DNA of 64,000 nt from Promethearchaeota archaeon Loki_b32 (lineage in GTDB: Archaea > Asgardarchaeota > Lokiarchaeia > Sigyniarchaeales > SOKP01). The notes beneath the pieces were generated by a model. It was not told where the DNA came from. It saw only the letters and a program-made list of their open reading frames with translations, and did not search any database. The position numbers and the translations under genes are program-made. The stretch lies in the NCBI GenBank assembly GCA_005223125.1, contig NJBH01000002.1, positions 62,001 to 126,000 on the forward strand. The letters are read 5' to 3'. Position 1 is the stretch's first letter. Each line of letters starts with the position of its first letter. Shown here one piece after another: positions 1 through 64,000 of the stretch.

Positions 1-411
1 AACCAGTTTTGGCAAAAAGTAGTGATGTCTTTCATTTCCATATAAATTACCATCGATTCACATAATAATAGATAACTAATTTAAAATATCATTATTAAAA
101 TATATAGTATATTAATGCTAAGATTCTATCTTTAATTGAAATTTTTCCAAAACTCATTGAAACTTGAATTGGAGTTCTCCAAACAGGTATTTTGGAGGTT
201 TTGGAAATAATATTGTATCTATATTAGTAGAGAGAATTTGGGACTTGCCAGCACTGTAATTTAAGACTTCCCTTTTATTTTTAGTTGACCTGTAAAACAA
301 ATCTAAATGGTAGGAAAACAGTAATTCTCGTTATGTATCATGAGTAATAACGCTTATATTGAATGTTTAATTTGAAAGTTCATCTTAAATAAAAAAATTT
401 GAATTTTTGTT
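1..411. other. Left-edge intergenic region
   Basis: No complete gene is visible. On the minus strand an ATG at 39-41 (or 33-35) opens a frame that runs off the left edge (it reads MEMKDITTFCQNW), so a partial minus-strand gene may begin here; this is weak. An inverted repeat TTGGAG-TT-CTCCAA lies at 169-182 and could be an operator or hairpin upstream of tupA. The rest is AT-rich and unexplained. Confidence 0.3.
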
Positions 412-1446
412 ATGTCATCAAGAAAACCACTAAAACAGTTAATAAGTGAACATAAGAAAACTATAATATTAGCTCTTATAATTATAGCTGGAGGATCTAT
501 TGGAACATTTTTCGCTATTGATTATTTAAATGCGCAAAATCCCGAAAAAATTACACTAGCAACTACAACATCGACGTATGATTCAGGATTATTGGATTTT
601 TTACTTCCAAAATTTACTGAGCAAACGGGAATTCAAATTAAAGTGTTATCAGTAGGAACTGGTACTGCGATACAATATGGTAAAGACGGTAATGCAGATG
701 TAATTCTAGTTCATTCAAGATCTAGAGAAGATGATTTTATTAATGCCAGTCTTGGCGTTGCCGGAGTACCATACGGAATACATCGGGCATGTATTATGTT
801 CAATGATTTTATAATAGTTGGCCATTCTTCTAATCCAGCGAATTTACAAACAGGTGATAACATAACTAAGGTTATGATAAAATTAAGAGATGCAATGGAT
901 ACTGGTAATATGACGTTTTACTCAAGAGGAGATGATTCCGGGACTCATTCGAAAGAAAAAACATTATGGGCGGAAATTGGGATTATTGTAGAAACAAGAT
1001 GGGTTGGACAACCAGATAGATATACAGAAACAGGACAAGGAATGGCAGCAACTTTATTAATGACTTGGGAAGATGTTGATGCGGCTCATGAAGGATATAC
1101 TATCGTAGATAGAGGTACATGGTTCTCCTTCAATGAGACTTACACATCATTGAAAATTTTGGCAGAATCTATTATCGGTGAGGATTTATTACTTAATCCT
1201 TACGGAGTTATCCCTGTGAATCCCGTATTACATCCACATGTAAAATATCTCTCAGTTTCCCGATTTATTGGCTTTTTAACATCTCCTTACGGTCAAGCCT
1301 TAATTAATGCATATAGGAAAAATAATGCTGTTTTATTTCATGCTAATTTTGGAATATGCGATGTTAATAGCAGTTGTCCAACTACAGATGATGAAATTGC
1401 AATATGGACACCCTTTCAAGCAGAATTTGCAGGTTTAACAGTTTAA
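412..1446 (+). CDS. tupA: Tungstate ABC transporter, substrate-binding protein TupA
   Basis: Extracellular oxyanion receptor of a TupABC importer. A membrane anchor or uncleaved signal helix spans about residues 17-37 after a basic N-terminus. The TupA signature TTTSTYDSGLLD follows at 51-62, then a PBP-II fold (GTGTAI, ADVILVHS, and SRGDDSGTH near 168-176). The 344-residue length fits a TupA with an archaeal membrane anchor. It is first in tupABC, and the molybdopterin genes start about 0.9 kb downstream of tupC, which supports tungstate (or molybdate) for cofactor assembly. The TupA-type signature, rather than ModA, favours tungstate; substrate choice is inferred from family and context. 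Confidence 0.92.
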   Translation: MSSRKPLKQLISEHKKTIILALIIIAGGSIGTFFAIDYLNAQNPEKITLATTTSTYDSGLLDFLLPKFTEQTGIQIKVLSVGTGTAIQYGKDGNADVILVHSRSREDDFINASLGVAGVPYGIHRACIMFNDFIIVGHSSNPANLQTGDNITKVMIKLRDAMDTGNMTFYSRGDDSGTHSKEKTLWAEIGIIVETRWVGQPDRYTETGQGMAATLLMTWEDVDAAHEGYTIVDRGTWFSFNETYTSLKILAESIIGEDLLLNPYGVIPVNPVLHPHVKYLSVSRFIGFLTSPYGQALINAYRKNNAVLFHANFGICDVNSSCPTTDDEIAIWTPFQAEFAGLTV

Positions 1447-1504
1447 AGAATATAATAACAAAATATTTTATTTTTGATTTGAAAAAGAAATTAAAGACGA
1501 AAAA

Positions 1505-2200
1505 ATGGCAAATGAAATAATAGAAGGAATATTAGAAGCAATACGTTTAATATTTACATTTGATCCAGAAGTGTGGGGTATTATTGAAGTTTCTTTCCGA
1601 GTTTCATTAACTTCTACGTTTCTAGCAGCTTTAGTAGCATTACCAATTGGTTCATTTATTGGTTTGAGGAAATTCAAAGGAAAAAGGGGGGTAACAAATC
1701 TAATTAATACATTTATGGGATTCCCTCCAGTAGTTATGGGATTAATCGTTTATTTATTACTCTCTCGAAATGGACCATTCGGGACTCTAGGTTTATTATA
1801 CTCTACAACAGCTATGATAGTTGCTCAGTTTCTTCTAGCAGTACCTATTATAACGGGTACAGCAAAGGCAGCTATTGAAAGTGTCGATCCTGCTTTAAAA
1901 GAAACGGTACTTTCTTTAGGGGCAAATGAGCGCCAGTTATGGTGGGAATTAATAAAACATTCAAAAAAATCTATAATAGCGGGATTTCTCGTAGCGTTTG
2001 GTCAAGCAATTTCAGAGGTGGGTGCTGTTATGATAGTTGGAGGCAATATACGATGGGAAACAAGAACTTTTACAACTTCTATTGTACTCCAAACGCGAAT
2101 GGGAGAATTTGGAATGGCAATTGCCTTAGGTGTAATTCTTATAACGATTGCTTTTATTGTGAATTATGGATTAACTCGTCTACAAACAGGAGCAGATTAA
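1505..2200 (+). CDS. tupB: Tungstate ABC transporter permease TupB
   Basis: Membrane subunit of the TupABC importer, 231 residues with about five to six hydrophobic helices. The cytoplasmic EAA loop that docks on the ATPase is visible around residues 135-170 (ETVLSLGANERQLWWELIK, then GQAISEVGAVMIVGG). It lies 58 bp after tupA and its stop is 1 bp before the tupC ATG, so the three genes are almost certainly co-transcribed. CysU/ModB-type permeases share the fold, but the flanking TupA and short TupC fix the identity. Confidence 0.92.
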   Translation: MANEIIEGILEAIRLIFTFDPEVWGIIEVSFRVSLTSTFLAALVALPIGSFIGLRKFKGKRGVTNLINTFMGFPPVVMGLIVYLLLSRNGPFGTLGLLYSTTAMIVAQFLLAVPIITGTAKAAIESVDPALKETVLSLGANERQLWWELIKHSKKSIIAGFLVAFGQAISEVGAVMIVGGNIRWETRTFTTSIVLQTRMGEFGMAIALGVILITIAFIVNYGLTRLQTGAD

Positions 2201-2201
2201 A

Positions 2202-3299
2202 ATGAAACTACTTCAAGTTCAAAATCTAAATAAAGAATATTACAAGGGAGATAAATCTGTAATTGGAGTTCTCTCCGATATCAATTTTTCGGTTAAAAAA
2301 GGAGAATGTTTTGTTATAATAGGTCCAAATGGAAGTGGCAAAACGACTTTATTAAAAATAATTGGTTTACTTGAATTACCAACCTCAGGACAAATATTCT
2401 ATGATAAGAAAGATTTGATTAAGATTTCAAGAAAAAAAAAAGTTGAATATCGCAGAAAATTTTCATTTGTCAAACAAAAGCCTGTCGTTCGAAATACGAC
2501 TGTATTTAATAATATCGCATATGGATTAAAAGTTCGTGGGATTAAATTCGATGATTATCAGAAATCAGTAGATGAAATCATTAAATTCATTGGATTAAAA
2601 GGTATGGAAAAACAAAATGCGAGATCTTTATCTGGTGGTGAAATGCAGCGTGTTGCGATAGCAATGAATTTTATTATTAATCCCGAGATTTATTTATTAG
2701 ATGAGGTTTCAGCTAACTTAGATTCGATGAATCTTAAATTATTGGACGAATTTATAATGAAAATAAAGCAAGATAAGGAGAAAACTATTATTATAAGTAC
2801 ACATGATCCTCTTGAAGCAATAAAATATGCAGATCGCATAGCTGTCCTTAATAATGGTCAAATCGCTCAAATTGGGACGCCCAATGAAATATTCACAGCT
2901 CCAAAGGATGAATTCACTGCTCTTTTTGTGGGATATGAAAATATTCTTTATGGGATAGCAGAATTAGATAAAGCTACAGGTTTATCCAAAATAAAAGTTA
3001 ATGACTTGATTATTACAGCTTCAAGTCAACAAGAGGGGGACGTAAAAGTGTGTATTCGGCCAGAAAGCATTGGGATCGTTAAAGGACCTCCTAAAAACAC
3101 AAGTTATAGAAATACCTTTAAAGGAATTGTAGAAAATATTCGTGAGCTTGGAAATATCTGTCATTTAATTGTTAAATGTAAATCTGAGAAATTTTTAATA
3201 ACAATAACAGAATTATCACGGAAGAATTTAGGATTAGAAATAGGCTCCCAAGTGTTCATCAATTTCAAAGCAACCGATATAACTATTCTCTCATCATAA
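2202..3299 (+). CDS. tupC: Tungstate ABC transporter ATP-binding protein TupC
   Basis: ATPase that energises tungstate import. Walker A GPNGSGKTT is at 41-49, the ABC signature LSGGEMQR near 143-150, Walker B IYLLDEV just after, and the H-loop in STHDP. Residues about 245-365 form a C-terminal TOBE-like domain (CIRPESIGI, later GSQVFINFKATDI), which in ModC/TupC relatives can bind the oxyanion and feed back on transport. The ATG lies 1 bp after the tupB stop. The 3' end overlaps the convergent PIN gene by 6 bp. Confidence 0.92.
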   Translation: MKLLQVQNLNKEYYKGDKSVIGVLSDINFSVKKGECFVIIGPNGSGKTTLLKIIGLLELPTSGQIFYDKKDLIKISRKKKVEYRRKFSFVKQKPVVRNTTVFNNIAYGLKVRGIKFDDYQKSVDEIIKFIGLKGMEKQNARSLSGGEMQRVAIAMNFIINPEIYLLDEVSANLDSMNLKLLDEFIMKIKQDKEKTIIISTHDPLEAIKYADRIAVLNNGQIAQIGTPNEIFTAPKDEFTALFVGYENILYGIAELDKATGLSKIKVNDLIITASSQQEGDVKVCIRPESIGIVKGPPKNTSYRNTFKGIVENIRELGNICHLIVKCKSEKFLITITELSRKNLGLEIGSQVFINFKATDITILSS

Positions 3300-3725
3300 T
3301 CCTTTCTTTTCCAAATATGCAAATAAACTTCGAGAGTTAAACCATATTATATCCTTAGAATTCTCAAGGTGTTTGAAGTGTTTTTCATTACCAGACCATA
3401 AGGGACAATTAAGAAATAAAGACACGGTTACGAAAGGTACATCTTCTTTATGGTTTATTAATGATTCTGCTTTTCCTATAAATTTTTCATATTTTTCTTG
3501 TGGAACTTTTAAAATATTAAATTTTGAAATAATTTCATCTACTTCATCAATAAGATAACCTAATTTTTTTACTAAATTTCTTTTAATTTCTTCCCAAAAG
3601 ATATCTGGAGCAAATAATTGAATTTCCACTTCTTCAATTATCAGATTAAATATTTTTCTTTCAAGTCCTTTTAGATTATATAAAGCAGAAAAGAAAATAT
3701 TGGAATCTATTACTAATGGAATCAT
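3294..3725 (-). CDS. PIN-domain toxin-like protein
   Basis: A 143-residue PIN-fold protein, a likely Mg-dependent ribonuclease toxin of VapC type. The N-terminal strand carries the first acidic residue (VIDSNIFFSALYN, D7), and the distal half has acidic positions around DVPFVTVSLFLNC and SGNEKHF that would complete the metal site. The upstream partner at 3732-3986 ends 6 bp before this start, the usual antitoxin-then-toxin order. It is wedged between tupC and moaC and transcribed against both, so it looks like an insertion into the tungsten block. Substrate RNA is unknown. Confidence 0.8.
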   Translation of the reverse strand: MIPLVIDSNIFFSALYNLKGLERKIFNLIIEEVEIQLFAPDIFWEEIKRNLVKKLGYLIDEVDEIISKFNILKVPQEKYEKFIGKAESLINHKEDVPFVTVSLFLNCPLWSGNEKHFKHLENSKDIIWFNSRSLFAYLEKKGL

Positions 3726-3731
3726 TTTAAA

Positions 3732-3986
3732 TTAATCTATAAAGCCTCTTTCTCGTAAGATTTCATTTCTAATTTCTTCTCCAGATTTTATAATATCATC
3801 TAGAGTTAAACCTCTCTCTCTTAATCTTGCTTTAAAATCTTCACTAAAATTATCAATATATTTTTTTTTTGCTTGAACGATTAAAATCTTTAAAAGCTCA
3901 TCCATCGATTTAGTTTTATAAATTTCTTGTAATTTCTTTAATTCCTTTTTAGTATCTTCTTTAATGGATATGGTTGTATGACTCAT
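3732..3986 (-). CDS. VapB-like antitoxin
   Basis: An 84-residue protein paired with the PIN toxin at 3294-3725. The N-terminus (TTISIKEDTKKELKKL followed by a helix) fits a ribbon-helix-helix DNA-binding domain. The C-terminal half is charged and would wrap the toxin. An inverted repeat at 4027-4054, 40-70 bp upstream of the start, is a plausible autoregulatory operator. The family was assigned by pattern and operon position only. Confidence 0.72.
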   Translation of the reverse strand: MSHTTISIKEDTKKELKKLQEIYKTKSMDELLKILIVQAKKKYIDNFSEDFKARLRERGLTLDDIIKSGEEIRNEILRERGFID

Positions 3987-4026
3987 TTCTTTTATTTTAA
4001 TAATTTAATAGTTTAATTATTCTATA

Positions 4027-4054
4027 ATTCTATTATTTAATTAATTAATAGAAT
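4027..4054. promoter_or_regulatory. Inverted repeat upstream of PIN/antitoxin operon
   Basis: Perfect 9-bp arms ATTCTATTA (4027-4035) and TAATAGAAT (4046-4054) with a 10-nt spacer. They lie 40-70 bp upstream of the antitoxin start on the minus strand, where an RHH antitoxin would be expected to bind for autorepression. The function is inferred. Confidence 0.4.
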
Positions 4055-4208
4055 TTACCCTTAAAATTCTTTCGCTTTACTTTAGAAATAAAACATTTAC
4101 TTTATCGTAATAATGTTTTTAAAAATTGGATTTTTCTATTATTTAGACCGATATGTATGGGATGTAATATCGATAAACGATACGCAACAAAACTATTAAA
4201 CAGAAATT

Positions 4209-4640
4209 ATGATTGATATTTCAAAAAAAGAGTCAATTGCAAGGAGTGCTACGGCTTCTGGCAAAATTATACTAAAAAAAGAAACTATTAACAGAATTAA
4301 AAATAGGCAAATTAAAAAAGGGGATGCCTTTACAATAGCAAAAGTATCTGCTATTAATGCTGTTAAAAAAGTACCGGATTTGATTCCGTTCTGTCATCCA
4401 ATCCCAATAGACAATATAGACATCAATTTTACATATGAAAACAATAACTCCATTAAAGTTACATGTAAGGTTAAAAGTATCGCAAAAACTGGTGTTGAGA
4501 TGGAGGCTTTAACTGGAGTCAGTGTTGCTCTTTTGAACTTATGGGATGTAATTAAAATGTATGAAAAGGATAAAGATGGACAATATCCTATGACGAAAAT
4601 TTATGATATCATAGTTGAGATAAAGGTAAAGGATAAATGA
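4209..4640 (+). CDS. moaC: Cyclic pyranopterin monophosphate synthase MoaC
   Basis: Second enzyme of molybdopterin synthesis: converts the MoaA product into cyclic pyranopterin monophosphate (cPMP). Family hallmarks are DLIPFCHPIPI near residues 57-67 (usual LIPMCHPL), GVEMEALTGVSVALLN near 97-112, and the C-terminal IYDIIVEIKVKDK in place of the usual DIRLLEKR segment. At 143 residues it is slightly short, like archaeal MoaC. Its stop overlaps the moaA start in an ATGA (4637-4640), so expression is translationally coupled to the enzyme acting just before it. Confidence 0.93.
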   Translation: MIDISKKESIARSATASGKIILKKETINRIKNRQIKKGDAFTIAKVSAINAVKKVPDLIPFCHPIPIDNIDINFTYENNNSIKVTCKVKSIAKTGVEMEALTGVSVALLNLWDVIKMYEKDKDGQYPMTKIYDIIVEIKVKDK

Positions 4641-5557
4641 AAGATAAATGCAATCGAGAAATCAAGCATATTAGATTCTCAATCACATCTAAATGTAATC
4701 TTAAATGCATGTATTGCGATCGGGAAGGTTTTACTCCTAAAACTTCAGAATTAACTGTAGACGAGATAACGAAATTATGTAAAGTTTTGGCAGAAATCTT
4801 AAACGTTACTAGAATCAAATTTACAGGCGGAGAACCCTTATGCAGAGAAGAAATCGTTCAAATCATCAAGAATGTATCTAATTTGCTCCTATATAAAGAC
4901 ATATCTATGACTACCAACGGACTCCTCCTGTATGAAAAAGCAGAAGAATTATATAAAGCTGGTTTGAATAGAATAAATGTATCGCTTGCATCACTTAAAC
5001 CAAAAGAATATAATAAAGTATACGGTTCAGATTCTTTGGATAAAGTGTTAAAAGGTTTACAAAAGGCAAAAGAAGTCGGATTTGATCCAATAAAATTAAA
5101 TTTTGTATTAATGAAGGGAATCAACGATACTGAAATGGAAGATTTAATTGACTTTTGCAGAAAAAATGGCTTTATTCTTCAACTAATTGAATTACATGAG
5201 GTTTCAGATGCAGTAGGAGGAAATGGTGAATTTTATAAAAAACACCATCTAGACGTTAAACCCATTATAGAAGACTTAGAATCGAAAGCAGAAAAAATAA
5301 TAGTAAGGGGTTCTATGCAAAATCGAAAAGTTTTCATATTACCTAATTCCATGATTGTCGAAACAATCACACCTAGTCACGAATTTTGTATGGGTTGTAC
5401 TAAATTACGCGTTGGATGTGATGGAAATCTTTTTGGATGTTTATATCGATCTGATCTTGGAAAAAATATTAAAGAAGCTCTCCACAATCATCATTCAATA
5501 GCAAAATACGAGCAAATTGTTAAACAGGTTGTGGATTCTCGAGAGCCTTATTATTGA
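4637..5557 (+). CDS. moaA: GTP 3',8-cyclase MoaA (radical SAM)
   Basis: First step of molybdopterin synthesis: radical-SAM rearrangement of GTP to 3',8-cyclo-GTP. The SAM cluster motif CNLKCMYC is at about 18-25, followed by FTGGEPL. The second [4Fe-4S] cluster lies in FCMGCTKLRVGCDGNLFGC near the C-terminus, holding the LR pair next to the GTP site. At 306 residues it fits archaeal MoaA. It ends in REPYY and lacks the Gly-Gly tail found in many bacterial MoaA proteins. Confidence 0.93.
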   Translation: MKDKCNREIKHIRFSITSKCNLKCMYCDREGFTPKTSELTVDEITKLCKVLAEILNVTRIKFTGGEPLCREEIVQIIKNVSNLLLYKDISMTTNGLLLYEKAEELYKAGLNRINVSLASLKPKEYNKVYGSDSLDKVLKGLQKAKEVGFDPIKLNFVLMKGINDTEMEDLIDFCRKNGFILQLIELHEVSDAVGGNGEFYKKHHLDVKPIIEDLESKAEKIIVRGSMQNRKVFILPNSMIVETITPSHEFCMGCTKLRVGCDGNLFGCLYRSDLGKNIKEALHNHHSIAKYEQIVKQVVDSREPYY

Positions 5558-5582
5558 TGTTTATCAAAATATAGTTGAAAAA

Positions 5583-5861
5583 ATGATTGTAGAAGTTCTA
5601 TATTTCGCAGAATTTAAGGATATAACCGGTAAAGAGAAAGAAAAATTTACTTTATCTGATATCACTTTAGAAGGACTACTAAGTTTATTATTTGAAAAAT
5701 ATGAATTAAAAAATTTAATTTGGGATGAAAAAGCTAAAAAGATACACAATTTAGTATCAATTATAATTAATAACCAAACTGTTCATGAAAAAGATCCATC
5801 CTCAATTGATTTAAAGGATAATGATACAATTGCCTTCTTGTTACCCGTCTCAGGAGGATAA
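5583..5861 (+). CDS. moaD: Molybdopterin synthase sulfur carrier subunit MoaD
   Basis: Ubiquitin-like small subunit of molybdopterin synthase. The protein is 92 residues from the ATG at 5583; a longer frame opens at a TTG at 5517 inside moaA, but the beta-grasp fold starts at MIVEVLYFAEFKDITG, so 5583 is preferred. The C-terminus FLLPVSGG ends in the required Gly-Gly, which is adenylated and then carries the thiocarboxylate. moaE follows after 6 bp, giving both synthase subunits in one transcript. Confidence 0.92.
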   Translation: MIVEVLYFAEFKDITGKEKEKFTLSDITLEGLLSLLFEKYELKNLIWDEKAKKIHNLVSIIINNQTVHEKDPSSIDLKDNDTIAFLLPVSGG

Positions 5862-5867
5862 AAGAAA

Positions 5868-6314
5868 ATGCATTCAAATGAGGATTTTGCTAAATCAGGG
5901 ATATATAACAAAGGAGAAATTGAATTAGAAAGCATAATAAAATCAATAAAGAGAAATCCTAAAATAAAGAAAGCAGGATCTATTCATACATTTACAGGAA
6001 TTGTAAGAGATAGCTCGATAAAAGGCAAACCAGTAATTAGTATGAAAATTGATGCATATGATGAATTAGCAAATCAAAGTATTACTAAAATCTGTGAGAG
6101 CTTGAAACGAGAAAAGGGAATTATAGATGTTATAATAGTTCATTTAAAAGGAGAGTTTGATCTTTCTGAAGATTTAGTTTATGTTGTTGTGGCATCAGCA
6201 CACAGAAGAGAGGGTTTTGCTGCAATTAGTAAGGCTGTTGAGATGTATAAAAAAGAAATAGCAGTATGGAAAAGAGAAAATTTTAATGATGGAACCTCAG
6301 AGTGGATTCATTAA
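5868..6314 (+). CDS. moaE: Molybdopterin synthase catalytic subunit MoaE
   Basis: Large subunit of molybdopterin synthase; with MoaD it adds the dithiolene sulfurs to cPMP. Recognised by GSIHTFTGIVRD (about 37-48), the ASAHRREGFAA segment (about 108-118), and EIAVWKRENF, which carries the lysine and arginine expected at the active site (PIWKKE in E. coli). At 148 residues it is of normal size. It follows moaD by 6 bp. Confidence 0.92.
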   Translation: MHSNEDFAKSGIYNKGEIELESIIKSIKRNPKIKKAGSIHTFTGIVRDSSIKGKPVISMKIDAYDELANQSITKICESLKREKGIIDVIIVHLKGEFDLSEDLVYVVVASAHRREGFAAISKAVEMYKKEIAVWKRENFNDGTSEWIH

Positions 6315-6382
6315 AAATGGTCTATAGAAGATTAAATAATAAATATTGAGTATTTTAAACTAACAAAATAATTGATTCTTTT

Positions 6383-7609
6383 ATGAAATTTCTGAAAACT
6401 ATTAGCGTAGAAGAATTCAAAAATATACTGAATTCAATACAGAAGATAGTAACGGATGAAGAACTAATCCCTTTAGAAGACGCTTTCAATAGGATTATTT
6501 CTAGAAATATTACTAGCACAATAAATGTCCCTCATTTCAGAAAATCACGAATGGATGGATACGCGGTTATTGCAGAGGATACTTTTGGCGCTGAAGAAGA
6601 TAACTTAATAGAACTTGACATAATTGAGACAATTCAAGCTGGAAATATTCCTCAAAAAAGATTGAATAATGGTCAATGTTCATATATAGCAACTGGTGCT
6701 GCAATCCCAGACAACTCAAATGGAGTAGTAATGGTTGAATTCACGGATAAACAAGAAAATAAAGTTTTAATTTCAAAGGCAGTAACACCTGGCACTTTTA
6801 TCATTGAGATCGGACATGATATTAATAAAGGAGATGTAATAGTTAAAAAAGACATGCTAATAGATTTGGCAACTTTAGGTATTTTAGCTTCATGTGGTAT
6901 TAAAGAAGTATCAGTATATAAGAAGCCAATAATAAGTCTTATAAGCACCGGAAATGAACTGGTAAGTCAAGATATAAAAAAATTAGAAATTGGTAAGATT
7001 TATGATATAAATTCAATTGTTTTAAAAAAAGCCATTGAAAATACAGGTGTCCACGTAAATTTCCTTGGTGTTGTTAAGGATGAGTATAAGGATTTGAAAA
7101 ATATTATTGACAAAGCACTAGAAAGTAGTAATATTATAATTTTATCAGGTGGTACATCCAAAGGTGAAGGTGATATCGGTCCCAAAGTCTTAGAAGATTA
7201 TAAAGATATTGAAATATTAATTCATGGAGTAAAAATAAAACCAGGAAAACCAATAATCTTCGCAAAATTGAAGGAAAAAATATTATTTATTTTACCTGGG
7301 TATCCCACTTCTGCATTAAGTTGTTTTTATGTTTTTATTGATAATTTTCTAAGAAAAATGTCCGGTTATCCTTTAAAAGAAAACAATTCAAAAGATATTG
7401 AAGTTGGTGAACGAATTTATAGCACAGTTGGTCGACATGAGTTTAAAGCTGTAAAAATTCAAGTTGTTGATGGTGAAAAAAAGGTTTTTCCTATTAAAAC
7501 AGGATCAGAAGCGATAAGCACTATGTTCTTTGCTGATGGATACATAGAAATAGATGAATTAGAATCAATTATAGAAAAAGGAGATAAAAGAAAAGTCTTT
7601 TTCTTCTAA
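6383..7609 (+). CDS. moeA: Molybdopterin molybdenumtransferase MoeA (first paralogue)
   Basis: Inserts molybdate or tungstate into adenylylated molybdopterin. Domain order is typical of 408-residue MoeA: N-terminal RKSRMDGYAVIAED segment, the central MPT-binding domain with ISLISTGNEL, ILSGGTSKGEGD, KIKPGKPIIFAKL and LPGYPTSAL, then a short C-terminal domain ending near KRKVFFF. A second moeA lies 0.6 kb downstream; archaea often carry two, proposed to serve Mo and W separately. Next to tupABC, at least one copy probably handles tungstate. Confidence 0.9.
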   Translation: MKFLKTISVEEFKNILNSIQKIVTDEELIPLEDAFNRIISRNITSTINVPHFRKSRMDGYAVIAEDTFGAEEDNLIELDIIETIQAGNIPQKRLNNGQCSYIATGAAIPDNSNGVVMVEFTDKQENKVLISKAVTPGTFIIEIGHDINKGDVIVKKDMLIDLATLGILASCGIKEVSVYKKPIISLISTGNELVSQDIKKLEIGKIYDINSIVLKKAIENTGVHVNFLGVVKDEYKDLKNIIDKALESSNIIILSGGTSKGEGDIGPKVLEDYKDIEILIHGVKIKPGKPIIFAKLKEKILFILPGYPTSALSCFYVFIDNFLRKMSGYPLKENNSKDIEVGERIYSTVGRHEFKAVKIQVVDGEKKVFPIKTGSEAISTMFFADGYIEIDELESIIEKGDKRKVFFF

Positions 7610-7645
7610 TAAGAATAAGAATATATTAAAAACGTATTGATTAAC

Positions 7646-8206
7646 ATGAAGGGTAAAAAAAAAGTCCACGAGCAACATAAACGCCAAGCTCCCAAAGAGA
7701 TAAATTTAGCTTTAATAGTAGTAAGCACATGTAGATATAATGAAATTAAAACTGGAAAAAAAACTACAGATAAAACAATTCCTAAAGTGAAACGATTACT
7801 GAAAGATAACCTATCAATTTCATTAACATTTACTAGTATTATACCAGATTCAGAAGAGTATATAAATAATATTTTAACAGAAGTAATGAAAGATAATAAA
7901 ATTGATTCGATCATATTTAGTGGTGGTACTGGATTGTCCCAAAAGGATATTACATATGAAACAATTGAACCCCGATTAGAAAAAAAATTTGATGGCTTTG
8001 GAGAGCTCTTTAGACACCTTTCTTACAATGAAATTGGTACTTCAGCAATGTTATCCAGGGCAACCGCAGGTCTTCTAAGGATTAAAAAGCAAAATAAAGT
8101 TATCTTTTTACTTCCGGGGTCTCCAAATGCAGTAAGATTAGCTTTACAACACATAATAATACCCGAATTAGGGCATATTTTATATTTAATCAATAAAAAA
8201 GAGTGA
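7646..8206 (+). CDS. moaB: Molybdopterin adenylyltransferase (MoaB/Mog family)
   Basis: Adenylylates molybdopterin before metal insertion by MoeA. A single MoCF_biosynth (MogA/MoaB) domain: FSGGTGLSQKDITYETI in the middle is the MPT-binding SGGTG motif, and LLPGSPNAVRLAL near the C-terminus is the second family motif. The start is uncertain: TTG at 7637 or ATG at 7646; a TATA-like ATATATTA at 7621-7628 would place transcription start nearer the ATG. The N-terminus is Lys/His-rich, as in some archaeal MoaB. The gene sits between two moeA copies. Confidence 0.88.
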   Translation: MKGKKKVHEQHKRQAPKEINLALIVVSTCRYNEIKTGKKTTDKTIPKVKRLLKDNLSISLTFTSIIPDSEEYINNILTEVMKDNKIDSIIFSGGTGLSQKDITYETIEPRLEKKFDGFGELFRHLSYNEIGTSAMLSRATAGLLRIKKQNKVIFLLPGSPNAVRLALQHIIIPELGHILYLINKKE

Positions 8207-8212
8207 GATTTT

Positions 8213-9460
8213 TTGAAAAAACTTCATAAAATTGGATTTTCAAAATTAACCCCTTTAGTAGAAGCTATAGAAAAGCTGTTTTCGAAAATCCATTTAAACC
8301 CAATTGAAGAAGTTGAAATTAAGGCTGCATTAAATCGTATTTTAGCGGAAGATATTATCAGTTCATTGGATATTCCTCCTTTTGATCGCTCAGCTATGGA
8401 TGGTTATGCAATTCAAGCAGAAGATTCATTTAAAGCTACCCCAAATTCTCCAAAAAAAATTAAACTTGTTGGAATAATTGAAATCGGTGAATCTTCAAGT
8501 CTTAAAATTAATAAAGGTGAAGGTATCAAAATATCCACAGGTGCTCCAATACCAGAAGGATCAGATGCTGTTATAAAAATCGAAGATACTGAAATTGAAA
8601 ATAACAGAATAAGTCTTTATATATCTCTACCTCCTGGAAAGAATATTTCCAAAAAAGGAGAAGATATCAAAGGAGGTACTCAAGTATTAAACAAGGGTAC
8701 AGAATTAAAGGCTGAGCATATCGCACTTTTAACTTCCTTAGGTTTTAATAAAGTAAAGGTACGAACTAAACCAAAAATAAGCATTTTTTCTTCCGGAGAT
8801 GAATTACTTGAACCAGGTGTTTCACTTCAACCCGGAAAGATATATAATTCAAATACACCAATGATAACAGCATTAGTAAATTTATATGGTGGCTTAGTTA
8901 TTAGAGGTGAAAGTGTAAAAGATAACAGGGAAACTATTAAAAATAAATTATTTGAAGCGGCTGAAGACTCTCAGATCATAATATTCACCGGCGGTACTTC
9001 AGTTGGGACAAAAGATTACCTACCTGAGATAATTAATGATACGGGCTCGGTTTTAACACATGGTATCGCTATGAGACCTGGAGCCCCAGTTTTGATTGGA
9101 ACTTTAAAAGAAGGTATTATATTTTGTCTTCCTGGTACTCCTGTTGCGGCTTACGTTTCTTTTTTAAAAATTACCGGACCTGCTATCAGGAAAATGTTAG
9201 GATGCTCTGTTTTAGATCCAAGAATTGAAATTATGGCAATGATTGATAAGGATGTTCCCGTTTCTGGGCTTGGCTATCTACATTATTTAAGAGTAAAAGT
9301 TAAAAAAGAAAAAAATGAATTTATTGCCATTCCAGTCAAATTAAAGGGATCTGGAGTAATAAGTTCTCTCACTAAATCTGATGGAATAATCGAGATTCCA
9401 CCACATCAAGAGGGATTAAAAAAGGGAGAAAAACTAATTGTAAAACTATTTCCAAGATAA
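8213..9460 (+). CDS. moeA: Molybdopterin molybdenumtransferase MoeA (second paralogue)
   Basis: A 415-residue MoeA with all family motifs: FDRSAMDGYAIQAED, ISTGAPIPEGSDAV, ISIFSSGDEL, FTGGTSVGTKDYLPE, MRPGAPVLIGTL and LPGTPVAAYV. It differs substantially from the upstream copy, so it is an old paralogue rather than a recent duplicate. The start is a TTG at 8213 just after a GAGTGAGA stretch; it lies 6 bp after the upstream stop, so the two genes are probably coupled. It is the last gene of the cofactor operon. Confidence 0.9.
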   Translation: MKKLHKIGFSKLTPLVEAIEKLFSKIHLNPIEEVEIKAALNRILAEDIISSLDIPPFDRSAMDGYAIQAEDSFKATPNSPKKIKLVGIIEIGESSSLKINKGEGIKISTGAPIPEGSDAVIKIEDTEIENNRISLYISLPPGKNISKKGEDIKGGTQVLNKGTELKAEHIALLTSLGFNKVKVRTKPKISIFSSGDELLEPGVSLQPGKIYNSNTPMITALVNLYGGLVIRGESVKDNRETIKNKLFEAAEDSQIIIFTGGTSVGTKDYLPEIINDTGSVLTHGIAMRPGAPVLIGTLKEGIIFCLPGTPVAAYVSFLKITGPAIRKMLGCSVLDPRIEIMAMIDKDVPVSGLGYLHYLRVKVKKEKNEFIAIPVKLKGSGVISSLTKSDGIIEIPPHQEGLKKGEKLIVKLFPR

Positions 9461-9529
9461 TTGACTAAAGATCATCAATTGATATTTTTAAAACAAAAAT
9501 TTTATCATATTTATTATGTATAAAGAAAA

Positions 9530-9637
9530 GCATATCCTGCTTTATTAGAAATTATTGTATACCCTCTATTATTACTTATGATTGGTTTTGTGTCATTGAA
9601 ATTATGAAAAACTAACTCAAAACCTTCTATTGAATTA
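9530..9637 (+). pseudogene. Remnant of FTR1 iron permease C-terminus
   Basis: Reading from 9530 gives AYPALLEIIVYPLLLLMIGF and SLKL, then TGA at 9605, then KTNSKPSIEL. This aligns with the C-terminus of the intact FTR1 gene (NPSLLEVIIYPSLLISIG, then SLKLWKRTNKIVILEL), with TGA where the intact gene has TGG (Trp), and one codon missing. The DNA is similar along this stretch, for example TCATTGAAATTATG is identical. No other part of this second permease survives. It lies 1.3 kb upstream of the intact gene. Confidence 0.75.
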
Positions 9638-9638
9638 T

Positions 9639-10658
9639 CTACACATTAGAGTTTTTTTGTTTTAATTTTTCTTCTAATTCTTCTTTTTCTTCTTCGAGCT
9701 TCTTAATTTTTTTATCTTTTTGTTTCATTTTTAATCCAGTTATGGTAAAGCCTTGCAAATTAAGTATTTTTCTGATAAAAATGAATGTAGCAAAAGAAAT
9801 TCCAACCAAATAAAGAACATTTACAGACCAAAAATAGGGATCTATCATACTCCAAATGTCTTCTACATATGGAAAGCTTAAAAAGGGTAATAATACTGCA
9901 ATTAATCCAATCCATATCATTCCAATTAGTAGGAGTGCTTTTTCCCATAATCTCATTTGCAATCTATAAAAAATGTATAAATGAAGCCAATACAAAACAC
10001 AGATAAATGCAATAGGCATGAATAAAAATGATCCAATTGCTAAAATCAACAATAGATTAACAGCAAACTTGTTACGCCATAAATCTAAAATATCTTTTGC
10101 AGCCATTTGATCTTGGACTTGAGCTTTTGCATATTCTTTTCTTAATGAAAAATACTCCTTTTTTATTTTCCTGGCAACTTTTTTTGCTCCTTTCTTCCAG
10201 AAAGAAAGTTTACTTATTTCAGCAGCTTTATGAAATTGTTCACTCGCTAAAGGGATGATGTAAAGATTCAGTAATAAGGATATTATTCCATAAATATATA
10301 TAATATTATCAAACCATAACCATAACCCCGTTTGGGTGACAGCCGCAGCTTCAGTATAACTTGAAATAATTTTATAAATCGCATAACATATTAAAAATAA
10401 CGGGATAATAATCTCTAATACGATTAAAATGATAGTACCTCGCTTTTTTAATTTACTGCTTATTTTATCCATAAGTAATAAGAAACCATTTGATATACTC
10501 AAGACTAAACCAAAACCAGCTAAGAATTTTACAACCCAGAAGAATATAAGAAATGTAAAGTTTAAAAACACATCTCCAGTAAAAAGAAATAACAACATCA
10601 ATGCTAAAGTGATGATTAGTCCAATAACGTAAATAATTTTGTATGTTTTTTCCTCCAT
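9639..10658 (-). CDS. Polytopic membrane protein with C-terminal coiled coil
   Basis: Not recognised. The 339 residues contain about eight hydrophobic helices: two or three before residue 70, pairs near 75-100 and 115-145, an amphipathic basic stretch about 160-200 (KKGAKKVARKIKKEYF), then four more up to about 300. The last 35 residues are a Lys/Glu-rich coiled coil (IKKLEEEKEELEEKLKQK), probably cytoplasmic. It stands alone on the minus strand, flanked by the FTR1 remnant and the MoxR remnant. It shows no convincing similarity to the membrane protein at 11927-12802. Confidence 0.7.
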   Translation of the reverse strand: MEEKTYKIIYVIGLIITLALMLLFLFTGDVFLNFTFLIFFWVVKFLAGFGLVLSISNGFLLLMDKISSKLKKRGTIILIVLEIIIPLFLICYAIYKIISSYTEAAAVTQTGLWLWFDNIIYIYGIISLLLNLYIIPLASEQFHKAAEISKLSFWKKGAKKVARKIKKEYFSLRKEYAKAQVQDQMAAKDILDLWRNKFAVNLLLILAIGSFLFMPIAFICVLYWLHLYIFYRLQMRLWEKALLLIGMIWIGLIAVLLPFLSFPYVEDIWSMIDPYFWSVNVLYLVGISFATFIFIRKILNLQGFTITGLKMKQKDKKIKKLEEEKEELEEKLKQKNSNV

Positions 10659-10735
10659 GAATTATCAAAAAGAAAGAGTTTATTTAATTTCTTAGTTAAT
10701 TTTTTGTAAATTCTATTCTGAATTTAATCTTCCCT

Positions 10736-10790
10736 AAATACAAGAAAAATATAATGGCGTTAGTAGAACTGAAGAATTAGGACAATTAAA
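10736..10790 (+). pseudogene. Remnant of a MoxR ATPase 5' end
   Basis: The frame reads QEKYNGVSRTEELGQ, matching residues 12-26 of the intact MoxR (QEEYNVIGRTEELRQ). At the DNA level 10736-10784 is nearly colinear with 12976-13024, and the stretch AGAAGAATATAATG is almost unchanged (AGAAAAATATAATG here). Similarity ends abruptly on both sides. It lies just upstream of FTR1, as a scar of a second copy of the FTR1...MoxR segment. Confidence 0.7.
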
Positions 10791-10935
10791 TTTTATTAAA
10801 TTTGATTCAAAATTTGAAACTTTCTATAAATAAATTTAGATCTGTAAAGATAAATCTTACTTATTAGTTATAACTAAAAAGACCTTTTTTTTTCTAAACT
10901 ATAATTACAAAATGTAAATTTGTTCATTATCTTAC

Positions 10936-10943
10936 TTTAAATA
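10936..10943 (+). promoter_or_regulatory. TATA-like box of the FTR1 gene
   Basis: TTTAAATA lies 25-32 nt before the ATG at 10968, the spacing expected for an archaeal TATA box driving a leaderless or nearly leaderless mRNA. No Shine-Dalgarno sequence is seen before this ATG. Confidence 0.4.
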
Positions 10944-10967
10944 GCAATAAAATATTAGGTTTTAGTT

Positions 10968-11885
10968 ATGGCAACATTAATAGATTTAATAATACCACTA
11001 TTTTTAGCATTTAGAGAAGGATTAGAGGCAACTCTAGTTGTTGTTATCATACTCTTATATTTAAAAAAGACTAATCAACGTGGTTATAATAAATATGTAT
11101 ATTTTGGGTCAATTTTAGCTATATTTTCAAGTATAACCTTTGCAATTATTTTTTCTATGGTCTTCGGAGGATTTTCAGGTATTTTGGAAGAAATATTTGA
11201 GGGATCTACATTTATACTATCAGGGATTTTTATTGTAACCCTAGTCCTATGGGTAAGTAAGGAAGGTCCAAAAATGCGTAAGCATTTAGAAGAAAAATTA
11301 GAAAAATCGATCGAACGACAAAAGGCATTTTCAATTTCTATTTTAACATTTATTGTTATTATCAGAGAGGGAATTGAACTAGTATTATTATTAACTGGAA
11401 CGGCATCCATAGGTTCAATAAATCAAACATCAATAATTCTCGGATCTACCATAGGTTTAGCAATCTCCGTTATTATCGGATTGCTAATATTTTATGGAAT
11501 AAAGACGATTGATTTATCAAAATTCTTTAAAGCCACTAACATAATTTTAATACTATTTGCAGCGGGATTGATAACTTATGGAATCCATGAATTAATTGAA
11601 GCAGGGATAGTTAACCCAATAATAGAAGAAGTATGGAATATCAAACATATCTTACCAGAGGCATTCCCAGATGACAATCCAGCTACACCAGTGTGGCTTG
11701 AAATAATTGGTTCGTTATTAAAAGCCTTATTTGGTTATAATGCGAATCCATCTTTGTTGGAAGTAATAATATACCCTAGTCTCCTAATTTCAATTGGTTT
11801 AATTTCATTGAAATTATGGAAACGAACTAATAAAATTGTTATTCTAGAATTGAAAGAGGAAAGACTTAAGCTTTCTTTAGAATAA
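10968..11885 (+). CDS. FTR1-family iron permease
   Basis: High-affinity iron permease of the FTR1/EfeU (OFeT) family. Both diagnostic REGLE motifs are present: FREGLEATL at about 15-23 and IREGIELVL at about 131-139, each in a membrane helix where the Arg-Glu pair binds iron. About seven hydrophobic segments fill the 305 residues. No multicopper oxidase or EfeO/EfeB partner is adjacent, so the oxidation step would need another protein, or the permease may act on ferrous iron. Remnants upstream show that this locus was once duplicated. Confidence 0.88.
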   Translation: MATLIDLIIPLFLAFREGLEATLVVVIILLYLKKTNQRGYNKYVYFGSILAIFSSITFAIIFSMVFGGFSGILEEIFEGSTFILSGIFIVTLVLWVSKEGPKMRKHLEEKLEKSIERQKAFSISILTFIVIIREGIELVLLLTGTASIGSINQTSIILGSTIGLAISVIIGLLIFYGIKTIDLSKFFKATNIILILFAAGLITYGIHELIEAGIVNPIIEEVWNIKHILPEAFPDDNPATPVWLEIIGSLLKALFGYNANPSLLEVIIYPSLLISIGLISLKLWKRTNKIVILELKEERLKLSLE

Positions 11886-11894
11886 TTTTTTTTT
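11886..11894 (+). terminator. T-tract terminator after FTR1
   Basis: Nine consecutive T residues start right after the FTR1 stop. Archaeal RNA polymerase terminates at such T-tracts. The next gene is convergent, which also calls for a terminator here. Confidence 0.45.
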
Positions 11895-11926
11895 ATTATT
11901 GTTTAGTAATGTTTAAAGTTTTCAAT

Positions 11927-12802
11927 TTATTTCTTTTCGAATCTAATAAATTCCTTATTGAGTTTAATTGCAAATTTTTCTAAAAGATCAAAAATTTCAT
12001 TAAGCTTAATATTAAAATCCCGTCCCCCCAAAATCTGAAAAGTCTGGTTGTAATTCTTGCCAATAAACTTTAGCTCATTTATAAAAATATATTTCCGAGT
12101 ATGTATAGTAGAATATTTCGAATGTATATCGGGATATTTCAAATAAGGTTGTAAATTTACTTCAATTCTATCAATCTGCATCCAATTTACATGAAATATT
12201 GGTTTAGGTGGTACTATTATTTGAATAAACTTTTCATTTATTAAAAATTTCCTTAATTCTGAAGTTCCTTTTAAGAACTTTCTGTATACAAAGAATGTAA
12301 AAAGACCGACAATTATCCAAATAATTACTAAAATAGGTAATGCTTTAATTCTATATACTGTAATTGCTCCCGTAGATACATAAGTCCAAAAGCCAAGATT
12401 AAATAATAGAAGTATTACCACTGAATTTTTTCCATGCTTCACACTTTCAGTTATTTTAACACCTCCGAATTCTTTTTCTGTAACAGTCTTACCCATATCT
12501 ATTCTATACCACATATATTCAGCAAAAAAAATTAATAAACCGACTACTGAGAATATTCCAACTGTGAAAGAAAATAAGATTACATAAGATTTTTCCTTTT
12601 CAGAAGCTATAAATGCAAGTGTATATGAGAATAATCCGAAAATGAAGTAACAGAAAGAACAGGGATATTTGTTAAAAAATCCCTCTCTATTTATGTAAAC
12701 TTGTTTTCTATTATTAATCATATTACTTAATTCCTTATTATTATGCATAACTTTATCATTACTGCTCATCAGAGTATCCCTATGAAAATACTTAAATTGC
12801 AT
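11927..12802 (-). CDS. Membrane protein of unknown function
   Basis: Not recognised. The 291-residue protein has a polar N-terminus with several possible Met starts (residues 1, 12, 19, 28), two helices at about 50-65 and 73-95, two more at about 127-175, then a soluble C-terminal domain of about 105 residues (IVPPKPIFHVNWMQIDRIEV onwards) that resembles a PH-like membrane-associated beta domain; that last point is only an impression. It lies between FTR1 and moxR on the opposite strand. Confidence 0.65.
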   Translation of the reverse strand: MQFKYFHRDTLMSSNDKVMHNNKELSNMINNRKQVYINREGFFNKYPCSFCYFIFGLFSYTLAFIASEKEKSYVILFSFTVGIFSVVGLLIFFAEYMWYRIDMGKTVTEKEFGGVKITESVKHGKNSVVILLLFNLGFWTYVSTGAITVYRIKALPILVIIWIIVGLFTFFVYRKFLKGTSELRKFLINEKFIQIIVPPKPIFHVNWMQIDRIEVNLQPYLKYPDIHSKYSTIHTRKYIFINELKFIGKNYNQTFQILGGRDFNIKLNEIFDLLEKFAIKLNKEFIRFEKK

Positions 12803-12947
12803 AAAAAGAGATTACATTATAGTATTTAAGACATTCTAAAGTTAACACTGGTTTATTCTTAGTGAAAATCTTGCTAGGTAAAACAAGATGTTTTATGTAT
12901 TATCTTATAAACTAAAATTATTTTAGAAATGGTTAATTCTTATAATT

Positions 12948-13829
12948 ATGGTTGATACAACCAAAGTAGTAAAAGAAATACAAGAAGAATATAATGTAAT
13001 TGGTAGAACCGAAGAATTAAGACAGATTGTTTTAGCCCATGCAGTCAACAAGAATATCTTGCTCGAAGGGAACGTAGGAGTAGGGAAAACAACATTAGCT
13101 AAAGCTATTGCCGAATATTATGGTTCTAATGATTCTAATTTCTATAGAGTAGACTGTAGTGAAGAATTACTTCCTCATAATCTTGTTGGATATTTTGAAC
13201 CGCCCCTAGTAATTGCAAAAGGTTATATTGAAGATTCTTATAGATATGGCCCACTGGCCTTAGCGATGATGAATGGTGGATGCTTGTTTATAAATGAAAT
13301 AAATAGGATGCCTGAAAGCACTCAAAATTCATTATTAACCTCATTAGATGAAGGTATACTTGAAATATCTAAATTAAAAACAATTAAAGCCCATAAAGAT
13401 TTCTTTGTAGTAGCAACTCAAAACCCTGCAGCACATGTAGGAGTCACTGTATTAGGGGAAGCCTTGAAAGACAGATTCATATGGGTAAACTTACCTTATC
13501 ACACTTCCGAAGAAGAAATTTTAATTATTAAGCAAGAAGCAAATTTAAATAGCGAAAGTAGGGATAAGATTGCAATAATTTCTCAAAATATAATACAAGT
13601 TACCAGAGAAAGTACTTCTATCCGACGAGGTAGCTCTATAAGAGGAGCAATAGATTTGGCAACTTTAATAAACCAATATAGCAACAGTAATAGCTCTAAA
13701 AATTGGATTGAAGCGGCTGTAATGGCATTATATAATAAAATCGAACTTGAAGATGGATTAACTCAATCCAAAAAAGAAATAATCACAAATATCGTTTTAG
13801 CTGTATTAAATAAATCAGATTTTCAATAA
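12948..13829 (+). CDS. MoxR-family AAA+ ATPase
   Basis: MoxR chaperone-like ATPase, usually working with a VWA-domain protein to activate or assemble a target complex. Walker A GNVGVGKTT is at 41-49, Walker B CLFINEINRMP near 112-122, and the sensor-1 VVATQNP near 157-163. The 293-residue length is typical. The VWA gene follows immediately, the usual MoxR-VWA pair. The client is unknown; nearby iron transport and tungsten cofactor genes make metalloenzyme maturation possible but unproven. Confidence 0.88.
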   Translation: MVDTTKVVKEIQEEYNVIGRTEELRQIVLAHAVNKNILLEGNVGVGKTTLAKAIAEYYGSNDSNFYRVDCSEELLPHNLVGYFEPPLVIAKGYIEDSYRYGPLALAMMNGGCLFINEINRMPESTQNSLLTSLDEGILEISKLKTIKAHKDFFVVATQNPAAHVGVTVLGEALKDRFIWVNLPYHTSEEEILIIKQEANLNSESRDKIAIISQNIIQVTRESTSIRRGSSIRGAIDLATLINQYSNSNSSKNWIEAAVMALYNKIELEDGLTQSKKEIITNIVLAVLNKSDFQ

Positions 13830-14938
13830 TCGATGATTTCTCTGAGGAAGAGTCTGAAGAGATTGAGAAAAGGCTGCATGTTAGATTAACTAAAAGTAAA
13901 CCAGATAAGGAGATTTTAGAGTATGAAATAATCCGAAAAAAAAAAAAAAAGCCTGATTATTATAAGCATCTTGCCAACACATTAGATTATAAGCAAATAA
14001 AGGAGTTAACATATCTAGCGATACAACATAAAAATCTTGAAGCTCTTATAGGGTTGCTAAAAGCAAACGTGTATGCTTCTACAGATGCTTTAGATACAGA
14101 AGAAGGAGTTAAATTTTTCTCGGAAAAAGCTGCAGAATCAGGAGACTTTATGCCAGAAATATATTTTTTCATAAGACGCCCTATATCTGAAAAATATAAA
14201 ACAATATTTCGCAGGCTAGCGCGACAAAGTATTCTAAAATTATCTTTAAAAATAACTAGTAAGGGAATCAGAGGTCAATTCAAAAAAACTGTACCCTATT
14301 ATCAAATGGGTATGCCTGAATTTAGTATGGATGAAACTATCCAGCATAATCCATTAAAAATTTATAAAAAAAGCTTAAACTATACAGATATTTATGGAAT
14401 TGAAAGAAAACGACAAAAGAGGAAAGTTGTATTAGTACTAGATACAAGTGGAAGTATGTATGGTCGTTTACTACTAAATGCGGCACTGACAGCCTCGGTT
14501 TTAGCCTATAATATGGAGAAGGAAGACTTTGCTATTGTTCTATTTAATTCAACTGCTATGGTTATGAAAAAAATCGACCAGAAGAAGCCAATCATTTCTA
14601 TTATTGATGACATATTAGATTCTGAAGCTGTGGGTTTTACCAATATTTCTATAGGATTAGAAAGAGGATTAAAAGAGTTAAATAAAACAAAAGAAGATAA
14701 GAAAGGTCGGTTCGGTATTTTAATAAGTGATGGCAACTATAACCGTGGTGATAATCCAGTACCTATAGCAAAAGCTTTTCCTAAGCTTCATGTTATCGGG
14801 ATGCCAGCAGATAATGACGCTGATCAGGGTATTGAGACTTGTCGAGAAATTGCTAAAGCTGGAAGAGGAAAGTTTTATGCTGTTAATGAATACAAAGAAA
14901 TCCCGCGAGCTCTAATTGAATTATTATCTCAAACTTAA
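13826..14938 (+). CDS. VWA-domain protein, MoxR partner (start unresolved)
   Basis: Von Willebrand A domain protein. The MIDAS metal site is visible as LDTSGSMYG (about 75 residues after the first canonical start), VGFTNISIGL and LISDGNYNRGD. The first canonical start is TTG at 14054, but the same frame is open and clearly protein-like from 13814 onward (IDDFSEEESEEIEKRL, KPDYYKHLANTL, KELTYLAIQHKNLEAL), with no ATG, GTG or TTG before 14054. Either an ATA at 13826 overlapping the moxR stop is used, or an indel, for example in the A15 tract at 13936-13950, has hidden the start. The feature start is therefore provisional. Confidence 0.8.
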   Translation: MIDDFSEEESEEIEKRLHVRLTKSKPDKEILEYEIIRKKKKKPDYYKHLANTLDYKQIKELTYLAIQHKNLEALIGLLKANVYASTDALDTEEGVKFFSEKAAESGDFMPEIYFFIRRPISEKYKTIFRRLARQSILKLSLKITSKGIRGQFKKTVPYYQMGMPEFSMDETIQHNPLKIYKKSLNYTDIYGIERKRQKRKVVLVLDTSGSMYGRLLLNAALTASVLAYNMEKEDFAIVLFNSTAMVMKKIDQKKPIISIIDDILDSEAVGFTNISIGLERGLKELNKTKEDKKGRFGILISDGNYNRGDNPVPIAKAFPKLHVIGMPADNDADQGIETCREIAKAGRGKFYAVNEYKEIPRALIELLSQT

Positions 14939-15215
14939 AATATAATTATATATATTATGAAAAAGCTATTTTCTTGAAGAATTTTTTTTAGATGAATGTT
15001 AAAAGTTAATAAAGATTTGGTATATTAAACATGTATTCTTCAGTTAAGAGGAGTACAATCTACGCTTCTGAAGTGTCACAACCAGATGTGAGAATTGTTT
15101 AATTTAAATAAAATATCTTTATAAAATTTTATTGTTATATCTTTTATAATAAAATAATACTTATGATGAAATTCTTAAAATAATCTTAATGCTTATTAAA
15201 GGTACTTAAAATTGA

Positions 15216-15809
15216 ATGGGTGAGCAAACTATAATAAAAGAGCAAGAACCTCGATATATTTTTAAAATTTGTCTGATAGGCGACGGAGGAGTGGGAAAAA
15301 CTTGTATTGCTCGTAGATTATGTTTCAACACTTTCAGCGTGAATACTCAACTTACTGTTGGAATTGATTTTTATACTTATGACATTCCTTTTGCATTTAA
15401 TGGGGAGGACGCTTTTGTTAGACTTTCAATATGGGATTTTGGAGGACAAGAACAATTTAAAACACTGTTTAAATATTATATCAATGGTGCAAATGGTATT
15501 TTTTTAGTTTTTGATTTATTAAGAATGGAAAGCCTTATTAAACTAGATTGGTGGTATGATAAGATATCAAAGCACGGTCTTGATGATAGTCCAAAAATTC
15601 TGGTTGGTACTAAACTTGATTTAGCTCAAAAAGAAGACAAACAATATAAAGTAGATAGAATAATTGTTGAGCAGTTCCTTAAAAAGCACGATGAAAAAGA
15701 TTATGTCAAAACATCTTCTAAGGATAATGTAAACATTCAGAACGTTTTTATAGAGATCGTAAAAAAAATTTTAGATTCTCATGGTTTTGATTATAGAAAA
15801 ATAGGATAA
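15216..15809 (+). CDS. Rab/Ras-like small GTPase
   Basis: Eukaryote-like small GTPase, 197 residues. G1 GDGGVGKT is at 22-29; the G2 region LTVGIDFYTYD matches the Rab-type TIGIDF; G3 is WDFGGQEQF, with GG rather than the Rab AG; G4 is GTKLDL (TKxD for NKxD); G5 is TSSK. No C-terminal Cys prenylation motif is present (it ends YRKIG), so membrane binding would need another means. It is a stand-alone gene with its own upstream AT-rich promoter region. No GEF or GAP is evident next to it. Confidence 0.9.
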   Translation: MGEQTIIKEQEPRYIFKICLIGDGGVGKTCIARRLCFNTFSVNTQLTVGIDFYTYDIPFAFNGEDAFVRLSIWDFGGQEQFKTLFKYYINGANGIFLVFDLLRMESLIKLDWWYDKISKHGLDDSPKILVGTKLDLAQKEDKQYKVDRIIVEQFLKKHDEKDYVKTSSKDNVNIQNVFIEIVKKILDSHGFDYRKIG

Positions 15810-15844
15810 GAATCCTATCATGAATAGTAATTGATTAAATTTTC

Positions 15845-16390
15845 TTATTCTGTTATGAGATATTCCTTAGGGATTTTGTGTCCATATCCTGCCTTTTTAA
15901 ATTTTTGACCATTTTCAACATAGAGATTAGTACTAAATTCGTTTAATCTATTCTTTGAATATTCTTTTTTTTTAATTGCAGGCACTCCAGCATATAAACA
16001 GAAGTCGTCAGTTTCATCTCTTAAGATTGAACCACCTGCTAAGGTACTCCCCTTTCCTAATTTCGCTCCTTGTAAAATAGTAGCATTTATTCCCACTAAT
16101 GAATTATCTCCAACACTACAAGGTCCATGACACATACATGAATGGGCTAACCTTACATGATTACCAATTTTGCACGTTTCTTTAGGTCTTGAATGCAACA
16201 CAACATTTTCTTGAATACTCGTATTATTTCCTACAATAATTTTTCCCCAATCCCCGCGAAGCTTCGCACCAAACCATATATTTGTATAAGCACCTATTTC
16301 CACATCTCCAATAATTACAACATCTGGAGCAATAAAGGCGGAAGGGTGAATCTTTGGGACGGTTCCATTGAAAGGACTTTTAATTATCAT
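15845..16390 (-). CDS. Gamma-carbonic anhydrase-like hexapeptide-repeat protein
   Basis: A 181-residue left-handed beta-helix protein of the gamma-CA/YrdA family. Hexapeptide repeats run from about 18 to 140 (APDVVIIGDVEIGAYTNIWF). The three zinc-binding histidines expected in the trimer interface are present: H66 (VVLHSRP), H83 and H88 (RLAHSCMCHG). This supports metal binding; carbonic anhydrase activity cannot be shown from sequence because many YrdA relatives are inactive. It is convergent with the upstream GTPase gene. Confidence 0.88.
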   Translation of the reverse strand: MIIKSPFNGTVPKIHPSAFIAPDVVIIGDVEIGAYTNIWFGAKLRGDWGKIIVGNNTSIQENVVLHSRPKETCKIGNHVRLAHSCMCHGPCSVGDNSLVGINATILQGAKLGKGSTLAGGSILRDETDDFCLYAGVPAIKKKEYSKNRLNEFSTNLYVENGQKFKKAGYGHKIPKEYLITE

Positions 16391-16396
16391 CGCTAA

Positions 16397-16902
16397 TCAA
16401 GGGTAAGTTAGAATATCTAAAATATATTATGTATAGTAGATAAAGCTTATGTTCACTAAAATTAGATTTCTATATTATTTCTTAAAGATCAAGTAAGAAT
16501 ATTGTGCTTATATTACGATATAATAAATATTTAAACGCGAAATTTCAGTTATTAATATATTCATCGGTTCTAAGAATTACGGAGAGATTCATTTCCTTCT
16601 GAGATACTAATAAAAGCGTCCTATCAGTGTTTGCTAATGAGAAGAAGATTTCTTTTTTATTTGGCTTGATTTCGGTTTTGTCAAATGAAAATTTAGATTA
16701 AACTTTTGTGTCTATGACAACCACACGAAAAATCTGTTGCAACTATGGTACTTATATTCATGATTTAATTGATAGTTTCATAGCTACTTCCTTAGTAAGA
16801 ATTACTTAACAACAAAAAAATATTAAAATAACAGGTGTATTTCAACTGGTAGAAATATCACAATTCTTATCTCAATTAAAGAATTCTCAGCGTTTAATAC
16901 GG
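16397..16902. other. Intergenic region upstream of the second GTPase
   Basis: About 500 bp without a clear gene. A short plus-strand frame starts at ATG 16714 and ends at TAA 16807 (31 codons, MTTTRKICCNYGTYIHDL onward). It is in the same frame as the GTPase, and that frame stays open from 16810 to the GTPase ATG (VFQLVEISQFLSQLKN, then SQRLIRM). This may be a disrupted N-terminal extension of the GTPase or a non-coding leader. The first 300 bp show nothing recognisable. Confidence 0.3.
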
Positions 16903-17457
16903 ATGACCATTATGGGAGATGGAGCAGTAGGAAAAACAACATTAGTACAAGCTCTACTCCGAAAAACAACTAACCACAACCATAATGGTTCGATTAATAA
17001 TGTACTGGAAAATAAGAAAATTTCTCGAACTCCCTTTCTTGAAATTGAATCATGGAATTATAAGGATCTACTTTTTCAGTGCTATGATTTAGCAGGACAA
17101 AGAATTCCGGGAATGCATCCCCTAGATATTTTAAGAAATCAAGTTCTGAATTATATTGATATTTTTATATTTGTTTTTGCGTTAGATCGTTATAAATCAT
17201 TTGAGAATCTAAATAATTGGTTAAGGTTAATCAATCAAGAAAATAGAAAAAAGGCTGAAAATACAGGATTTCTTTTAGTAGGTAACAAAATTGATTTAGA
17301 AAGAAATGTTTCAGGCGCATTGATTCAGACTATAGTTGGTGAGGATAGATATTTTCAAGATTATGTAGAAACAAGTCCTATTTATGGAATAGGAATTAAT
17401 GTGATGTTACAAAAAATTGTCAATATGGGTAAAAAACTCCTTAATTTATGTGATTAA
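16903..17457 (+). CDS. Ras-superfamily small GTPase
   Basis: Small GTPase, 184 residues from ATG 16903. G1 GDGAVGKT lies at 5-12, very close to the N-terminus; G3 is YDLAGQR; G4 is GNKIDLE; G5 is TSPIYG. The start leaves only a minimal first beta strand, and the frame is open upstream to 16810 without a canonical start, so the true protein may be longer. The 74-bp gap to the TPR gene downstream suggests one transcript, and the TPR protein is a candidate effector. No prenylation motif is seen. Confidence 0.85.
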   Translation: MTIMGDGAVGKTTLVQALLRKTTNHNHNGSINNVLENKKISRTPFLEIESWNYKDLLFQCYDLAGQRIPGMHPLDILRNQVLNYIDIFIFVFALDRYKSFENLNNWLRLINQENRKKAENTGFLLVGNKIDLERNVSGALIQTIVGEDRYFQDYVETSPIYGIGINVMLQKIVNMGKKLLNLCD

Positions 17458-17486
17458 GGTTACAATAAAGGTACAATAAAGGTAAT
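17456..17486 (+). repeat. Short tandem repeat between GTPase and TPR genes
   Basis: Three near copies of an 11-12 nt unit (AAGGTTACAATA, AAGGTACAATA, AAGGTAATAATA) directly after the GTPase stop. Function unknown; it may space the two cistrons or be replication slippage. Confidence 0.4.
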
Positions 17487-17494
17487 AATATACT

Positions 17495-17525
17495 CTCATC
17501 TTTTCCAAAAATAAGAGATGAGGTG
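17495..17525 (+). promoter_or_regulatory. Hairpin overlapping the ribosome binding site of the TPR gene
   Basis: CTCATCTTTT (17495-17504) can pair with AAGAGATGAG (17513-17522), including one G-U pair. The GAG at the end of the second arm is the first half of the Shine-Dalgarno GAGGTG at 17520-17525, which lies 5 nt before the ATG at 17531. In the folded RNA the site would be partly hidden, a possible translational switch or coupling to ribosomes leaving the GTPase cistron. The pairing is read directly; the role is inferred. Confidence 0.4.
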
Positions 17526-17530
17526 TTAAA

Positions 17531-19750
17531 ATGACTGAGATCAATTGTAAAATTTGTAATGAAAGAATTAATTTTGATCTAAAAAATCCTGATACTTACA
17601 TCCATAAATCAGAATCGGGCAATTTAATGATTGGCCAATTATTTACTATCCGATTAGAACATCAAACTGATTCAGGTTCCTCACATGTAAATGTGGTTGT
17701 TGTTGATAGAAATGGAGAATATCGTGCACATAAAGATTATTATGAAGAAAAAGTGAGTGTTAAAGGAACTCCAGATCTATGGAATAACCTTCAGCGTTCT
17801 ATTCCATTAGAACTTAGATTATATTTATCTTTAGCAAGTGATGATGAGCAAATAGTTCTTTCCTCATTATCAGAGCCATTCGAAAAAACTCCACTAGAGT
17901 GGTATAAATCCTTAAAAGAATTAAGAGATAATAATCCAAATAGTCAATTAATTACATTTTTAGCTGCAAAATGGGGTTTTATTATAGGAAAAGGTAAAGA
18001 ACTTCTAAACTATAAATATGAACCTAGTTCTTGGAGTTATCCAATATATTTACGGTTACAGGCTAGATTTTCACCTTCCTCAGAATTAATATTGATTGCT
18101 AAGAGAATTGATTTCGAATTTGCTCCATTAATTATTCAATTAGAGGCAGCAGTAGCAAAATCAGAAGTTTTTCTTCGTTTAAGTAATTATGAGCTTTTAG
18201 AAGAATTATTTGATGGATGTCAGGAGAAATGGGGTAATCAAACATCTATCGAAGTAAAGACAGGATTAATGCTATTGCAGGGATATTATGGTTTTAGGTT
18301 ATATTTTCTTGGAAGGATAAATGAAGCCGTAGAAGTAATAGAGCCAGTCTTTAATTTTGGTCAAGTTTTAGGTAACCGTGAAATAATAAGTGTAACTGGA
18401 AATTTTTATGCTGCTGTTAATCAATCTAGTGGAGATTTAGAAAAAGCATTAAAAATTTTCGAAATCGTCTTAAAAGTTAGTGAGGAAATTGGTGATGAAA
18501 GAACTAATGCTGTTATTTCATCGAATATGTCTGTGATAGAATCCAAACAAGGTTTATATGATCAAGCCCTGAAACGCCAAAGAGCGATATTAGAATTACC
18601 AATTGTGAAAGAAGAGTTTTTTATAAGAATATCTTTAATGAGCATAATCGGTGAAACTCTTTTTATTTCCGAACGCTATGATGAATCAGAAGAATTATGT
18701 AAGGAAATACTGTTAGAAGAAAATTTACCTACATACTATAAAACTGATATTCTTTCTACATTGAAAAGAATTGCGGGTAAAACTGACTCTCTTGAGCTAT
18801 TAGATTTTGCAAGAAATTATATTCCAGAGGATTCAGAATTTTTAGATTCACCCGTAGGCCAAATTTTTATGCACGATCTTCAAGCAATTGAAGGTGAATT
18901 GCGGGGCAACTGGTCAGAATTGATAAATCACTTAAAAGAAGAAAGAGAAATTATGTTTAAGAATCAATCAGTTGAGGATGCAAGTGATATCGAAATTAGG
19001 CTAGCAGAAGGTTATTTTAAATATTTTCAAGAAACTGGAAAACTTGAATTCTTGAATCATGCCTATAACCATTTGGATTTAGCAAAAACTATTGCAATAG
19101 AAAATCAAAGTTATTTAGATCTATGTAGATTGGTTATGCTTAAAGGATTGCTAGCAGCCGAAAGTAGATTACCAGCACAAGCGAAAATTTATTTCGAAGA
19201 GGCACTTAGAACCGCACAAGAACATAATTTGTCAGGTTTACAAAAAGAGATAAACGAAAATCTAGAAATGCTAAATACAGGTATTATTGAAAAATCAGCT
19301 GATTCAGTATTACGCAGAATGTTTCAACGATTAACATTCAGAAAGTCTGAAGATAAAAAAACAAAAAAGAAAAGTGTTATTTATTCCCTGTTTATAGGAA
19401 CACAAGATTCTGCTTGGGAAATAATATTACGAAATGAAAAGAGCGGTTCTCTCAATGACACTATTTATCTGTTAGGAATTCATGATCTATGGAATAATAT
19501 ACGGAAAACTATGATACAACAACAGGTAAATTATTTTACCGTTCGTAGAGGTGCTGTATTAATAGAAAATTCAGCTCATTTTCAATTATTTGCCTTATGT
19601 GATCAATTGGATTATCTTACTAGATTAACTATTCAAAACCTCTTACCCGAATTAGAAGATTTCTCTTTCAGGCATATTCCAGAAGAATTAGAAGATAAAG
19701 TGTTGAAAACGCTTAACAAGGATATCGGTAAGTTTTCTAAAGTGGAATAA
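17531..19750 (+). CDS. Large TPR-repeat protein
   Basis: A 739-residue soluble protein. An N-terminal CxxC (CKICNERINF, residues 6-9) begins a beta-rich domain of about 130 residues. A long helical TPR-like solenoid follows to about residue 600 (units such as GDLEKALKIFEIVLKVSEEIGDE and GLYDQALKRQRAILE). A C-terminal domain of about 130 residues ends the protein and echoes parts of the N-terminal one: LYSLFIGTQDSAWEI-type strand and HDLWNNIRKTM beside PDLWNNLQRSI. This suggests the two ends are related and may pair. It sits 73 bp after a small GTPase and may be its effector. Confidence 0.75.
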   Translation: MTEINCKICNERINFDLKNPDTYIHKSESGNLMIGQLFTIRLEHQTDSGSSHVNVVVVDRNGEYRAHKDYYEEKVSVKGTPDLWNNLQRSIPLELRLYLSLASDDEQIVLSSLSEPFEKTPLEWYKSLKELRDNNPNSQLITFLAAKWGFIIGKGKELLNYKYEPSSWSYPIYLRLQARFSPSSELILIAKRIDFEFAPLIIQLEAAVAKSEVFLRLSNYELLEELFDGCQEKWGNQTSIEVKTGLMLLQGYYGFRLYFLGRINEAVEVIEPVFNFGQVLGNREIISVTGNFYAAVNQSSGDLEKALKIFEIVLKVSEEIGDERTNAVISSNMSVIESKQGLYDQALKRQRAILELPIVKEEFFIRISLMSIIGETLFISERYDESEELCKEILLEENLPTYYKTDILSTLKRIAGKTDSLELLDFARNYIPEDSEFLDSPVGQIFMHDLQAIEGELRGNWSELINHLKEEREIMFKNQSVEDASDIEIRLAEGYFKYFQETGKLEFLNHAYNHLDLAKTIAIENQSYLDLCRLVMLKGLLAAESRLPAQAKIYFEEALRTAQEHNLSGLQKEINENLEMLNTGIIEKSADSVLRRMFQRLTFRKSEDKKTKKKSVIYSLFIGTQDSAWEIILRNEKSGSLNDTIYLLGIHDLWNNIRKTMIQQQVNYFTVRRGAVLIENSAHFQLFALCDQLDYLTRLTIQNLLPELEDFSFRHIPEELEDKVLKTLNKDIGKFSKVE

Positions 19751-19794
19751 CCTTGATTTTTAAATTTAAACCAGAGTATAGTAAATTCCTCATC

Positions 19795-19804
19795 TTTTTT
19801 TTTT
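19795..19804 (+). terminator. T-tract terminator after the TPR gene
   Basis: Ten T residues lie 45 bp after the TPR gene stop and just before the convergent cupin gene, a plausible archaeal intrinsic terminator. Confidence 0.4.
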
Positions 19805-19822
19805 AAAAAAGGATACCGTTTC

Positions 19823-20191
19823 TTAAAGGAGTTTTGTTTCTGAAGTAGGAGTTGGCGTCTTTATAACTAAAAATCGAAAAATTTTATCAGATTCATTTAG
19901 TAATGTATGGGAGATTTTAGCTGGACTAAAAATCAATTGATCTTTTTTAACATGTTCTCTTTCTTTTCCAATCTCTACTATTCCATTGCCTTCAAGAATG
20001 TAAAAATTCACATCTACAGGAGTTATATGCCTTTTAAGAGCTTCTCCTGGTTTAAGTTCAATGTGAACAAATGTTGCATGTTCAAAATTAAATAATTTTT
20101 TTATAGCTACTTTATGAGGTGTATCTGCAATTTGAACGTCTTTAATATCTACTATTTTCATTTGTTTTTTACCTTTATTTTCAATTTTCAA
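19823..20191 (-). CDS. Cupin-domain protein
   Basis: Small single-domain cupin, 122 residues from the ATG at 20189-20191, or 112 from the internal ATG at 20159-20161 (MKIVDIKDV). The first cupin motif is HIELKPGEALKRHITPVD and the second FSPAKISHTL; metal-ligand histidines are partly present (KRH, SH). Such proteins may bind small ligands or act as isomerases or dioxygenases; no function can be assigned. It lies convergent to the TPR gene and in the same direction as the HTH_10 regulator upstream. Confidence 0.8.
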   Translation of the reverse strand: MKIENKGKKQMKIVDIKDVQIADTPHKVAIKKLFNFEHATFVHIELKPGEALKRHITPVDVNFYILEGNGIVEIGKEREHVKKDQLIFSPAKISHTLLNESDKIFRFLVIKTPTPTSETKLL

Positions 20192-20284
20192 TAAATAAAT
20201 ATTTAGTTATGCAGTTTAAAATTTAATATTATATAAAGTTAAGAATGAACATCTTCGAGATTAAATTATAATTTAAATCAAGTT

Positions 20285-20926
20285 TTAACTGCTAGATTGG
20301 AGATAACTCTCAGCAAGTCTTTTATAAATTCGTCTCATAGTTTCAGAAAGAGCAGATTTAGATATATGAAGAGTTTTAGCAAACTCGGTTAATGAAATTC
20401 TTCGTGGAATATCAAAATATCCGTTTTTACTTGCGATATTTAATATTTCATTTTGTCTACTAGTGAGTAGTGCAGATTTATAGTAATATCCTATACTCTC
20501 AATAGCAGCTTTAATCCCATTTTTTTCTAATTGTATCATGAAGTGATCTACCTTAAACCGATCTGTAATTGCCTCTATTCTTATTTTCCCTGCTTTTACC
20601 AATATTGGATATATTATTAAAAGCTCAGTTTTTACCAACGCGTTTAATATCCATGGATCTACCACCTTTACATTAAATAATACAAGTTCTTCTCCTTCAA
20701 ATAAAATTTGTGATGAAATTTTAGTTGATTTTTCTTTAAAGTCTGAAATAAATCGTGTAACAGATGGACCATTTATTTGATATAAAGTTAATCCAGTTTT
20801 ATCATCAATAAGAAATTTAGATAAGATATAAAAATTTAACTCAGGATATTTTTTGTTTAATTTAGCTAACCATTTATCTTGAGGTATATCTATTTTAAGT
20901 TTAATTTGAACAATATCTTGAGACAT
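20285..20926 (-). CDS. HTH_10 (Bat-type) transcriptional regulator
   Basis: Archaeal regulator of the bacterio-opsin-activator type, 213 residues. The C-terminal HTH_10 domain (about 155-210) shows the family pattern LTSRQNEILNIASKNGYFDIPR followed by SLTEFAKTLHISKSALSE and a final helix. The N-terminal 150 residues are an uncharacterised ligand-sensing region. It is divergent from the polyferredoxin gene at 21037, with about 110 bp between, so it may control that gene; this is inference from position. Confidence 0.88.
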   Translation of the reverse strand: MSQDIVQIKLKIDIPQDKWLAKLNKKYPELNFYILSKFLIDDKTGLTLYQINGPSVTRFISDFKEKSTKISSQILFEGEELVLFNVKVVDPWILNALVKTELLIIYPILVKAGKIRIEAITDRFKVDHFMIQLEKNGIKAAIESIGYYYKSALLTSRQNEILNIASKNGYFDIPRRISLTEFAKTLHISKSALSETMRRIYKRLAESYLQSSS

Positions 20927-21036
20927 ATTAAAATAAAAAATGCCTTTAAAAATATACTTTACCCGTAAAGGAAGAAAAATTTTTCTCTTTAATCCTTATA
21001 ATTAATTAAAATAAATTAAAAAAATAACTGATTAAA

Positions 21037-21879
21037 ATGATTTTGCAAAATACAGGAATGAAGTTCGATGTGATTACAGCAATTCCCATGTTTATATTAT
21101 GGATTGCTATATCTATCGTGGCTTTAATTTTAATTAATAAAGGAAAATTGAATAAAAAATATAGTTTGATTATTTATGCATTCGTGATTGTTCTTGGAGG
21201 TGTTATCCTAGGTGGTATACCCAATGCTGTTTTACCAATTCAAACTATTCTTTCGACTATTGGAGTGATCAGGCCTATTATTACCATTCTACCTATGATA
21301 ATAATCTTAATAATATTACTACTAACAGTATTATTATTTGGTCGAATATTCTGTGGTTTTGCTTGCCCAGTGGGGGCATTGCAAGAAATTGTTTCAAAAA
21401 TTAACTTTAAGTCTAGCGTCAAAAAGCAAAAAAATGTGAAATATAAAATAGATATTTCTCTAAAAACCGCAACTATTATACGATGGATTCTTTTTGCAGT
21501 TGTTGTTGTATTAACAATTTTCTGGAGTTTTTCAGTCCTACAAATAATAAATCCTTTCACTGGCTTTAAAATTTTTACTAATCCTCTTGTTCCTCTGTTT
21601 TTAATTCCCGGAATTACATTATTGATAGTAACAGTTGCTAGTATTTTCATATATCGACCTTGGTGTAGACTTGCTTGCCCATTTGGTGCATTGTCTTCTA
21701 TAGTTGGTCGTTTTAGCCGAATTAAATACATAAGAACAGAAGACTGTAATGAATGCGGATTATGTGAAAAAATTTGTCCTACTCATCAAGCAGAACAAAA
21801 TAGCAAAAAAGAAGAATGTTATTATTGTAGTAGATGTGTTGATGTTTGTCCTCAGAATTCCATAAAATTGGGAAAATAA
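21037..21879 (+). CDS. Membrane-bound 4Fe-4S polyferredoxin (NapH/NosR-like)
   Basis: Integral membrane electron-transfer protein, 280 residues, about five helices. Two CxxxCP motifs lie at the membrane face (CGFACPVGAL near 108-117 and CRLACPFGAL near 210-219), as in the NapH/MauN/CcoG family. Two C-terminal ferredoxin motifs follow (CNECGLCEKICP and CYYCSRCVDVCP), each for one [4Fe-4S] cluster. It probably moves electrons from a quinone or ferredoxin pool to an unidentified reductase. It is divergent from an HTH_10 regulator. Confidence 0.88.
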   Translation: MILQNTGMKFDVITAIPMFILWIAISIVALILINKGKLNKKYSLIIYAFVIVLGGVILGGIPNAVLPIQTILSTIGVIRPIITILPMIIILIILLLTVLLFGRIFCGFACPVGALQEIVSKINFKSSVKKQKNVKYKIDISLKTATIIRWILFAVVVVLTIFWSFSVLQIINPFTGFKIFTNPLVPLFLIPGITLLIVTVASIFIYRPWCRLACPFGALSSIVGRFSRIKYIRTEDCNECGLCEKICPTHQAEQNSKKEECYYCSRCVDVCPQNSIKLGK

Positions 21880-22033
21880 TATAAACCCAAATTATTTAAA
21901 ACTTTTTTATTTTTTAATTTAAGATGTTTACACTATCGCAGATCTAATTGTTATTCTTAATAACCTACTTATGTAATAATTCCTACTGATTTAAAAAAAC
22001 TAATTTTCTTTAATTTCTATTTGGCGAGTAATT

Positions 22034-22347
22034 TTAGTGTCCATCTTGAACACCTAAAATAATCAAATTTTCAAGACTTTTTATACCTCTTATTTCATTA
22101 GCTTCGATAAATATAGAATCATTCTTTTTTAATTCATATTCTCCGTCTTTACGGGTAAAAATTCCAGAACCTCTAATATTAAAAAAAATACAGCATAAGG
22201 TTCAGTGTGTGGTTGTATTTCTATTCCTTTTTCTAAGCACACACGAACTATATTAAACATTTTTGATTTAATGATTTTTTTTAGAACTGGTTTTTTTGCT
22301 GAAAATATTACATTAGATAATAGATTATCAGAAATCATTTTATTCAC
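22034..22347 (-). pseudogene. Cupin gene broken by a frameshift
   Basis: The start at 22347 (MNKMISDNLL) reads through IQPHTEPYAVFF and then leaves the cupin pattern, ending after 72 codons. Shifting frame in the T8 run (22181-22188 on the plus strand) restores a good cupin C-terminus: NIRGSGIFTRKDGEYELKKN, then DSIFIEANEIRGIKSLENL and a stop at 22034-22036. Together they make a cupin of about 104 residues. A homopolymer indel, either a real mutation or a sequencing error, is the simplest cause. It lies downstream of the ABC-2 exporter genes. Confidence 0.7.
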
Positions 22348-22353
22348 TATTAA

Positions 22354-23154
22354 TTACCTCATATTTTTTTTCATCATCATTTTTTTCTTACTTGCTGTTT
22401 CGGATAATCTCTTAGGCATCGTTTTCTTATGTAAGATGTAATTTACAATAGATAATGATATTATCCAAAAGATTAACATTAAGATGTCAAATTGAACTAA
22501 GAAAAAATTATTCCCCTCCACGCAAAATCTTAATAAATCGGTTAGAAATGTTATGGGTGATAGAAAGGATATGAATACTAAATTGAATGGCATCATTTGG
22601 AGAGGAACAAAAATTCCGCTTATAAATAGTAAGGGGAACTTAATGAGATTCATGATAATCATCACGTCTGAGGTCATATCTGTTGGGTTAGCAGCTACTA
22701 ATAAACCTAATAGTGAACCTAAGATTGACATGAGTCCAATCCCAAAAAACATTAAAAATATAGTTATTAGTGAATTGAATCCAACTGAAAATATTAGTAC
22801 AAAGATAATAGTAATAATTGAAGTAATAAATAATGAATAAAGAGTGGAAGCCAAGATTATCCCTATTAAAATTTCATTCAATGATATCGGAGAAGATAGT
22901 ATCCTTTCTAAAGATTTTTCACGGGTTTCAATTGGTAAGACAACAGGACTAATTGCCGTAGCTGTGAAAAAAGACGTCATTGCGATAATCCCAATAAATA
23001 CAAGATTTAAAGAGATCTTCCTCCCAATAACCCACGAGAGAGTCATAAAGAAAGGAAACATTAAGCCAAAAATCAGTACTGGCCCCTTTTTAATATACAA
23101 GGTTATATTTTTCTTACTTAAAAGCCAAATTCTAGTTAAACTATCCTGGATCAT
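22354..23154 (-). CDS. ABC-2 type transporter permease
   Basis: Membrane subunit of an ABC exporter, 266 residues with six hydrophobic helices. The segment FPLLFISGIFVPLQMMPFNL followed by PITFLTDLLRF is the ABC2_membrane signature near the C-terminus. Its start overlaps the ATPase stop by 4 bp (23151-23154), so the two are one operon. Drug, antibiotic or lipid export is typical of the family; the substrate here is unknown. Confidence 0.88.
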   Translation of the reverse strand: MIQDSLTRIWLLSKKNITLYIKKGPVLIFGLMFPFFMTLSWVIGRKISLNLVFIGIIAMTSFFTATAISPVVLPIETREKSLERILSSPISLNEILIGIILASTLYSLFITSIITIIFVLIFSVGFNSLITIFLMFFGIGLMSILGSLLGLLVAANPTDMTSDVMIIMNLIKFPLLFISGIFVPLQMMPFNLVFISFLSPITFLTDLLRFCVEGNNFFLVQFDILMLIFWIISLSIVNYILHKKTMPKRLSETASKKKMMMKKNMR

Positions 23155-24143
23155 TTAGCCATCCCCTCCTCAGATGTTAGGTCATCCTTTATTAGATGAA
23201 TAAATACCTCTTCTAACGATGTTTCTTTTATTTTTAAATCAGAAATCTTTATGTCGTTTTCCTTTGATGTTTGAAATAAGTTTGATATATCCCTTAAAGC
23301 GTTTGTACTAGAGAATACATAATAACCATTTTTATCTTTAACAAGTTTAACTATTTTGGATAAAATTCTTTCTTGTTCACTGGATATCACGCCGTCAATT
23401 TTAAATAGGATTGTTGAAGTAGATTTAAACTGTTCCCGTAGGGTATCTGGACTCTCATCAGCAATGATTTTTCCCTTATTCATGATTAAAATTCTATCGC
23501 ACATATTCTGAGCTTCCCGCATATCATGAGTAGTAATAAGTATTGTTTTACCTTCCTCTTTCAATTTAAGAATTCGGTTTCTCATTAGATTAACAGAAAT
23601 TGGATCTAAACCACTAGTAGGTTCATCAAGAATTAGAATAGGTGGATCATGTAGTAAAGCAAGACAGAGATTTAAGCGTTGTTTAAGTCCTTTTGAAAGT
23701 GTTTTCGTTTTAAAATACATCTTATCTATTAAATTAAATTGAGTTAAAAGTTTTTTTGAGCGTTTTTCAATCTCATCCTTTGAAATTCCATATATCCCAC
23801 CTGAAAACATGAGGTTTTGCCATACACTGTAATCCGAAAACGCATTGCTAATTTCAGGGACGATTCCAAAATTCTTTTTATATTTAGTTGGATTATGTGT
23901 TATATCATCTCCAAAAATTTCTATTTTTGCATTATTTTCTAATTGAAAAACACCCGTTAATAATCGAATTGTTGTGGTTTTACCGGCACCATTAGGACCA
24001 AGAATTCCAACGATTTCACCTTGATTAATTTCAAAAGAAACATCGTTTACAGCAACAAGGGATCCAAATCTTTTAATTAAGTTTATAACCTTAATAGCAA
24101 CTAATTCTGTAATCAAATTTTGATTTTGAGAAATTTCAATCAC
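23151..24143 (-). CDS. ABC exporter ATP-binding protein (CcmA/DrrA type)
   Basis: ATPase partner of the ABC-2 permease, 330 residues. Walker A GPNGAGKTT is at about 50-58, the signature LSKGLKQRL in the middle, Walker B ILILDEPTSGLDP, and the H-loop ITTHDMREA. The C-terminal 90 residues form the accessory domain common to drug-exporter ATPases. It probably powers export together with the protein at 22354-23154. Confidence 0.9.
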   Translation of the reverse strand: MIEISQNQNLITELVAIKVINLIKRFGSLVAVNDVSFEINQGEIVGILGPNGAGKTTTIRLLTGVFQLENNAKIEIFGDDITHNPTKYKKNFGIVPEISNAFSDYSVWQNLMFSGGIYGISKDEIEKRSKKLLTQFNLIDKMYFKTKTLSKGLKQRLNLCLALLHDPPILILDEPTSGLDPISVNLMRNRILKLKEEGKTILITTHDMREAQNMCDRILIMNKGKIIADESPDTLREQFKSTSTILFKIDGVISSEQERILSKIVKLVKDKNGYYVFSSTNALRDISNLFQTSKENDIKISDLKIKETSLEEVFIHLIKDDLTSEEGMAK

Positions 24144-24293
24144 TTAATCTTTTTTGTTATTATGATATTTTAATTAATATGATTAATTAGGAAAAAAAAA
24201 TATATTTTATCCTTTACATGTAAAACTCATTTAAAAGGAATTATATAAATTTCATTATTCATGAAGTACTTAGCTCTTATAATATAAATAATA

Positions 24294-24325
24294 AATAGGA
24301 TGTTGATTCTTTAATAGAAATTTAA
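24294..24325. repeat. Direct repeat, left copy, at the edge of two PIN modules
   Basis: AATAGGATGTTGATTCTTTA and the following bases match the copy at 26189-26220 (AATAGGATGTTGGTTGCTTA) with few differences over about 32 bp. The two copies enclose both PIN toxin/antitoxin modules. It overlaps the 3' end of the PIN gene at 24322. Confidence 0.4.
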
Positions 24326-24735
24326 GGTTCATTTCTTTCGATTTCGTTAATTATGTCGAAATCGCCATCAAAACTGATAATTTTATTAATTTTATTTTCC
24401 AAAGCACTTGCTGCATGAATAGCATCTCTAGGTTGGATATGGTAATTAGCTATCAAATCTTGCGCTCGATTAATAGTTGTTAGTGATAATTTTACTATTC
24501 TCAGGTTTGGAAAAACAAGAAATTTTTTCCCTTTTTCTATAGCGACATGTATGCCAAGAGTTTTCCTTATTATCCAAATAAATTCATCCCAAGTTAAAAC
24601 TGATGTAAATCCTAATTTTTTATTAGTAATTATCTCTTCTAAAAAGTTTTTAGATTTTTTTGCTTCTTGATCTTTATTAATATCATATAAAATTGGATTA
24701 AGAAATATATTTGTATCAATGTAGACTTTTTCCAT
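24322..24735 (-). CDS. PIN-domain toxin (VapC-like)
   Basis: A 137-residue PIN ribonuclease-like protein. First acidic residue in YIDTNIFLNP (D7); a second acidic cluster in TWDEFIWIIRK; later acids in QPRDAIHAASAL and ISFDGDFDII, giving the four-acid metal site of VapC. The antitoxin gene ends 3 bp upstream. The pair is an AbrB-type VapBC module. The RNA target cannot be predicted. Confidence 0.85.
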   Translation of the reverse strand: MEKVYIDTNIFLNPILYDINKDQEAKKSKNFLEEIITNKKLGFTSVLTWDEFIWIIRKTLGIHVAIEKGKKFLVFPNLRIVKLSLTTINRAQDLIANYHIQPRDAIHAASALENKINKIISFDGDFDIINEIERNEP

Positions 24736-24738
24736 AAT

Positions 24739-24987
24739 TTAATCCTTTGTATATTGCTCGTAGTATAATTTTTTAAAATCTATTTTCTCAGTTAATTTTT
24801 CAGGAGTTTCTAAAAAATCCTTTAAAAATCCTTCCTTATCAGGAGGGAGACTAATTCTTATTTCTTTTTCAATAATCTCTATATAAACTTCACTGCCAGG
24901 TTTAATATTAAGAGCATCTCGTACATCTTTAGGTATAACGACTTGACCTTTTGGACCAACTTTTCTTTTTATTATCATATTTATCAA
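24739..24987 (-). CDS. AbrB/SpoVT-type antitoxin (VapB-like)
   Basis: An 82-residue swapped-hairpin DNA-binding protein: KRKVGPKGQVVIPKDVRDAL and NIKPGSEVYIEI at about 7-40 is the classic AbrB/MazE N-terminus. The C-terminal half is the toxin-binding tail. It precedes the PIN gene by 3 bp. A perfect inverted repeat 9 bp upstream of its start is a candidate operator. Confidence 0.85.
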   Translation of the reverse strand: MINMIIKRKVGPKGQVVIPKDVRDALNIKPGSEVYIEIIEKEIRISLPPDKEGFLKDFLETPEKLTEKIDFKKLYYEQYTKD

Positions 24988-24995
24988 TTTATAAT

Positions 24996-25017
24996 AGTAT
25001 AAATATTAATTTATACT
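24996..25017. promoter_or_regulatory. Palindromic operator candidate of the AbrB/PIN module
   Basis: Perfect 8-bp arms AGTATAAA (24996-25003) and TTTATACT (25010-25017), 6-nt spacer, just upstream of the antitoxin start on the minus strand. A further half-site (CATACT) follows near 25022. The sequence also contains TATA-like DNA, so antitoxin binding could block TBP. Confidence 0.45.
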
Positions 25018-25126
25018 TTTTCATACTAATAATTCTTACTCTATTATATCTATTTTATTTCCAATAATAAAGAAAAACACTTAAAGAGTTTATTTCAAAT
25101 CATTAGATTTCCTAATTCTCCTAGCA

Positions 25127-25441
25127 TTATTTAAAGAGTTTCTTAGATTGCTCAATTTCAGAGATAATTTCCTCTTTAGATTGGTCCGGAGGATGTATAT
25201 TCTCTCTTTGAACATATTCCATTATTTCATAGAGAGACACATTTGCTTGTGAAGCCGCTTCTTGTAAGCTAACAATACCTTTTTTGTATAAATCTGTCAT
25301 CTGTTTTATTTCATACTCTTTTAACTTTTGTAGTATGAATTTCCTTACAAGAGCTGAACGATCGATATTTTCTTTTTTTGCTATTTTTTCTAATTTTTCT
25401 GCATCTTTATCATCTATTCTAGTACTTATAGTTTTACTCAT
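25127..25441 (-). CDS. RHH antitoxin with UPF0175-like C-terminus
   Basis: Antitoxin-like protein of 104 residues from ATG 25441; an alternative ATG at 25456 adds five residues but sits inside the toxin gene. A purine-rich GAGGGAGAAAGAA before 25441 favours that start. The N-terminal STRIDDKDAEKLEKIAKKEN is a ribbon-helix-helix, and the middle (LYKKGIVSLQEAASQANVSL) is UPF0175-like, with a helix-turn-helix look. The order here is toxin first (25434-25940), then antitoxin, overlapping by 8 bp. Confidence 0.8.
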   Translation of the reverse strand: MSKTISTRIDDKDAEKLEKIAKKENIDRSALVRKFILQKLKEYEIKQMTDLYKKGIVSLQEAASQANVSLYEIMEYVQRENIHPPDQSKEEIISEIEQSKKLFK

Positions 25442-25940
25442 TTCTTTCTCCCTCATTTGACATTAATTCTAAAAATACTGAGATTCTATTTGCTGAAGTG
25501 CCATTAACACCCTTTAGTTCATTAAGAATGTTGATAAACCTCTTCCTGTCAATAGCTTCTTTCAATAATTGATTATAAAAGAAAGTATCTAATTCCATGA
25601 AAGTCACATTGAAATTTTTAAATTTTTTATTTGCTTTAATGTCTGAACTAATGCAGATACCTTCTTTTTTAGCTAAGATGTAGCAGCTAGTTTCGCCAGG
25701 ATCTCTAAATTTGGATAGATCTGATTTTATGTCTATAGGTATTATGGGGATTTGGTTCTTCTCGAGAAAATCCTTTGCATTATAAGCGTCCGGATATTTA
25801 TTTTCTATACCTTTCTCCACTACTTCATTATATACACTTTTATCAATGACCAAATCATCATCAATCAAATTAATAAAATCTTGCGATAGACCTGTTTTAA
25901 CTAGGTATATAAATGCGTTTGCATCTAATATAAATCTCAT
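25434..25940 (-). CDS. PIN-like toxin partner of the UPF0175-type antitoxin
   Basis: A 168-residue PIN-fold protein: FILDANAFIYLVKTG (D5) at the N-terminus, FRDPGETSCYILAKKEG in the middle (Asp/Glu), and ICISSDIKANKKF in the distal half. These are the usual acidic positions of the VapC-like nuclease site. It ends inside the start region of the antitoxin gene. An inverted repeat TATATGA/TCATATA (25940-25946 and 25962-25968) overlaps its start codon and is a candidate operator. Confidence 0.8.
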   Translation of the reverse strand: MRFILDANAFIYLVKTGLSQDFINLIDDDLVIDKSVYNEVVEKGIENKYPDAYNAKDFLEKNQIPIIPIDIKSDLSKFRDPGETSCYILAKKEGICISSDIKANKKFKNFNVTFMELDTFFYNQLLKEAIDRKRFINILNELKGVNGTSANRISVFLELMSNEGERNE

Positions 25941-25968
25941 ATATGAATTATATACAAATGATCATATA
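25940..25968. promoter_or_regulatory. Inverted repeat at the start of the second PIN module
   Basis: TATATGA (25940-25946) and TCATATA (25962-25968) are perfect 7-bp arms overlapping the PIN start codon. Plausible autoregulatory site; not proven. Confidence 0.35.
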
Positions 25969-26096
25969 TAAATTTGGTTTGAATACAATTTTAAAGTTTC
26001 ATGGTATCTCTCTAGGACTAGAAATAATGTATTTCGAAGATGATATTTTTAGGAGATGATAAAAAGAATTAATCTTCCCTGAGTAAGACAATAAAG

Positions 26097-26119
26097 TTTA
26101 TCAGTTTTATACTGATAAA
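26097..26119. repeat. Perfect 9-bp stem-loop
   Basis: TTTATCAGT, loop TTTAT, then ACTGATAAA. Symmetric, no T-tract after it in either direction. It may be a regulator site or a structural scar of insertion; role unknown. Confidence 0.4.
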
Positions 26120-26188
26120 TCCTTATTTTAACTCCTGCTAAATCTAAGCCAAGCTCTCCCTTATATCCTATATTTTAAATTTGTTAAT

Positions 26189-26220
26189 AATAGGATGTTG
26201 GTTGCTTAATATAAATATTA
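26189..26220. repeat. Direct repeat, right copy
   Basis: Matches 24294-24325 in the same orientation, 1.9 kb away. The pair encloses the two PIN modules. See the left copy. Confidence 0.4.
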
Positions 26221-26299
26221 AAAATTTAAACTCCTTTACCTTTTTTATATTAGAAGAAACTCATTTTTTTAAAGGAAATTAATTTAGAGAGAGAAAAGA

Positions 26300-27631
26300 T
26301 TGGTAAGACCACCAACAGAAAAAAATATTTGTCTTCGATGTAAGGGAGCAAGATTATTATGTGGGAAGAAAACATGCCCAATCTTATTAAAAAAGTCTGT
26401 AATGAAATCTTTAGTCCCTTTTGAGTTGGATAAGACAAGAAGGGATGTTGAAATCTTTGGTGCGAGCCCACCTGGCTTTTTTGTTGGCCATTTCAATTAT
26501 CCAAATGTCTATCTTGGACCGTTAGTGCCATTTCAAGAATTTGAAACCGGACTTGAGATTTCAGATTACCATTTACTTGATGCTCCTGAACTTTGGTTTG
26601 GAAAGTCAATCGTTGAGGTGGTAAGGTATCGATCTAGTTTAGTGCGAAGTAATTTCAAAATAAATGTAAATATAAGTCAAAAGTCAAAGAAAAATACTCC
26701 TTCATTAAAAACACAAAAATTACTAGAAACATCTCAAGAATTATCTATGGCTGCTCGTCCTGTAGATACTGAAACAAAATTGGAAAGGATGAATCTCAGA
26801 ATGATAATGGATAATCATGCTTTACCCATGGGCCCTTCTGGTATAACTGAAAAGATAAAGATAACAGAAAATACTAAAGTTCACCCTCAAGTGGATTATT
26901 GTGTTTCAGATACAGATTTAAAAGCATCTGAAGCCGTTTCAGAAAATCTTTATTTTAAAGGACACGTTCCAGAATCAACAATTAAAAGAGTATTTTCAGC
27001 GGGACTACTTGGTGAAGAAAAAAGACGAAAAATAGTCCCAACAAGATGGGCTATAACTGCTGTTGATGATATTATTTCAAAAGCCTTAATTAAAGAGATA
27101 AAACAATTTCCAGAAATTAATGATTACCAGATTTTTGAGGCTACATATCTTGATAATCATTTCAAAATTCTACTTTTTCCTGGGAAATTCATTTATGAAA
27201 TGAATGAAGTGTGGGCACCAAATACTTTATGGAATATTTCTCTTGATGGGAGAAATCGTAATTTGAAACCACAAATAATGACTGATTTTGAATTTTATAG
27301 AGGGAGAAAATCTTATGCAAACAATATCACAGGCGCGTATTATGCGGCAAGAAAATCTGTATGTGAATATCTCTATAAAATCAAGAGACAAGCAAGAGTC
27401 CTCATATTCCGAGAAGTCTCTGGGGGTTATATTGTCCCACTTGGCGTTTGGGTAATACGAGAGACTGTTAATAATGCTATGTGGACCAGTCAACCAATCA
27501 TTCTAGATAATTTTAATGATTCAATGAAAATTATGGCAGAGGGGTTCATGGTCGATTATAAATATTGGAAAGCAAGCAGTAAATTAATTAATTTCATTAA
27601 AACCCAAAAAACCATTGATACTTTTCTATAA
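26300..27631 (+). CDS. nreA: DNA repair protein NreA
   Basis: Archaeal repair factor, 443 residues from a TTG at 26300 preceded by GAGAGAGAAAAG. An N-terminal zinc site has Cys at 11, 14, 21 and 26 (CLRCKGARLLCGKKTC). The conserved core starts at GASPPGFFVGHFNYPNVYLG and includes the R-rich VVRYRSSLVRSNF. The extreme C-terminus QKTIDTFL is a PIP box (Q..I..FL) for binding PCNA. NreA works in DNA damage tolerance in archaea; the motif set is complete here. It stands alone, after the PIN modules. Confidence 0.9.
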   Translation: MVRPPTEKNICLRCKGARLLCGKKTCPILLKKSVMKSLVPFELDKTRRDVEIFGASPPGFFVGHFNYPNVYLGPLVPFQEFETGLEISDYHLLDAPELWFGKSIVEVVRYRSSLVRSNFKINVNISQKSKKNTPSLKTQKLLETSQELSMAARPVDTETKLERMNLRMIMDNHALPMGPSGITEKIKITENTKVHPQVDYCVSDTDLKASEAVSENLYFKGHVPESTIKRVFSAGLLGEEKRRKIVPTRWAITAVDDIISKALIKEIKQFPEINDYQIFEATYLDNHFKILLFPGKFIYEMNEVWAPNTLWNISLDGRNRNLKPQIMTDFEFYRGRKSYANNITGAYYAARKSVCEYLYKIKRQARVLIFREVSGGYIVPLGVWVIRETVNNAMWTSQPIILDNFNDSMKIMAEGFMVDYKYWKASSKLINFIKTQKTIDTFL

Positions 27632-27684
27632 CTCCTCTAGAGAATGAGCATTAATTTCTTAAGCAATAGAGAGTAAAATTTATT

Positions 27685-28542
27685 ATGATTATTGATATGC
27701 ATGTTCATCCCTTTTGTAAAGAGGCTCATTGGGGAGAAGATATAAACAAAATTGCTGAAAAATTACTTGGAAAAGTAAAAACTGGTAGAAGGAGATTGTT
27801 TAAATTTTTTGAAGTAATGAAAGATAAAATCTCTATAGATGATTATGTTTCTACGATGAACAAGTATGAAATTGATAAAGCAGTTATAGTTTCTTTTAAT
27901 TTAATAAGTGCTTATGATATATGTTTAGTTAATAATGAAGATCTAGCGAATTTTGTGAAGAGATATCCAAATCGACTGATAGGTTATGCAGGGATAGATT
28001 TTCCTGCTCATAATGTTTTAGAACAACTTGAATATGCAATCGTATCATTAGGACTTAAAGGAGTAAAGGCTGCTCCACCTGTACAAAAATTCGATATTTC
28101 TGACAAAAAACTTGATCCTTTATGGCGTAAAATGATTGATTTAAACGTCCCGTTATGGACACATACAGCTGACGCAAGAACAGTTATAGGATCAATTACT
28201 AAATATGGACATCCAATGCTTATTGATGAATTAGCAACGAGACATCAAGATTTAACTATTATTATGGGGCATATGGGTATTCCTTGGTTCTGGGAAGCGA
28301 TATCTGTTGTTTTAAGGCATCCAAATGTGTATATTGATATTTCTAACCATCCAATTTATTATAAGTATTTTCCTTGGGATGTTTTTACAGCGGAAGGCTC
28401 AGAAAACAAGTTATTATATGCAAGCGACCATCCCCTGATTAACTGGAATGAGATATTACCCGCAGTGAAAAAATTACCGATTTCAGAAGGATTCCGGAAG
28501 TTAATTTTATATGAAAATGCTAAAAAACTATTAAAAATTTAA
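27685..28542 (+). CDS. Amidohydrolase family 2 metal-dependent hydrolase
   Basis: TIM-barrel hydrolase or decarboxylase, 285 residues. Metal ligands are visible: HxH in IDMHVHPF (H7, H9), WTHTAD near 157-162, IIMGHMG near 192-198, and the terminal SDHP near 249-252 in place of the common TDFP. The family contains decarboxylases (ACMSD, gamma-resorcylate) and hydrolases; the substrate is unknown. The next gene, a nitronate-monooxygenase-like flavoprotein, begins 25 bp later, so the two may act in one catabolic route. Confidence 0.85.
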   Translation: MIIDMHVHPFCKEAHWGEDINKIAEKLLGKVKTGRRRLFKFFEVMKDKISIDDYVSTMNKYEIDKAVIVSFNLISAYDICLVNNEDLANFVKRYPNRLIGYAGIDFPAHNVLEQLEYAIVSLGLKGVKAAPPVQKFDISDKKLDPLWRKMIDLNVPLWTHTADARTVIGSITKYGHPMLIDELATRHQDLTIIMGHMGIPWFWEAISVVLRHPNVYIDISNHPIYYKYFPWDVFTAEGSENKLLYASDHPLINWNEILPAVKKLPISEGFRKLILYENAKKLLKI

Positions 28543-28567
28543 AATCTAAACTTTTAAATGGTGTACC

Positions 28568-29458
28568 ATGATTTGGAAAACACAAATTACTAAGTTAACT
28601 AAAACAAAATATCCTCTTATTATGGCAGCATTTGCCGGATTAGGCAAAACTAAATTCGCTGCTTCATTTTCTAATGCAGGAGGTCTTGGAATAATAACAG
28701 CTTTGAATTATAACATTAATAACTTTAAAAAAGAATTAGAAAAAATGTATGAACTAACTGATAAACCTTTTGGAGTTAATCTCACAGTTGTTCCCCCAGG
28801 AGTTCGGTTTGGAAATAATAATATTACAAATGATGATTATCTAAATTATTTAGAAGTTGCGTTGAATAAAGGTGTAAACATTTTTACAACCTCCGCTTAT
28901 CAAGCTTCCTTTCTTGGAGAAAGGATACATGAAGCAGGCTGTTATTGGTTTCATAAATGTGCATTAATAAGACATGCAATATCCGCTGAGAAAGCAGGAG
29001 CAGATGCAGTAACACTAATCGGAATGGAAGCTGCGGGATTCAAAAATCCGTACCAACATACAACTTTAGTGAATATAACGATGGCTAAAAAGTTATTAAA
29101 TATTCCTGTAATTGCTGCGGGAGGAATCGGGGATGCACGAGGTTTTCTTGGGGCTTTAGCTATGGGTGCGGAAGCTGTTTGTTTAGGAACCGCAATATTA
29201 ACAACAACAGAAAGCCCCCTTTCGGTAGAAATGAAAGAGAAATGGATGAATACAGATATCTTCAACGAGGATTATCATAAAGGACTTTATCACTTAACTT
29301 TAGGACCTACGAGAGTACCATCGTCAGCAATAGGATTCCAGAAGAAGATAATTCCGTTAAAAATTTTCATTGAAAGTCTAATGAACAACGTAGAAGATAT
29401 TTTAAAATCATGGGGTTTTACAAAAGGGGAATTTAATTCCTTAAAAAATAAAATTTAA
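28568..29458 (+). CDS. Nitronate monooxygenase / 2-nitropropane dioxygenase-like flavoprotein
   Basis: FMN TIM-barrel protein of the NMO family, 296 residues. YPLIMAAFAGLGKTKFAASF at the N-terminus replaces the usual PIIQAPM segment. Phosphate-binding motifs PVIAAGGIGDARG and GAEAVCLGTAIL are conserved. The EAGGH catalytic histidine motif reads MEAAGFKN here, so the usual His is absent; it may use other chemistry, for example as an enoyl reductase or another FMN enzyme of the superfamily. It follows the amidohydrolase by 25 bp. Confidence 0.82.
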   Translation: MIWKTQITKLTKTKYPLIMAAFAGLGKTKFAASFSNAGGLGIITALNYNINNFKKELEKMYELTDKPFGVNLTVVPPGVRFGNNNITNDDYLNYLEVALNKGVNIFTTSAYQASFLGERIHEAGCYWFHKCALIRHAISAEKAGADAVTLIGMEAAGFKNPYQHTTLVNITMAKKLLNIPVIAAGGIGDARGFLGALAMGAEAVCLGTAILTTTESPLSVEMKEKWMNTDIFNEDYHKGLYHLTLGPTRVPSSAIGFQKKIIPLKIFIESLMNNVEDILKSWGFTKGEFNSLKNKI

Positions 29459-29687
29459 CGAATTCTTGTTTTAAAACCAGCACACATTAAGGTTTTTTTT
29501 CTCACTTATTGAATGCTCTGATTTTGAAGAATATGCTGAAAGATGTGCTGTTAAATTATTAATTTTAGGATGATGGAAATTGATTTTGAAAAGATTAGTC
29601 ATTCCTTAAAATTTATAAATAAATAGTTAATTTTATTCCTCTAATTTAACATTAAAAAAGAGAATTAAAATAAAGTGAATAAGTGAT

Positions 29688-30896
29688 ATGTCTTCTAAAT
29701 CAATAGTATATTGGGCAAGCCCATATGAAATGATGGGATTACCTGACTCCAAAAGCAATATGATAACTAATAATTTAGTAAAAACTCGATTTATATTAGA
29801 TAAAGTTTTGGATAACATCAATCCTGAAGATAAAGTTGGGATTAAGATCCATCCAGGAAACGCATATAATACACACTATTTACGCCATGATTATGTTCGT
29901 GAAGTTGTAAAGGCTGTGAAAGCAAAAGGTGGAATTCCTACTCTTATCGAGACTCAAGGATTGGGGATGTACAGCTATCAAATAAACATGTCTGAGAATT
30001 ATACAATTTGTCTTGATTGTAGAACTAATGCAGATGATCATGAAAAAATAGCCCATCTTCATGGATATTCTGAATCTATAGTTGGAGCACCATTGAAATT
30101 TCTTGATGGTGATAAAGGGATAGAAAGCAGAAATGTAAAAATAGATGGAATTCATTTAAAAGAGGTTGCTGTAGCTGCAGGCCTTTTTGAATATGATAAG
30201 ATTATAGTTGTATCTCACTTTAAAGGACATCCGCAAGCCGCTTTTGGAGGGGCTTTAAAGCAGCTTGGAGTTGGATGCGTGGCAAAAAAAAATAAATTTG
30301 TACTTCATTATTTAGATGATTTGAGTATAAATAATAGAAACTGTAATATATCTAAATGTGCACAAGAATGTATCTCTGAATGTCCAGTAAATGCTATAAA
30401 AATTGAAGGAGAATCTGCGGTCATAGATATCTCGTTATGTGTAGGGTGTACAGCGTGTTTTAAAAAATGTCCTATAAAGAGAGCAATAAAAAGAAAATTC
30501 AACATGACAGATATTAAGGGATTAACCGAAAAAGCAATGGATAATGCAGCTGCTGTTGTTAATTCCTATGGTCCTGATAAAATTCGTTATATTAATTTTG
30601 CTTTTGACATACCTCTAATGTGCGATTGTGTTGTTAATGCTAGTGCACCTGTCGTCCCTGATCTTGGTATTTTTGGGTCGTCTGATCCTATTGCGATTGA
30701 TAAAGCATGTCTTGATGCGGAGACCAACGCTCCAAGCCTTCCATTTCTAGATATGAAAGGCCAATGGACTCAACCAATTAAACCAGGTATAGAGAAATTT
30801 AAAGCATTAAATCCTATGGTTGATACAACATGGCAGATTAATGCAGCAGTAAAAAATAAACTTGGATCTATCGACTATGAGTTGGTAAAAATATAA
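29688..30896 (+). CDS. DUF362-domain ferredoxin-like protein
   Basis: A 402-residue iron-sulfur protein. The N-terminal DUF362 region has VGIKIHPGNAYNTHYLRHDY and an ETQGLG motif; the middle SHFKGHPQAAFGGALKQLGVG is conserved in the family. Two 4Fe-4S sites lie near 218-265 (CNISKCAQECISECPVNAIK and CVGCTACFKKCP). DUF362 proteins are often linked to redox enzymes or metal-cofactor handling; no precise role is known. ATG 29688 is preceded by an AT-rich leader. No operon partner is evident. Confidence 0.82.
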   Translation: MSSKSIVYWASPYEMMGLPDSKSNMITNNLVKTRFILDKVLDNINPEDKVGIKIHPGNAYNTHYLRHDYVREVVKAVKAKGGIPTLIETQGLGMYSYQINMSENYTICLDCRTNADDHEKIAHLHGYSESIVGAPLKFLDGDKGIESRNVKIDGIHLKEVAVAAGLFEYDKIIVVSHFKGHPQAAFGGALKQLGVGCVAKKNKFVLHYLDDLSINNRNCNISKCAQECISECPVNAIKIEGESAVIDISLCVGCTACFKKCPIKRAIKRKFNMTDIKGLTEKAMDNAAAVVNSYGPDKIRYINFAFDIPLMCDCVVNASAPVVPDLGIFGSSDPIAIDKACLDAETNAPSLPFLDMKGQWTQPIKPGIEKFKALNPMVDTTWQINAAVKNKLGSIDYELVKI

Positions 30897-30907
30897 CTAA
30901 TATAAAA

Positions 30908-30916
30908 TTTTTTTTT
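30908..30916 (+). terminator. T-tract terminator after the DUF362 gene
   Basis: Nine T residues start 12 bp after the stop, with a second T-rich patch at 30919-30923; this fits a T-tract terminator for the DUF362 gene. Confidence 0.4.
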
Positions 30917-30938
30917 AATTTTTGTTTCGTATCCTAAT

Positions 30939-30955
30939 TATCAATAATATTGATA
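30939..30955. promoter_or_regulatory. Palindrome upstream of the QueT-like gene
   Basis: TATCAAT-AAT-ATTGATA, perfect 7-bp arms, about 40 bp before the TATA-like TTATTTAAATA (about 30990-31000). A regulator operator is possible. No preQ1 riboswitch fold was recognised here. Confidence 0.35.
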
Positions 30956-31027
30956 AGATATGGACATTTAATATTTTGCATATAAAATTTTATTTAAATA
31001 CTATTGAAATATTCTAAGGTTAGTTTA

Positions 31028-31552
31028 ATGAATAGTGTAATTGAAGGAGACGAAAAAAAGTCATTAGGTTTTGAAGAAAGAAGTATCAGCATTAAAATTG
31101 CATTAATTTCTATTACAGCAGCTTTATATATTGCATTAGGTTATATTTTCCAACCAATAAGTTTTTTAGCATTACAATTTCGCGTAGCAGAACTAATAGT
31201 GGGAATGTGCATTATTTTTCCTTTTGAAGGATTAGTTGGTAATGTTATAGGAGTATTTTTTGTTAATTTAACCTCACCTTTAGGTCATATTGATTTAATT
31301 AGTTGTATAGTGAATATACCTGCCCTATATTGTATTATCTTCTTTAGAGATAAAGGTTATTTCAAATATTTAGGTGGATTATTGTATGCAATTATTATCT
31401 CTTTATATGTGGCGATTGTATTAAAAATTGTTTTAAATTTACCAATTTGGATAAATTTTCTTTATGTATTAGTTCCCGAAGTTATCTTAGCAACAATAGG
31501 GATAATTTTGTTTGATATTATCAAAACCCAATTTAATTTTGACTATTCTTAA
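31028..31552 (+). CDS. QueT-family transporter (putative queuosine-precursor ECF component)
   Basis: Small membrane protein with five or six helices, QueT/DUF988 family; these are S-components of ECF transporters thought to take up queuosine precursors. FLALQFRVAELIVGMCIIFPF carries the conserved RxxE of the family, followed by GNVIGVFFVNLTSPLG. ATG 31028 (174 residues) is preferred over TTG 31004, because a TATA-like TTATTTAAATA around 30990-31000 would start transcription after the TTG. In archaea the same precursor path could serve archaeosine; the substrate is inferred. Confidence 0.8.
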   Translation: MNSVIEGDEKKSLGFEERSISIKIALISITAALYIALGYIFQPISFLALQFRVAELIVGMCIIFPFEGLVGNVIGVFFVNLTSPLGHIDLISCIVNIPALYCIIFFRDKGYFKYLGGLLYAIIISLYVAIVLKIVLNLPIWINFLYVLVPEVILATIGIILFDIIKTQFNFDYS

Positions 31553-31812
31553 TTTGCACTTAAGATAAGATCAAGCAATATAACTAATTCTATTTTCTTT
31601 AATAAGAAATTCAAAACATAATGTGAATTAATAGATCTAATTCAGAAAATAGCCTATTTGTTAATAATTTACTCAAAATAAAGCAATAAGTCATTATATG
31701 ATGTACTTTCTGTTCTATTAGAAAAACTAATTTTAAAAGGAAAATCTTTCATATGTTACTAAAATATTTTTTTTCTCTAATTAAAAAAAAAAATTTTAAG
31801 TGGAAGATTTTA

Positions 31813-34800
31813 ATGAAATTTTTCAAATACAAGACTTTTTTGGCACTAATTCTAATAATGAACCTCATTTTGCCAATCTATATTATAATGCCCTTTTACA
31901 TGAATAAAAATCATCAACTAAATGAATCCTTTGATATATCTTCTCAAGCTGTTGACCGTTCCGGGAAAATTTTCGATAATATTACAAGATTTAGTAAAAA
32001 TTGTTTTATTAATAGAGAACAACCAAGTTTAAACGAGCAACCAAGTGTTAATATTCCCAATTATAATATTTCGTATGCTGAGATGTCTTTTGAGAATATA
32101 ACTGCCGTAAATTATACAAGATCTATTGAAAGCGACTTCTCAGAATTTATTTTTAGCTCTCAGAATGGTCCTACTTGTGTATATCAAAAATTTGCTGTAG
32201 AGATGAATCAATACGTTAACAATGTGAGTATCCTTATCCAAGATATTAATAATCCAAGTTCATTTACAGATGAAAATTCATGGGAAGTAAGTATTGTGAA
32301 TTGTCTAAGCGATTCAGTTGGTACTCCTAATTCTTTTTCTAATGGAACCTTAGGTTCATTGCAAAAACCTCATCCCATAACCTATGCTGCTCATTGGGAA
32401 GTTTTTGATTTTAAAAATGATGGTACAGGTCCTATTTTCTTAAATACATCGAATACAAAAATGACTAATGATGGAAGATATTGGTTTGCCTTTAGAATTA
32501 AGATCCCTCAAGATGATTCTTATTTTGATGGCGGTCCAAAATTCCTTTATTTTAATCCGGATGACGATGATATAGGAGAAGGTGATATATATGCTATATC
32601 TCCCGACTTTTCTTATGATGCTTATACAATAAATGATGTAAATGTGTCAGAAGTAACAAGCGGAATATATATAAAAGGTGATCTTGACTCGTTCAAATAT
32701 AGTGATGAAGATAGATATTTAACAACTGATTCTAATAATGTAACCATAGACCTAAAAGTACATTTAGATAATTTGAAAAACTCACCTTTTAATTACACCG
32801 AGTTATTGATTCTTCACAAATTGCTTAACTGGCCTTTTGACCATTATAAGTATATTTTTAGTTTTGATTTTTATCTTATAGTAAATGTTTCTGATATCTC
32901 TCGGATAAAAAACGCTACTCTTTCAATATATAATTATAAAAGTCTAGGATGGGTAACTCTTCCGTATGATATTATACAAGAAAATGAAACAATGATTTAT
33001 ATTTCTATAAGAAATCCTTGGGAAAAAATAGAGATATTGAGATATATGGATAATTTAGCTAGCATTAATAATACTCTTAGATTTCAACTTGAATATATTG
33101 GAAATGGTCTTGGCGATTTCAATATATCTATTAATCATTTTAAAGTTGAAGTTGGTGAGATAGAAAATCTTCGGACAATTCAACGTCATGATCCATTAGT
33201 TCAAGAATTAGCCTTTCCTAGCAATATAGGAATTGTTAACGGGAGCACCGCAAGTTTCGGAGATCAAACATTAGATTCTTTAGAAGCGAATGATGATGAT
33301 TATTATCAAGCACAAGCTCTTACAAATAATCTAACCTTTTTTATGACTTTTAATGTATTAAATAATATGGATAGTTCTTTATGGGATGTGGATTATTATG
33401 ATTGGTTAGTCTCTTATCCAAATCCAGCTATTCCTTTAATGGACATACGTATCAGCTCAAATGTTAGTAAACCTGAAAATCTTGAATATGCTATATTAGC
33501 GTTACATAAAGGTAACGCTACATTTGATATTCTTGAACCCGATGCTAATAAAGCTGAATGGATTATTTTGAGTAGACCTAGAGAATTTGCTCTTATGAAT
33601 GAAACTACAACAATACTTCATTATGATGCTGGTTTCACATGGATCTTTCTTAATTTACTAAATGAATCAAGAAACAATGAAATTAATCTTGTATTGTTTT
33701 ATTATACAAACGAATCATCTGATCATGGATTTATTGTTTCTATTAATGAATTTAGCTTAAATTTCTATATTCAAAATGCCATACCTTCCGACATCTCATC
33801 TTCTATAGGATTGGGAATAAATAGCAATGCATTAACTCCCTCTGATATAAGATTACAAAATTTTGGTATAGATATAGGTGATACAGGAATAGGGAGCGGA
33901 TTTTGGGAGGGTGATATAGATAACGCTGTTTTTCCTCAAGGAATATTTGAATTCAATATTACTTCTTTATGGCATTCTATAAGATTTGATGTAAACGGTA
34001 CATATGAAATTTTCAAAATAGAACCGATTTTAGAATTTGTAGAAACCCCTGCTTCTCAATATATGACTGGAACTACCTTTATTTCTGTATTAATAACGGG
34101 ATATGGAGGAAAACCATTAGAAAATTTTGAGATAATATTTGAGGTACTAAATTCTAATGGTATCACTATTTATGAGGCCTCTTCAATATCTAATGAGGAA
34201 GGTATCGCAACTGTAACAATACAGTTTGAAAGTACGGGAGAAAGATATTCGATTCAGGCAGAATTTGCTGAATCAGGATTTTATGCAAGTGTCGCAATCG
34301 TTTCTGGATATATCCGAGTAGTGAATGAATTTATTCTATTTATGGATGAATTCCTAAACGTTTTACCATACATAATTATAGGTGCTCTTGCAATTGCTTC
34401 ATATGTCACTGTGAGAAAAGTTAAACATGGAAAACAAAGGAAATTCTGGGCAAGTGAAGCAAAGATTTTAGATGATTTGGTAAAAATCGCTCATTTTATG
34501 ATTATCCATAAAGACGTGGGTGTCTCGATATATAATAAGCAAATCTCACTTGAAGGTATTGATTCAGATCTTATCTCTGGGTTCCTCCAAGCAATTTCAC
34601 ATTTTAGGAGTGAGATTAAAAAAGACTCCACTGCTGCTGAAGGGAAAGGATTTGAAATGGATTACGGAGACTTTAAAATTGTTATTACCGATGGAAACTA
34701 TGTTAGAGTTGCCTTAATTTTGGATGGAACACCCTCTGAAAAACTAAAAGAAAATCAGTGGTTATTCACAGAAGATTTTGAGAGAAGATATGGTAAGTTA

Positions 34801-35106
34801 TTAAAGGATTTTATAGGTGATATTACACCTTTTAGAGAAGCAGATGATTTAATTGAAAAACGTTTCAATATTTCTCTAATTTATCCTCTCCAATTAGGAA
34901 AACACTATGGCGTTATTAAATTAAAAGGATTAGAAAAAGCTCTAATAGAAGTTGGAGAACAGATCCAGAAAGAACGGAAATTTTTCTTTATTTCTAGCCT
35001 TTTAAACTTTGCATTAGCCGGAAGAAAAGCATCTAGGGACGAAATAATAAGTGCTATAATTGACTTAAAAAGAAAAGGATTGATAATTCCCGCAAAAGTA
35101 GAATAA
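31813..35106 (+). CDS. Large cell-surface protein with cytoplasmic longin-like tail
   Basis: Up to 1117 residues from ATG 31753; ATG 31813 (residue 21, MKFFKYKTFLAL) gives a better signal-anchor and is preferred. Numbering is from 31753. A hydrophobic helix is at about 29-48, then about 700 exposed residues with many NxS/T sequons, an Ig-like beta domain at about 755-860 (GGKPLENFEIIFEV, EGIATVTIQF), a membrane helix at about 868-888 (YIIIGALAIASYVTV), and a cytoplasmic part of about 225 residues. That tail (IHKDVGVSIYNKQIS, LISGFLQAISHFRSEI) resembles longin/roadblock-type sensors. It looks like a receptor that could signal to small GTPases; ligand unknown. Confidence 0.75.
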   Translation: MKFFKYKTFLALILIMNLILPIYIIMPFYMNKNHQLNESFDISSQAVDRSGKIFDNITRFSKNCFINREQPSLNEQPSVNIPNYNISYAEMSFENITAVNYTRSIESDFSEFIFSSQNGPTCVYQKFAVEMNQYVNNVSILIQDINNPSSFTDENSWEVSIVNCLSDSVGTPNSFSNGTLGSLQKPHPITYAAHWEVFDFKNDGTGPIFLNTSNTKMTNDGRYWFAFRIKIPQDDSYFDGGPKFLYFNPDDDDIGEGDIYAISPDFSYDAYTINDVNVSEVTSGIYIKGDLDSFKYSDEDRYLTTDSNNVTIDLKVHLDNLKNSPFNYTELLILHKLLNWPFDHYKYIFSFDFYLIVNVSDISRIKNATLSIYNYKSLGWVTLPYDIIQENETMIYISIRNPWEKIEILRYMDNLASINNTLRFQLEYIGNGLGDFNISINHFKVEVGEIENLRTIQRHDPLVQELAFPSNIGIVNGSTASFGDQTLDSLEANDDDYYQAQALTNNLTFFMTFNVLNNMDSSLWDVDYYDWLVSYPNPAIPLMDIRISSNVSKPENLEYAILALHKGNATFDILEPDANKAEWIILSRPREFALMNETTTILHYDAGFTWIFLNLLNESRNNEINLVLFYYTNESSDHGFIVSINEFSLNFYIQNAIPSDISSSIGLGINSNALTPSDIRLQNFGIDIGDTGIGSGFWEGDIDNAVFPQGIFEFNITSLWHSIRFDVNGTYEIFKIEPILEFVETPASQYMTGTTFISVLITGYGGKPLENFEIIFEVLNSNGITIYEASSISNEEGIATVTIQFESTGERYSIQAEFAESGFYASVAIVSGYIRVVNEFILFMDEFLNVLPYIIIGALAIASYVTVRKVKHGKQRKFWASEAKILDDLVKIAHFMIIHKDVGVSIYNKQISLEGIDSDLISGFLQAISHFRSEIKKDSTAAEGKGFEMDYGDFKIVITDGNYVRVALILDGTPSEKLKENQWLFTEDFERRYGKLLKDFIGDITPFREADDLIEKRFNISLIYPLQLGKHYGVIKLKGLEKALIEVGEQIQKERKFFFISSLLNFALAGRKASRDEIISAIIDLKRKGLIIPAKVE

Positions 35107-35126
35107 ATATAAAAAAATAAATTAAC

Positions 35127-35136
35127 TTTTTTTTTT
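35127..35136 (+). terminator. T-tract terminator after the surface protein gene
   Basis: Ten T residues 20 bp after the stop of the surface protein, before the next gene's promoter. Confidence 0.4.
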
Positions 35137-35221
35137 CTTTAGATTATACATATATAATTTATATTTAATTGGATAAAGGGAATTTAATATTAAAGAAAAA
35201 GACGTTGATACTACCCTCAAT

Positions 35222-36484
35222 TTGATTTTAAGATTTAAACAAAGAGAAACTAGCACTTTATCAGTTGAATTACGTAAAAATATCAATATAATTCATTATT
35301 ACAATGAAATTATTCGCTTTTGGAATAAGTTGAATTTCATTATTATGAATACTTTCAAAGCCTCTAACTCTCTTGAAAAAGAGATACAGCCTCAATATTT
35401 CTATGCTACTTATAGATTATTATGGGAGCATGCTTCTGAGAAACAAATTCTTAATGAGTTACCAAATTTCGAGAAAGGATTCATAAAAAAAGTTAGAACA
35501 TTTTCTTGGGATAAAGCTCTTGCTCATAAAAATGAGAAAGAAAAACTTAGTATTTCAGCGGCAATCCCTAGTTTCATGATTGATCGTCTCATTCCAGTTA
35601 TGAGTAAAGATTTTATCAGAAGTAATGTTAAATTTATGAATAGATTAGAAGAAAGAACTGAAATCACTTTAAGGATTAATAATCTTAATGGAAAAATAAA
35701 TTCTCAAGAATTGTTAAAACAAGTCGTGGACACATTCAAAAAAAATAAAGTTCATTACCATAAAGATCATGAAATTCCCGAACTTTTTTGGATCCCCCTC
35801 TCACAAAAGAACAAAGTTATTAGAAATACGGCTTATCAAGATGGCAATCTTATTTTTCAAGATAAAGCTTCTGTCGCTGTAATTCACACTTTAGCCCCTA
35901 ATCCTGAAGATAAAATTTGCGATATGTGTGCTGCTCCAGGAATTAAAACTAGTCTAATTTCTCAATATATGAATAATAAAGGTCATATTATAGCAGGTGA
36001 ATTTCTCACTGAAAGAGTGAAAGTGATGAGATCTTTGTTTAATCAATTAAATGTTTTAAATTCTCACATCCTAAATACAGACAGTATTATTCTTCCCATT
36101 CGATTTCAAAATTATTTTGATAGCGTGTTGCTAGATGCTCCATGTACGGGATCTGGAACATTTTTGGCAAATCCAGAACTAAAATGGCGTCAAAATGAAA
36201 AATTTTTACATCAAAATGTTTTTTTACAGAAAAAATTATTTGAAAGTGCTCTAAAAATATTAAAACCAGGGGGAATTTTAGTCTATTCGACATGTAGTCT
36301 TTATCCAGAAGAAGGAGAATATCAAATTTTAGATTTTATGGATCGACTAGAACCTTTAGATATACCAAAGTGGTTCTCTCCAAGTTATAGAATTGATAAT
36401 AAAACTATTCAGGGAACTGGTAGGTTATTTCCTTCTGTTCATCATACTCAAGGATTTTTTATAGGAAAATTCAAAAAAAAGTGA
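35222..36484 (+). CDS. NOL1/NOP2/SUN-family RNA (cytosine-5) methyltransferase
   Basis: SAM-dependent m5C methyltransferase for tRNA or rRNA, 420 residues. The SAM site CDMCAAPGIKTSLI is near 233-246; motif IV is LLDAPCTGSGTF (about 299-310) and motif VI YSTCSLYPEEGE (about 352-363), the two Cys residues needed for catalysis and release. The long N-terminal part (about 200 residues) would be the RNA-recruiting domain. The longest start is TTG 35222; ATG 35345 would remove 41 residues. Its stop overlaps a GTG start of the next gene (GTGA at 36481). Confidence 0.88.
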   Translation: MILRFKQRETSTLSVELRKNINIIHYYNEIIRFWNKLNFIIMNTFKASNSLEKEIQPQYFYATYRLLWEHASEKQILNELPNFEKGFIKKVRTFSWDKALAHKNEKEKLSISAAIPSFMIDRLIPVMSKDFIRSNVKFMNRLEERTEITLRINNLNGKINSQELLKQVVDTFKKNKVHYHKDHEIPELFWIPLSQKNKVIRNTAYQDGNLIFQDKASVAVIHTLAPNPEDKICDMCAAPGIKTSLISQYMNNKGHIIAGEFLTERVKVMRSLFNQLNVLNSHILNTDSIILPIRFQNYFDSVLLDAPCTGSGTFLANPELKWRQNEKFLHQNVFLQKKLFESALKILKPGGILVYSTCSLYPEEGEYQILDFMDRLEPLDIPKWFSPSYRIDNKTIQGTGRLFPSVHHTQGFFIGKFKKK

Positions 36485-37308
36485 TAATTACACTCAATAT
36501 GTCAAAAAGAAAATTTTGGACGGTAGGTCAGATTGACGCCACCGGTGTACGAGGTCCACATGAGAAGGAACTCGAAGATATTAGTATGGCGAAATATCCG
36601 CTTTTTATTAACTTAGATAAGAAAGTATTAGAAGATATTGTTGATAAGGAATTAGGGGGTAAAATTGAAAATATCGGTTTTAGCGAAGATTGGGCAATTA
36701 ATATTGAAATGTTTCCAGAAGTAAACATTCATATGGCTTATTCATATTTTGGAGATGAGTTTGGGGATGATATTGAAGCTGAATTCAAGTTTTATTTTTC
36801 AGGAAAGCGAGTTTGCTGGGTTCCTGGAGAAGATAGTGCTACATTTATTGATATTGTTATGGGTCTCATCGAAAGAAAACTAAGAGCTCAAGAACCTTTT
36901 GAAATGAATTATAACATAAAAACAGATTTAATGGAAACAGTCTTAATCCAAAGAAGTGAACCATTTAAACTTCTAAAAGAAGGTGATAAACACGATTTAG
37001 CTACTTTTATGGGGGCAAAAGTCTGGAAAACAGAGAATGGATGGCGAATAAAAAAAGAATTTTTCACAGAAATTTTTATTGAAATTATATGGAATAAAAA
37101 TGAATTAGACATTAAATTCTCAGGTGAAAATTTATCTAAAAATATAGATAGTTATCATGTGGAATTTTTAGGTATTTTCATGCTCAATCACATTCTTAGA
37201 TTTATAACTGTAAATAACTTTGATAAAGATCTACCTGATATATGCTATATAATGTTCTCACGCTATTATACCAAAAATATTGGAAACTGGGACCATAGGG
37301 TAAGATAA
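36481..37308 (+). CDS. Conserved hypothetical soluble protein
   Basis: Not recognised. Up to 275 residues from GTG 36481 overlapping the methyltransferase stop, or 269 from ATG 36499 (MSKRKFWTVGQID). It is acidic and globular with no membrane helix; notable parts are HMAYSYFGDEFGDDIEAEF, KRVCWVPGEDSATFIDIVMG, and a C-terminal aromatic stretch (DICYIMFSRYYTKN). The 4-bp overlap suggests translational coupling to the RNA methyltransferase. Confidence 0.65.
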   Translation: MIITLNMSKRKFWTVGQIDATGVRGPHEKELEDISMAKYPLFINLDKKVLEDIVDKELGGKIENIGFSEDWAINIEMFPEVNIHMAYSYFGDEFGDDIEAEFKFYFSGKRVCWVPGEDSATFIDIVMGLIERKLRAQEPFEMNYNIKTDLMETVLIQRSEPFKLLKEGDKHDLATFMGAKVWKTENGWRIKKEFFTEIFIEIIWNKNELDIKFSGENLSKNIDSYHVEFLGIFMLNHILRFITVNNFDKDLPDICYIMFSRYYTKNIGNWDHRVR

Positions 37309-37339
37309 AATTAAAAAGAAAAATAATAAAAAAATTGTG

Positions 37340-37900
37340 TTAAATTGCTGTCCATAGAATTGATCTTCCCTTTTTTTCAGCACGTTTAATTTTCTTTGAA
37401 TTTTCGAGATCTGACATTATTTTCCAAATTTGCGAATTACTTAATTTGAAGTATCTTCTCAATTCTGGAGTGGTCATTTTTGTACCATTCAATAAATTTG
37501 GGATCAATCTTTTAATTTCATCGATGGTATTCTCATCAGAATCTTCATCTTTTTCATTTTCTTCAACGTTTGTTTTCATTTCTGTAATGATTTTGGAAGC
37601 AATTTTGTTTAACTGCTTTATATTATTATCAATAAGATTTTTGGGTCTCATAAAAAGACAGCAAAGTTCTAAATCCCTTGGAAATGCCACAATATAAAAT
37701 TTATCATATAAAATGGCTCTAGGTTTTTTAACTGATTCGTTTCCGCCGCGAAAAGCTAAATAAAAATTCATCGCAAAGTCATTTAAATTCACGCTATTTT
37801 TGATATCATCAAATTCCTTTTTCCACTTAATAAATGGACCATCGATCATATCAAATCCAATTAAGGCAGCTCCAAAAATTTCATTTTCAGTAAAATTCAA
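37340..37900 (-). CDS. Longin-like / winged-helix protein coupled to a small GTPase
   Basis: A 186-residue two-domain protein. Residues 1-110 (FGAALIGFDMIDGPFIKWKK, YLAFRGGNE, YDKFYIVAFPRD) look like a longin/roadblock-type fold common in Asgard proteins. A Glu/Asp linker follows, then a winged helix at about 127-186 (LNGTKMTTPELRRYFKL, SNSQIWKIMSDLENSKKIKR). The start is a TTG at 37900 overlapping the GTPase stop (TTGA); the strong AAGGAGGAGG ribosome site lies inside the GTPase's last codons. A DNA-binding domain fused to a GTPase-platform fold suggests GTPase-controlled transcription; the fold call is by pattern. Confidence 0.7.
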   Translation of the reverse strand: MNFTENEIFGAALIGFDMIDGPFIKWKKEFDDIKNSVNLNDFAMNFYLAFRGGNESVKKPRAILYDKFYIVAFPRDLELCCLFMRPKNLIDNNIKQLNKIASKIITEMKTNVEENEKDEDSDENTIDEIKRLIPNLLNGTKMTTPELRRYFKLSNSQIWKIMSDLENSKKIKRAEKKGRSILWTAI

Positions 37901-38424
37901 TTCTTCAACCTCCTCCTTATAACTATTTTATTTAATTCTTTTTTAATAATACTCAATAATTTCATTCGTTCTGAAGGGTTTATAGCACTTAGTCCGTAAG
38001 TTTTAATGTGTAGTATATCTTCAACTCTTTTATGATCCATCCGCCCATCACTTTTTACTAAATCCTGTTTATTTGCAATCGCAATTATAGGACACGCTTT
38101 TCCTACAAAATGACAAGCGTAATTAATGAGATCTCTTGAACTTAATACATTTCTAGGTGTTGAGTCAGTAACAACAAATATAATATCAGATCCTAATAAA
38201 TAATCCTTGGAATAGGTTTTTAAGTAGGTACTTTGGCCTCCTAAATCCCACACTCTCAAAATATAATCATCAAACTTAACTGTTTTAAGATCTAAGCCAT
38301 GAGTGGGAAAATACAATTGATTTATTTCATTTTCAGATAAGAGTTTCGCTAATGTTGTTTTACCTGTTGCGGGGTAACCTATTAATGTGATTTTAACTAA
38401 TTTATCTATTTCAGAACTCAACAT
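37897..38424 (-). CDS. Small GTPase (Arf/Rag-like switch)
   Basis: A 175-residue small GTPase. G1 GYPATGKTT at 16-24; G3 WDLGGQS, with the GG seen in Arf and Rag/Gtr types; G4 ANKQDL; the switch-I Thr lies in YFPTHGLDL. There is no lipid motif; the C-terminus is basic (VIRRRLKN). Those three Arg codons (AGG AGG AGG) double as the ribosome site for the next gene. It is the first gene of a two-gene operon with the longin/wHTH protein, recalling Rag/MglA GTPases with roadblock or longin partners. Confidence 0.88.
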   Translation of the reverse strand: MLSSEIDKLVKITLIGYPATGKTTLAKLLSENEINQLYFPTHGLDLKTVKFDDYILRVWDLGGQSTYLKTYSKDYLLGSDIIFVVTDSTPRNVLSSRDLINYACHFVGKACPIIAIANKQDLVKSDGRMDHKRVEDILHIKTYGLSAINPSERMKLLSIIKKELNKIVIRRRLKN

Positions 38425-38563
38425 TTCAATTCATCAATCAATCGATGATTCTTTAAGAAAATTGAAATGAAAAAGAATATGAATCTGCGAAATATCCAGA
38501 TAATACAAGAAGAAATTTAGAAGTAAGTTATAAAAAAATTTTAAAATTTTAGATAAAAACTGG

Positions 38564-39289
38564 TTATTTACTTCTTAAAAGGCACTTTTTCATCCACTTT
38601 GGCAATAAGAATCCTCCATACCAACAAATAGCGCTTATTATTAAAATTATTCTAGTTATTATTATCGTTACTTCATTTAGAGTTATCGCTGAGTCTAATA
38701 ATGCCCCAACAGCAAAAGCAATATAAGCGATTATTAATAGTTTCCCTTTGAGTTTTACTTCTGGATCTTTGGATTTTAATGAAAGATTAGCAAATAAAAA
38801 GCCTGTAACTACAACTATTAGTAGAAATGATATTAGAAATATCATAATGAACGAATTATACCTGACATCAACAGGAGGATTTAGTTCTCCTATTATATTT
38901 GGATCTATAAAAAGAAATGAAAAGAAAAGAATCTCAAAGATTAATCCATATAGAGCAAATACCAAAAGTATTAGTTTACGTTTTTCAGTATACAAAAATT
39001 CTGTAAAGGCTAATAACCAAAGAGTTATTGCAAAAGGTACCAGAATATTTCCTATCATAAAATATGCCTCTGGTGTAATTCCAACACCGTTAGACAATGC
39101 TACAAGAAAAGATAGGCTGGAACTCCACCATGGACAACTGATAAGTATCCATGTTGCTCCAACCATTAAATAAATCCTTTCTTTGTATTTAAAGTATCTT
39201 GAGAGAATTATAAAACCTACTAATAGAGAGATCGCCACAAAAATGAGAGAACATACTCCATTTACAGTATCTAAAAGACTTAATGACAT
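38564..39289 (-). CDS. Seven-helix membrane protein
   Basis: Not assigned to a family. The 241 residues carry seven clear hydrophobic helices (about 10-30, 38-60, 75-97, 105-130, 145-165, 180-205, 210-232), with short loops and a basic C-terminus (WMKKCLLRSK). The layout resembles the 7TM sensor halves seen in archaeal signalling proteins, but no kinase or other output domain is attached. The gene stands alone. Confidence 0.65.
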   Translation of the reverse strand: MSLSLLDTVNGVCSLIFVAISLLVGFIILSRYFKYKERIYLMVGATWILISCPWWSSSLSFLVALSNGVGITPEAYFMIGNILVPFAITLWLLAFTEFLYTEKRKLILLVFALYGLIFEILFFSFLFIDPNIIGELNPPVDVRYNSFIMIFLISFLLIVVVTGFLFANLSLKSKDPEVKLKGKLLIIAYIAFAVGALLDSAITLNEVTIIITRIILIISAICWYGGFLLPKWMKKCLLRSK

Positions 39290-39386
39290 AATACAAACTT
39301 GAATTCATTTTATTGTTATAAATATAAATTAAGAGGTTGGATTATATAAATTTTGAAACTTTTTGAGTGAATTCAAACTAAAAATT

Positions 39387-41276
39387 CTAGATATTATATA
39401 AAAAGATTAATAGAATCAATGAAAAGAAAGTTGGACCAATCAAACTTATTGTTAATAAACTTTGAGATACTTTTAGACATTCTTTAAGGGTATCAATAAT
39501 AGTATTGAAATACTGTGGGTCACCCCAAACTTTAACTTGTTCATATGAGTCCTTGTATAAAAACTCAACGGGTTCTAAATCTTTTTCAGCTTTTTCAATT
39601 AGGATTTTTAATTTTTCAAGTATTATATCAATTTTAATTTTATCACCAATTGGGGAGTATCCTCTGCTAGAAAACTGTCTAGCAACTGTATGTGAATCAG
39701 AGGTAGTAATCTCACCTTTTTCAATTCCCTGATTTTGTAGCATATTCAATATAAAAGATCTTATTTCTAAAAATGCATTATTTCCATCGAAATGAATTAA
39801 CACGGTTTTTTGGTTATTAAATGTATTTTTAAATAAATGAACAACAATCCCTCCAAAACCTATTCCATCGTTTTCTGAAAATTCTTTCATTGGATCTTTT
39901 GCTACGCCATACATTAAAGTTGTTTTTTCAGTAAGCCCTGGTTTATTCTTTTTAATGAACTTCTCAGCTACATCTATTAAATCATTAGCTTCAATAGAAT
40001 TTTTTTCTATTAATATTTCATCACCAATTATTGAGTTATGAGAATCAATAACTATAACATCTTTAAATCCTTCTTTCTTTGCTATTTTGAGTATATCATT
40101 GCCTACTTCAACTTGAATATCATCAGAAGGTAAAGGATGCCTTGTTAAAAAGAGAAGTGGTGTTTGGTTAACAACCATTCCGATAAGTTTAGCCGAATTA
40201 GATATTTTTCTTGAAAAATCAATAACTTCTGAATTCCATTCTAAGGAGCTATTGCCAGCAACATCTTCTATATCTTGTTTAATTCGGGTGAGTACCTTGT
40301 CAACATCAAACTGGGATGTTAAATTTTGTGCATGTGTATTAGTTGTGTGATATACTGTTGTACCTTTTATGTCTGAAAATGCTTTATATATATGTTCAGG
40401 TAAATCAGAAGACCCACAAGTCTTAAAAGGTCCAAAATGAACGTTAGGAATCATGAATAGCCCCTTTAACCTTTTTGTTTCCTTACTACGAATTATTAAA
40501 TATTGAATTTTAACTTCAGATTTTATTCCAACTCTATCAAAGTAGCTTTCTATTAAATCATCATTCCCATCTGTTAACATAGAAAGAACAAACGCTCTAA
40601 TGAATGGATATCCCCCCATTCCTATTGCTTCCTGAAAAATATTACTTACTCGGAATAATCCTCTCCTGTACGGAATTGCGAATAATAGAGCACAAACTAC
40701 AAAGAAAATTAGAGCTTTCACAAAAAAATACATATCAAAAAATTGAAACGTGTAAAGGCTATAAAGAATTATTGTTGCTATGGGTTGAACTAACGATAGG
40801 ATTAAATAACCTGGACGTCCAGAGGTAGTAAATGAAAAATATAAAACAAAAGCTACAATAAATGCGAGAATAGTTCCTAATATCAGAAAAACTTCCTGTA
40901 ATTTAATATCATCTAAAAGAATGGCGACTATTTGACCAAAAATAAATGTAACCTGTATAATTGCACTAATAAATGCATTCAATTGAATTGACCACCCAGT
41001 TGGAGGTGCTCTTAAAATTGGGACTCTCTTTGAATAAAGCAAAATAGAAAATAAAGTGCCGAAACTAGAAGATACTAAAAATAGAAATATAAAACGAAAA
41101 AAATGAAAAAAATCAAAATATCTTCTTAGCAAGAAATAATTTAATAAAGATGATAGCAAACCTAAGATAATAGGAGTGCTTAAAAATATAGAATATGCTA
41201 ACTTTTTTGACGAAAATAATTCCATATATGAGATTATTCCCGGAATTTGGCGGCTTGTTTTTTTTCTTATGATCAT
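39387..41276 (-). CDS. DUF2070 family membrane protein
   Basis: Archaeal DUF2070 protein, 629 residues. The N-terminal part has six or seven helices (to about residue 205); then a large soluble domain of about 380 residues with family-typical segments MIPNVHFGPFKTCGSSDLPE and VIDSHNSIIGDEI and a DGIGFGGIVVHLF stretch; and one C-terminal helix. Its role is unknown, although it is widespread in archaea. The soluble domain has a His/Asp/Cys-rich pattern that could bind metal. Confidence 0.85.
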   Translation of the reverse strand: MIIRKKTSRQIPGIISYMELFSSKKLAYSIFLSTPIILGLLSSLLNYFLLRRYFDFFHFFRFIFLFLVSSSFGTLFSILLYSKRVPILRAPPTGWSIQLNAFISAIIQVTFIFGQIVAILLDDIKLQEVFLILGTILAFIVAFVLYFSFTTSGRPGYLILSLVQPIATIILYSLYTFQFFDMYFFVKALIFFVVCALLFAIPYRRGLFRVSNIFQEAIGMGGYPFIRAFVLSMLTDGNDDLIESYFDRVGIKSEVKIQYLIIRSKETKRLKGLFMIPNVHFGPFKTCGSSDLPEHIYKAFSDIKGTTVYHTTNTHAQNLTSQFDVDKVLTRIKQDIEDVAGNSSLEWNSEVIDFSRKISNSAKLIGMVVNQTPLLFLTRHPLPSDDIQVEVGNDILKIAKKEGFKDVIVIDSHNSIIGDEILIEKNSIEANDLIDVAEKFIKKNKPGLTEKTTLMYGVAKDPMKEFSENDGIGFGGIVVHLFKNTFNNQKTVLIHFDGNNAFLEIRSFILNMLQNQGIEKGEITTSDSHTVARQFSSRGYSPIGDKIKIDIILEKLKILIEKAEKDLEPVEFLYKDSYEQVKVWGDPQYFNTIIDTLKECLKVSQSLLTISLIGPTFFSLILLIFLYNI

Positions 41277-41418
41277 TTATGATTGAATTGAATTTATTAA
41301 AAATGATTATACTTAATTGAAAAAATAACTTCTATAGTTATGAATAAATTCATATAATTATATCTTTATGTAAAAGACCATAATAAAATATAAAATAAAA
41401 CATTTTTTTATAAAGAAT

Positions 41419-42507
41419 ATGGAAAATAATTCACAAAGATTAGTTCATCTCGCAAATAAGAACTTCAGTGAAGTTCTTAAAGATGGATTTAAGCTTTTCA
41501 TCCAAAATTATAAAACACTAATTTTACCCTTAGCTTTTTTTCAAGTTATTTTAATTATTTTAAATGTTTTTTTGTTAACTGATTTGAATTGGTTTATTGA
41601 TTCTTTAGGAATAACACTTGCAGATACAATGGAAAGCCTTGTTGAATCAACCTCTCTTACTCCAGACGAATTTCAAACACTAATGCGCTACACATTTTTG
41701 AATTTTGCCTCTCTCTTTTTACAAAATTTAATAGGAGCAATAATTATTACAATTGCGATGTGTTCAGTTGGTAATTACGTTTTTAGGAAGTATATGAATG
41801 AGGATGTTAGGTTTGTGGATTCATTTAAATCTGCTTTTAATAAAAAGATATTTTTCGCAATTTTAATATTGGGAATTTGTTTACCTGTAAGCTTTATAAT
41901 ATATATTCCAGCGATATTTATTTTTGGATTTTTTATTTTTTTGGTGTTCACTTATAATATGGAAGTGAAAAAAAATCCCATATCAGAAGCTCGTGCAATT
42001 GCTAAAGGTAATTTCTGGAAAATTATTGGAGTTTTTATTATCAATATACTCATCATTTTAACAGTTAGCCAAATATTTACTTCTATAATAGACTTTTTTC
42101 TAATAAATGATTCAACAATCCCGATTATAAATAGTTGGTATGATCCTGCAACAAGAAATTTTGGAATGTTAATACTATATAATATCTTTTATAATATTGT
42201 TGATATAATTCTTGCTCCATTATTTGTATGTTTATTAACTGCATTATTTTCATCTTTGAAAGCTAAGAAAGATTTAGGCTTTCAATATCAACAAGATTAT
42301 CAGCCTTCAAGAGACATGTATCAAGAATCATATAAATATCTTAGACCAGAACCCTATATTGTTCCCGAGACCGAAGAATCTACAACACTCCCTCAGATAA
42401 GAGTGGAAGGCAGGTTTTATTGCCCATTTTGTGGAACCCTAATTCAAACTCCAAAGAAATTCTGTCCTAATTGTGGAGAGAACCTCAAAGATATTATTGG
42501 TAATTAA
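41419..42507 (+). CDS. Membrane protein with C-terminal zinc ribbon
   Basis: A 362-residue protein with six or so hydrophobic helices (residues about 30-280), a pattern like the membrane domains of glycerophosphodiester phosphodiesterase-type or DUF7847-like proteins, then a Pro/Glu/Tyr-rich linker and a C-terminal zinc ribbon CPFCGTLIQTPKKFCPNCG (two CxxC pairs near 335-354). Function unknown. The downstream PAC2 gene begins 18 bp later, so they may share an mRNA. Confidence 0.7.
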   Translation: MENNSQRLVHLANKNFSEVLKDGFKLFIQNYKTLILPLAFFQVILIILNVFLLTDLNWFIDSLGITLADTMESLVESTSLTPDEFQTLMRYTFLNFASLFLQNLIGAIIITIAMCSVGNYVFRKYMNEDVRFVDSFKSAFNKKIFFAILILGICLPVSFIIYIPAIFIFGFFIFLVFTYNMEVKKNPISEARAIAKGNFWKIIGVFIINILIILTVSQIFTSIIDFFLINDSTIPIINSWYDPATRNFGMLILYNIFYNIVDIILAPLFVCLLTALFSSLKAKKDLGFQYQQDYQPSRDMYQESYKYLRPEPYIVPETEESTTLPQIRVEGRFYCPFCGTLIQTPKKFCPNCGENLKDIIGN

Positions 42508-42525
42508 AAGAAAGAAATAACAAAA

Positions 42526-43314
42526 ATGTATATAAATATTGAGAAAAAGTTTGATTTAGAAAAGGAAAATATAAAAAATCCGATTTTATTGATAGGATGG
42601 CCAGGGATAGCATTAGTTGCTAAATTAGCAATTACATCAATACAAGAATCATTAAACGCTAAAGAATTTATGAATATTCAATACTTTGATTTCCCTGCGA
42701 AAGCAGTTGTCGAGAATGGAACTCTAGAAATCCCTAATGCAACTGTATTTTATAAAGCTGCTGAAAAAGATGATGGTAATGATTTTTTTATTCTTACCGG
42801 CACTTACCAACCCCAAACACCTGAGGGTGTTTTTGAATTTTCTAAAGCTTTTTGTGAAGAGATACATAATATAACTGGAGGAGTAAAAATGTATGTAAGC
42901 ACCGGTGCTATGATTTCAGATATCGTCCATGATGCACCTTCAGTATATGTTTGTGGAACTGACGAAGATTTAGTTCAGACATTTTTAAAACTAGAAAATA
43001 CTAAACTATATGAGGGAGGATATATCTCTGGAGCAAATGGTATCTTACCCGCATGGGCAGGATCGAAAGGTTATGCCCCGGGAGTTTGTCTTTTAGCAGA
43101 AACTCTTCCTTTACCAATGATGACATTAGATCCGCGTTCTTCAAAAGCCCTTGTTTCTATATTAAAGGAGTATTTTTCTCTAGAAATGGATTTTAGTAAA
43201 TTAAATGAAAAAATAAAGGAAATGGAAGCCATTTTTGAATCATTTAAGAAACAAGCAGATCAATTTATGAAACCCCCTCGAGAAGATAGAGGTCCAGATT
43301 CTTATTTCCGCTAA
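42526..43314 (+). CDS. PAC2-family (proteasome assembly chaperone-like) protein
   Basis: A 262-residue PAC2-fold protein. The family signature PILLIGWPGIALVAKLAITSI is at about 20-40, YFDFPAKAVVENG follows, then FILTGTYQPQT and the GANGILPAWAG stretch near 168-178. A C-terminal helix (residues 225-255) is probably coiled coil. In archaea such proteins are linked to 20S proteasome assembly, but a direct role is not proven, and PAC2 proteins are often multi-copy. Confidence 0.88.
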   Translation: MYINIEKKFDLEKENIKNPILLIGWPGIALVAKLAITSIQESLNAKEFMNIQYFDFPAKAVVENGTLEIPNATVFYKAAEKDDGNDFFILTGTYQPQTPEGVFEFSKAFCEEIHNITGGVKMYVSTGAMISDIVHDAPSVYVCGTDEDLVQTFLKLENTKLYEGGYISGANGILPAWAGSKGYAPGVCLLAETLPLPMMTLDPRSSKALVSILKEYFSLEMDFSKLNEKIKEMEAIFESFKKQADQFMKPPREDRGPDSYFR

Positions 43315-43405
43315 AGGTTTGTTAGCCTATTCTAAATTAAAAATAGTTTATAAAAAAAGGAAAATGTAACTTTATTTAATACTAAATTCGTATAATTGAC
43401 CCATA

Positions 43406-44395
43406 TTGCAAGATATAAGTATCATCGAACGTAATAGGAAAATCAAAGATAAAATTTCTAGTAGATTAGATGGAATTAATGAACAATCCCGTAATTATAT
43501 AGAGGATATTATTACTCTGATTAATAGAGAGGTTGGGGTTAATAAAGTCTTATCTATTTTATTATTTGGGAGCCAAAGAGATAAAAATAATGAAGACATC
43601 TCTATTTTGTCTGATTGTGACTTACTGATAATTTTTAAGGATAGAGTTTCAAATCGTCACATTAAGGAAATTGAGAAGTATTTTATTTCATTAGAAATTA
43701 AGCATAAATTCAGAGAATTTAGTGATCATCTCTCTAAAAAAATCTTAGGTGTAATAAACCAAACTACTGGCATATTTATGAGTCATTTTCTAACTAAAAA
43801 GAGATATTGGAATGAAATTATCTTTCATAAAATATTTCGGGTGAATAAAGTTTTTTCATCAGTTTTTGCCCCTCGTAAAATTGTGCTTGGTAATATTCTT
43901 CTTAATAGTTCTATCCTCTATGGAGATGATTTAAGAGAGGAAATTAGGCCTAAAATTCAAATTACAATGCAAGAAATGTTTAGAAGTACTGTTATGAATC
44001 TTATGATCTCTCTTTTCTCTATTGCCATATCATTCCTTAAAAATTTAAATCCAACCAAATATCAATTAGAAGCAATAAAATGGTCTTTAAAAGCATCGAA
44101 TTATTATTGTTTTCGGGATTCAGAAAATCTAAATAATATTACTCAACGGTTTATTTCATTTGAAGGAAATAGATCGCAACCGAAGGCTACTAGATTTTTT
44201 TCTGAGTATCTTCAGTTAAGAAATTCACCACGTAATAATATGGGTTTTATGATTCGATGTCCAATAAGAATAATAAAAATTCATACGAAAGCTATCTTGT
44301 ATAAAAAATTGATTAAAAGAAAACAAAATTTAAGAATTCCTTATAGACCAAAGGAACCAATTATCCCAGATCGTACTTTTCCCTTAAGATTTTAA
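43406..44395 (+). CDS. Nucleotidyltransferase-domain protein
   Basis: A 329-residue protein. Residues 46-75 carry the polymerase-beta-like nucleotidyltransferase core: ILLFGSQRD, then ILSDCDLLIIF with the DxD metal ligands, as in the minimal nucleotidyltransferase (MNT) group. The rest is helical and basic toward the end (KLIKRKQNLR). It is possibly an RNA- or protein-modifying nucleotidyltransferase; no HEPN partner is adjacent. The start is TTG 43406; no nearer ATG precedes the core. Confidence 0.75.
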   Translation: MQDISIIERNRKIKDKISSRLDGINEQSRNYIEDIITLINREVGVNKVLSILLFGSQRDKNNEDISILSDCDLLIIFKDRVSNRHIKEIEKYFISLEIKHKFREFSDHLSKKILGVINQTTGIFMSHFLTKKRYWNEIIFHKIFRVNKVFSSVFAPRKIVLGNILLNSSILYGDDLREEIRPKIQITMQEMFRSTVMNLMISLFSIAISFLKNLNPTKYQLEAIKWSLKASNYYCFRDSENLNNITQRFISFEGNRSQPKATRFFSEYLQLRNSPRNNMGFMIRCPIRIIKIHTKAILYKKLIKRKQNLRIPYRPKEPIIPDRTFPLRF

Positions 44396-44557
44396 TCAAG
44401 GAATTACATATTTGAAAACAAAAATGTCTTATAAAAAAATTTAAAAATAAAATAAAAATATAAATATTTTTTAAATTATTTAGAATTGTGTTGGTAAAGA
44501 AATTTTTATTACAAAAGCTTATTAAAATAATAAGAATTTAATAAAGAGGAGAAAAAT

Positions 44558-45106
44558 ATGGCAGAAGAAGTTGATATTCGCGAATTGTTTTTTGATATAT
44601 TAGATATTGTAAAATTTGAGCTCAAATTCTATAGATATAAGGAATCTCCGATGTTTGAACGCATTGTAAAAACTCGGGTATTTCAACAAAAGCTTCAAAA
44701 ATTGAAAGATTTTATCAACACTTATTTTGATATTATGTATAAAGATGAAGATAGTCCAATTAACCAAGTTGCTCTTCACACTCAACTTGATAATATAGCT
44801 CGCCTAACTAATTATTATGATGATTTATCCGACTTTTATACAGATCATACTAAAATTATGATTACAAGGGAAAAATTACAAGGGTTAATTGACTATTCAC
44901 ACGTCGAGATACTATTCTTGGTGTTCACTAATATCCTCGATTGGGAGCATTACAAGGCCAGTTTATTATTTCCCACTGATAAGGCTAAAGAAAAACTACT
45001 GAAAGAATTCCTCGCCAAACTGGCTAGCTCCGATATTAAAGACGTAGACGATATTGTTGACTTAGAACAAGCTATTGATGACTTTGTTCAGAGTATCGAA
45101 GCTTAG
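44558..45106 (+). CDS. Hypothetical helical protein
   Basis: Not recognised. An acidic 182-residue all-helical protein without membrane segments. It has a good ribosome site (GAGGAG at about 44546) 7 bp before the ATG, better than most in the window, hinting at strong expression. Its internal codon use and composition match neighbours. The downstream MoaD-like pseudogene is 140 bp away. Confidence 0.65.
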   Translation: MAEEVDIRELFFDILDIVKFELKFYRYKESPMFERIVKTRVFQQKLQKLKDFINTYFDIMYKDEDSPINQVALHTQLDNIARLTNYYDDLSDFYTDHTKIMITREKLQGLIDYSHVEILFLVFTNILDWEHYKASLLFPTDKAKEKLLKEFLAKLASSDIKDVDDIVDLEQAIDDFVQSIEA

Positions 45107-45246
45107 TTTTCAAGTAAATCTTTCTTATTTTTATTTAACACTTATTTTTAATCCATAAAAGGAATATTTATATTAAAGCTGGCTTGTTCTTTTCATGAGA
45201 AATTACAAATTTATAATTATAAACATAAATTTTATGTTCAAAATAC

Positions 45247-45525
45247 ATGACGATAAAAGTAAAATTATATGGAGATTTAGTTGAAAAAGCACCTCAACTT
45301 AGTAATAACTTTGGTATTCCAAGTAATTTAATTATCGAAACCGATGGGATAAAAACTGTACAGGATATTTTAAACAGATGCTTTATAACAACGGAATAAA
45401 TCAGTCATATCTTTGTAAATGGTAAATACTCCGGACTAGGAAAAGAAGTTAAAAATGGAGATCGCGTTGGAATATTTCCTAAGAGGATGGGATTAATATT
45501 TGTAGAAATTGAATCGCCTTTTTAG
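45247..45525 (+). pseudogene. MoaD/ThiS-like gene interrupted by an ochre codon
   Basis: One frame from ATG 45247 to TAG 45523 encodes a 92-codon ubiquitin-like protein, except for TAA at 45397-45399. The first half is MTIKVKLYGDLVEKAPQLSN up to TTE; the second is ISHIFVNGKYSGLGKEVKNG, DRVGIFPKRMGLIFVEI. The pattern (IKVKLYG; FVNGKYSGLGKEVKNGDRV) is a MoaD/ThiS beta-grasp, but without the Gly-Gly tail, so it could be an uncharged ubiquitin-like relative. A single GAA or CAA to TAA change would explain it. Real decay or a sequencing error are both possible. Confidence 0.7.
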
Positions 45526-45666
45526 AAATATTGACCAGTAAATACCTTTTTTCCTATGAGAAAATCGACAATAAATACAATTAAATATGTAATTCATTAT
45601 GTGTTTGCTTAAGCAGTGTAGAAATAAAAAAAAATAAGGTAAAATTAAGGGATATTATTTTTTAAA

Positions 45667-45933
45667 ATGGCCGATTGCTTCGACAAAATCTTGGAAATAT
45701 GTGAGAATAGTGAGATAAAGAGATACAAGGCTCTAATTAAATTGATGCAGGATCTCGATAAAGAAATATCAAATGCAATACGAGTCAGAAATTGTTTGAT
45801 TTTATTAGTTAATCTATGCTTTAATCCTGATTCACCGGATTATGCCTATAATAAAGGTAAATCATCAGAATCTCTTTCAGCAGAAGAAAGAGTTGAAATG
45901 CTCGAATTATTAAAATGTGAATTTAATAACTAG
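45667..45933 (+). CDS. Small hypothetical protein
   Basis: Not recognised. An 88-residue helical protein with five Cys (CFDKILEIC, RNCLIL, NLCFNP, LLKCEF) and a Pro/Asp loop (FNPDSPDYAY). It is between the broken MoaD-like gene and the convergent MFS gene, which ends 9 bp away. It starts at ATG 45667 after an A-rich leader. Confidence 0.6.
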   Translation: MADCFDKILEICENSEIKRYKALIKLMQDLDKEISNAIRVRNCLILLVNLCFNPDSPDYAYNKGKSSESLSAEERVEMLELLKCEFNN

Positions 45934-45941
45934 TTCTAATA

Positions 45942-48215
45942 TTAAAAAACTTTAAAATCGGTTTCTTTCCACCTTTCATATAGGTTGAAGATATCTTCAA
46001 TTTTTCCCAAAGTCTCTATGAGTACTTTTTGAGTTTTTTTATCATCTTGAAATGTATCGACAATTACATCGTAAATTTCTACATCAAATTCTTGAGCAAG
46101 ATCAGAAATTTTTCTTAAATCTTCTATTTGAATACCTTCTTCCTTTAAATGATTGAAAGCATTTTCTACTACTTTTCTTAATTTGATAGTAGCATTTAAT
46201 GAGTTAGAACATTTATCAAATAGTTCTTGTTCTTTATCGCGTACAATTGACTCCTCTTCTGATAAATCAGGCTTCTCTTCGACAATTTCTAGTCTTTCAT
46301 TTAATAAATATTTCACACGTTCGTAGATTTTAATGGCTTCATCAATTTTACCTAAGCTTTTTATCAAATGATTAGTGCTATTAAGTCTAGCTTCAAGAAT
46401 TTTTAAGTAGGCATCTTCATAATAGGTTTGAATTTCACCGAAGGTACTTTTTTCATATTCGCTGATTCTATAGTAGATCTGTCCCAATTCATTCTTTAAC
46501 TGATTTATTTCCTGAGCAGTTAAATTTTCGTTATTTAGCTGTTTATAAATCTGGTTGGTTTCTTGTCTAATTAATAAAATTCTTAAATACATTATATGGG
46601 CTTTTTTTTCTATATTAGTAATACTCCGAGATACACCCTCTCGCTCACAGAATTTAAAAATCTTTAATGAATCATTAATCAATTTATTGAATTTCTTTTG
46701 ATCCTTTCGAATATAATATTTTGAGTCTTGAAATTTTTGAATAGCTCTATCCATTTGAATTTCTAATTCAAATATATAATCAATTAAACTAATCTGTTTT
46801 CGTTCTGATAAAATTCTCGATTTATAAGTCATATCCTTTTCTACATTTCTACTAGCTAAGAACCATAATAATGCCGCAGGAAGCCAAAAAAATATTGAAA
46901 AAAATATCATGTTAAAAATGCTTCCAAGTAAAGTGATAAGAGTAAAGGATATTAACAATGTTACACCCTTACTTATTTGTTCCGATAGTTTGAAAAAGGA
47001 AGCAGCAGTTCCTTTATGTTCTGGCATATTAACATCAATCATCACGGCATTCCGATTAGCTACAGGGCCAGCTCCCAGCATTGAAGCCATTAACGCAAAA
47101 ATAAAGAAAACAATATATGTAGGATATGCTACAAATATTTGACCAATAGTACGTATAATATATGAAAAAAGGTCTTCTGTAGGAATTGGGCTTGGATAAT
47201 CAATATCTAATATAGTAAGATTAATTGGTCTTAATGAAAGAAGTAATATGATAGCAAAAGGTATTGAAAAAATCAGGCATATAGTCGCCAATCTAGCTCT
47301 ATTTTTTTTATTGCGTCTAAATAATATATCTCCTAAACGGGCAAAAATCGCATTTCCAAGAAGATACCCCACTCCAACCATACCTGCAAATATCGTAGAA
47401 GTTTGCAATCTAATTTCTGCAGGAATCTGATGAAAGTATTGGAGGGTTAACATTGAAGTTGTAAAATAAACTAAAACTGTACCTGGTATAATAGAAAAAA
47501 AACCCTGAACAATTAAATATAGATTTGTCTTTTTCCTTATTATTCCTCCTAAATCTTTTTTAGAAATTCGATAACTGTATTCCAAATCTAATTCGATTAA
47601 TTCTAAAAGTTCATCTTCACCTGCGCCACGCTGAGGAATTTTAACAAAAAACAGAATGAAAATTACTATAATACTTATCCCAGACAAGAGAAGAAACGGA
47701 AACCTCCATGTGAATATAGGTCCAAGAAAAGATGACATTCCTTGACCTACTCCATTGGATATGGAACTTAAAATTGCTAAAGTTCCAAACCAACCAGATC
47801 TTTCTTCAGCGGGGATCGCATCTGAAATTACTGAATATCCAACTGGTAATACACATCCTAAACCAGCTCCGCTTGATACTCTTGAAATTACTAACATAAA
47901 GTATGTTGAAGAAAAAGCAGTTAAAAGCATTCCTAAAGTCCATGAGAATGCTCCTATTATGAGTACTTTCCCTCGATCAACGCGATCTGCCCAATAACCC
48001 CATAATAAAGCAAAAACGGCGCTAATTAGTACAAAAAAAGCATCTGGAATTGCAATTAATGCTTCAGGGATATTAAACTCTTGCTGTATCGCCGCATAAC
48101 TAGGAATGAGCATATTAGCACATGCAGTCGATACAAAAAGTAATAGCATGACTAATATAATTGGTGCCAGATCTTTGAATTTCACCGTAGTTAGTTGAAA
48201 GCGTCCAATAAGCAA
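45942..48215 (-). CDS. MFS transporter with long C-terminal helical domain
   Basis: Major facilitator superfamily protein, 757 residues. About 12 helices fill residues 15-470. The loop 2-3 motif WGYWADRVDRGKVLIIG is near 70-86 and the second-half equivalent FARLGDILFRRNKKNR near 287-302, the normal MFS signature pair. The last 280 residues are an acidic helical extension (for example IYERVKYLLNERLEIVEEKP) with no known domain, unusual for MFS and probably cytoplasmic. Substrate unknown. ATG 48215 gives a hydrophilic start of only a few residues before helix 1. Confidence 0.82.
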   Translation of the reverse strand: MLIGRFQLTTVKFKDLAPIILVMLLLFVSTACANMLIPSYAAIQQEFNIPEALIAIPDAFFVLISAVFALLWGYWADRVDRGKVLIIGAFSWTLGMLLTAFSSTYFMLVISRVSSGAGLGCVLPVGYSVISDAIPAEERSGWFGTLAILSSISNGVGQGMSSFLGPIFTWRFPFLLLSGISIIVIFILFFVKIPQRGAGEDELLELIELDLEYSYRISKKDLGGIIRKKTNLYLIVQGFFSIIPGTVLVYFTTSMLTLQYFHQIPAEIRLQTSTIFAGMVGVGYLLGNAIFARLGDILFRRNKKNRARLATICLIFSIPFAIILLLSLRPINLTILDIDYPSPIPTEDLFSYIIRTIGQIFVAYPTYIVFFIFALMASMLGAGPVANRNAVMIDVNMPEHKGTAASFFKLSEQISKGVTLLISFTLITLLGSIFNMIFFSIFFWLPAALLWFLASRNVEKDMTYKSRILSERKQISLIDYIFELEIQMDRAIQKFQDSKYYIRKDQKKFNKLINDSLKIFKFCEREGVSRSITNIEKKAHIMYLRILLIRQETNQIYKQLNNENLTAQEINQLKNELGQIYYRISEYEKSTFGEIQTYYEDAYLKILEARLNSTNHLIKSLGKIDEAIKIYERVKYLLNERLEIVEEKPDLSEEESIVRDKEQELFDKCSNSLNATIKLRKVVENAFNHLKEEGIQIEDLRKISDLAQEFDVEIYDVIVDTFQDDKKTQKVLIETLGKIEDIFNLYERWKETDFKVF

Positions 48216-48275
48216 CTACCATTTGAATGTAATTATAATAAATAGCATTTGAGTCTTAAAAAAATTTACAATGAT

Positions 48276-48983
48276 TTATTTCAATGACAAGTAATAATCC
48301 AGTGTCGCGTCAACATGGATTTGTAAAGTATCAAATAATTTAATTTTAGTATCATTTTGATTTAAAATTAACGGTAGCTCAGTGCATCCTAAAATAACTC
48401 CATCTACTTCATAATTATTTATAATTTGAAGTAAGTTTTTCTTAGATTCTTGCTTAAAAAAACCAATTACTAGTTCATCAAAAATGATTTTATCTATAAT
48501 ATCTTGTTCTTCATTGGAAGGAGTTATAGCCTCTATACCTTGTTCTTTGCAATGTTCTTGATAAAAAGTAGATTGCATTGTGAATTTTATACCTAAAAGT
48601 AATAATTTTTTCATTTTTTCTTGTTGTGCTTTCTCTGCTGTGGCTTTTACAATACTTAAAATTGGAACTTTTGCTAATTTATCCAGATCTTCATATACGG
48701 CATGTGGTGAGTTTGCTGCCATTACAATAAATGATACTCCCCCATTTTCTAAAGATTTTATACCACTCATTAAATATTCTATATACTTTGCTTTATTATT
48801 TCCGAGTTCATAATCAGTAAGTTTCTGAAAATTCAAACTAAAAATTAATAACTCGGGATAATTATAATCATTAAACTTCTCATAATACTTCTCGAGTATT
48901 AAATCATAATATTTAATAGTTGATTCATAGGACATCCCTCCTAAAATGCCAATCCTATTCACTTTTTTTAAACCTCCTATCAA
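48276..48983 (-). CDS. Aspartate/glutamate racemase family protein
   Basis: A 235-residue Asp/Glu racemase fold. The C-terminal motif ILGCTELPLIL contains the second catalytic Cys. The N-terminal motif, normally with Cys or Thr (CNT, or TNT in the single-Cys L-Asp/Glu enzymes), reads VMAANSPHAVYED, so Ala sits there. The N-terminus is GILGGMSYESTIKYY, as in the YgeA-like branch. With only one catalytic residue it may act on one stereoisomer or have lost racemisation. It is 15 bp downstream of the methyltransferase gene's stop, and both are minus-strand. Confidence 0.82.
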   Translation of the reverse strand: MIGGLKKVNRIGILGGMSYESTIKYYDLILEKYYEKFNDYNYPELLIFSLNFQKLTDYELGNNKAKYIEYLMSGIKSLENGGVSFIVMAANSPHAVYEDLDKLAKVPILSIVKATAEKAQQEKMKKLLLLGIKFTMQSTFYQEHCKEQGIEAITPSNEEQDIIDKIIFDELVIGFFKQESKKNLLQIINNYEVDGVILGCTELPLILNQNDTKIKLFDTLQIHVDATLDYYLSLK

Positions 48984-48998
48984 GTTTAAAGTCGATAA

Positions 48999-49547
48999 CT
49001 AATAATAAATTCTATCTGTAAAAACTTTTCCTTTCTCTGAAATCTCTATTCCTTCCATTTCTAATAGGGCACGTTTCATTTTAATACCACCTTGATATCC
49101 TCCGAGATTACCATCTGTTTTGATTGCCCGATGACAAGGAATAATAATGGGAAATGGATTTTTGGCCAAGCAGTTTCCAACTACTCTCGCTCCATTATTT
49201 ACCCCTATTTGATTTGCAATTCTTTTGTAGGTACTTACCCACCCTCTTGGTACCCGAAATTCTGCCAAGAGTACCTTTTCTTGAATTTCAGAACATTTTG
49301 TAAAATCAACTAATTCCAATTCAAAATCTACCTCTTCGCCTTTTAAAAATCCTTGGATTTTCTCACAAAGCGCTGTAATTAAATGAGATGTTCCTAATTC
49401 AATTCTTTTGAAAGATCCTTGAGCTTTCTCTTCTGATTTTTGCTCAGGATCGCTAAGAAATATACGTTGTAGTTTTAAATCAGAACTCGTCTCCTTCCAT
49501 ACAATAGTGAACGTATCAAATGGAGAAGAAAAAGTACTATACTCCAT
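48999..49547 (-). CDS. ogt: Methylated-DNA--protein-cysteine methyltransferase (Ogt)
   Basis: Suicide repair protein for O6-alkylguanine, 182 residues. Active-site motif PFPIIIPCHRAIK with Cys138; the helix-turn-helix around VSTYKRIANQIG (about 104-115) and the Asn-hinge RVVGNCLAKN (about 121-130) precede it. An N-terminal 80-residue ribonuclease-H-like domain completes the standard architecture. It may be co-transcribed with the racemase-like gene that follows. Confidence 0.92.
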   Translation of the reverse strand: MEYSTFSSPFDTFTIVWKETSSDLKLQRIFLSDPEQKSEEKAQGSFKRIELGTSHLITALCEKIQGFLKGEEVDFELELVDFTKCSEIQEKVLLAEFRVPRGWVSTYKRIANQIGVNNGARVVGNCLAKNPFPIIIPCHRAIKTDGNLGGYQGGIKMKRALLEMEGIEISEKGKVFTDRIYY

Positions 49548-49679
49548 GCTTTATAACCATAATCAATAAAATTTAAAATTTTTTTATAAAATTTATTCGT
49601 GAAATCATCGTTTCACGATCTTTTATAATATATTAATCTCAATATCATTCTAATAATATTAGAGAGATATATTCGAGAA

Positions 49680-50051
49680 TTAATCAATTTCATAAACTTT
49701 TCCTGATTTGATTAACTTACATAAAAATGGGATATCATTATCCGGATTTCCTGTCATCTTACTTGAGATTGCTTTTAACTTTTTTCTCGGATGAAAATGG
49801 TGAGGCCGTGTGATAACATCCCATTTATCATCATAGTTATCATATCGACAACGATCTAATTCAAATTTCGAAAAAATAATGCTATAACTATATTCTCCAT
49901 AATTGTTATATCTAATAAATATTTGGACGTTATCCCTCAGTATAACATGAATTCTTGCTAGTTTGGGTTCAAAATTAATAGTTTTTAAGAGAATAGATAA
50001 GTGTTGATGAAGGAGTAATTTTGCTTTATCTAGTAGCTTTAAGCCTAGCAT
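49680..50051 (-). CDS. TumE-type toxin
   Basis: A 123-residue protein of TumE/DUF6516 type. The family core is seen as RCRYDNYDDKWDVITRPHHFHP (positions about 70-91), with RYDN and the HHxH cluster; these proteins are toxins in TumE-TumA pairs. The antitoxin gene lies upstream, 16 bp away. It ends 130 bp beyond ogt on the same strand. The assignment is by motif and pair structure. Confidence 0.75.
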   Translation of the reverse strand: MLGLKLLDKAKLLLHQHLSILLKTINFEPKLARIHVILRDNVQIFIRYNNYGEYSYSIIFSKFELDRCRYDNYDDKWDVITRPHHFHPRKKLKAISSKMTGNPDNDIPFLCKLIKSGKVYEID

Positions 50052-50067
50052 TAAAGATCATTTAAAT

Positions 50068-50310
50068 TTATTGATCATTCCATTCTTTTTTCAATAAAAA
50101 TAATTCTTCTCTTTGATCTAACAAATGTCTTAAAGTGATAGCATCGTCTTCTGCTTCCTCAATAGTTCCATCTTTTGCATCTTTAAGGAATTTAGAAGGC
50201 TCTTCATAATCCCATTTACTTAATATTTTATCAATTTCCTCATATAAGAACTTTAGTTTCAAATCTACTAACTCTTCTAATAATTCCTTTTCTACACGAA
50301 TACTAGTCAT
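50068..50310 (-). CDS. TumA-type antitoxin
   Basis: An 80-residue helical, acidic protein upstream of the TumE-like toxin. The N-terminal MTSIRVEKELLEELVDLK suggests a short DNA-binding strand-helix; the rest is Glu/Asp-rich (KDAKDGTIEEAEDDAITL). The partner position and size fit the antitoxin. Its start is the left boundary of the mobile debris. Confidence 0.65.
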   Translation of the reverse strand: MTSIRVEKELLEELVDLKLKFLYEEIDKILSKWDYEEPSKFLKDAKDGTIEEAEDDAITLRHLLDQREELFLLKKEWNDQ

Positions 50311-50396
50311 TTGCTCAACACCATCCTCTAGAAAACCTACTAAATATAAAAATCTTTATTTTTTATTGAAATTTGCTTGTCTTTAAATTTTTTCTG

Positions 50397-50618
50397 CTAC
50401 ACATATATGACCTCTTCAAGGATATATTGTTTCAATTCCTCTTTTAAGCTAGATTTTGATACTATATCAACTTTTTTAGTTTTTTTGAGAATCTCTTCTT
50501 TATAATTTACCATTTTTCTGACATTTTTTATACGATATTTTAATCTGGAGATATATTTTTTGGATGAAATGAAATTGGATTTTAGGAGAGTTAAGCTAAA
50601 TTGGATAAAAGGCGATTA
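50397..50618 (-). pseudogene. Decayed minus-strand coding fragment
   Basis: On the minus strand an open frame ends at 50397-50399 with KEELKQYILEEVIYV and contains KKVDIVSKSSLKE and SRLKYRIKNVRKMVNYKEE. It is Lys-rich and protein-like for about 70 codons but has no suitable start except an internal ATG. It may be the end of a lost mobile-element gene. Assignment weak. Confidence 0.35.
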
Positions 50619-50649
50619 ATATATCTGATGTAAAAGATAAATGTCGAAA

Positions 50650-50789
50650 TTATTCCTCAATGATAAAATCAGGCTGATAAATCTCATCATCTTCACTATC
50701 ATCTGGATCTTTCATGAATTTTAATAGGGCTTCAACAATTTTGTCTGGTCTCTTACCCTTTCCTGCTAACGCTTCAACTTTTTTACGAT
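50650..50789 (-). pseudogene. C-terminal fragment of a lost gene
   Basis: The minus strand reads KKVEALAGKGKRPDKIVEAL, then LKFMKDPDDSEDDEIYQPDF, ending IIEE at 50650-50652. It has no start and breaks exactly where the recombinase fragment begins on the other strand. The acidic tail with a KGKRPDKIVE helix suggests a protein C-terminus. Family unknown. Confidence 0.4.
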
Positions 50790-50791
50790 TC

Positions 50792-51160
50792 TTTAATTAC
50801 ATCCCAAAAAGCTTGGTCAAGTTTTTAGAGATTTTTCTTGAAGAAAGAAAATTAAAGAATGTAAAGACTAAAGCTTTATTTCTTTTCACACATTTAAAAA
50901 GATACAATGAAAGAGTGTTTAACGTATATTTAAAGAAAGTATTGAATGATTTGATTATTGAAAAAAATATCACCTGTCACACATTTAGAAGAACTTTAAA
51001 TACACTTAGAAAAGTTATGGGATGCCCTAATGAAGACCGAAAAATACTATTGAACCATAAAGTTCAAGATGTGAATGTAGAATCCTATGTAAAGATGAAT
51101 TATAAACAATATATCGAACTATATGATAAATGGTATCCTTATTATGAAGTAGTTCTTTAA
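50792..51160 (+). pseudogene. Tyrosine recombinase C-terminal fragment
   Basis: Residues in frame from about 50792 match the catalytic end of a phage/XerC-like tyrosine recombinase: the HxxR box in CHTFRRTLNTL, the LLNHK box, and the final Tyr in VESYVKMNYKQY. The first catalytic Arg domain and the N-terminal half are missing, and the upstream frame has a foreign origin, so the fragment is probably inactive. It marks a past integration event at the edge of the defence-like region. Confidence 0.7.
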
Positions 51161-51243
51161 ATTTTTCTTCATAAAAAGTCAATTTAATAAAAAAACCACA
51201 TAAAATGCTAAAAAACTCATACGATTAATCCTAATTTTACCAA

Positions 51244-51429
51244 TTACTTATTAATATTTTCTTTCAATTCTAATTTTACTTTTCTTATTCTTTTATTGGT
51301 TTCAAAAAGAGTTTTTTCATAATTTTCATAAGATTTAATTAATGTTTTAATCAAATCTTCTCTATCTTTGTTAGTTAATTCCAAATTTTCATTTTTTCTT
51401 AATTTCTTAAAATTAAATGAATCACTCAT
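51244..51429 (-). CDS. Small charged helical protein
   Basis: 61 residues, not recognised. Lys/Glu-rich coiled-coil-like helix (LTNKDREDLIKTLIKSYENY). Its ATG overlaps the stop of a tiny upstream ORF in an ATGA, so it is translationally coupled. Possibly of viral or plasmid origin. Confidence 0.5.
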   Translation of the reverse strand: MSDSFNFKKLRKNENLELTNKDREDLIKTLIKSYENYEKTLFETNKRIRKVKLELKENINK

Positions 51430-51542
51430 ATGAAAGGTTTCTCACCATTATTATTGTTTGAATTTTTATTATTTGTAAAAACCTCTTTGAGAGCTCGAGA
51501 GTAAGATTTAAGCACATTATTTATTTTATTCTTTATCTCCAT
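51426..51542 (-). CDS. Tiny ORF coupled to the 61-residue protein
   Basis: 38 codons from ATG 51540-51542, MEIKNKINNVLKSYSRALKE then an Asn-rich run and GEKPFI. The stop TGA overlaps the next ATG (ATGA). The overlap and Lys/Ser helix suggest a real short gene, but there is no homology evidence. It is divergent from the HEPN gene. Confidence 0.4.
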   Translation of the reverse strand: MEIKNKINNVLKSYSRALKEVFTNNKNSNNNNGEKPFI

Positions 51543-51891
51543 TTTTATTTTAATAATAATTAACCTTTCTTAATTAAAAGACCTTTGTATTAATGTATTA
51601 TGCGTATCAAATGTTTCAATTGAAACTTTTTACAGAATATTTAATTAAAACTTATAGATATAAATTATCTTAATTTATGATAAATTATCATATGATATAT
51701 AAATAAATTATAATTATAATTTACTTTTTCTTAGGTTTAAATTATAATAATCTTAGAAAAGTGCGTAATCAAATCAAAATATAGTTATATTTTATGCAAA
51801 AAATGACTATATTTTAGTTCAAATATGACTATATCTTACATAGTTATTAAAATAATTTCAAAAGTATATTACAATATTTTTAATATTTAAA
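51543..51891. other. AT-rich divergent intergenic region with iteron-like repeats
   Basis: About 350 bp, strongly AT-rich with several short palindromes (TTTCAATTGAAA near 51613, ATGATAAATTATCATATG near 51676-51693). Its right end has the three 22-bp-period repeats at 51781-51838, before the HEPN gene. It could be a control region or the replication origin of a lost element. Confidence 0.5.
51781..51838. repeat. Three 14-bp repeats with exact 22-bp period
   Basis: ATAGTTATATTTTA (51781-51794), ATGACTATATTTTA (51803-51816), ATGACTATATCTTA (51825-51838). Each starts 22 bp after the one before, two helical turns, so bound proteins would lie on one face. They end 53 bp before the HEPN ATG. They may be operator sites for this gene or plasmid-type iterons. 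Confidence 0.6.
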
Positions 51892-52464
51892 ATGATTTTT
51901 CTATGTGATATAAAATTGAAAAATTATAGAAATCTAGAGCTTAACCTTGAATTATTCCAAAAAGAATTTAGGAAAAGAAATAATACTTATGAGAGGATTG
52001 TTGAATGGAAGAAGATTGCTGAAGAAGAATCAAATGAAATAAAGAAATTCATTTTTAGATGGATATCATTCAATGGATTATATACAGCATCATATGCAAT
52101 GGATCATAGTCAAGAAGAAGCTGAGAGAGAAAATGAAATCAGATTAATTGAATCATTTTGTTATAAATTTATATTGACTAATAAAAATCTTGCGTCTAAA
52201 ATTTATTCTAAAGAGTTGAAAGAAGTATTCGAAAATAATATCAAAGAAAAATCTAGGAGCATGGGGAGATATTTAGAACATCTAAAATGTAACGAAAGTG
52301 TAGAAGTAAAAGCCAAGAATATGATATTGATTGCTTATAAAATTAGATGCAGGCTTTTTCACGGGGAAAAGAATCCTCTCTTAGAGGTAAATCAAGCAGT
52401 AATTAAAGCAGCAAATCAAGTTATTGCTCCGATATTGAATCATATTGCTAAAGAGAACAAGTAA
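51892..52464 (+). CDS. HEPN-domain protein
   Basis: A 190-residue helical protein. The FRWISFNGLYTASYAM segment (55-70) is the HEPN W-FN-Y pattern, and KIRCRLFHGEKNP near 150-162 gives the RxxxxH nuclease motif (R152, H157) of RNase-like HEPN toxins. The first 20 residues (LCDIKLKNYRNLELNLE) instead resemble the N-terminal strand of RecF/OLD-type ATPases, which suggests a chimera or truncated ancestor. No nucleotidyltransferase partner is adjacent. Likely a defence or toxin RNase. Confidence 0.75.
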   Translation: MIFLCDIKLKNYRNLELNLELFQKEFRKRNNTYERIVEWKKIAEEESNEIKKFIFRWISFNGLYTASYAMDHSQEEAERENEIRLIESFCYKFILTNKNLASKIYSKELKEVFENNIKEKSRSMGRYLEHLKCNESVEVKAKNMILIAYKIRCRLFHGEKNPLLEVNQAVIKAANQVIAPILNHIAKENK

Positions 52465-53161
52465 TTTATTCTTCATTATTAAAGAAATTTTTAAAAGTTC
52501 TTTTACGTTTTAATTCTTCACGTTCTTTCTCAAAATTTGAACTTTATCACTATAAATTTGATTTATATTAAGCAATTTATAAATCATGTCTATATTTTAA
52601 AATAATTTATTATAAAATATTACTAATTATAAAACTAAATTATAAATGAGAGATGTAAATCTTTTTTTACATGTCTTTGATTAATTTTAGACATCAGATT
52701 ATAATTTAGGTAATAATACCTATTATCTTCTTTTACTACATTAATTTTTTTATTTTATTACCAAAAATAGTGATAATATAATATGTAGATAATACTCCAA
52801 AAAGCATATACAAAGTATATACAATTAATTATTCTATCATCTATAGGTATCTTAGAAAACAAAAATAGTAATTTAAAAAAGGATTAAAAAAAGAAAACAT
52901 CCGAAAAAGCTGAAGAATTATTTACTAACTTAAAGCACGATTATGTGATTCCGCAATTTCTAAACTGTTCCCAATTAATTGAATTATAAAAACTTTGAGT
53001 AGGTATATAAAACCCCATAATATCAACTTTACTTGGATATTTAACATGTTTATTTATCCAATATAATCCATTATATACATTTTTTTATAGACTTACAAAT
53101 CTTCCCAATAAATGATAATAAAAATCCATGATTATAGTGGAATTATATAATACTATTTATT
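52465..53161. other. AT-rich intergenic region with coding debris
   Basis: Nearly 700 bp with no intact gene. A minus-strand fragment (EREELKRKRTFKNFFNNEE, stop at 52466-52468) and a plus-strand fragment ending near 52989 (EKAEELFTNLKHDYVIPQFL, CSQLIEL) look like remains of lost genes. A hairpin AGATGTAAA with TTTACATGTCT lies near 52650-52675. No repeats of CRISPR type. Confidence 0.4.
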
Positions 53162-53509
53162 TCATTTATCTTTGTTTTTAGTTAAACAGGCAAACAAATA
53201 AAGGAATTTTTCAGATGTAGGAACTACGTTAATATTTTTATCTTTTACTAATCCCTTAGCATATTCAAAATCCTTCTCTTTAACGACTAAGGTAGGATTT
53301 TCACACAGACCAATATCTTTGGCTTCTTCTAATTTGTCCATTGAATATGTAATTCTGCTTTTAGTGAATTCAACTTCTGCGCATGTGTTTTCCAATTCAT
53401 TTTGGCAGTCCAATCTTCTATTACTTTCTAAGACTTTCTCCGTTTTATTTTTGGAGCCACACCCACAGGCAATACTTTTCCAGACTTTATGTTCAGGACC
53501 TTCAGGCAT
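53162..53509 (-). CDS. Small cysteine-rich hypothetical protein
   Basis: Not recognised. 115 residues with six Cys: the pair in ACGCGSK (residues 15, 17), then RLDCQN, NTCAEV, GLCENP and FACLT, so metal binding is possible. It begins MPEGPEHKVWKSIA; the first residues recall Fpg/Nei but nothing else does. The C-terminal half looks like an alpha/beta domain (DFEYAKGLVKDKNINVVPTS). It stands alone in AT-rich DNA, with its own promoter. Confidence 0.5.
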   Translation of the reverse strand: MPEGPEHKVWKSIACGCGSKNKTEKVLESNRRLDCQNELENTCAEVEFTKSRITYSMDKLEEAKDIGLCENPTLVVKEKDFEYAKGLVKDKNINVVPTSEKFLYLFACLTKNKDK

Positions 53510-53765
53510 TAATCATCATAAATTATACTCTTTTTCTAATATAAATAATTTCTGTTATCATTTGTTATTCTTCCTTTTATAAAATTTCTATTATAATATC
53601 AAAATTAAGTCTAAACCAAAATTATGCAGAATACGAAATAAGTTAAAATCTATTTGGTCACCTTTTTTGTTAGTGCAAAATAAAAGATCTTGAAAATCTA
53701 TCTCTGAAGTCTAAAATCATTAATTTACATACACATTTTTAATTTTAAAATTCAATAGTAACTAT

Positions 53766-54899
53766 ATGAAAAAGATAGAGAACCTAATAAAGACAATTCA
53801 AAACCATATTGAACAAAAATCATTTAGTAAAGAAATAAGACAACAGATTTTAAAAGAATCCAATGATATCGTTGAAGAAATATATCAAAATTTATTCACA
53901 AAGAAAGAAATTCTATTAAATGATTTGAATTTTCTTAATCTTAACGAATATAAAATATTTGATTTAGATGGCAATTTTGTTAATGATTATTCCCGAGATT
54001 TTTATCATTTCAAATGTTTTTTAAACGCATTACTATATGATTACGAACTCAAAGTTTTTATTGAAAATTATAAAAATTCAAAATTAATCGATTCAACTCT
54101 TTTAAAATGTTATGAAGCAATAATAAGGTTATTTAACTGCTATTTTTATTTTTGGAGTTGCGAAAGACATTATGTACATAGAAGTGAAATCGAAAAAATA
54201 TTAACATTATTAGAAAATTATGAAGTTCTATTAATCAAAGAATTTGATGTTAAATTCACAGTTAATAAAAAAACAAGATATAATTTAGAAGATAAACCAG
54301 ATGAATATCTTATCAGTTTTGATGAACTTCAAATAGCTATTCATATGAGTGGTGATATTGCAGGTCATATATATACAGGATTATATGACCATACCCCTAT
54401 ATTTGAGTTTTTAAAGTCTATTAAAAAGGAATTAAATATAGGACTTACTCAATTTATTCAAGAGCTCTTTTGGAGACCATCAAAGGATAAAAGTGATACA
54501 TCATTGTTTTCAGAGTTAAGTCACTCTGATCTTCTTGATTTAATTGTTAGAAAGCTTCGAAATCTAAATTTAAAAAACATTCATAATTTTCGTGATGAGG
54601 CTAGTACTGACTTAATCTTAAATGAAAAAGGATATAAAATTGGAATTCAAGTAGAAGTAAATAATGATATTAAAGAAACCACAAAAAAACATACATTTAC
54701 TAAATCAATCAAATCTCAGATTCAAGACGCTCGAAGAATTCCTGGATTGGATAAATATATTATTCTTTTATGTATCGATTTAAATATAAAAAGTTATAAT
54801 ACCAAATTGCGAATAACCTTTTCCCAACTTGAACAGATGAATGATAATTTCTTTACATACATTACTCCTGAAAATTTAGTTGAATTTTTTTCTGATTAA
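53766..54899 (+). CDS. PD-(D/E)XK-like nuclease-domain protein
   Basis: A 377-residue protein. The helical N-terminal 200 residues are not recognised. The C-terminal domain has a nuclease-like core: ASTDLILNEKGYKIGIQVEV (D282, E297) followed by a helix with QIQDARRIPGLDKYIILLCI. D-x14-E with flanking strands fits a restriction-endonuclease-like fold, but the usual Lys is replaced by Val, so activity is uncertain. It is convergent with the long minus-strand operon, whose last stop is 46 bp away. Confidence 0.6.
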   Translation: MKKIENLIKTIQNHIEQKSFSKEIRQQILKESNDIVEEIYQNLFTKKEILLNDLNFLNLNEYKIFDLDGNFVNDYSRDFYHFKCFLNALLYDYELKVFIENYKNSKLIDSTLLKCYEAIIRLFNCYFYFWSCERHYVHRSEIEKILTLLENYEVLLIKEFDVKFTVNKKTRYNLEDKPDEYLISFDELQIAIHMSGDIAGHIYTGLYDHTPIFEFLKSIKKELNIGLTQFIQELFWRPSKDKSDTSLFSELSHSDLLDLIVRKLRNLNLKNIHNFRDEASTDLILNEKGYKIGIQVEVNNDIKETTKKHTFTKSIKSQIQDARRIPGLDKYIILLCIDLNIKSYNTKLRITFSQLEQMNDNFFTYITPENLVEFFSD

Positions 54900-54944
54900 A
54901 TCTCACTTCCATTTTGATATATCAGATTTGTCTCGCAGGAGTTT

Positions 54945-55652
54945 TTAATAGCAATTTGAAAATATTAAATCCATCTGCATATCTATGTAATTTTCATTCT
55001 GATATTCACACGCACTACAAATTAAGTGAGTTATAGTACTTAAATAATTTATAATATCCTCTAATTCATCTGAATATTTTACTTGATTAAAACTAGAAAC
55101 ATTTAGAAGGAGTTCTTCATATTTGCTTTGTGAAAATGAAGACTTCTGTTTTAATAATTGATTATGGATTGCCATATATTTCATTAACTCCAAATTTTTA
55201 TCAGATGGCTTCAAAATAAATATTGATTCTATTTGCATCCAAATATGAAATGCTAGCTCTTCTAATATCGATGAAAATGCATATCTTTGCTGAACTGCTT
55301 TTAAAAAGAACTCTCGATATAATGGATAAAGATCATCAATTCTACTGACTTTAAAATTTACTATATTATTAATTAAATGGTCTAAAATCCCGAGGATGTT
55401 ATCGTCAATTCCCTCTATAACTGGAGGACTTGAAAGAATGAGGCAACCCGTTTTTTTAGTCAAATGAACATGACCTAACTCATGAATTATATCATAATCT
55501 TTACCTGATTCATTGAGAATTAAAATATACGTCTCTTGTGCCTGATCAAACTTAATACTAGTCTTAGAAGAAGACATAATCAGATTAATATTTACATTAT
55601 TTATGGATAATAAGTCTTTGTAATTATTTACTTTTTGAATCCATTTTTCCAT
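54945..55652 (-). CDS. HExxH metallopeptidase-like protein, last gene of the SMC operon
   Basis: A 235-residue soluble protein. IIHELGHVHLTKK gives a zinc HExxH site (H57, E58, H61), preceded by a strand (YILILNESG) as in IrrE/ImmA-like and other zincin domains. A third ligand may lie in the helices after 120 (EELAFHIWMQIES). It starts 10 bp after the upstream gene ends. It may cut a regulator or partner in response to DNA invasion; this is inference from context. Confidence 0.65.
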   Translation of the reverse strand: MEKWIQKVNNYKDLLSINNVNINLIMSSSKTSIKFDQAQETYILILNESGKDYDIIHELGHVHLTKKTGCLILSSPPVIEGIDDNILGILDHLINNIVNFKVSRIDDLYPLYREFFLKAVQQRYAFSSILEELAFHIWMQIESIFILKPSDKNLELMKYMAIHNQLLKQKSSFSQSKYEELLLNVSSFNQVKYSDELEDIINYLSTITHLICSACEYQNENYIDMQMDLIFSNCY

Positions 55653-55662
55653 AAATATAACC

Positions 55663-56586
55663 TCAAAGTTTATAAAAAATGATATTCTCTCCTTTAAATG
55701 CTATACCCAGACCAGAATTTAGATCTCGAATTCTATATTCTAAATTGTTTTTATCGAAAATAATCTGTTCAAGTTTAAATTTTAATGAATTTTGCACTAT
55801 CTTATATATTTTTTTTATTTTTGACTTAATAGCGGTTTCTCCTTTAATAATCTCTTTTTCTACCCGTTTTAGATTCTTAATTAAAATATTACAATAATTT
55901 TTATCTACTATATTATATTGCGTAATCACCATTCCACCTCCAGGACAAAAATAAGTAGTTCCATCATCCATAACGATGGGAGTATTTGTCCCCCCATTTC
56001 TCCATAATTCTCTATCACTGTCAGAGGTTTTTTCACATGAATTCATTCTAATTTTAAATCGTGCAATTAAACTTGGCCAATTTCTGTGAACAATATTTAT
56101 TATTTCCTTGTTTGTCCAATCTTTATGAGTTAAAATCTGTATAAAATAAAAATGATTCTCGTCGAACATTGCAAACAGTATTTCATTTTGACCCTTTGAA
56201 AGTCTTTTAAGACCTTTAAATCCTCCAAGATGTAAATGATATGTTCCCCATTCATTAAGTGTCACATCTGGAAAATCTAATTTCTTTAATTTTCTACTTA
56301 AAAAAGGAGTAAGGTCTTCTCCTTTTATAATTCTATTCTCTAAGTCTTTAAGATTATTTTCAAGTCCTTTTGGACAATTAAATTCTTTTGATTTTAAAAT
56401 AGTTCTAGGTTTAGACTCAATTAAACTCCGATTTAAGTTCATATAAAGAAGGCATAGTTCATCAACATTATCCAAGTTCTTAATTTTCTGCTCATATTTC
56501 ATTTCCTTAAGTCGTTTGCTATTTTCTCTTATCATAGCTTTTAAAATTTCTTTAAAATCCTTAAGTAAATTAATTTCTATCATCAT
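55663..56586 (-). CDS. Unknown protein of the SMC-Toprim-GHKL operon
   Basis: Not recognised. 307 residues, soluble. The middle has TLNEWGTYHLHLGGFKGLKR (about 121-140) and a conserved-looking IVHRNWPSLIARFKIRMN. A second block NTPIVMDDGTTYFCPGGGM suggests a beta-rich pocket with a Gly loop; the HLHLG stretch could bind metal. It lies between the GHKL gene (23 bp) and the metallopeptidase gene (10 bp) in one operon, so it probably takes part in the same process. Confidence 0.55.
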   Translation of the reverse strand: MMIEINLLKDFKEILKAMIRENSKRLKEMKYEQKIKNLDNVDELCLLYMNLNRSLIESKPRTILKSKEFNCPKGLENNLKDLENRIIKGEDLTPFLSRKLKKLDFPDVTLNEWGTYHLHLGGFKGLKRLSKGQNEILFAMFDENHFYFIQILTHKDWTNKEIINIVHRNWPSLIARFKIRMNSCEKTSDSDRELWRNGGTNTPIVMDDGTTYFCPGGGMVITQYNIVDKNYCNILIKNLKRVEKEIIKGETAIKSKIKKIYKIVQNSLKFKLEQIIFDKNNLEYRIRDLNSGLGIAFKGENIIFYKL

Positions 56587-56609
56587 TAAATCATTGCATT
56601 AAAAAATTT

Positions 56610-58028
56610 TTATAACTTTTCTAATTTCAAGCATTTCGAAGCCATGATCCCAATTAAACGAGTCAATTCTAATTCAAATCCTCTTGAAATATCTTCACAT
56701 CTACTGAGACAATGTCCTGTCTCATGAATTAAGGTCCCAAAATAATGCTCTAATTTTCGTAAAGTACTTCTTTTTATAATTATTGTTCCAGTAGATTCTT
56801 CCCAAAGTCCATCAACTTCTCTGAATGTATAAGGATCTTTTCTCATTGTCTCGGAAATCTTTATTTTTCTTACTCTTCTTGGTTTTCCACCAATAAGCTC
56901 GAAAATTTTATCTGTTAAATTATAGATTTTCTTTTCTGATTCATTTAACTCTTCATGATCTATGAACTTAAATTCAAAACTTTCATGATCTTCAATGATA
57001 AATTGATCGATATCTCTGATAACATTACCTGAAATATCTTTTAAATCATGAATTTTTTCTCTTAAGCTATCTGGGATTGTAACTATATTCATTCCTCTAG
57101 ATTTGGCATCATCTATCAGATGAAAAGAATTTTGGATTTCAGAAGAAGTAACAAAAATTGCATTTAATTTTGAGCTAAGAATGCTTACTGCATGCTTTTG
57201 AACATCAATCCAACTTAATTCGTCATGATTTGTCCCTTGCTCAATCTTTTGTAAGTCTTCCATTAGCATTTTTGCAATATTTTCACCCTTGCAAGATAAT
57301 AGTATTTTCATAATTCTATCCCGGTATGCATTTCTCCCTACATTAGTTCTCTCTCTGTTTAATGCTTTTCTTATTTGTTTTGTTAAAGATGTAATGTTAT
57401 AACTAAATAGAAAGTATTCCTCTTCTGCCACTTTAACTCCATTTATATAGATAAATGCTTTTTCTTTAGTATTTTTATAGACATCTCCATAATCCGTTGA
57501 TTCAACTAATTTTTCCCCTGAAAACCTTAAAAATAATGCTTTTGCATTTTCTATACTCTCCACAGTAATATCTCCTAATAGAACATCGGTACCGATTAAA
57601 TCTGGGTCTGATGGGTGCAAGATCACTGCATGTAAGGTGTCTATATCTTCGAATCCATGCTTTTCGGATGTTTCTATCGTGATATCTCCAAATTTTGATT
57701 TGAGTAAAACATATACGCCATTTCTATCAAAAGTTGCTAATGCGTCTTTTAGACCTATTCCAAATTTTCCAATTAAATTTGGGTTCTCTAATTTCTCTTG
57801 ATTTTCATTCTGAGTTAAGTGATCATATTTGAGACCTCTACCGAAATCTCTTATATGCCAAAACCCATCTTCATCTTGAAAGACTTGTATATCTTCTGTC
57901 CCTGTAATCTTCTGTTCATCTATTGCATTAGCGATGACTTCCCTGATACCATGATGAACTTCCCAATCCTCTAAAATCTTTTCTATATTTAAATCAAAAC
58001 TTCTTTTGTCTTTCATAATTCCTTTCAA
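56610..58028 (-). CDS. GHKL ATPase with C-terminal HExxH motif
   Basis: A 472-residue protein. The N-terminal GHKL (Hsp90/MutL-type) ATPase shows the N box REVIANAIDEQ (E30, N34), G1 DFGRGL (61-66) and G2 IGKFGIGLKDA (86-96). After a transducer-like segment and linker, the C-terminus carries TLIHETGHCLSRC (H435, E436, H439), a zincin motif, with a following Glu (FELELT, about 452) as possible third ligand. Coupling ATP-driven dimerisation to a protease-like site is unusual. Its start overlaps the TPR gene stop by 4 bp (ATGA). No SMC arm is fused, unlike MORC proteins. Confidence 0.75.
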   Translation of the reverse strand: MKGIMKDKRSFDLNIEKILEDWEVHHGIREVIANAIDEQKITGTEDIQVFQDEDGFWHIRDFGRGLKYDHLTQNENQEKLENPNLIGKFGIGLKDALATFDRNGVYVLLKSKFGDITIETSEKHGFEDIDTLHAVILHPSDPDLIGTDVLLGDITVESIENAKALFLRFSGEKLVESTDYGDVYKNTKEKAFIYINGVKVAEEEYFLFSYNITSLTKQIRKALNRERTNVGRNAYRDRIMKILLSCKGENIAKMLMEDLQKIEQGTNHDELSWIDVQKHAVSILSSKLNAIFVTSSEIQNSFHLIDDAKSRGMNIVTIPDSLREKIHDLKDISGNVIRDIDQFIIEDHESFEFKFIDHEELNESEKKIYNLTDKIFELIGGKPRRVRKIKISETMRKDPYTFREVDGLWEESTGTIIIKRSTLRKLEHYFGTLIHETGHCLSRCEDISRGFELELTRLIGIMASKCLKLEKL

Positions 58029-59464
58029 CCTTCTTTTTCCATTTCTTCTAAATGCTTTTTAATTTCTTCATCCCCTGGACTTAATTCATTTGCTTTTAAA
58101 TAAGCTTTTTTAGCTTTTTCTAGATCTCCATTGTATTCATAAGCAATCCCTAAATTATCCCATATCATTGCATCATCTGAATCTGTCTCTAAAGCTTTCC
58201 TATAATGATCAATTGCATTCTGATATTCATCTATACAAATATAAGCTAAGGCAATATTAACTAAAGCATCAATATCATCTGGAACCTGATCTAAGATATT
58301 TTTATAGATCTTAATAGACTCTTCAAAATTTTTTGTTTCATAGTACGATTCGGCTAGACTGTGAGCATCTTCAATTGTAAATCCATTAGGAGCATATCTT
58401 GCTCCTATTTGATATACACGAATCTCAGTTATTCCGTCCTTAATTTTTGTATAAAATGAGATGGTATCGATTTTTATAATTCGATGATTATAACCAATTA
58501 TCTCGGTCGGGACTCCTTCTGGAGATAGTTTTTCCATATTATATATTGGTTGAGAATCAATATAATGAAAAGTTATATCTTTTCTTGTATCATCCATCGA
58601 AATTCTAAAATTAACATCAAATTTCGTAATTTCATAATCAGAATAATTTAGAAATCCTTGGGGGCTCTGTGTTAGGAGATTTCCAATTAAGTCAGGAGTT
58701 AATTCAGGTAAAGTTTCTCCCTCATCAATTTTAACTTCCCTTCTATAAATAATAGATTTTGTAGGGGGGCGTTTTTCCCTCTCTACTTTAAAATTTTGAG
58801 TATAACTCTCATACTCATCAATATCGGTTTGTTGAGCATTAATTTTATCGTCTAACTCTAAGCTATAGAGTTCCTCAGAAAAACGAGATCTTGCTTCATC
58901 AATCCAATCTTCGTCTGATATTTCTTCTAAATGGAATAGATTAGCCTGTATTTCTCTCAAGATATAAGATTTAATAGCAACGTGAAAATCTGAATATTGA
59001 TCACTATTTCTTAATTCTAAAAAATATTTATATTTCTGCTGACCATTTAAGTTGTCCAGCTTTGGGGATAATTTTACACTAAACGACTTAACGATATCAT
59101 CAAACCAAGATTCGAATTTACTTACTCTATAAATCTTGAGTTCAATTTGATCTTTAGCTTTAGAGAAAAAAGAAGCAATATCCATTCTATGGATGTTTTT
59201 TGATATTTTGAACTCCTTTATTTTATTTGCTTCATTTATAATTGGTGTCTTATATTTAAAACTGAGTGTGAAATCCTTGCGAGTGTTTTTTAGAATCCCC
59301 CGGAAATTTAATGGAAAATTTTTCACTTCATATTTCATAGAAGTAGGCATTGAGTTAATCCCTCCTATAAGACCTCGTTCTTTCAGATATTCAATTATAT
59401 CCTCTATTGTTAATCTAGAAATCTCTTTTACTAACTCTTTATATAATAATTTTTTTACTGTCAA
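58025..59464 (-). CDS. TPR protein with duplicated N-terminal domain
   Basis: 479 residues. Two related blocks lie at about 45-118 (YEVKNFPLNFRG, NTRKDFTLSFKYKTPI, MDIASFFSKAKDQIELKIYR) and about 273-356 (YEITKFDVNFRI, DTRKDITFHYIDSQPI, IDTISFYTKIKDGITEIRVY), an internal duplication of a beta-rich domain. Three TPRs finish the protein (about 362-475, for example AIDHYRKALETDSDDAMIWD). It is probably a scaffold bringing the SMC-nuclease core and the GHKL protein together. It starts 9 bp after the Toprim gene and overlaps the GHKL gene. Confidence 0.7.
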   Translation of the reverse strand: MTVKKLLYKELVKEISRLTIEDIIEYLKERGLIGGINSMPTSMKYEVKNFPLNFRGILKNTRKDFTLSFKYKTPIINEANKIKEFKISKNIHRMDIASFFSKAKDQIELKIYRVSKFESWFDDIVKSFSVKLSPKLDNLNGQQKYKYFLELRNSDQYSDFHVAIKSYILREIQANLFHLEEISDEDWIDEARSRFSEELYSLELDDKINAQQTDIDEYESYTQNFKVEREKRPPTKSIIYRREVKIDEGETLPELTPDLIGNLLTQSPQGFLNYSDYEITKFDVNFRISMDDTRKDITFHYIDSQPIYNMEKLSPEGVPTEIIGYNHRIIKIDTISFYTKIKDGITEIRVYQIGARYAPNGFTIEDAHSLAESYYETKNFEESIKIYKNILDQVPDDIDALVNIALAYICIDEYQNAIDHYRKALETDSDDAMIWDNLGIAYEYNGDLEKAKKAYLKANELSPGDEEIKKHLEEMEKEG

Positions 59465-59473
59465 AATCTCACC

Positions 59474-60958
59474 TCATTTTCTTTTTTCTAAATTAAAATT
59501 ATATTCTAATATCTCATTATACCATTCTAATAAAAATTCTTGCTCAACTCTTCCATTGATTAGAATAAATTGAGCAAAATTATTTAATTCAGAAATCTCT
59601 GATTTAATAAATGCTTGTAAAGAATCGATTTGTCCAAGGGGTATCTCTCGATATGGAATGTGAAATTTTAATGGAATTCTTATTATTTTTATATTTTCAA
59701 ACCCTAATCTAGTGTAAATTTCTCTAAATATATTGCATCCTCCTAGGTCATAATCTAACCATACAAAATATTTAATTTCTGGATTATTTCTAATAATTTT
59801 TTTAAGAATTGACTTCCTAAAATGTCCAGAAATTCCCATTCCTTTAATAAAAATAAGTAATGCGTTATTCTCAGTAGCCCAATTATCTAATACCAGTTGA
59901 GCAAACACCGCGAGATTTTCGATAAGCAAAACTATATCTGCATTCAGCTCAATAGAATTAATATTACTATAAGATAAATTAGAAAATGAAACTGATGGTC
60001 CAGCAATCTTAATAGATTTTCCATTCTGCATTTTTAAAATTAATTCTCCAGAAAATGTAAATGAATCTAATGCCAGTATAAGACCAATATCTTCACAATT
60101 CTTACTCGAAAAGTTCTTTATAATGGAATTAATGTCATTTGAGTATTTATCAAGGACTTTAGAAGGATCTTCATTGAATGAGAGTTCTGATTCCTGAAAT
60201 GCTCTTGCTGATACTTCTCGTAATGTTAAATTGTCTCGATAAATTTGTAACCATGTACACAATCCGTATAAAATAATTAGAAATTTTGGAGGATTGGTTG
60301 CTGAGTTCTGAGGTTTAATTGAGGTTCCGTTATTCTTTATCCATTCAGGATTTCCTTCCTTTAATAATTCTAATTGAACATTTAATAAAGAAAAAATGAT
60401 TTTCTTGTTTGCCTCTAAATCATCTTTATTAAAGATATCTAATGTATTATTAATTTTTTCAATTCCAAGAGCTATTTGCTCTTCTACATTTAAGAATCCA
60501 GTTAATTCTTTCAGCTCTTGTTTTCCATCATCTGTTAAAGAATAATATATTTTTTCATTATTAGATGTTTGAATAACATCAATTCTTTTGAGGATTAACC
60601 CTTTTTGAATAAATCCTTCTGAGATTTCATCAAGATCTTGATTCTTATAATAATTCTTTAATTTCTTTTTCCAAATATTTTCATTGATTTTATCATCCCA
60701 TAGTACTGAGATAATTGATCTGAAGAACGCTAATTCATTTTCTTCGAAATTATAATTTTCAATTGGAATTGTGCAAGTAATTAGTTTTTTTTCTTTTCTA
60801 CGTTTTCCCCAAGTCATTTTATGTAGTGGACATTCTTTAATTTCGAAACTATGAATTACCTGATAAGGCCCCTCAGTTATTTCATATACTTTATTAACCC
60901 ATTCAAATGAATCTGAGGGACATTCGCAAGGTTTTTTCTTAATGCTCTCGGATGGCAT
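59474..60958 (-). CDS. JetD-like Toprim nuclease subunit of a Wadjet-like system
   Basis: 494 residues. The C-terminal Toprim domain has the conserved Glu in LLIENLAVF (E347) and the DxD in FVWLDYDLGG (D402, D404), with a C-terminal GRVEQEFLLEW stretch. The region before it (about 255-290, RDNLTLREVSARAFQESE) matches the JetD-type helical domain. The N-terminus has Cys/His clusters and winged-helix-like segments (residues 75-165). In Wadjet, JetD cleaves DNA loops extruded by the SMC complex. The gene overlaps the SMC gene by 20 bp, so the two are made together. Confidence 0.8.
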   Translation of the reverse strand: MPSESIKKKPCECPSDSFEWVNKVYEITEGPYQVIHSFEIKECPLHKMTWGKRRKEKKLITCTIPIENYNFEENELAFFRSIISVLWDDKINENIWKKKLKNYYKNQDLDEISEGFIQKGLILKRIDVIQTSNNEKIYYSLTDDGKQELKELTGFLNVEEQIALGIEKINNTLDIFNKDDLEANKKIIFSLLNVQLELLKEGNPEWIKNNGTSIKPQNSATNPPKFLIILYGLCTWLQIYRDNLTLREVSARAFQESELSFNEDPSKVLDKYSNDINSIIKNFSSKNCEDIGLILALDSFTFSGELILKMQNGKSIKIAGPSVSFSNLSYSNINSIELNADIVLLIENLAVFAQLVLDNWATENNALLIFIKGMGISGHFRKSILKKIIRNNPEIKYFVWLDYDLGGCNIFREIYTRLGFENIKIIRIPLKFHIPYREIPLGQIDSLQAFIKSEISELNNFAQFILINGRVEQEFLLEWYNEILEYNFNLEKRK

Positions 60959-63830
60959 CAGTTAAATCTCTTACTCGTTTTATTTCTTTATCAAAATTAA
61001 TTAATGTAATCTGAGATTCTTTATTTTGATTTTTCCAAATTTGAATAATATGGGGAAATATTCTTATATAACCGGGTGTAGGGGTATATGGAGATATGCA
61101 AATTAATTTTTTATTAGGTAAATGTTGCTCGATGACCCTTGCTAGAAGTTCCTTATGGTCATCAGCTATATTTTGATCAAACTCGTCCCATACCGAAAAT
61201 GGTGAAGGAGATTCGGCTAATATTGCGATCTCAAATGCTATAGAAGCTCTAAGTCTTTCACCTTTACTAAAATTCGCATATTCGATAGCATCTAATGACC
61301 CATCAATTGTATTTGAGACATTTATATTTAATTGATAATCTCCCTCAATTTCTGTTGGATTGAACTTTAATTCTCCATCTAAATTAAGCCCTCTCATTAC
61401 TGATCTGTAACGACGACTTACTATATCTTGCCATTTAATAAGCTTGTCTTTTAAATTATCAACAGCAATTAAAAATGTATTTTGGCATTCATTTTTTTCA
61501 TATTCATATTGTTGATTTAATTCTTCCAAAGTTTGAATATCTTTTTTAGAAACTTCATAAATTTTGACAATTGAGGAATCTATATCTTGATACTGATCAA
61601 GGGCTGATCTCGTCTCAATAATTCTTTTTTCTAATGCTTCTAATGTTTCAGAAGGTTTCTTGATTTTGTGTAAAATTGTCTTAGCTTCATTGGTTATCGC
61701 ACGATACTGAAAATTTTCATCAATAATATAGTTATCAACTATTGAAACTGTTTCTTGGTTATCCTCAATATTTTCCAAGAGAGTCCAATTCTCTACTAAA
61801 TTATTAAACGTATTTGCGGTGTTCGTTAAATCTTTTATTAATATAGTTAGTTTATTTATATTTTCATTAATAGAATTTTTTTTTTCTTCCCTAGTTTTTT
61901 TAAATCTTTCATTATCCTCTTTCAGACGCTCTATATTTTGTCTAGGAAATGAGAGTATAGAAATTAACTCATTTAATCTATTAGATAAATCTCCTTTTTT
62001 TTCTATAATTTCATCAATATCTTTCTCTTCTTCTCTCAATGCGAGATATTCTAATTTTTTATTTATTGTTTCTAGATTTTGCTGTCTTTCTGAAATTTCA
62101 GATTTAAAATCTCCCATTTGCTTCTTCAAATTTTCTATAAGCATAAATAATCGATTTTTTTCTTTCTCAGGTGCGCCTTCTCCTATCATGTAGGGGGTAT
62201 TGATAAAATGGAATTTTCTTTGAGAATAAATATTATAGGTGTACCCATCTTGGCAATAAATTCTAGAATAAGGGGCATCTTCTAAAAATAATTCCTTTTC
62301 TTCAAAAGTATTCGCGAAATAAAAATTATGCATCATTAAATTCATTAAATCTTCAATTGTTTCTGAAGGAAGTGATTGGGGGCACACTTCTAACAAGTCT
62401 GACCAATCTCGTAATCCTTTTTTTCCCTTTAATACATAATTTTTTCGAGGACTTAAAATAATTGCATCTGATTTTAAATCTCTATTGATTTTTTCAGCAA
62501 TCCTGCCGTGTTTTTCATCAACAACTATACCTGTTTTATATGAAGCTAAAATATTTTCAATATATTCTTGCCATCTTTCAGTTCCTTGTTTAAAATCCAA
62601 AGTCTCATATAATAATTCAGAGTTGATATCTCTTTGTTTTAAGGCATTTTGAACCTTGAAGATATCAGAAGGAATATCAAATTTCTTTTGTTCTAATTCT
62701 TTTAATTTTTTATTATACTCGCGATATTCTCTTTGGATAATTACCAAGTTTGCCTTTATTTCATCTAACTTTTGTTCTTTTTGCTCTTTTTCTTCTTGAA
62801 TGAATAATTGATCAGATATCTCTGAAAGTTCTATATTAAGATTTTGTAAATATGAGATAACAACTTCGTATTTATCTTTATAATTTCTTATCTCATATTC
62901 CATATCATAGACTTCTTGTTGTACTTTATCCTTCTCTTCTTTTTGGGATTGGAATTTTTCTTCTATATTAGTGATTTTAGTTTTATTGTTTTTTATCTCA
63001 TTTCTTAATCTTTCAATATCTTCCTTTAACTTTTCATTCTCTTCATAAATACTTATAAAATCTTTTTGGTTATCATCAAAACTATTAAATGTAAAATGGA
63101 TTTTTGCTTTAAGTTCCTTTATTTGAAGTTCTGCCAAATACCTCTCAAACTCAACCTTTTTTTGATATCTTTTGTAAGTTGCTTCAATATTTTGGAATTT
63201 TATATAAAACTCCCTTAATTTATCATTTGCTTCATCTAATTTCTTGTCAGCCTCATCAAGCTCATTTCTTGTTATTTTAACCTTTTCTTTATAATCTTCG
63301 ATTCCAATAAATTTTGAAACTGCATTATATCGTTCTTTCGGCGATTTTTGAGTCCATATTGCGGTCTGTTGATCATCAATAAAAATAAGAGGGTCTTTCC
63401 ATTCTCCGAAATTTTTTAACTCTTCTTTAGTAATTTTTTTTTCCTCTCCTTTAATTCTTATATAACGTCTATTCCTCTTTTTCTTACCTTTAAAGGCCTC
63501 AAGACCTATAGTTATTTCTTCGTCAATTGGATAGATATTTAGGGCATCTGGGCCTGTATTTAATACAGCTAATTCAATTTTAGCATGATTCTTATAGACT
63601 TTACTTTTAGTACCCCCTTCTTCAATTTCCTCATAAGTAAAAAATTCATTATCTCGTTCAATTTTTCTTCCTAAAACATACTGTACTGCATTAAGGATGT
63701 GTGACTTACCTGAACCGCTACTTCCAGTAACATAGCAACGATCACTGAGATCTCCGAAGGAAATAATCGTATTTTTATGACTTCCAAAATTTTGTAAAAA
63801 TAATTGTTTTAGTATAGGATAACTACCCAT
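60939..63830 (-). CDS. JetC-like SMC ATPase of a Wadjet-like system
   Basis: 963-residue SMC/MukB-like ATPase. Walker A GSSGSGKS at 36-43; coiled coils at about 170-380 and 560-800; a hinge-like globular part at about 390-540 (QRDINSELLYETLDFK, GIVVDEKHGRIAEKI) without a zinc hook; the ABC signature FSKGERLR at 854-861; Walker B in SVWDEFD (D882, E883). It is shorter than most MukB/JetC. Two such subunits with a kleisin would extrude DNA loops. It overlaps the upstream partial gene by 8 bp. Confidence 0.82.
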   Translation of the reverse strand: MGSYPILKQLFLQNFGSHKNTIISFGDLSDRCYVTGSSGSGKSHILNAVQYVLGRKIERDNEFFTYEEIEEGGTKSKVYKNHAKIELAVLNTGPDALNIYPIDEEITIGLEAFKGKKKRNRRYIRIKGEEKKITKEELKNFGEWKDPLIFIDDQQTAIWTQKSPKERYNAVSKFIGIEDYKEKVKITRNELDEADKKLDEANDKLREFYIKFQNIEATYKRYQKKVEFERYLAELQIKELKAKIHFTFNSFDDNQKDFISIYEENEKLKEDIERLRNEIKNNKTKITNIEEKFQSQKEEKDKVQQEVYDMEYEIRNYKDKYEVVISYLQNLNIELSEISDQLFIQEEKEQKEQKLDEIKANLVIIQREYREYNKKLKELEQKKFDIPSDIFKVQNALKQRDINSELLYETLDFKQGTERWQEYIENILASYKTGIVVDEKHGRIAEKINRDLKSDAIILSPRKNYVLKGKKGLRDWSDLLEVCPQSLPSETIEDLMNLMMHNFYFANTFEEKELFLEDAPYSRIYCQDGYTYNIYSQRKFHFINTPYMIGEGAPEKEKNRLFMLIENLKKQMGDFKSEISERQQNLETINKKLEYLALREEEKDIDEIIEKKGDLSNRLNELISILSFPRQNIERLKEDNERFKKTREEKKNSINENINKLTILIKDLTNTANTFNNLVENWTLLENIEDNQETVSIVDNYIIDENFQYRAITNEAKTILHKIKKPSETLEALEKRIIETRSALDQYQDIDSSIVKIYEVSKKDIQTLEELNQQYEYEKNECQNTFLIAVDNLKDKLIKWQDIVSRRYRSVMRGLNLDGELKFNPTEIEGDYQLNINVSNTIDGSLDAIEYANFSKGERLRASIAFEIAILAESPSPFSVWDEFDQNIADDHKELLARVIEQHLPNKKLICISPYTPTPGYIRIFPHIIQIWKNQNKESQITLINFDKEIKRVRDLTDAIREH

Positions 63831-64000
63831 TATTAGGTTCCTCCTCTTTCTTTTGTTGAATTACATCCATCACACTTAATTGTCTAGTGGTTGGTTTAAG
63901 TATTTTCCTCAATTCTAAATAATCTTTAGGCAAATAGGGTTCTAAATTAATATCAGTATATTCTTCATCTATTTCTCTTAATATACGTTTAAGCATTTCT
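63823..64000 (-). CDS. Partial gene upstream of the SMC gene (jetB-position)
   Basis: Only the last 58 codons are in the window: KRILREIDEEYTDINLEPYL, then PKDYLELRKILKPTTRQLSV and a polar tail ending EEEPNNG, with stop TAG at 63823-63825 overlapping the SMC start. In jetABCD order this place belongs to JetB, the MukE-like subunit; the visible part is too short to prove it. The rest of the operon lies beyond the right edge. Confidence 0.55.
   Translation of the reverse strand, partial: EMLKRILREIDEEYTDINLEPYLPKDYLELRKILKPTTRQLSVMDVIQQKKEEEPNNG

Follow-up and report, generated by a model that had tools for sequence, protein, structure and literature searches.

The window analysed here is a stretch of 64,000 nucleotides from Promethearchaeota archaeon Loki_b32 (contig NJBH01000002.1, positions 62,001 to 126,000; genome G000 below). 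At its right-hand end we found seven minus-strand genes separated by overlaps or by gaps of ≤23 bp, each in the place given in a preliminary description made from the letters of the window. On the contig the run is longer than the window shows, comprising 14 genes with a largest gap of 192 bp and overlaps at 6 of the 13 junctions. Gene starts in the window were taken as the first ATG, GTG or TTG by the ORF tool, and further positions refer to the extended region L004 (L004 position + 59999 = window position). From the last gene of the run to the first, the features are as follows.

54945..55652, minus strand: 235-aa protein with an HExxH motif (HELGH), a possible zinc peptidase encoded at the end of the run (Peptidase_M78 0.025, below cut-off)
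55663..56586, minus strand: 307-aa PD-T4-7-like protein (PADLOC PD-T4-7 2.8e-33)
56610..58028, minus strand: GHKL ATPase with C-terminal HExxH (HETGH), 472 aa (conserved motifs)
58025..59464, minus strand: TPR protein with duplicated N-terminal domain (the TPR-linked domain)
59474..60958, minus strand: JetD-like Toprim nuclease, 494 aa, with E347, D402 and D404 (Pfam JetD_C, PADLOC JetD1)
60939..63830, minus strand: JetC-like SMC ATPase, 963 aa (Pfam SMC_N, PADLOC JetC1, PDB SMC head)
63823..64000 in the window, whole gene L004:3824-4495, minus strand: JetB-like tandem winged-helix protein, 223 aa (structure model)
L004:4495-5859, minus strand: JetA candidate (position, mutual similarity)
L004:5912-8599, minus strand: Rad50 (Pfam AAA_23 2.3e-24, zinc hook 1e-9)
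L004:8580-9701, minus strand: Mre11 (Pfam Metallophos 6.7e-14)
L004:9708-11354, minus strand: HerA (Pfam DUF87/HerA 4.3e-36)
L004:11338-12600, minus strand: NurA (Pfam NurA 1.8e-11)
L004:12793-14271, minus strand: short pAgo (PADLOC pAgo_I 1.6e-115; Pfam Piwi 28.8 bits, 0.1 below the cut-off of 28.9)
L004:14287-15708, minus strand: REase-type Argonaute partner (PADLOC Aga_REase_Archaea 6.6e-25)

Wadjet systems cut plasmids, and their Jet operons have the order A-B-C-D. Here a JetB-like gene lies upstream of the SMC gene with a JetA candidate further upstream, and the order is therefore JetA-B-C-D; ahead of these, on the same strand, stand NurA-HerA-Mre11-Rad50, with the Argonaute pair directly upstream. 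The preliminary description had pointed to the right for jetB and jetA: a JetB-like gene is found there on the basis of its fold, JetA being a candidate in the expected place only. The recurring partners NurA-HerA-Mre11-Rad50 and Argonaute also lie right of the window, out of that description's sight. As for the wider setting, which it had called defence-like, a TumE toxin just passed its cut-off in Pfam, which an integrase fragment did not reach; the 'HEPN' protein and a 377-aa 'nuclease' matched no family at a meaningful score, and these labels are therefore unconfirmed. A Rab-like GTPase in the window had 32–47 matches in four relatives, 9–25 in three Thor-/Lokiarchaeota genomes and none in three other archaea, which supports an Asgard origin of the contig.

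The JetABCD-like core

The SMC ATPase named in the preliminary description was recovered by three routes, namely Pfam SMC_N (4.8e-12, above cut-off), PADLOC JetC1 (2.1e-12) and SMC heads in the PDB (1.9e-25), but PADLOC mad3 scored better than JetC1 (2.2e-16) and the nearest PDB protein by sequence was canonical Smc. Its Toprim neighbour was likewise upheld as JetD-like: it matched Pfam JetD_C at 24.5 bits (cut-off 22) and PADLOC JetD1 at 4e-16, it aligned with the topoisomerase VI-A Toprim (6e-4), and E347, D402 and D404 were invariant in all four Toprim-type homologues. In a relative, G054, the Toprim half of JetD is absent and a protein kinase occupies its place, in a fusion with a presumed CTG start, so signalling outputs are possible on this SMC core.

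For JetB we turned to structure. An AF2 model (pLDDT 75) consisted of two winged-helix units, and Foldseek returned six rows at E ≤ 0.001, all of them ScpB (best 1e-4), followed by chains of an RNA polymerase III complex (1.6e-3), Smc5/6 (4.8e-3) and MukE-MukF (0.019). The first 12 rows had low TM-scores (0.24–0.45 of the query), and the rows from VIA-align were generic winged helices; the model thus places the window JetB in the KITE (tandem winged-helix) class at the level of fold class only. PADLOC JetB models matched none of the JetB proteins of the five Asgard loci described below except for JetB3 with G062 (0.05). Matches of the window JetB to LmuA (0.0033) and of the G070 JetB to CARF-type models (5e-4 and 0.0066) were taken as winged-helix noise.

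JetA proved harder to place. No family model recognises it, as none of the five JetA proteins was matched by PADLOC, and its AF2 model was poor (pLDDT 46), with a winged helix as the usable part. This N-terminal winged helix aligned with Wadjet-II JetABC chain 9qe0_E (Z 9.1, rmsd 3.3, 94 aligned) and MukBEF chain 9gm7_C (Z 8.4, rmsd 4.7, 90 aligned), matches that stand among many unrelated winged helices, some of which rank above them. A match of the full-length model to an E. coli JetABC chain (E 2.4) was discounted, and when profiles of JetA, JetB and the GHKL protein were searched against the PDB, the best value was 0.12. JetA is therefore put forward as a candidate, from its position and mutual similarity across loci.

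Taken together, SMC_N and JetD_C matches above Pfam cut-offs, intact Toprim residues and a JetB-like fold bear out the Wadjet-like SMC-Toprim operon of the preliminary description. The locus shares with Wadjet (JetABCD, MksBEFG, EptABCD) the SMC ATPase, a tandem winged-helix KITE-like partner, the Toprim acidic residues and the A-B-C-D order. It differs in that the Asgard JetA and JetB lack a usable PADLOC model match, canonical Smc is the closest PDB match of the SMC by sequence, mad3 outscores the JetC models, the Jet genes sit behind NurA-HerA-Mre11-Rad50, and one relative has a kinase for Toprim.

Pairing with DNA-end genes and exchange of modules

JetB and JetD were both matched in five of 227 Asgard-phylum genomes, and the order A-B-C-D was found at all five loci, with JetA assigned by position and mutual similarity; the survey therefore spans five loci in one archaeal phylum, and G054, G062 and G070 are 66–89 % complete. 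HerA, Mre11 and Rad50 genes precede JetA at four of the five (G000, G062, G017 and G070). In G062, which belongs to a second family, the eight genes NurA-HerA-Mre11-Rad50-JetA-B-C-D follow one another on one strand as in G000; parts of this assembly are masked, and the region resembling Argonaute is interrupted. In G017 and G070 the genes before JetA are diverged HerA-, Mre11- and Rad50-like genes: Pfam recognised HerA and Mre11 at each of the two loci, and Rad50 at that of G070, and profile comparison with the other sets gave 85 % (HerA), 96 % (Mre11) and 90 % (Rad50), against ≤2.4 % for each of 12 mismatched controls. The proteins at the NurA position of these two loci had no Pfam NurA match (hhalign 0.4 %), which leaves them NurA candidates by position only. 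The fifth locus, G054, had no match to HerA, Mre11, Rad50, NurA, GHKL or the TPR-linked domain anywhere on its 31-kb contig.

In the window genome all four DNA-end genes are adjacent on one strand and Pfam-supported, and Rad50 carries its zinc hook. HerA-NurA-Mre11-Rad50 is the resection set of archaea, and its genes lie together in most hyperthermophilic species (PMC2288612). The contig has the same four genes and zinc hook, but here the set is not the one conserved in the genus (a close Mre11 occurs in 2 of 19 members, G000 included), and its neighbours are Jet or BREX as well as Argonaute. A second Mre11 was not found in G000 at 1e-8, and ordinary repair may therefore be a further task of the linked set in that genome; G017 carries a second, separate NurA-HerA-Mre11-Rad50 set on another contig, making its Jet-linked set an extra one. 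Both members of the Argonaute pair, a PIWI protein and an REase/APAZ-type partner, were matched by PADLOC as in known short prokaryotic Argonaute systems, with the difference that the pair here heads an end-processing/Wadjet run.

Jet proteins of G000 and G017 share 62–72 % identity, whereas their HerA, Mre11 and Rad50 share only 21–23 %. The G017 set is nearer to that of G070 (41, 31 and 27 % for HerA, Mre11 and Rad50), although the Jets of these two share 17–27 %, and the G000 set is nearest to that of its congener G015 (66, 60 and 47 %), where BREX replaces Jet. As close Jets lie behind very different sets, and one set lies before BREX, the modules have been swapped while the pairing was retained.

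Outside Asgard genomes, we found no G000 JetD or JetB in plasmids, no match to JetD or JetB profiles in viral contigs, and neither the TPR protein in plasmids nor the TPR-linked domain in viral contigs. In samples of two other archaeal phyla, searched without a positive control there, the JetD profile matched 0 of 392 and 1 of 398; with no JetA, JetB or JetC profile match nearby, this lone match (L150/L172) was read as a topoisomerase VI A subunit rather than JetD. Of 17 genomes with GHKL-bearing loci, 3 gave JetD-type matches, which were weak and spanned the Toprim part only. None of the open-access papers searched contains HerA, NurA and Wadjet together, and a word search for 'wadjet' gave no occurrence in the main texts of an Asgard defence survey (PMC11291487) and an archaeal immunity survey (PMC12988326).

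The reading that we favour, with a confidence somewhat above even, is of a composite DNA-destruction operon, in which a divergent Wadjet (JetABCD) would be built into a HerA-NurA-Mre11-Rad50 end-processing cassette. In its favour are the recurring order at four of five loci, the swapping of modules, the absence of the DNA-end genes from the one locus whose JetD has lost its Toprim half, the Rad50 links of the accessory genes described below and the JetB fold. Gene crowding of the kind seen in defence islands occurs without joint action, which counts against this reading, as do the small number of loci from a single phylum, the incomplete G054, G062 and G070, the unrecognised JetA, the low TM-scores for JetB, the unsupported NurA of G017 and G070 and the absence of a second Mre11 match in G000 at 1e-8. 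Under simple accretion, the Wadjet, Argonaute pair, HerA-NurA-Mre11-Rad50, GHKL-HExxH, PD-T4-7-like and remaining genes would be independent systems on one strand, sharing a promoter at most. Such an origin would fit the ability of BREX to replace Jet, the PD-T4-7-like and 235-aa genes that are unseen at other Jet loci, and the many settings of GHKL-HExxH genes (between hsdS and hsdR in Salinibacter; after DprA in Euzebya). We nevertheless consider it unlikely, as the eight-gene order is common to two families, close Jets retain an upstream HerA-Mre11-Rad50 set even where the sets are very different, and nearly half of the junctions overlap.

Accessory genes and their other settings

The preliminary description had proposed that the genes after JetD expand the Wadjet system. 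Two copies of one N-terminal domain were confirmed in the TPR protein, and in G059 and G032 this TPR-linked domain stands immediately after Rad50, in HerA-Mre11-Rad50 operons that have no Jet genes. The GHKL ATPase with HExxH fell below every Pfam and NCBIfam family cut-off, though the call holds in that its GHKL-type motifs and HExxH are conserved across its family (HExxH in 88 of 94 ORFs). A homologue occurs at the G062 Jet locus (51 %). In both families, that of G000 and that of G062, JetD is followed by TPR-linked and GHKL-HExxH genes, whose order differs between the two. No GHKL match was present in three of the five Jet genomes; the search covered 97 of the 227 Asgard-phylum genomes, and a G090 match (44 aa, one stop) was dropped. 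GHKL ATPases of the MORC/paraMORC type are placed in DNA-restriction operons of restriction-modification systems by PMC2292703, from whose main text the words peptidase, protease and SbcC are absent; our family, compared by its GHKL-type motifs and HExxH, resembles them as a GHKL ATPase in a restriction operon, and differs in its conserved C-terminal HExxH.

GHKL-HExxH proteins are widespread, with 167 relatives in one scan, of which the best 80, many on short contigs, were used. Across 93 other loci from plasmids, species genomes and viral contigs (L024–L116; two of the nine plasmid loci are weak members, L031 with 25 % identity and L032 with 18 % coverage) we obtained 0 matches to JetA, JetB or JetD, and the gene is therefore not Wadjet-specific; as the Jet profiles were built from the five Asgard loci and represent this subtype only, ordinary Wadjet types could be missed. 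A weak JetC-profile match at L105 (6.9e-4) was an SbcC-like ORF. SbcC/Rad50-like genes were enriched beside GHKL-HExxH genes: among long ORFs they made up 6 of the 59 lying no more than 150 bp away vs 4 of 567 at greater distance, in stop-to-stop ORFs, with the four far cases counted as misses and in a test made after the cluster was noticed, using a profile from that cluster.

The 307-residue protein, previously listed as unknown, matches PADLOC PD-T4-7 over residues 6–260, and differs from PD-T4-7 as known in its placement in a long operon; its gene was found in 2 of 227 Asgard-phylum genomes and is absent from the other four Jet genomes. In the last gene the HELGH motif is present as described. 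No plasmid relative was found for it, and among the loci compared it matched its own DNA only. These two genes do not recur with the SMC-Toprim core, a recurrence on which the earlier proposal had depended, and are probably add-ons.

That proposal, an expanded Wadjet in which DNA capture would be followed by a second step, of proteolysis or signalling, carried out by the GHKL and metalloprotease proteins, has in its favour the shared position after JetD in two families, the family-wide HExxH and the kinase-bearing JetD of G054. We regard it as improbable, given the GHKL-HExxH loci with no JetA, JetB or JetD match, the three Jet genomes with no GHKL match, and the presence of both accessory types beside Rad50/HerA-type genes without Jet: ties of GHKL to SbcC/Rad50, and of the TPR-linked domain to Jet-free HerA-Mre11-Rad50 operons, speak against a Wadjet-specific response step.

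A proposed cut-and-degrade defence

One long run of Wadjet and DNA-end genes suggests instead that the composite operon would act as a combined cut-and-degrade defence, and we infer each biochemical step and the joint action of the modules from their sequences. JetABC would extrude and recognise small circular DNA, JetD would cut it via its Toprim site, Mre11-Rad50 would bind the newly made ends, and HerA-NurA would resect and degrade the linear product, preventing rejoining. For the TPR-linked protein, a role as adaptor within the Rad50/HerA machinery is probable, and the GHKL-HExxH protein is probably an ATP-switched zinc peptidase that would remove proteins bound at DNA ends, or else a second effector. 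As for the short Argonaute pair, it could use processed DNA or form a separate second line. A chromosome-repair machine with no defence role, in which SMC-KITE-Toprim makes or senses breaks for HerA-NurA-Mre11-Rad50, would suit the archaeal resection set (PMC2288612), the relationship of JetD Toprim to topoisomerase VI-A and the absence of a second Mre11 match in G000 at 1e-8, but is highly improbable in view of the patchy presence of JetB with JetD and of close Mre11, the extra repair-type set in G017, the module swapping, and the Argonaute and BREX neighbours, a defence-gene pattern.

More tentatively, and with less than even confidence, we propose for the composite operon a wider Asgard principle of modular 'capture, cut and chew' immunity. 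A swappable HerA-NurA-Mre11-Rad50 cassette for end degradation, in many cases accompanied by Argonaute, an adaptor of the TPR-linked kind and a GHKL-zincin gated by ATP, would be wired in cis to one of several systems that capture DNA, a divergent Wadjet or BREX, and the Wadjet output would be exchangeable from Toprim nuclease to protein kinase. RecBCD feeds bacterial Argonautes, and by analogy the Argonaute here may draw guides from degraded plasmid DNA.

In the accessible portion of the Wadjet literature we found no treatment of the fate of Wadjet-cut DNA; a natural link of an SMC-Toprim cutter to archaeal resection machinery would give a direct answer, and would join defence to recombination biology. 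The widespread GHKL-HExxH family, whose window member lies below family cut-offs and whose genes occur in several kinds of restriction loci, is therefore a promising candidate for an accessory enzyme in common use, and the kinase in place of the Toprim half would make a Wadjet with a signalling output.

Gene order in the extended run

All seven minus-strand genes that the preliminary description had placed at 54945-64000 were found, within a window that covers positions 62001-126000 of the 235,949-bp contig C21 of the Loki_b32 genome (G000). The run extends rightward beyond the window on an unchanged strand, through the following genes of the adjoining stretch L004 (L004 position + 59999 = window position):

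L004:3824-4495, same strand as the window run, JetB-like
L004:4495-5859, same strand, JetA candidate
L004:5912-8599, same strand, Rad50
L004:8580-9701, same strand, Mre11
L004:9708-11354, same strand, HerA
L004:11338-12600, same strand, NurA
L004:12793-14271, same strand, short Argonaute
L004:14287-15708, same strand, REase-type Argonaute partner

From the gene for a 235-aa HExxH protein through the Argonaute partner there are 14 genes, with overlaps at six of the 13 junctions and widest gaps of 192 bp (Argonaute-NurA) and 52 bp (Rad50-JetA). The identities of NurA, HerA, Mre11, Rad50 (with zinc hook), Argonaute and its partner are clear, and the 307-residue protein, initially described as unknown, is PD-T4-7-like. 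A 377-aa protein of unassigned family (window 53766-54899, +), whose gene converges on the end of the run, has a C-terminal part that by eye looks like a PD-(D/E)XK nuclease. A TumE-type toxin gene (window 49680-50310, −), marginally above the Pfam cut-off, lies near an integrase fragment (50714-51160) and beside an 80-aa ORF, with which it likely forms a toxin-antitoxin pair.

The Jet core and its distribution

The SMC protein matched Pfam SMC_N (4.8e-12) and, among PADLOC models, mad3 (2.2e-16) better than JetC1 (2.1e-12). JetD exceeded the Pfam JetD_C cut-off and matched PADLOC JetD1 (4e-16); a profile of four homologues aligned to topoisomerase VI-A (6e-4), and E347, D402 and D404 are invariant in four of four Toprim-type homologues. 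JetB was not recognized by sequence models. Its predicted structure (pLDDT 75) contains two winged-helix units, and all six Foldseek rows with E ≤ 0.001 were ScpB chains (6juv, 1e-4; 3w6j; 4i98), followed by chains of an RNA polymerase III complex (1.6e-3), Smc5/6 (4.8e-3) and MukE-MukF (0.019), with low TM-scores for the ScpB rows too; we read the modelled protein as a KITE-type SMC partner. For JetA, the model covers only the N-terminal winged helix, which fits JetA/MukF chains and also many other proteins. The check for JetB- and JetA-like genes to the right gave a JetB-like gene and, for JetA, a candidate only; we class the core as a variant Wadjet whose JetA is provisional.

JetD and JetB queries matched the same five of 227 Asgard-phylum genomes (G000, G017, G054, G062 and G070), with the order A-B-C-D at all five loci. 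No relatives were found in plasmids or viral contigs, and samples of two other archaeal phyla gave 0/392 and 1/398 matches, the single match being rejected. In G054 (a 79%-complete genome), the N-terminal half of JetD, aligned to about residue 295, runs into a Ser/Thr protein kinase that replaces the Toprim domain (L015:12631-14364). The kinase part matched an NCBIfam PknB-type model (1.1e-37) and carries the kinase motifs AMK, HRD, DFG and APE. There is no ATG, GTG or TTG at the conserved start, and a CTG 8 bases 3' of GGAGGT appears to be the start codon. This locus has JetABC without HerA/Mre11/Rad50 matches, and the entire contig lacks such a set by profiles able to detect distant sets in other genomes.

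Exchange of the modules flanking JetA

Ahead of JetA, G062 has NurA-HerA-Mre11-SbcC and, farther out, an Argonaute-like stretch that is broken (of its two ORFs, one matched PADLOC at 3.4e-4 and the second nothing) and a divergent ATPase-like gene, as in G000. In G017 and G070 a strongly diverged HerA-like, Mre11-like and Rad50-like set occupies this place. HerA and Mre11 were backed by Pfam in both, whilst Rad50 was above the AAA_23 cut-off in G070 and under that of SMC_N in G017; profile comparison with the other sets gave 85% for HerA, 96% for Mre11 and 90% for Rad50 (93-178 aligned columns), and none of 12 mismatched controls exceeded 2.4%. The proteins in the NurA position found no support as NurA from Pfam or profile comparison. 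Between this set and JetA stands one additional small gene (L014:15869-16585 and L016:2584-3333; 238/249 aa, 39% mutual identity), whose product matched no Pfam family above cut-off and, as a guess by eye, may be a winged-helix sensor.

Between G000 and G017, identity is 62-72% for the Jet proteins and only 21-23% for HerA, Mre11 and Rad50; the latter are closer between G017 and G070 (41/31/27%), whose Jets share just 17-27%. The nearest relatives of G000 HerA/Mre11/Rad50 (66/60/47%) are in its congener G015, in a one-strand run (L145:3-19899) of Argonaute, a 1388-aa protein without PADLOC match, NurA, HerA, Mre11 and Rad50, then BrxA, BrxB, BrxC and PglX. These identities indicate that modules have been exchanged and the pairing of Jet with the linked set (HerA-Mre11-Rad50, with NurA in G000 and G062) retained. 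A near relative of G000 Mre11 occurs in two of 19 genus members, counting G000 (11 others have 29-38% matches only and six none), so the linked set is not the genus-conserved one. No second Mre11 was found in G000 at 1e-8, and its second NurA lies away from any match to other linked-set proteins, so the linked set there may not be additional to a repair set. G017 has a separate NurA, HerA, Mre11 and Rad50-like set on contig C68, and its Jet-linked set is additional to the repair set.

Accessory genes and a possible division of labour

Relatives of the GHKL-HExxH protein (472 aa) occur in nine plasmid records, four viral contigs and species genomes (best 80 of 167 kept), and HExxH is retained in 88/94 family ORFs, counting fragments. 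Profiles of this Jet subtype found JetA, JetB or JetD at 0/93 loci in the DNA examined. The commonest neighbour clusters within 4 kb were SbcD/Mre11-like (10 loci) and SbcC/Rad50-like (nine loci), and SbcC-like proteins made up 6/59 long ORFs within 150 bp versus 4/567 beyond (post hoc Fisher test, 8.6e-5; 5.5e-4 minus one near-copy). In the family tree, members next to SbcC are spread over three separate subclades, each also with members lacking adjacent SbcC; a single old association with later losses could account for this. G000 and G062 have no firm placement in the tree. A type I restriction locus on Salinibacter ruber plasmid pSR56 (L029:8441-15213) has the GHKL-HExxH gene between its hsdS and hsdR, and an SprT-type metalloprotease gene right after hsdR.

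The duplicated N-terminal domain of the TPR protein (the TPR-linked domain) matched 11/227 Asgard-phylum genomes (E ≤ 0.01). Five of the seven proteins with E < 1e-10 accompany HerA/Rad50-type genes: with Jet in G000 and G062, immediately after HerA-Mre11-Rad50 and without Jet in G059 and G032, and with HerA and a 1201-aa Rad50-like ORF in G007:C64. Those of G016 and G007:C71 have no such companions. At G007 L168:9052-18001, HerA and the 1201-aa ORF are followed downstream by genes for 325-aa and 845-aa proteins and by the ORF with the TPR-linked domain, which may make this a further HerA-SMC-type system; at G016 L167:7372-9076 the domain protein immediately follows a 298-aa protein that by its motif looks like a CD-NTase-type nucleotidyltransferase. 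From their neighbours, both accessory types accompany the Rad50/HerA machine, and Jet appears to be inserted between Rad50 and the accessory genes.

In Wadjet, DNA is believed to be extruded by JetABC, and the nuclease that cuts circular DNA is JetD (PMC10586767); end resection is attributed to HerA-NurA with Mre11-Rad50. The simplest reading of a pairing that is swapped yet constant is that the linked set, as second machine, would handle the DNA ends produced by Jet, the first; the strongest rival is accretion of the genes in an island. As a guess, GHKL-HExxH might clear protein from DNA ends or be a second effector. We class the whole run as a Wadjet incorporated into a cassette for DNA-end processing, a new arrangement.

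Follow-up and report, generated by a model that had tools for sequence, protein, structure and literature searches.

A GHKL ATPase joined to a minigluzincin-type domain in a Lokiarchaeote: a candidate ATP-gated metalloprotease of antiviral defense

Background

Does a single gene of a Lokiarchaeote encode both an ATP-driven clamp and a zinc-dependent peptidase, and if so, what would such a protein be used for? This question is raised by a gene, here termed GHKL-zincin, in a 64,000-nucleotide stretch of Promethearchaeota archaeon Loki_b32 (the window; contig NJBH01000002.1, positions 62,001 to 126,000). An initial annotation had noted GHKL motifs and a C-terminal HETGH in one frame and had suggested MORC-like clamping on DNA or on an SMC complex that activates a protease. 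Our analysis supports the two-domain architecture and favors a single-chain ATP-gated metalloprotease of antiviral defense, mainly acting as a one-gene system, with an estimated probability of about 0.55.

Gene and domain architecture

The gene is located at 56610-58028 on the minus strand, where an open frame of 472 amino acids contains REVIANAIDE, DFGRGL, GKFGIGL, and HETGH, i.e. the full GHKL motif set and the HExxH motif noted initially. A plus-strand reading of this interval was discarded because of 43 stops. The listed start of the frame, a TTG at 58028, shares bases with the stop codon of the gene before it. Since an ATG at 58016 is preceded by AAAGGA and agrees in position with the N-termini of the homologues, it is probably the start, which would result in a protein of 468 amino acids. 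The predicted protein is composed of a GHKL ATPase domain (residues ~9-185), an Hsp90-like middle region (~186-350), and a minigluzincin-type peptidase domain (350-472).

Conservation was assessed in an alignment of 71 full-length homologues, which stem from many phyla of bacteria and archaea and share 42-61% identity with the window protein. The N box (E-N-D), G1 (DxGxG), and a GxxGxG-like G2 are present with invariant catalytic positions; E30, N34, D37, E38, D61, G63, G65, G87, and G92 were each found in 71/71 sequences, 52 of which matched Pfam HATPase_c_3. A full-length AlphaFold model built from the homologue alignment reached a mean pLDDT of 89.9. Among solved structures, Foldseek ranked full-length Hsp90 and GRP94 first (E 3.8e-9, with a low global TM-score), followed by GyrB and MutL. 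The family profile matched the middle domain of Hsp90-beta in the PDB at residues 247-343 (E 0.014) and a weak HtpG alignment covered residues 279-392; single-sequence profile comparisons with HtpG and MutL are weak and were used only as backing for Foldseek. Sequence and fold together show that the N-terminal part is a GHKL ATPase and that the middle region is Hsp90-like. The MORC analogy drawn initially was not upheld. Neither the MORC family nor a MORC-type S5 domain was reported in Pfam scans of the window protein and the 71 homologues, and the best structural matches were Hsp90 in the PDB and phage homologues and RIIA among viral proteins; the assignment was therefore dropped.

The C-terminal motif required a different kind of support. 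HExxH occurred in 4.9% of shuffled GHKL-zincin sequences of identical composition; therefore, the motif on its own is not significant and could be due to chance. Its conservation in the aligned homologues shows that it is not a chance motif. H435, E436, H439, D446, F451, and E452 were each present in 71/71 homologues, with the x positions (437 and 438) free to vary, and the pattern HExxH...D...FE is still kept at about 24-25% identity. The HETGH codons (residues 435-439, the putative zinc-binding and catalytic motif) map to 56712-56726 on the minus strand according to sequence and homologue alignment, and codons 446-452 to 56673-56693 on the same strand according to alignment and model.

When residues 350-468 were modelled alone with AlphaFold, a pLDDT of 96.6 was obtained. 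The region comprises strands 388-392, 407-410, and 415-419 (full-length numbering) and a helix 426-442 that carries the HExxH motif with the catalytic Glu, which is conserved in 71/71 homologues. It is followed by a loop with D446 and a second helix 449-471 with E452 near its start. Both residues are invariant in the 71 homologues, and a relative from Exiguobacterium phage 132 keeps the Asp but has Thr in place of E452. From alignment and model, the third zinc ligand could be either D446 or E452. The best Foldseek match of this region was proabylysin (4jiu; E 3.2e-3, probability 1.00, TM 0.57), with selecase/projannalysin and then a YbeY-like protein and IrrE/PprI as further matches; TM values to solved zincins were moderate (0.5-0.57) and none of these matches was below E 0.001. 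In sequence searches of the PDB, Wss1 was the best match (E 0.024), and a Pfam SprT-like match was found in 11 of the 71 homologues. Wss1 and Spartan, both DNA-activated, have been assigned to the minigluzincins (PMC4559962). In Wss1, the loop that follows the helix provides the third zinc ligand, His125 (PMC5557861); the corresponding position 445 of GHKL-zincin varies, without a conserved His in the 71 homologues, and membership in Wss1/SprT was dropped due to the missing ligand. Sequence and model support a minigluzincin-type zincin, which is a predicted peptidase. The proposed joining of a GHKL ATPase to a zincin is thus supported by invariant residues and minigluzincin fold matches: a zincin-like site at the C-terminal helix and conservation of the motif were both looked for and both found, as was an invariant Glu452 on the helix following the HExxH motif.

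Distribution of homologues

Of the 228 genomes scanned from this phylum, 7 gave a match to GHKL-zincin, which in two cases was a short fragment, and the gene is not conserved within genera or families. Since our homologue scan relies on short seed patterns, all of its counts are lower bounds: 101 encoding loci in GTDB, of which 80 were retained, and forms on 3 viral contigs, 9 plasmids, and 2 phages. The GTDB loci belong to Bacteroidota, Pseudomonadota, Bacillota, Chloroflexota, Actinomycetota, DPANN archaea, Thaumarchaeota, haloarchaea, and Asgard archaea. For the viral contigs, the single-protein query yielded no locus and the alignment query the three loci mentioned. Phyla are intermixed in the tree, in which well-supported branches split several of the groups. 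This topology is in keeping with horizontal transfer, without proving it. Some homologues (L021, L031, and L032) contain one in-frame stop, two of these copies being in a single Nitrosopumilus genome, which suggests decay or sequencing error.

Genomic neighborhoods

Most homologues have no co-directional neighbor within 80 bp, and no gene family accompanies GHKL-zincin in most loci. A general multi-gene system was therefore rejected, and the protein must usually act alone. The search for further GHKL-HExxH proteins and their neighbors that had been proposed initially led to the 71 full-length homologues and to surroundings rich in defense genes. The 135 nearest-neighbor proteins matched 370 PADLOC models, one of them found in 8/135, and 132 control genes from 19 of the same genomes matched 136 models, none in more than 1/132; this enrichment is semi-quantitative, because models rather than distinct proteins were counted and AAA-type models are promiscuous. 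An N-terminal ABC-type P-loop was present in 6/135 neighbors vs 0/132 controls. Three of the six are SMC-like ATPases of ~570 amino acids encoded directly upstream of GHKL-zincin in DPANN archaea. On Salinibacter plasmid pSR56, the gene is located between hsdS and hsdR of a type I restriction operon, and in Natrinema zhouii it is flanked by SIR2/ADP-ribosylglycohydrolase and Piwi/phospholipase-D genes. A further form is encoded near cas3 on Alkaliphilus plasmid pB6464 (L099:3943-7257:+), where a protein of 1104 amino acids combines three tandem GHKL-Hsp90-like modules with one C-terminal zincin.

The Lokiarchaeal operon

In the window, GHKL-zincin is the sixth of eight genes in a tight minus-strand cluster with gaps of -20 to +23 bp, in the order jetA-like, jetB-like, SMC, JetD-like TOPRIM, TPR, GHKL-zincin, PD-T4-7-like, and second HExxH protein. 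The jetA-like gene (454 amino acids) lies beyond the window, next to the jetB-like gene on its far side; of the latter (223 amino acids, running to 64494), the window contains the 3' end (63823-64000, minus). Both candidates are based on gene order, fitting size, and conservation in related loci, and neither had a significant PADLOC or Pfam (Wadjet) match. The gene in the JetC-like position (60939-63830, minus) encodes an SMC ATPase of 963 amino acids with a Pfam SMC_N match above cut-off and a PADLOC JetC1 match (E 2e-12), although coiled-coil matches are unspecific. The JetD-like nuclease subunit with its Topo VI A-like TOPRIM (59474-60958, minus) is supported by PADLOC JetD1 (E 4e-16) and by Pfam JetD_C above cut-off. 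The partner gene at 58025-59464 (minus) encodes two copies of an unnamed domain and C-terminal TPR repeats, and its assignment as a partner is based on sequence and on the second Lokiarchaeal operon described below. Downstream of GHKL-zincin, a PD-T4-7-like defense gene (55663-56586, minus; PADLOC E 2.8e-33) follows after 23 bp, and after a further 10 bp a gene (54945-55652, minus) for a second HExxH protein (HELGH; YDIIHELGHVHL) with a weak M78/IrrE-like match below cut-off. The sequence evidence characterizes the operon as JetABCD(Wadjet)-like.

A second operon was found in Lokiarchaeota CR_4 (L011, on the same contig as L089), with jetA, jetB, SMC, jetD, GHKL-zincin, and TPR genes. Here, a rearranged homologue of the TPR partner gene adjoins GHKL-zincin, which is frameshifted in the draft contig. 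The pairing has been kept although the two SMCs are only 30% identical and the order of the GHKL-zincin and TPR genes is swapped, which argues for a functional link between GHKL-zincin and the Jet-like operon in the two Lokiarchaeotes. This link is derived from two loci, and in the tree their GHKL-zincins form no supported group; they may have been captured into Jet-like operons once or twice. Three related Jet-like loci of the phylum (G017, G054, and G074) do not contain GHKL-zincin; therefore, it is an optional addition to this operon. The SMC link put forward in the initial annotation thus applies to this locus and the second Lokiarchaeote but not in general, as most homologues are solitary genes.

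Several further features of these loci were recorded. Homologues of rad50, mre11, herA, and nurA, named by sequence appearance, are located directly upstream of jetA on the same strand (L014:3912-10600:-), and in CR_4 their place is taken by a YhaN-like ATPase and an Mre11-like fragment (L011:16550-20000). In the JetABC-like operon of G054 (L110:9638-11365:+), the N-terminal half of JetD is fused to a Ser/Thr kinase domain (Pfam Pkinase, E 6.6e-43) that replaces the TOPRIM nuclease; as predicted from sequence, the effector of a Wadjet-like system has here been exchanged in an unusual way. The G017 (L109:15869-19000:-) and G074 (L111:1-3333:+) loci share two extra genes upstream of jetA, for a protein of ~240 amino acids and an SMC/Rad50-like ATPase of ~800-860 amino acids, and perhaps represent a six-gene version. 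In the window, a 377-amino-acid protein encoded at 53766-54899 (plus) converges with the operon and has a weak NCBIfam XopAX match (E 1.2e-5, far below cut-off). A short phage-integrase fragment (50714-51160, plus) and a truncated frame beginning MPEGPEHKVW (53162-53509, minus) are situated at the far end of the gene cluster and are perhaps remnants of mobile DNA.

Phage relatives

Relatives of the GHKL module are encoded in 100 phage records. Comparison of the model with viral protein models gave phage homologues as the best matches, followed by RIIA proteins. Phrog_6077 matches residues 19-326 of GHKL-zincin, and both PHROG 6077 and 8203 are listed in PHROG without an assigned function. The GHKL protein ends without a zincin in the four isolates for which it was read over its full length, VPMS1 (L135), ChuuTotoro (L136), phiXF1 (L137), and Vibrio 1.122, and in one environmental podovirus. 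Moorella phage MTATph1 (L100) and Exiguobacterium phage 132 (L134) encode both domains with damaged GHKL motifs; in MTATph1 (~24% identity), Glu436 is kept and the N-box Asn is lost. No relatives of the phage copy were found in the viral contigs scanned. The occurrence of host GHKL-zincins and phage relatives suggests a conflict between related clamps. The protease-less phage proteins (phrog_6077, RIIA fold) might even be dominant-negative partners that clamp with host GHKL-zincin and block it, a speculation to which we give little credence; if true, it would provide a mechanism for an RIIA-type protector protein.

Proposed function and alternatives

A role of GHKL-zincin in defense is proposed because of its sporadic spread, the plasmid copies, the surrounding defense genes, and the precedent of VcSduA, a GHKL-type Shedu protein that combines a GHKL ATPase and a nuclease in one protein and blocks phages (PMC12137116). 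As in the GHKL superfamily, the ATPase and the Hsp90-like middle region would dimerize and close on a ligand upon ATP binding. By comparison with the zincin fold, H435 and H439 would bind the zinc together with E452, D446, or both, and E436 would act as general base. The peptidase domain occupies the place of the Hsp90 dimerization domain. A signal derived from the invader would cause clamp closure, by which the peptidase might be exposed or aligned, and cleavage of a host or invader protein would then stop replication. In this Lokiarchaeote and one relative, a JetABCD/Wadjet-like SMC-nuclease operon has acquired GHKL-zincin and the TPR protein, and its DNA-sensing complex probably triggers or uses the protease.

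The main rival of this interpretation is a function in DNA repair, in which DNA would be gripped by the GHKL clamp and freed of crosslinked or blocking proteins by a Wss1/SPRTN-like peptidase. This is suggested by the proximity of the peptidase domain to the group including the DNA-activated Wss1 and SprT/Spartan (PMC4559962), by SMC/Rad50-type ATPase genes recurring beside GHKL-zincin (P-loop in 6/135 vs 0/132), and by the rad50-mre11-herA-nurA homologues directly upstream of the operon in Loki_b32. We nevertheless consider it unlikely, given the very sporadic occurrence within the phylum (7 of 228 genomes), the plasmid copies, the copy within a type I restriction operon, and the missing third-ligand His of Wss1 (PMC5557861). 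Mobile elements might instead use the protein as a selfish or counter-defense gene that cleaves host defense proteins. Copies on plasmids, 3 viral contigs, and, in diverged form, 2 phages are compatible with this, as is the resemblance of the phage relatives to RIIA, a protector against exclusion; most copies, however, reside in bacterial or archaeal contigs among defense genes rather than phage or transfer modules, which makes this explanation improbable.

The Hsp90-like N-terminal and middle regions would also fit an Hsp90 paralogue in chaperone-like quality control that binds and cuts misfolded clients. Housekeeping chaperones, unlike GHKL-zincin, are conserved within genera and families, and the neighbors of GHKL-zincin are defense genes; a quality control function thus appears very improbable. 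A structural or vestigial zinc site in a protein that works only as an ATP clamp is scarcely credible: phage relatives consisting of the GHKL module without zincin imply that the module is able to work alone, but the catalytic Glu436 is present in 71/71 homologues together with both histidines, and at ~24% identity in MTATph1 it was this Glu that was kept and the N-box Asn that was lost.

Comparison with known systems

The full architecture is unnamed in PADLOC, Pfam, and NCBIfam, which yielded only generic ATPase or SprT-like matches, and annotated records of homologues read 'ATP-binding protein'. No description of the fusion was found in the literature searched, outside of which most subscription papers and preprints fall. 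Effector enzymes fused to a GHKL sensor are a known theme; a zincin in this role appears to be undescribed there. If the defense interpretation is true, prokaryotic immunity includes a widespread ATP-gated protease, now annotated only as 'ATP-binding protein', with the build of GHKL-Shedu and a different weapon; in archaea related to eukaryotes, it is sometimes joined to an SMC/Wadjet-type machine. It would also tie an Hsp90/RIIA-type phage clamp to host defense and make the old question of the role of RIIA-like proteins directly testable.

GHKL-zincin resembles Hsp90/HtpG in the succession of a GHKL domain and a middle region of similar fold, and, by eye, a loop NRER is located where the LNVSRE loop of Hsp90 would be expected. 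In contrast, identity is very low, and the C-terminal dimerization domain of Hsp90 is replaced by the zincin at residues 350-468. Phage RIIA and phrog_6077 share the GHKL plus middle fold, but the C-terminus of RIIA is variable, and no zincin is present in those phrog_6077-type proteins that were read. MORC and paraMORC proteins are likewise GHKL ATPases near prokaryotic restriction genes, and no peptidase is mentioned in the description of these restriction-system ATPases (PMC2292703).

The minigluzincins proabylysin and selecase/projannalysin share the fold of residues 350-468, including HExxH and the conserved Glu on the next helix; they are stand-alone proteins of ~105-110 amino acids, whereas GHKL-zincin has the same domain fused to an ATPase. 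The DNA-protein-crosslink proteases Wss1/SPRTN (WLM, SprT) belong to the same group of small zincins with similar motif surroundings (HELTHNLFGPHD..F), and differ in the third ligand, which is His125 in Wss1 as opposed to the invariant D446 and E452 in GHKL-zincin. The likeness to Wadjet (JetABCD) consists of operon order and gene sizes and of the SMC and JetD-like TOPRIM subunit beside GHKL-zincin; known Wadjet systems contain neither the GHKL-zincin nor the TPR gene. By analogy, VcSduA is the nearest working analogue. In both proteins, a GHKL ATPase at the N-terminus and a clamp-like middle region are thought to control a C-terminal enzyme, which is a PD-(D/E)xK nuclease (DUF4263) in VcSduA, a domain for which Pfam and PADLOC scans of GHKL-zincin gave no match, and a zinc peptidase domain in GHKL-zincin.
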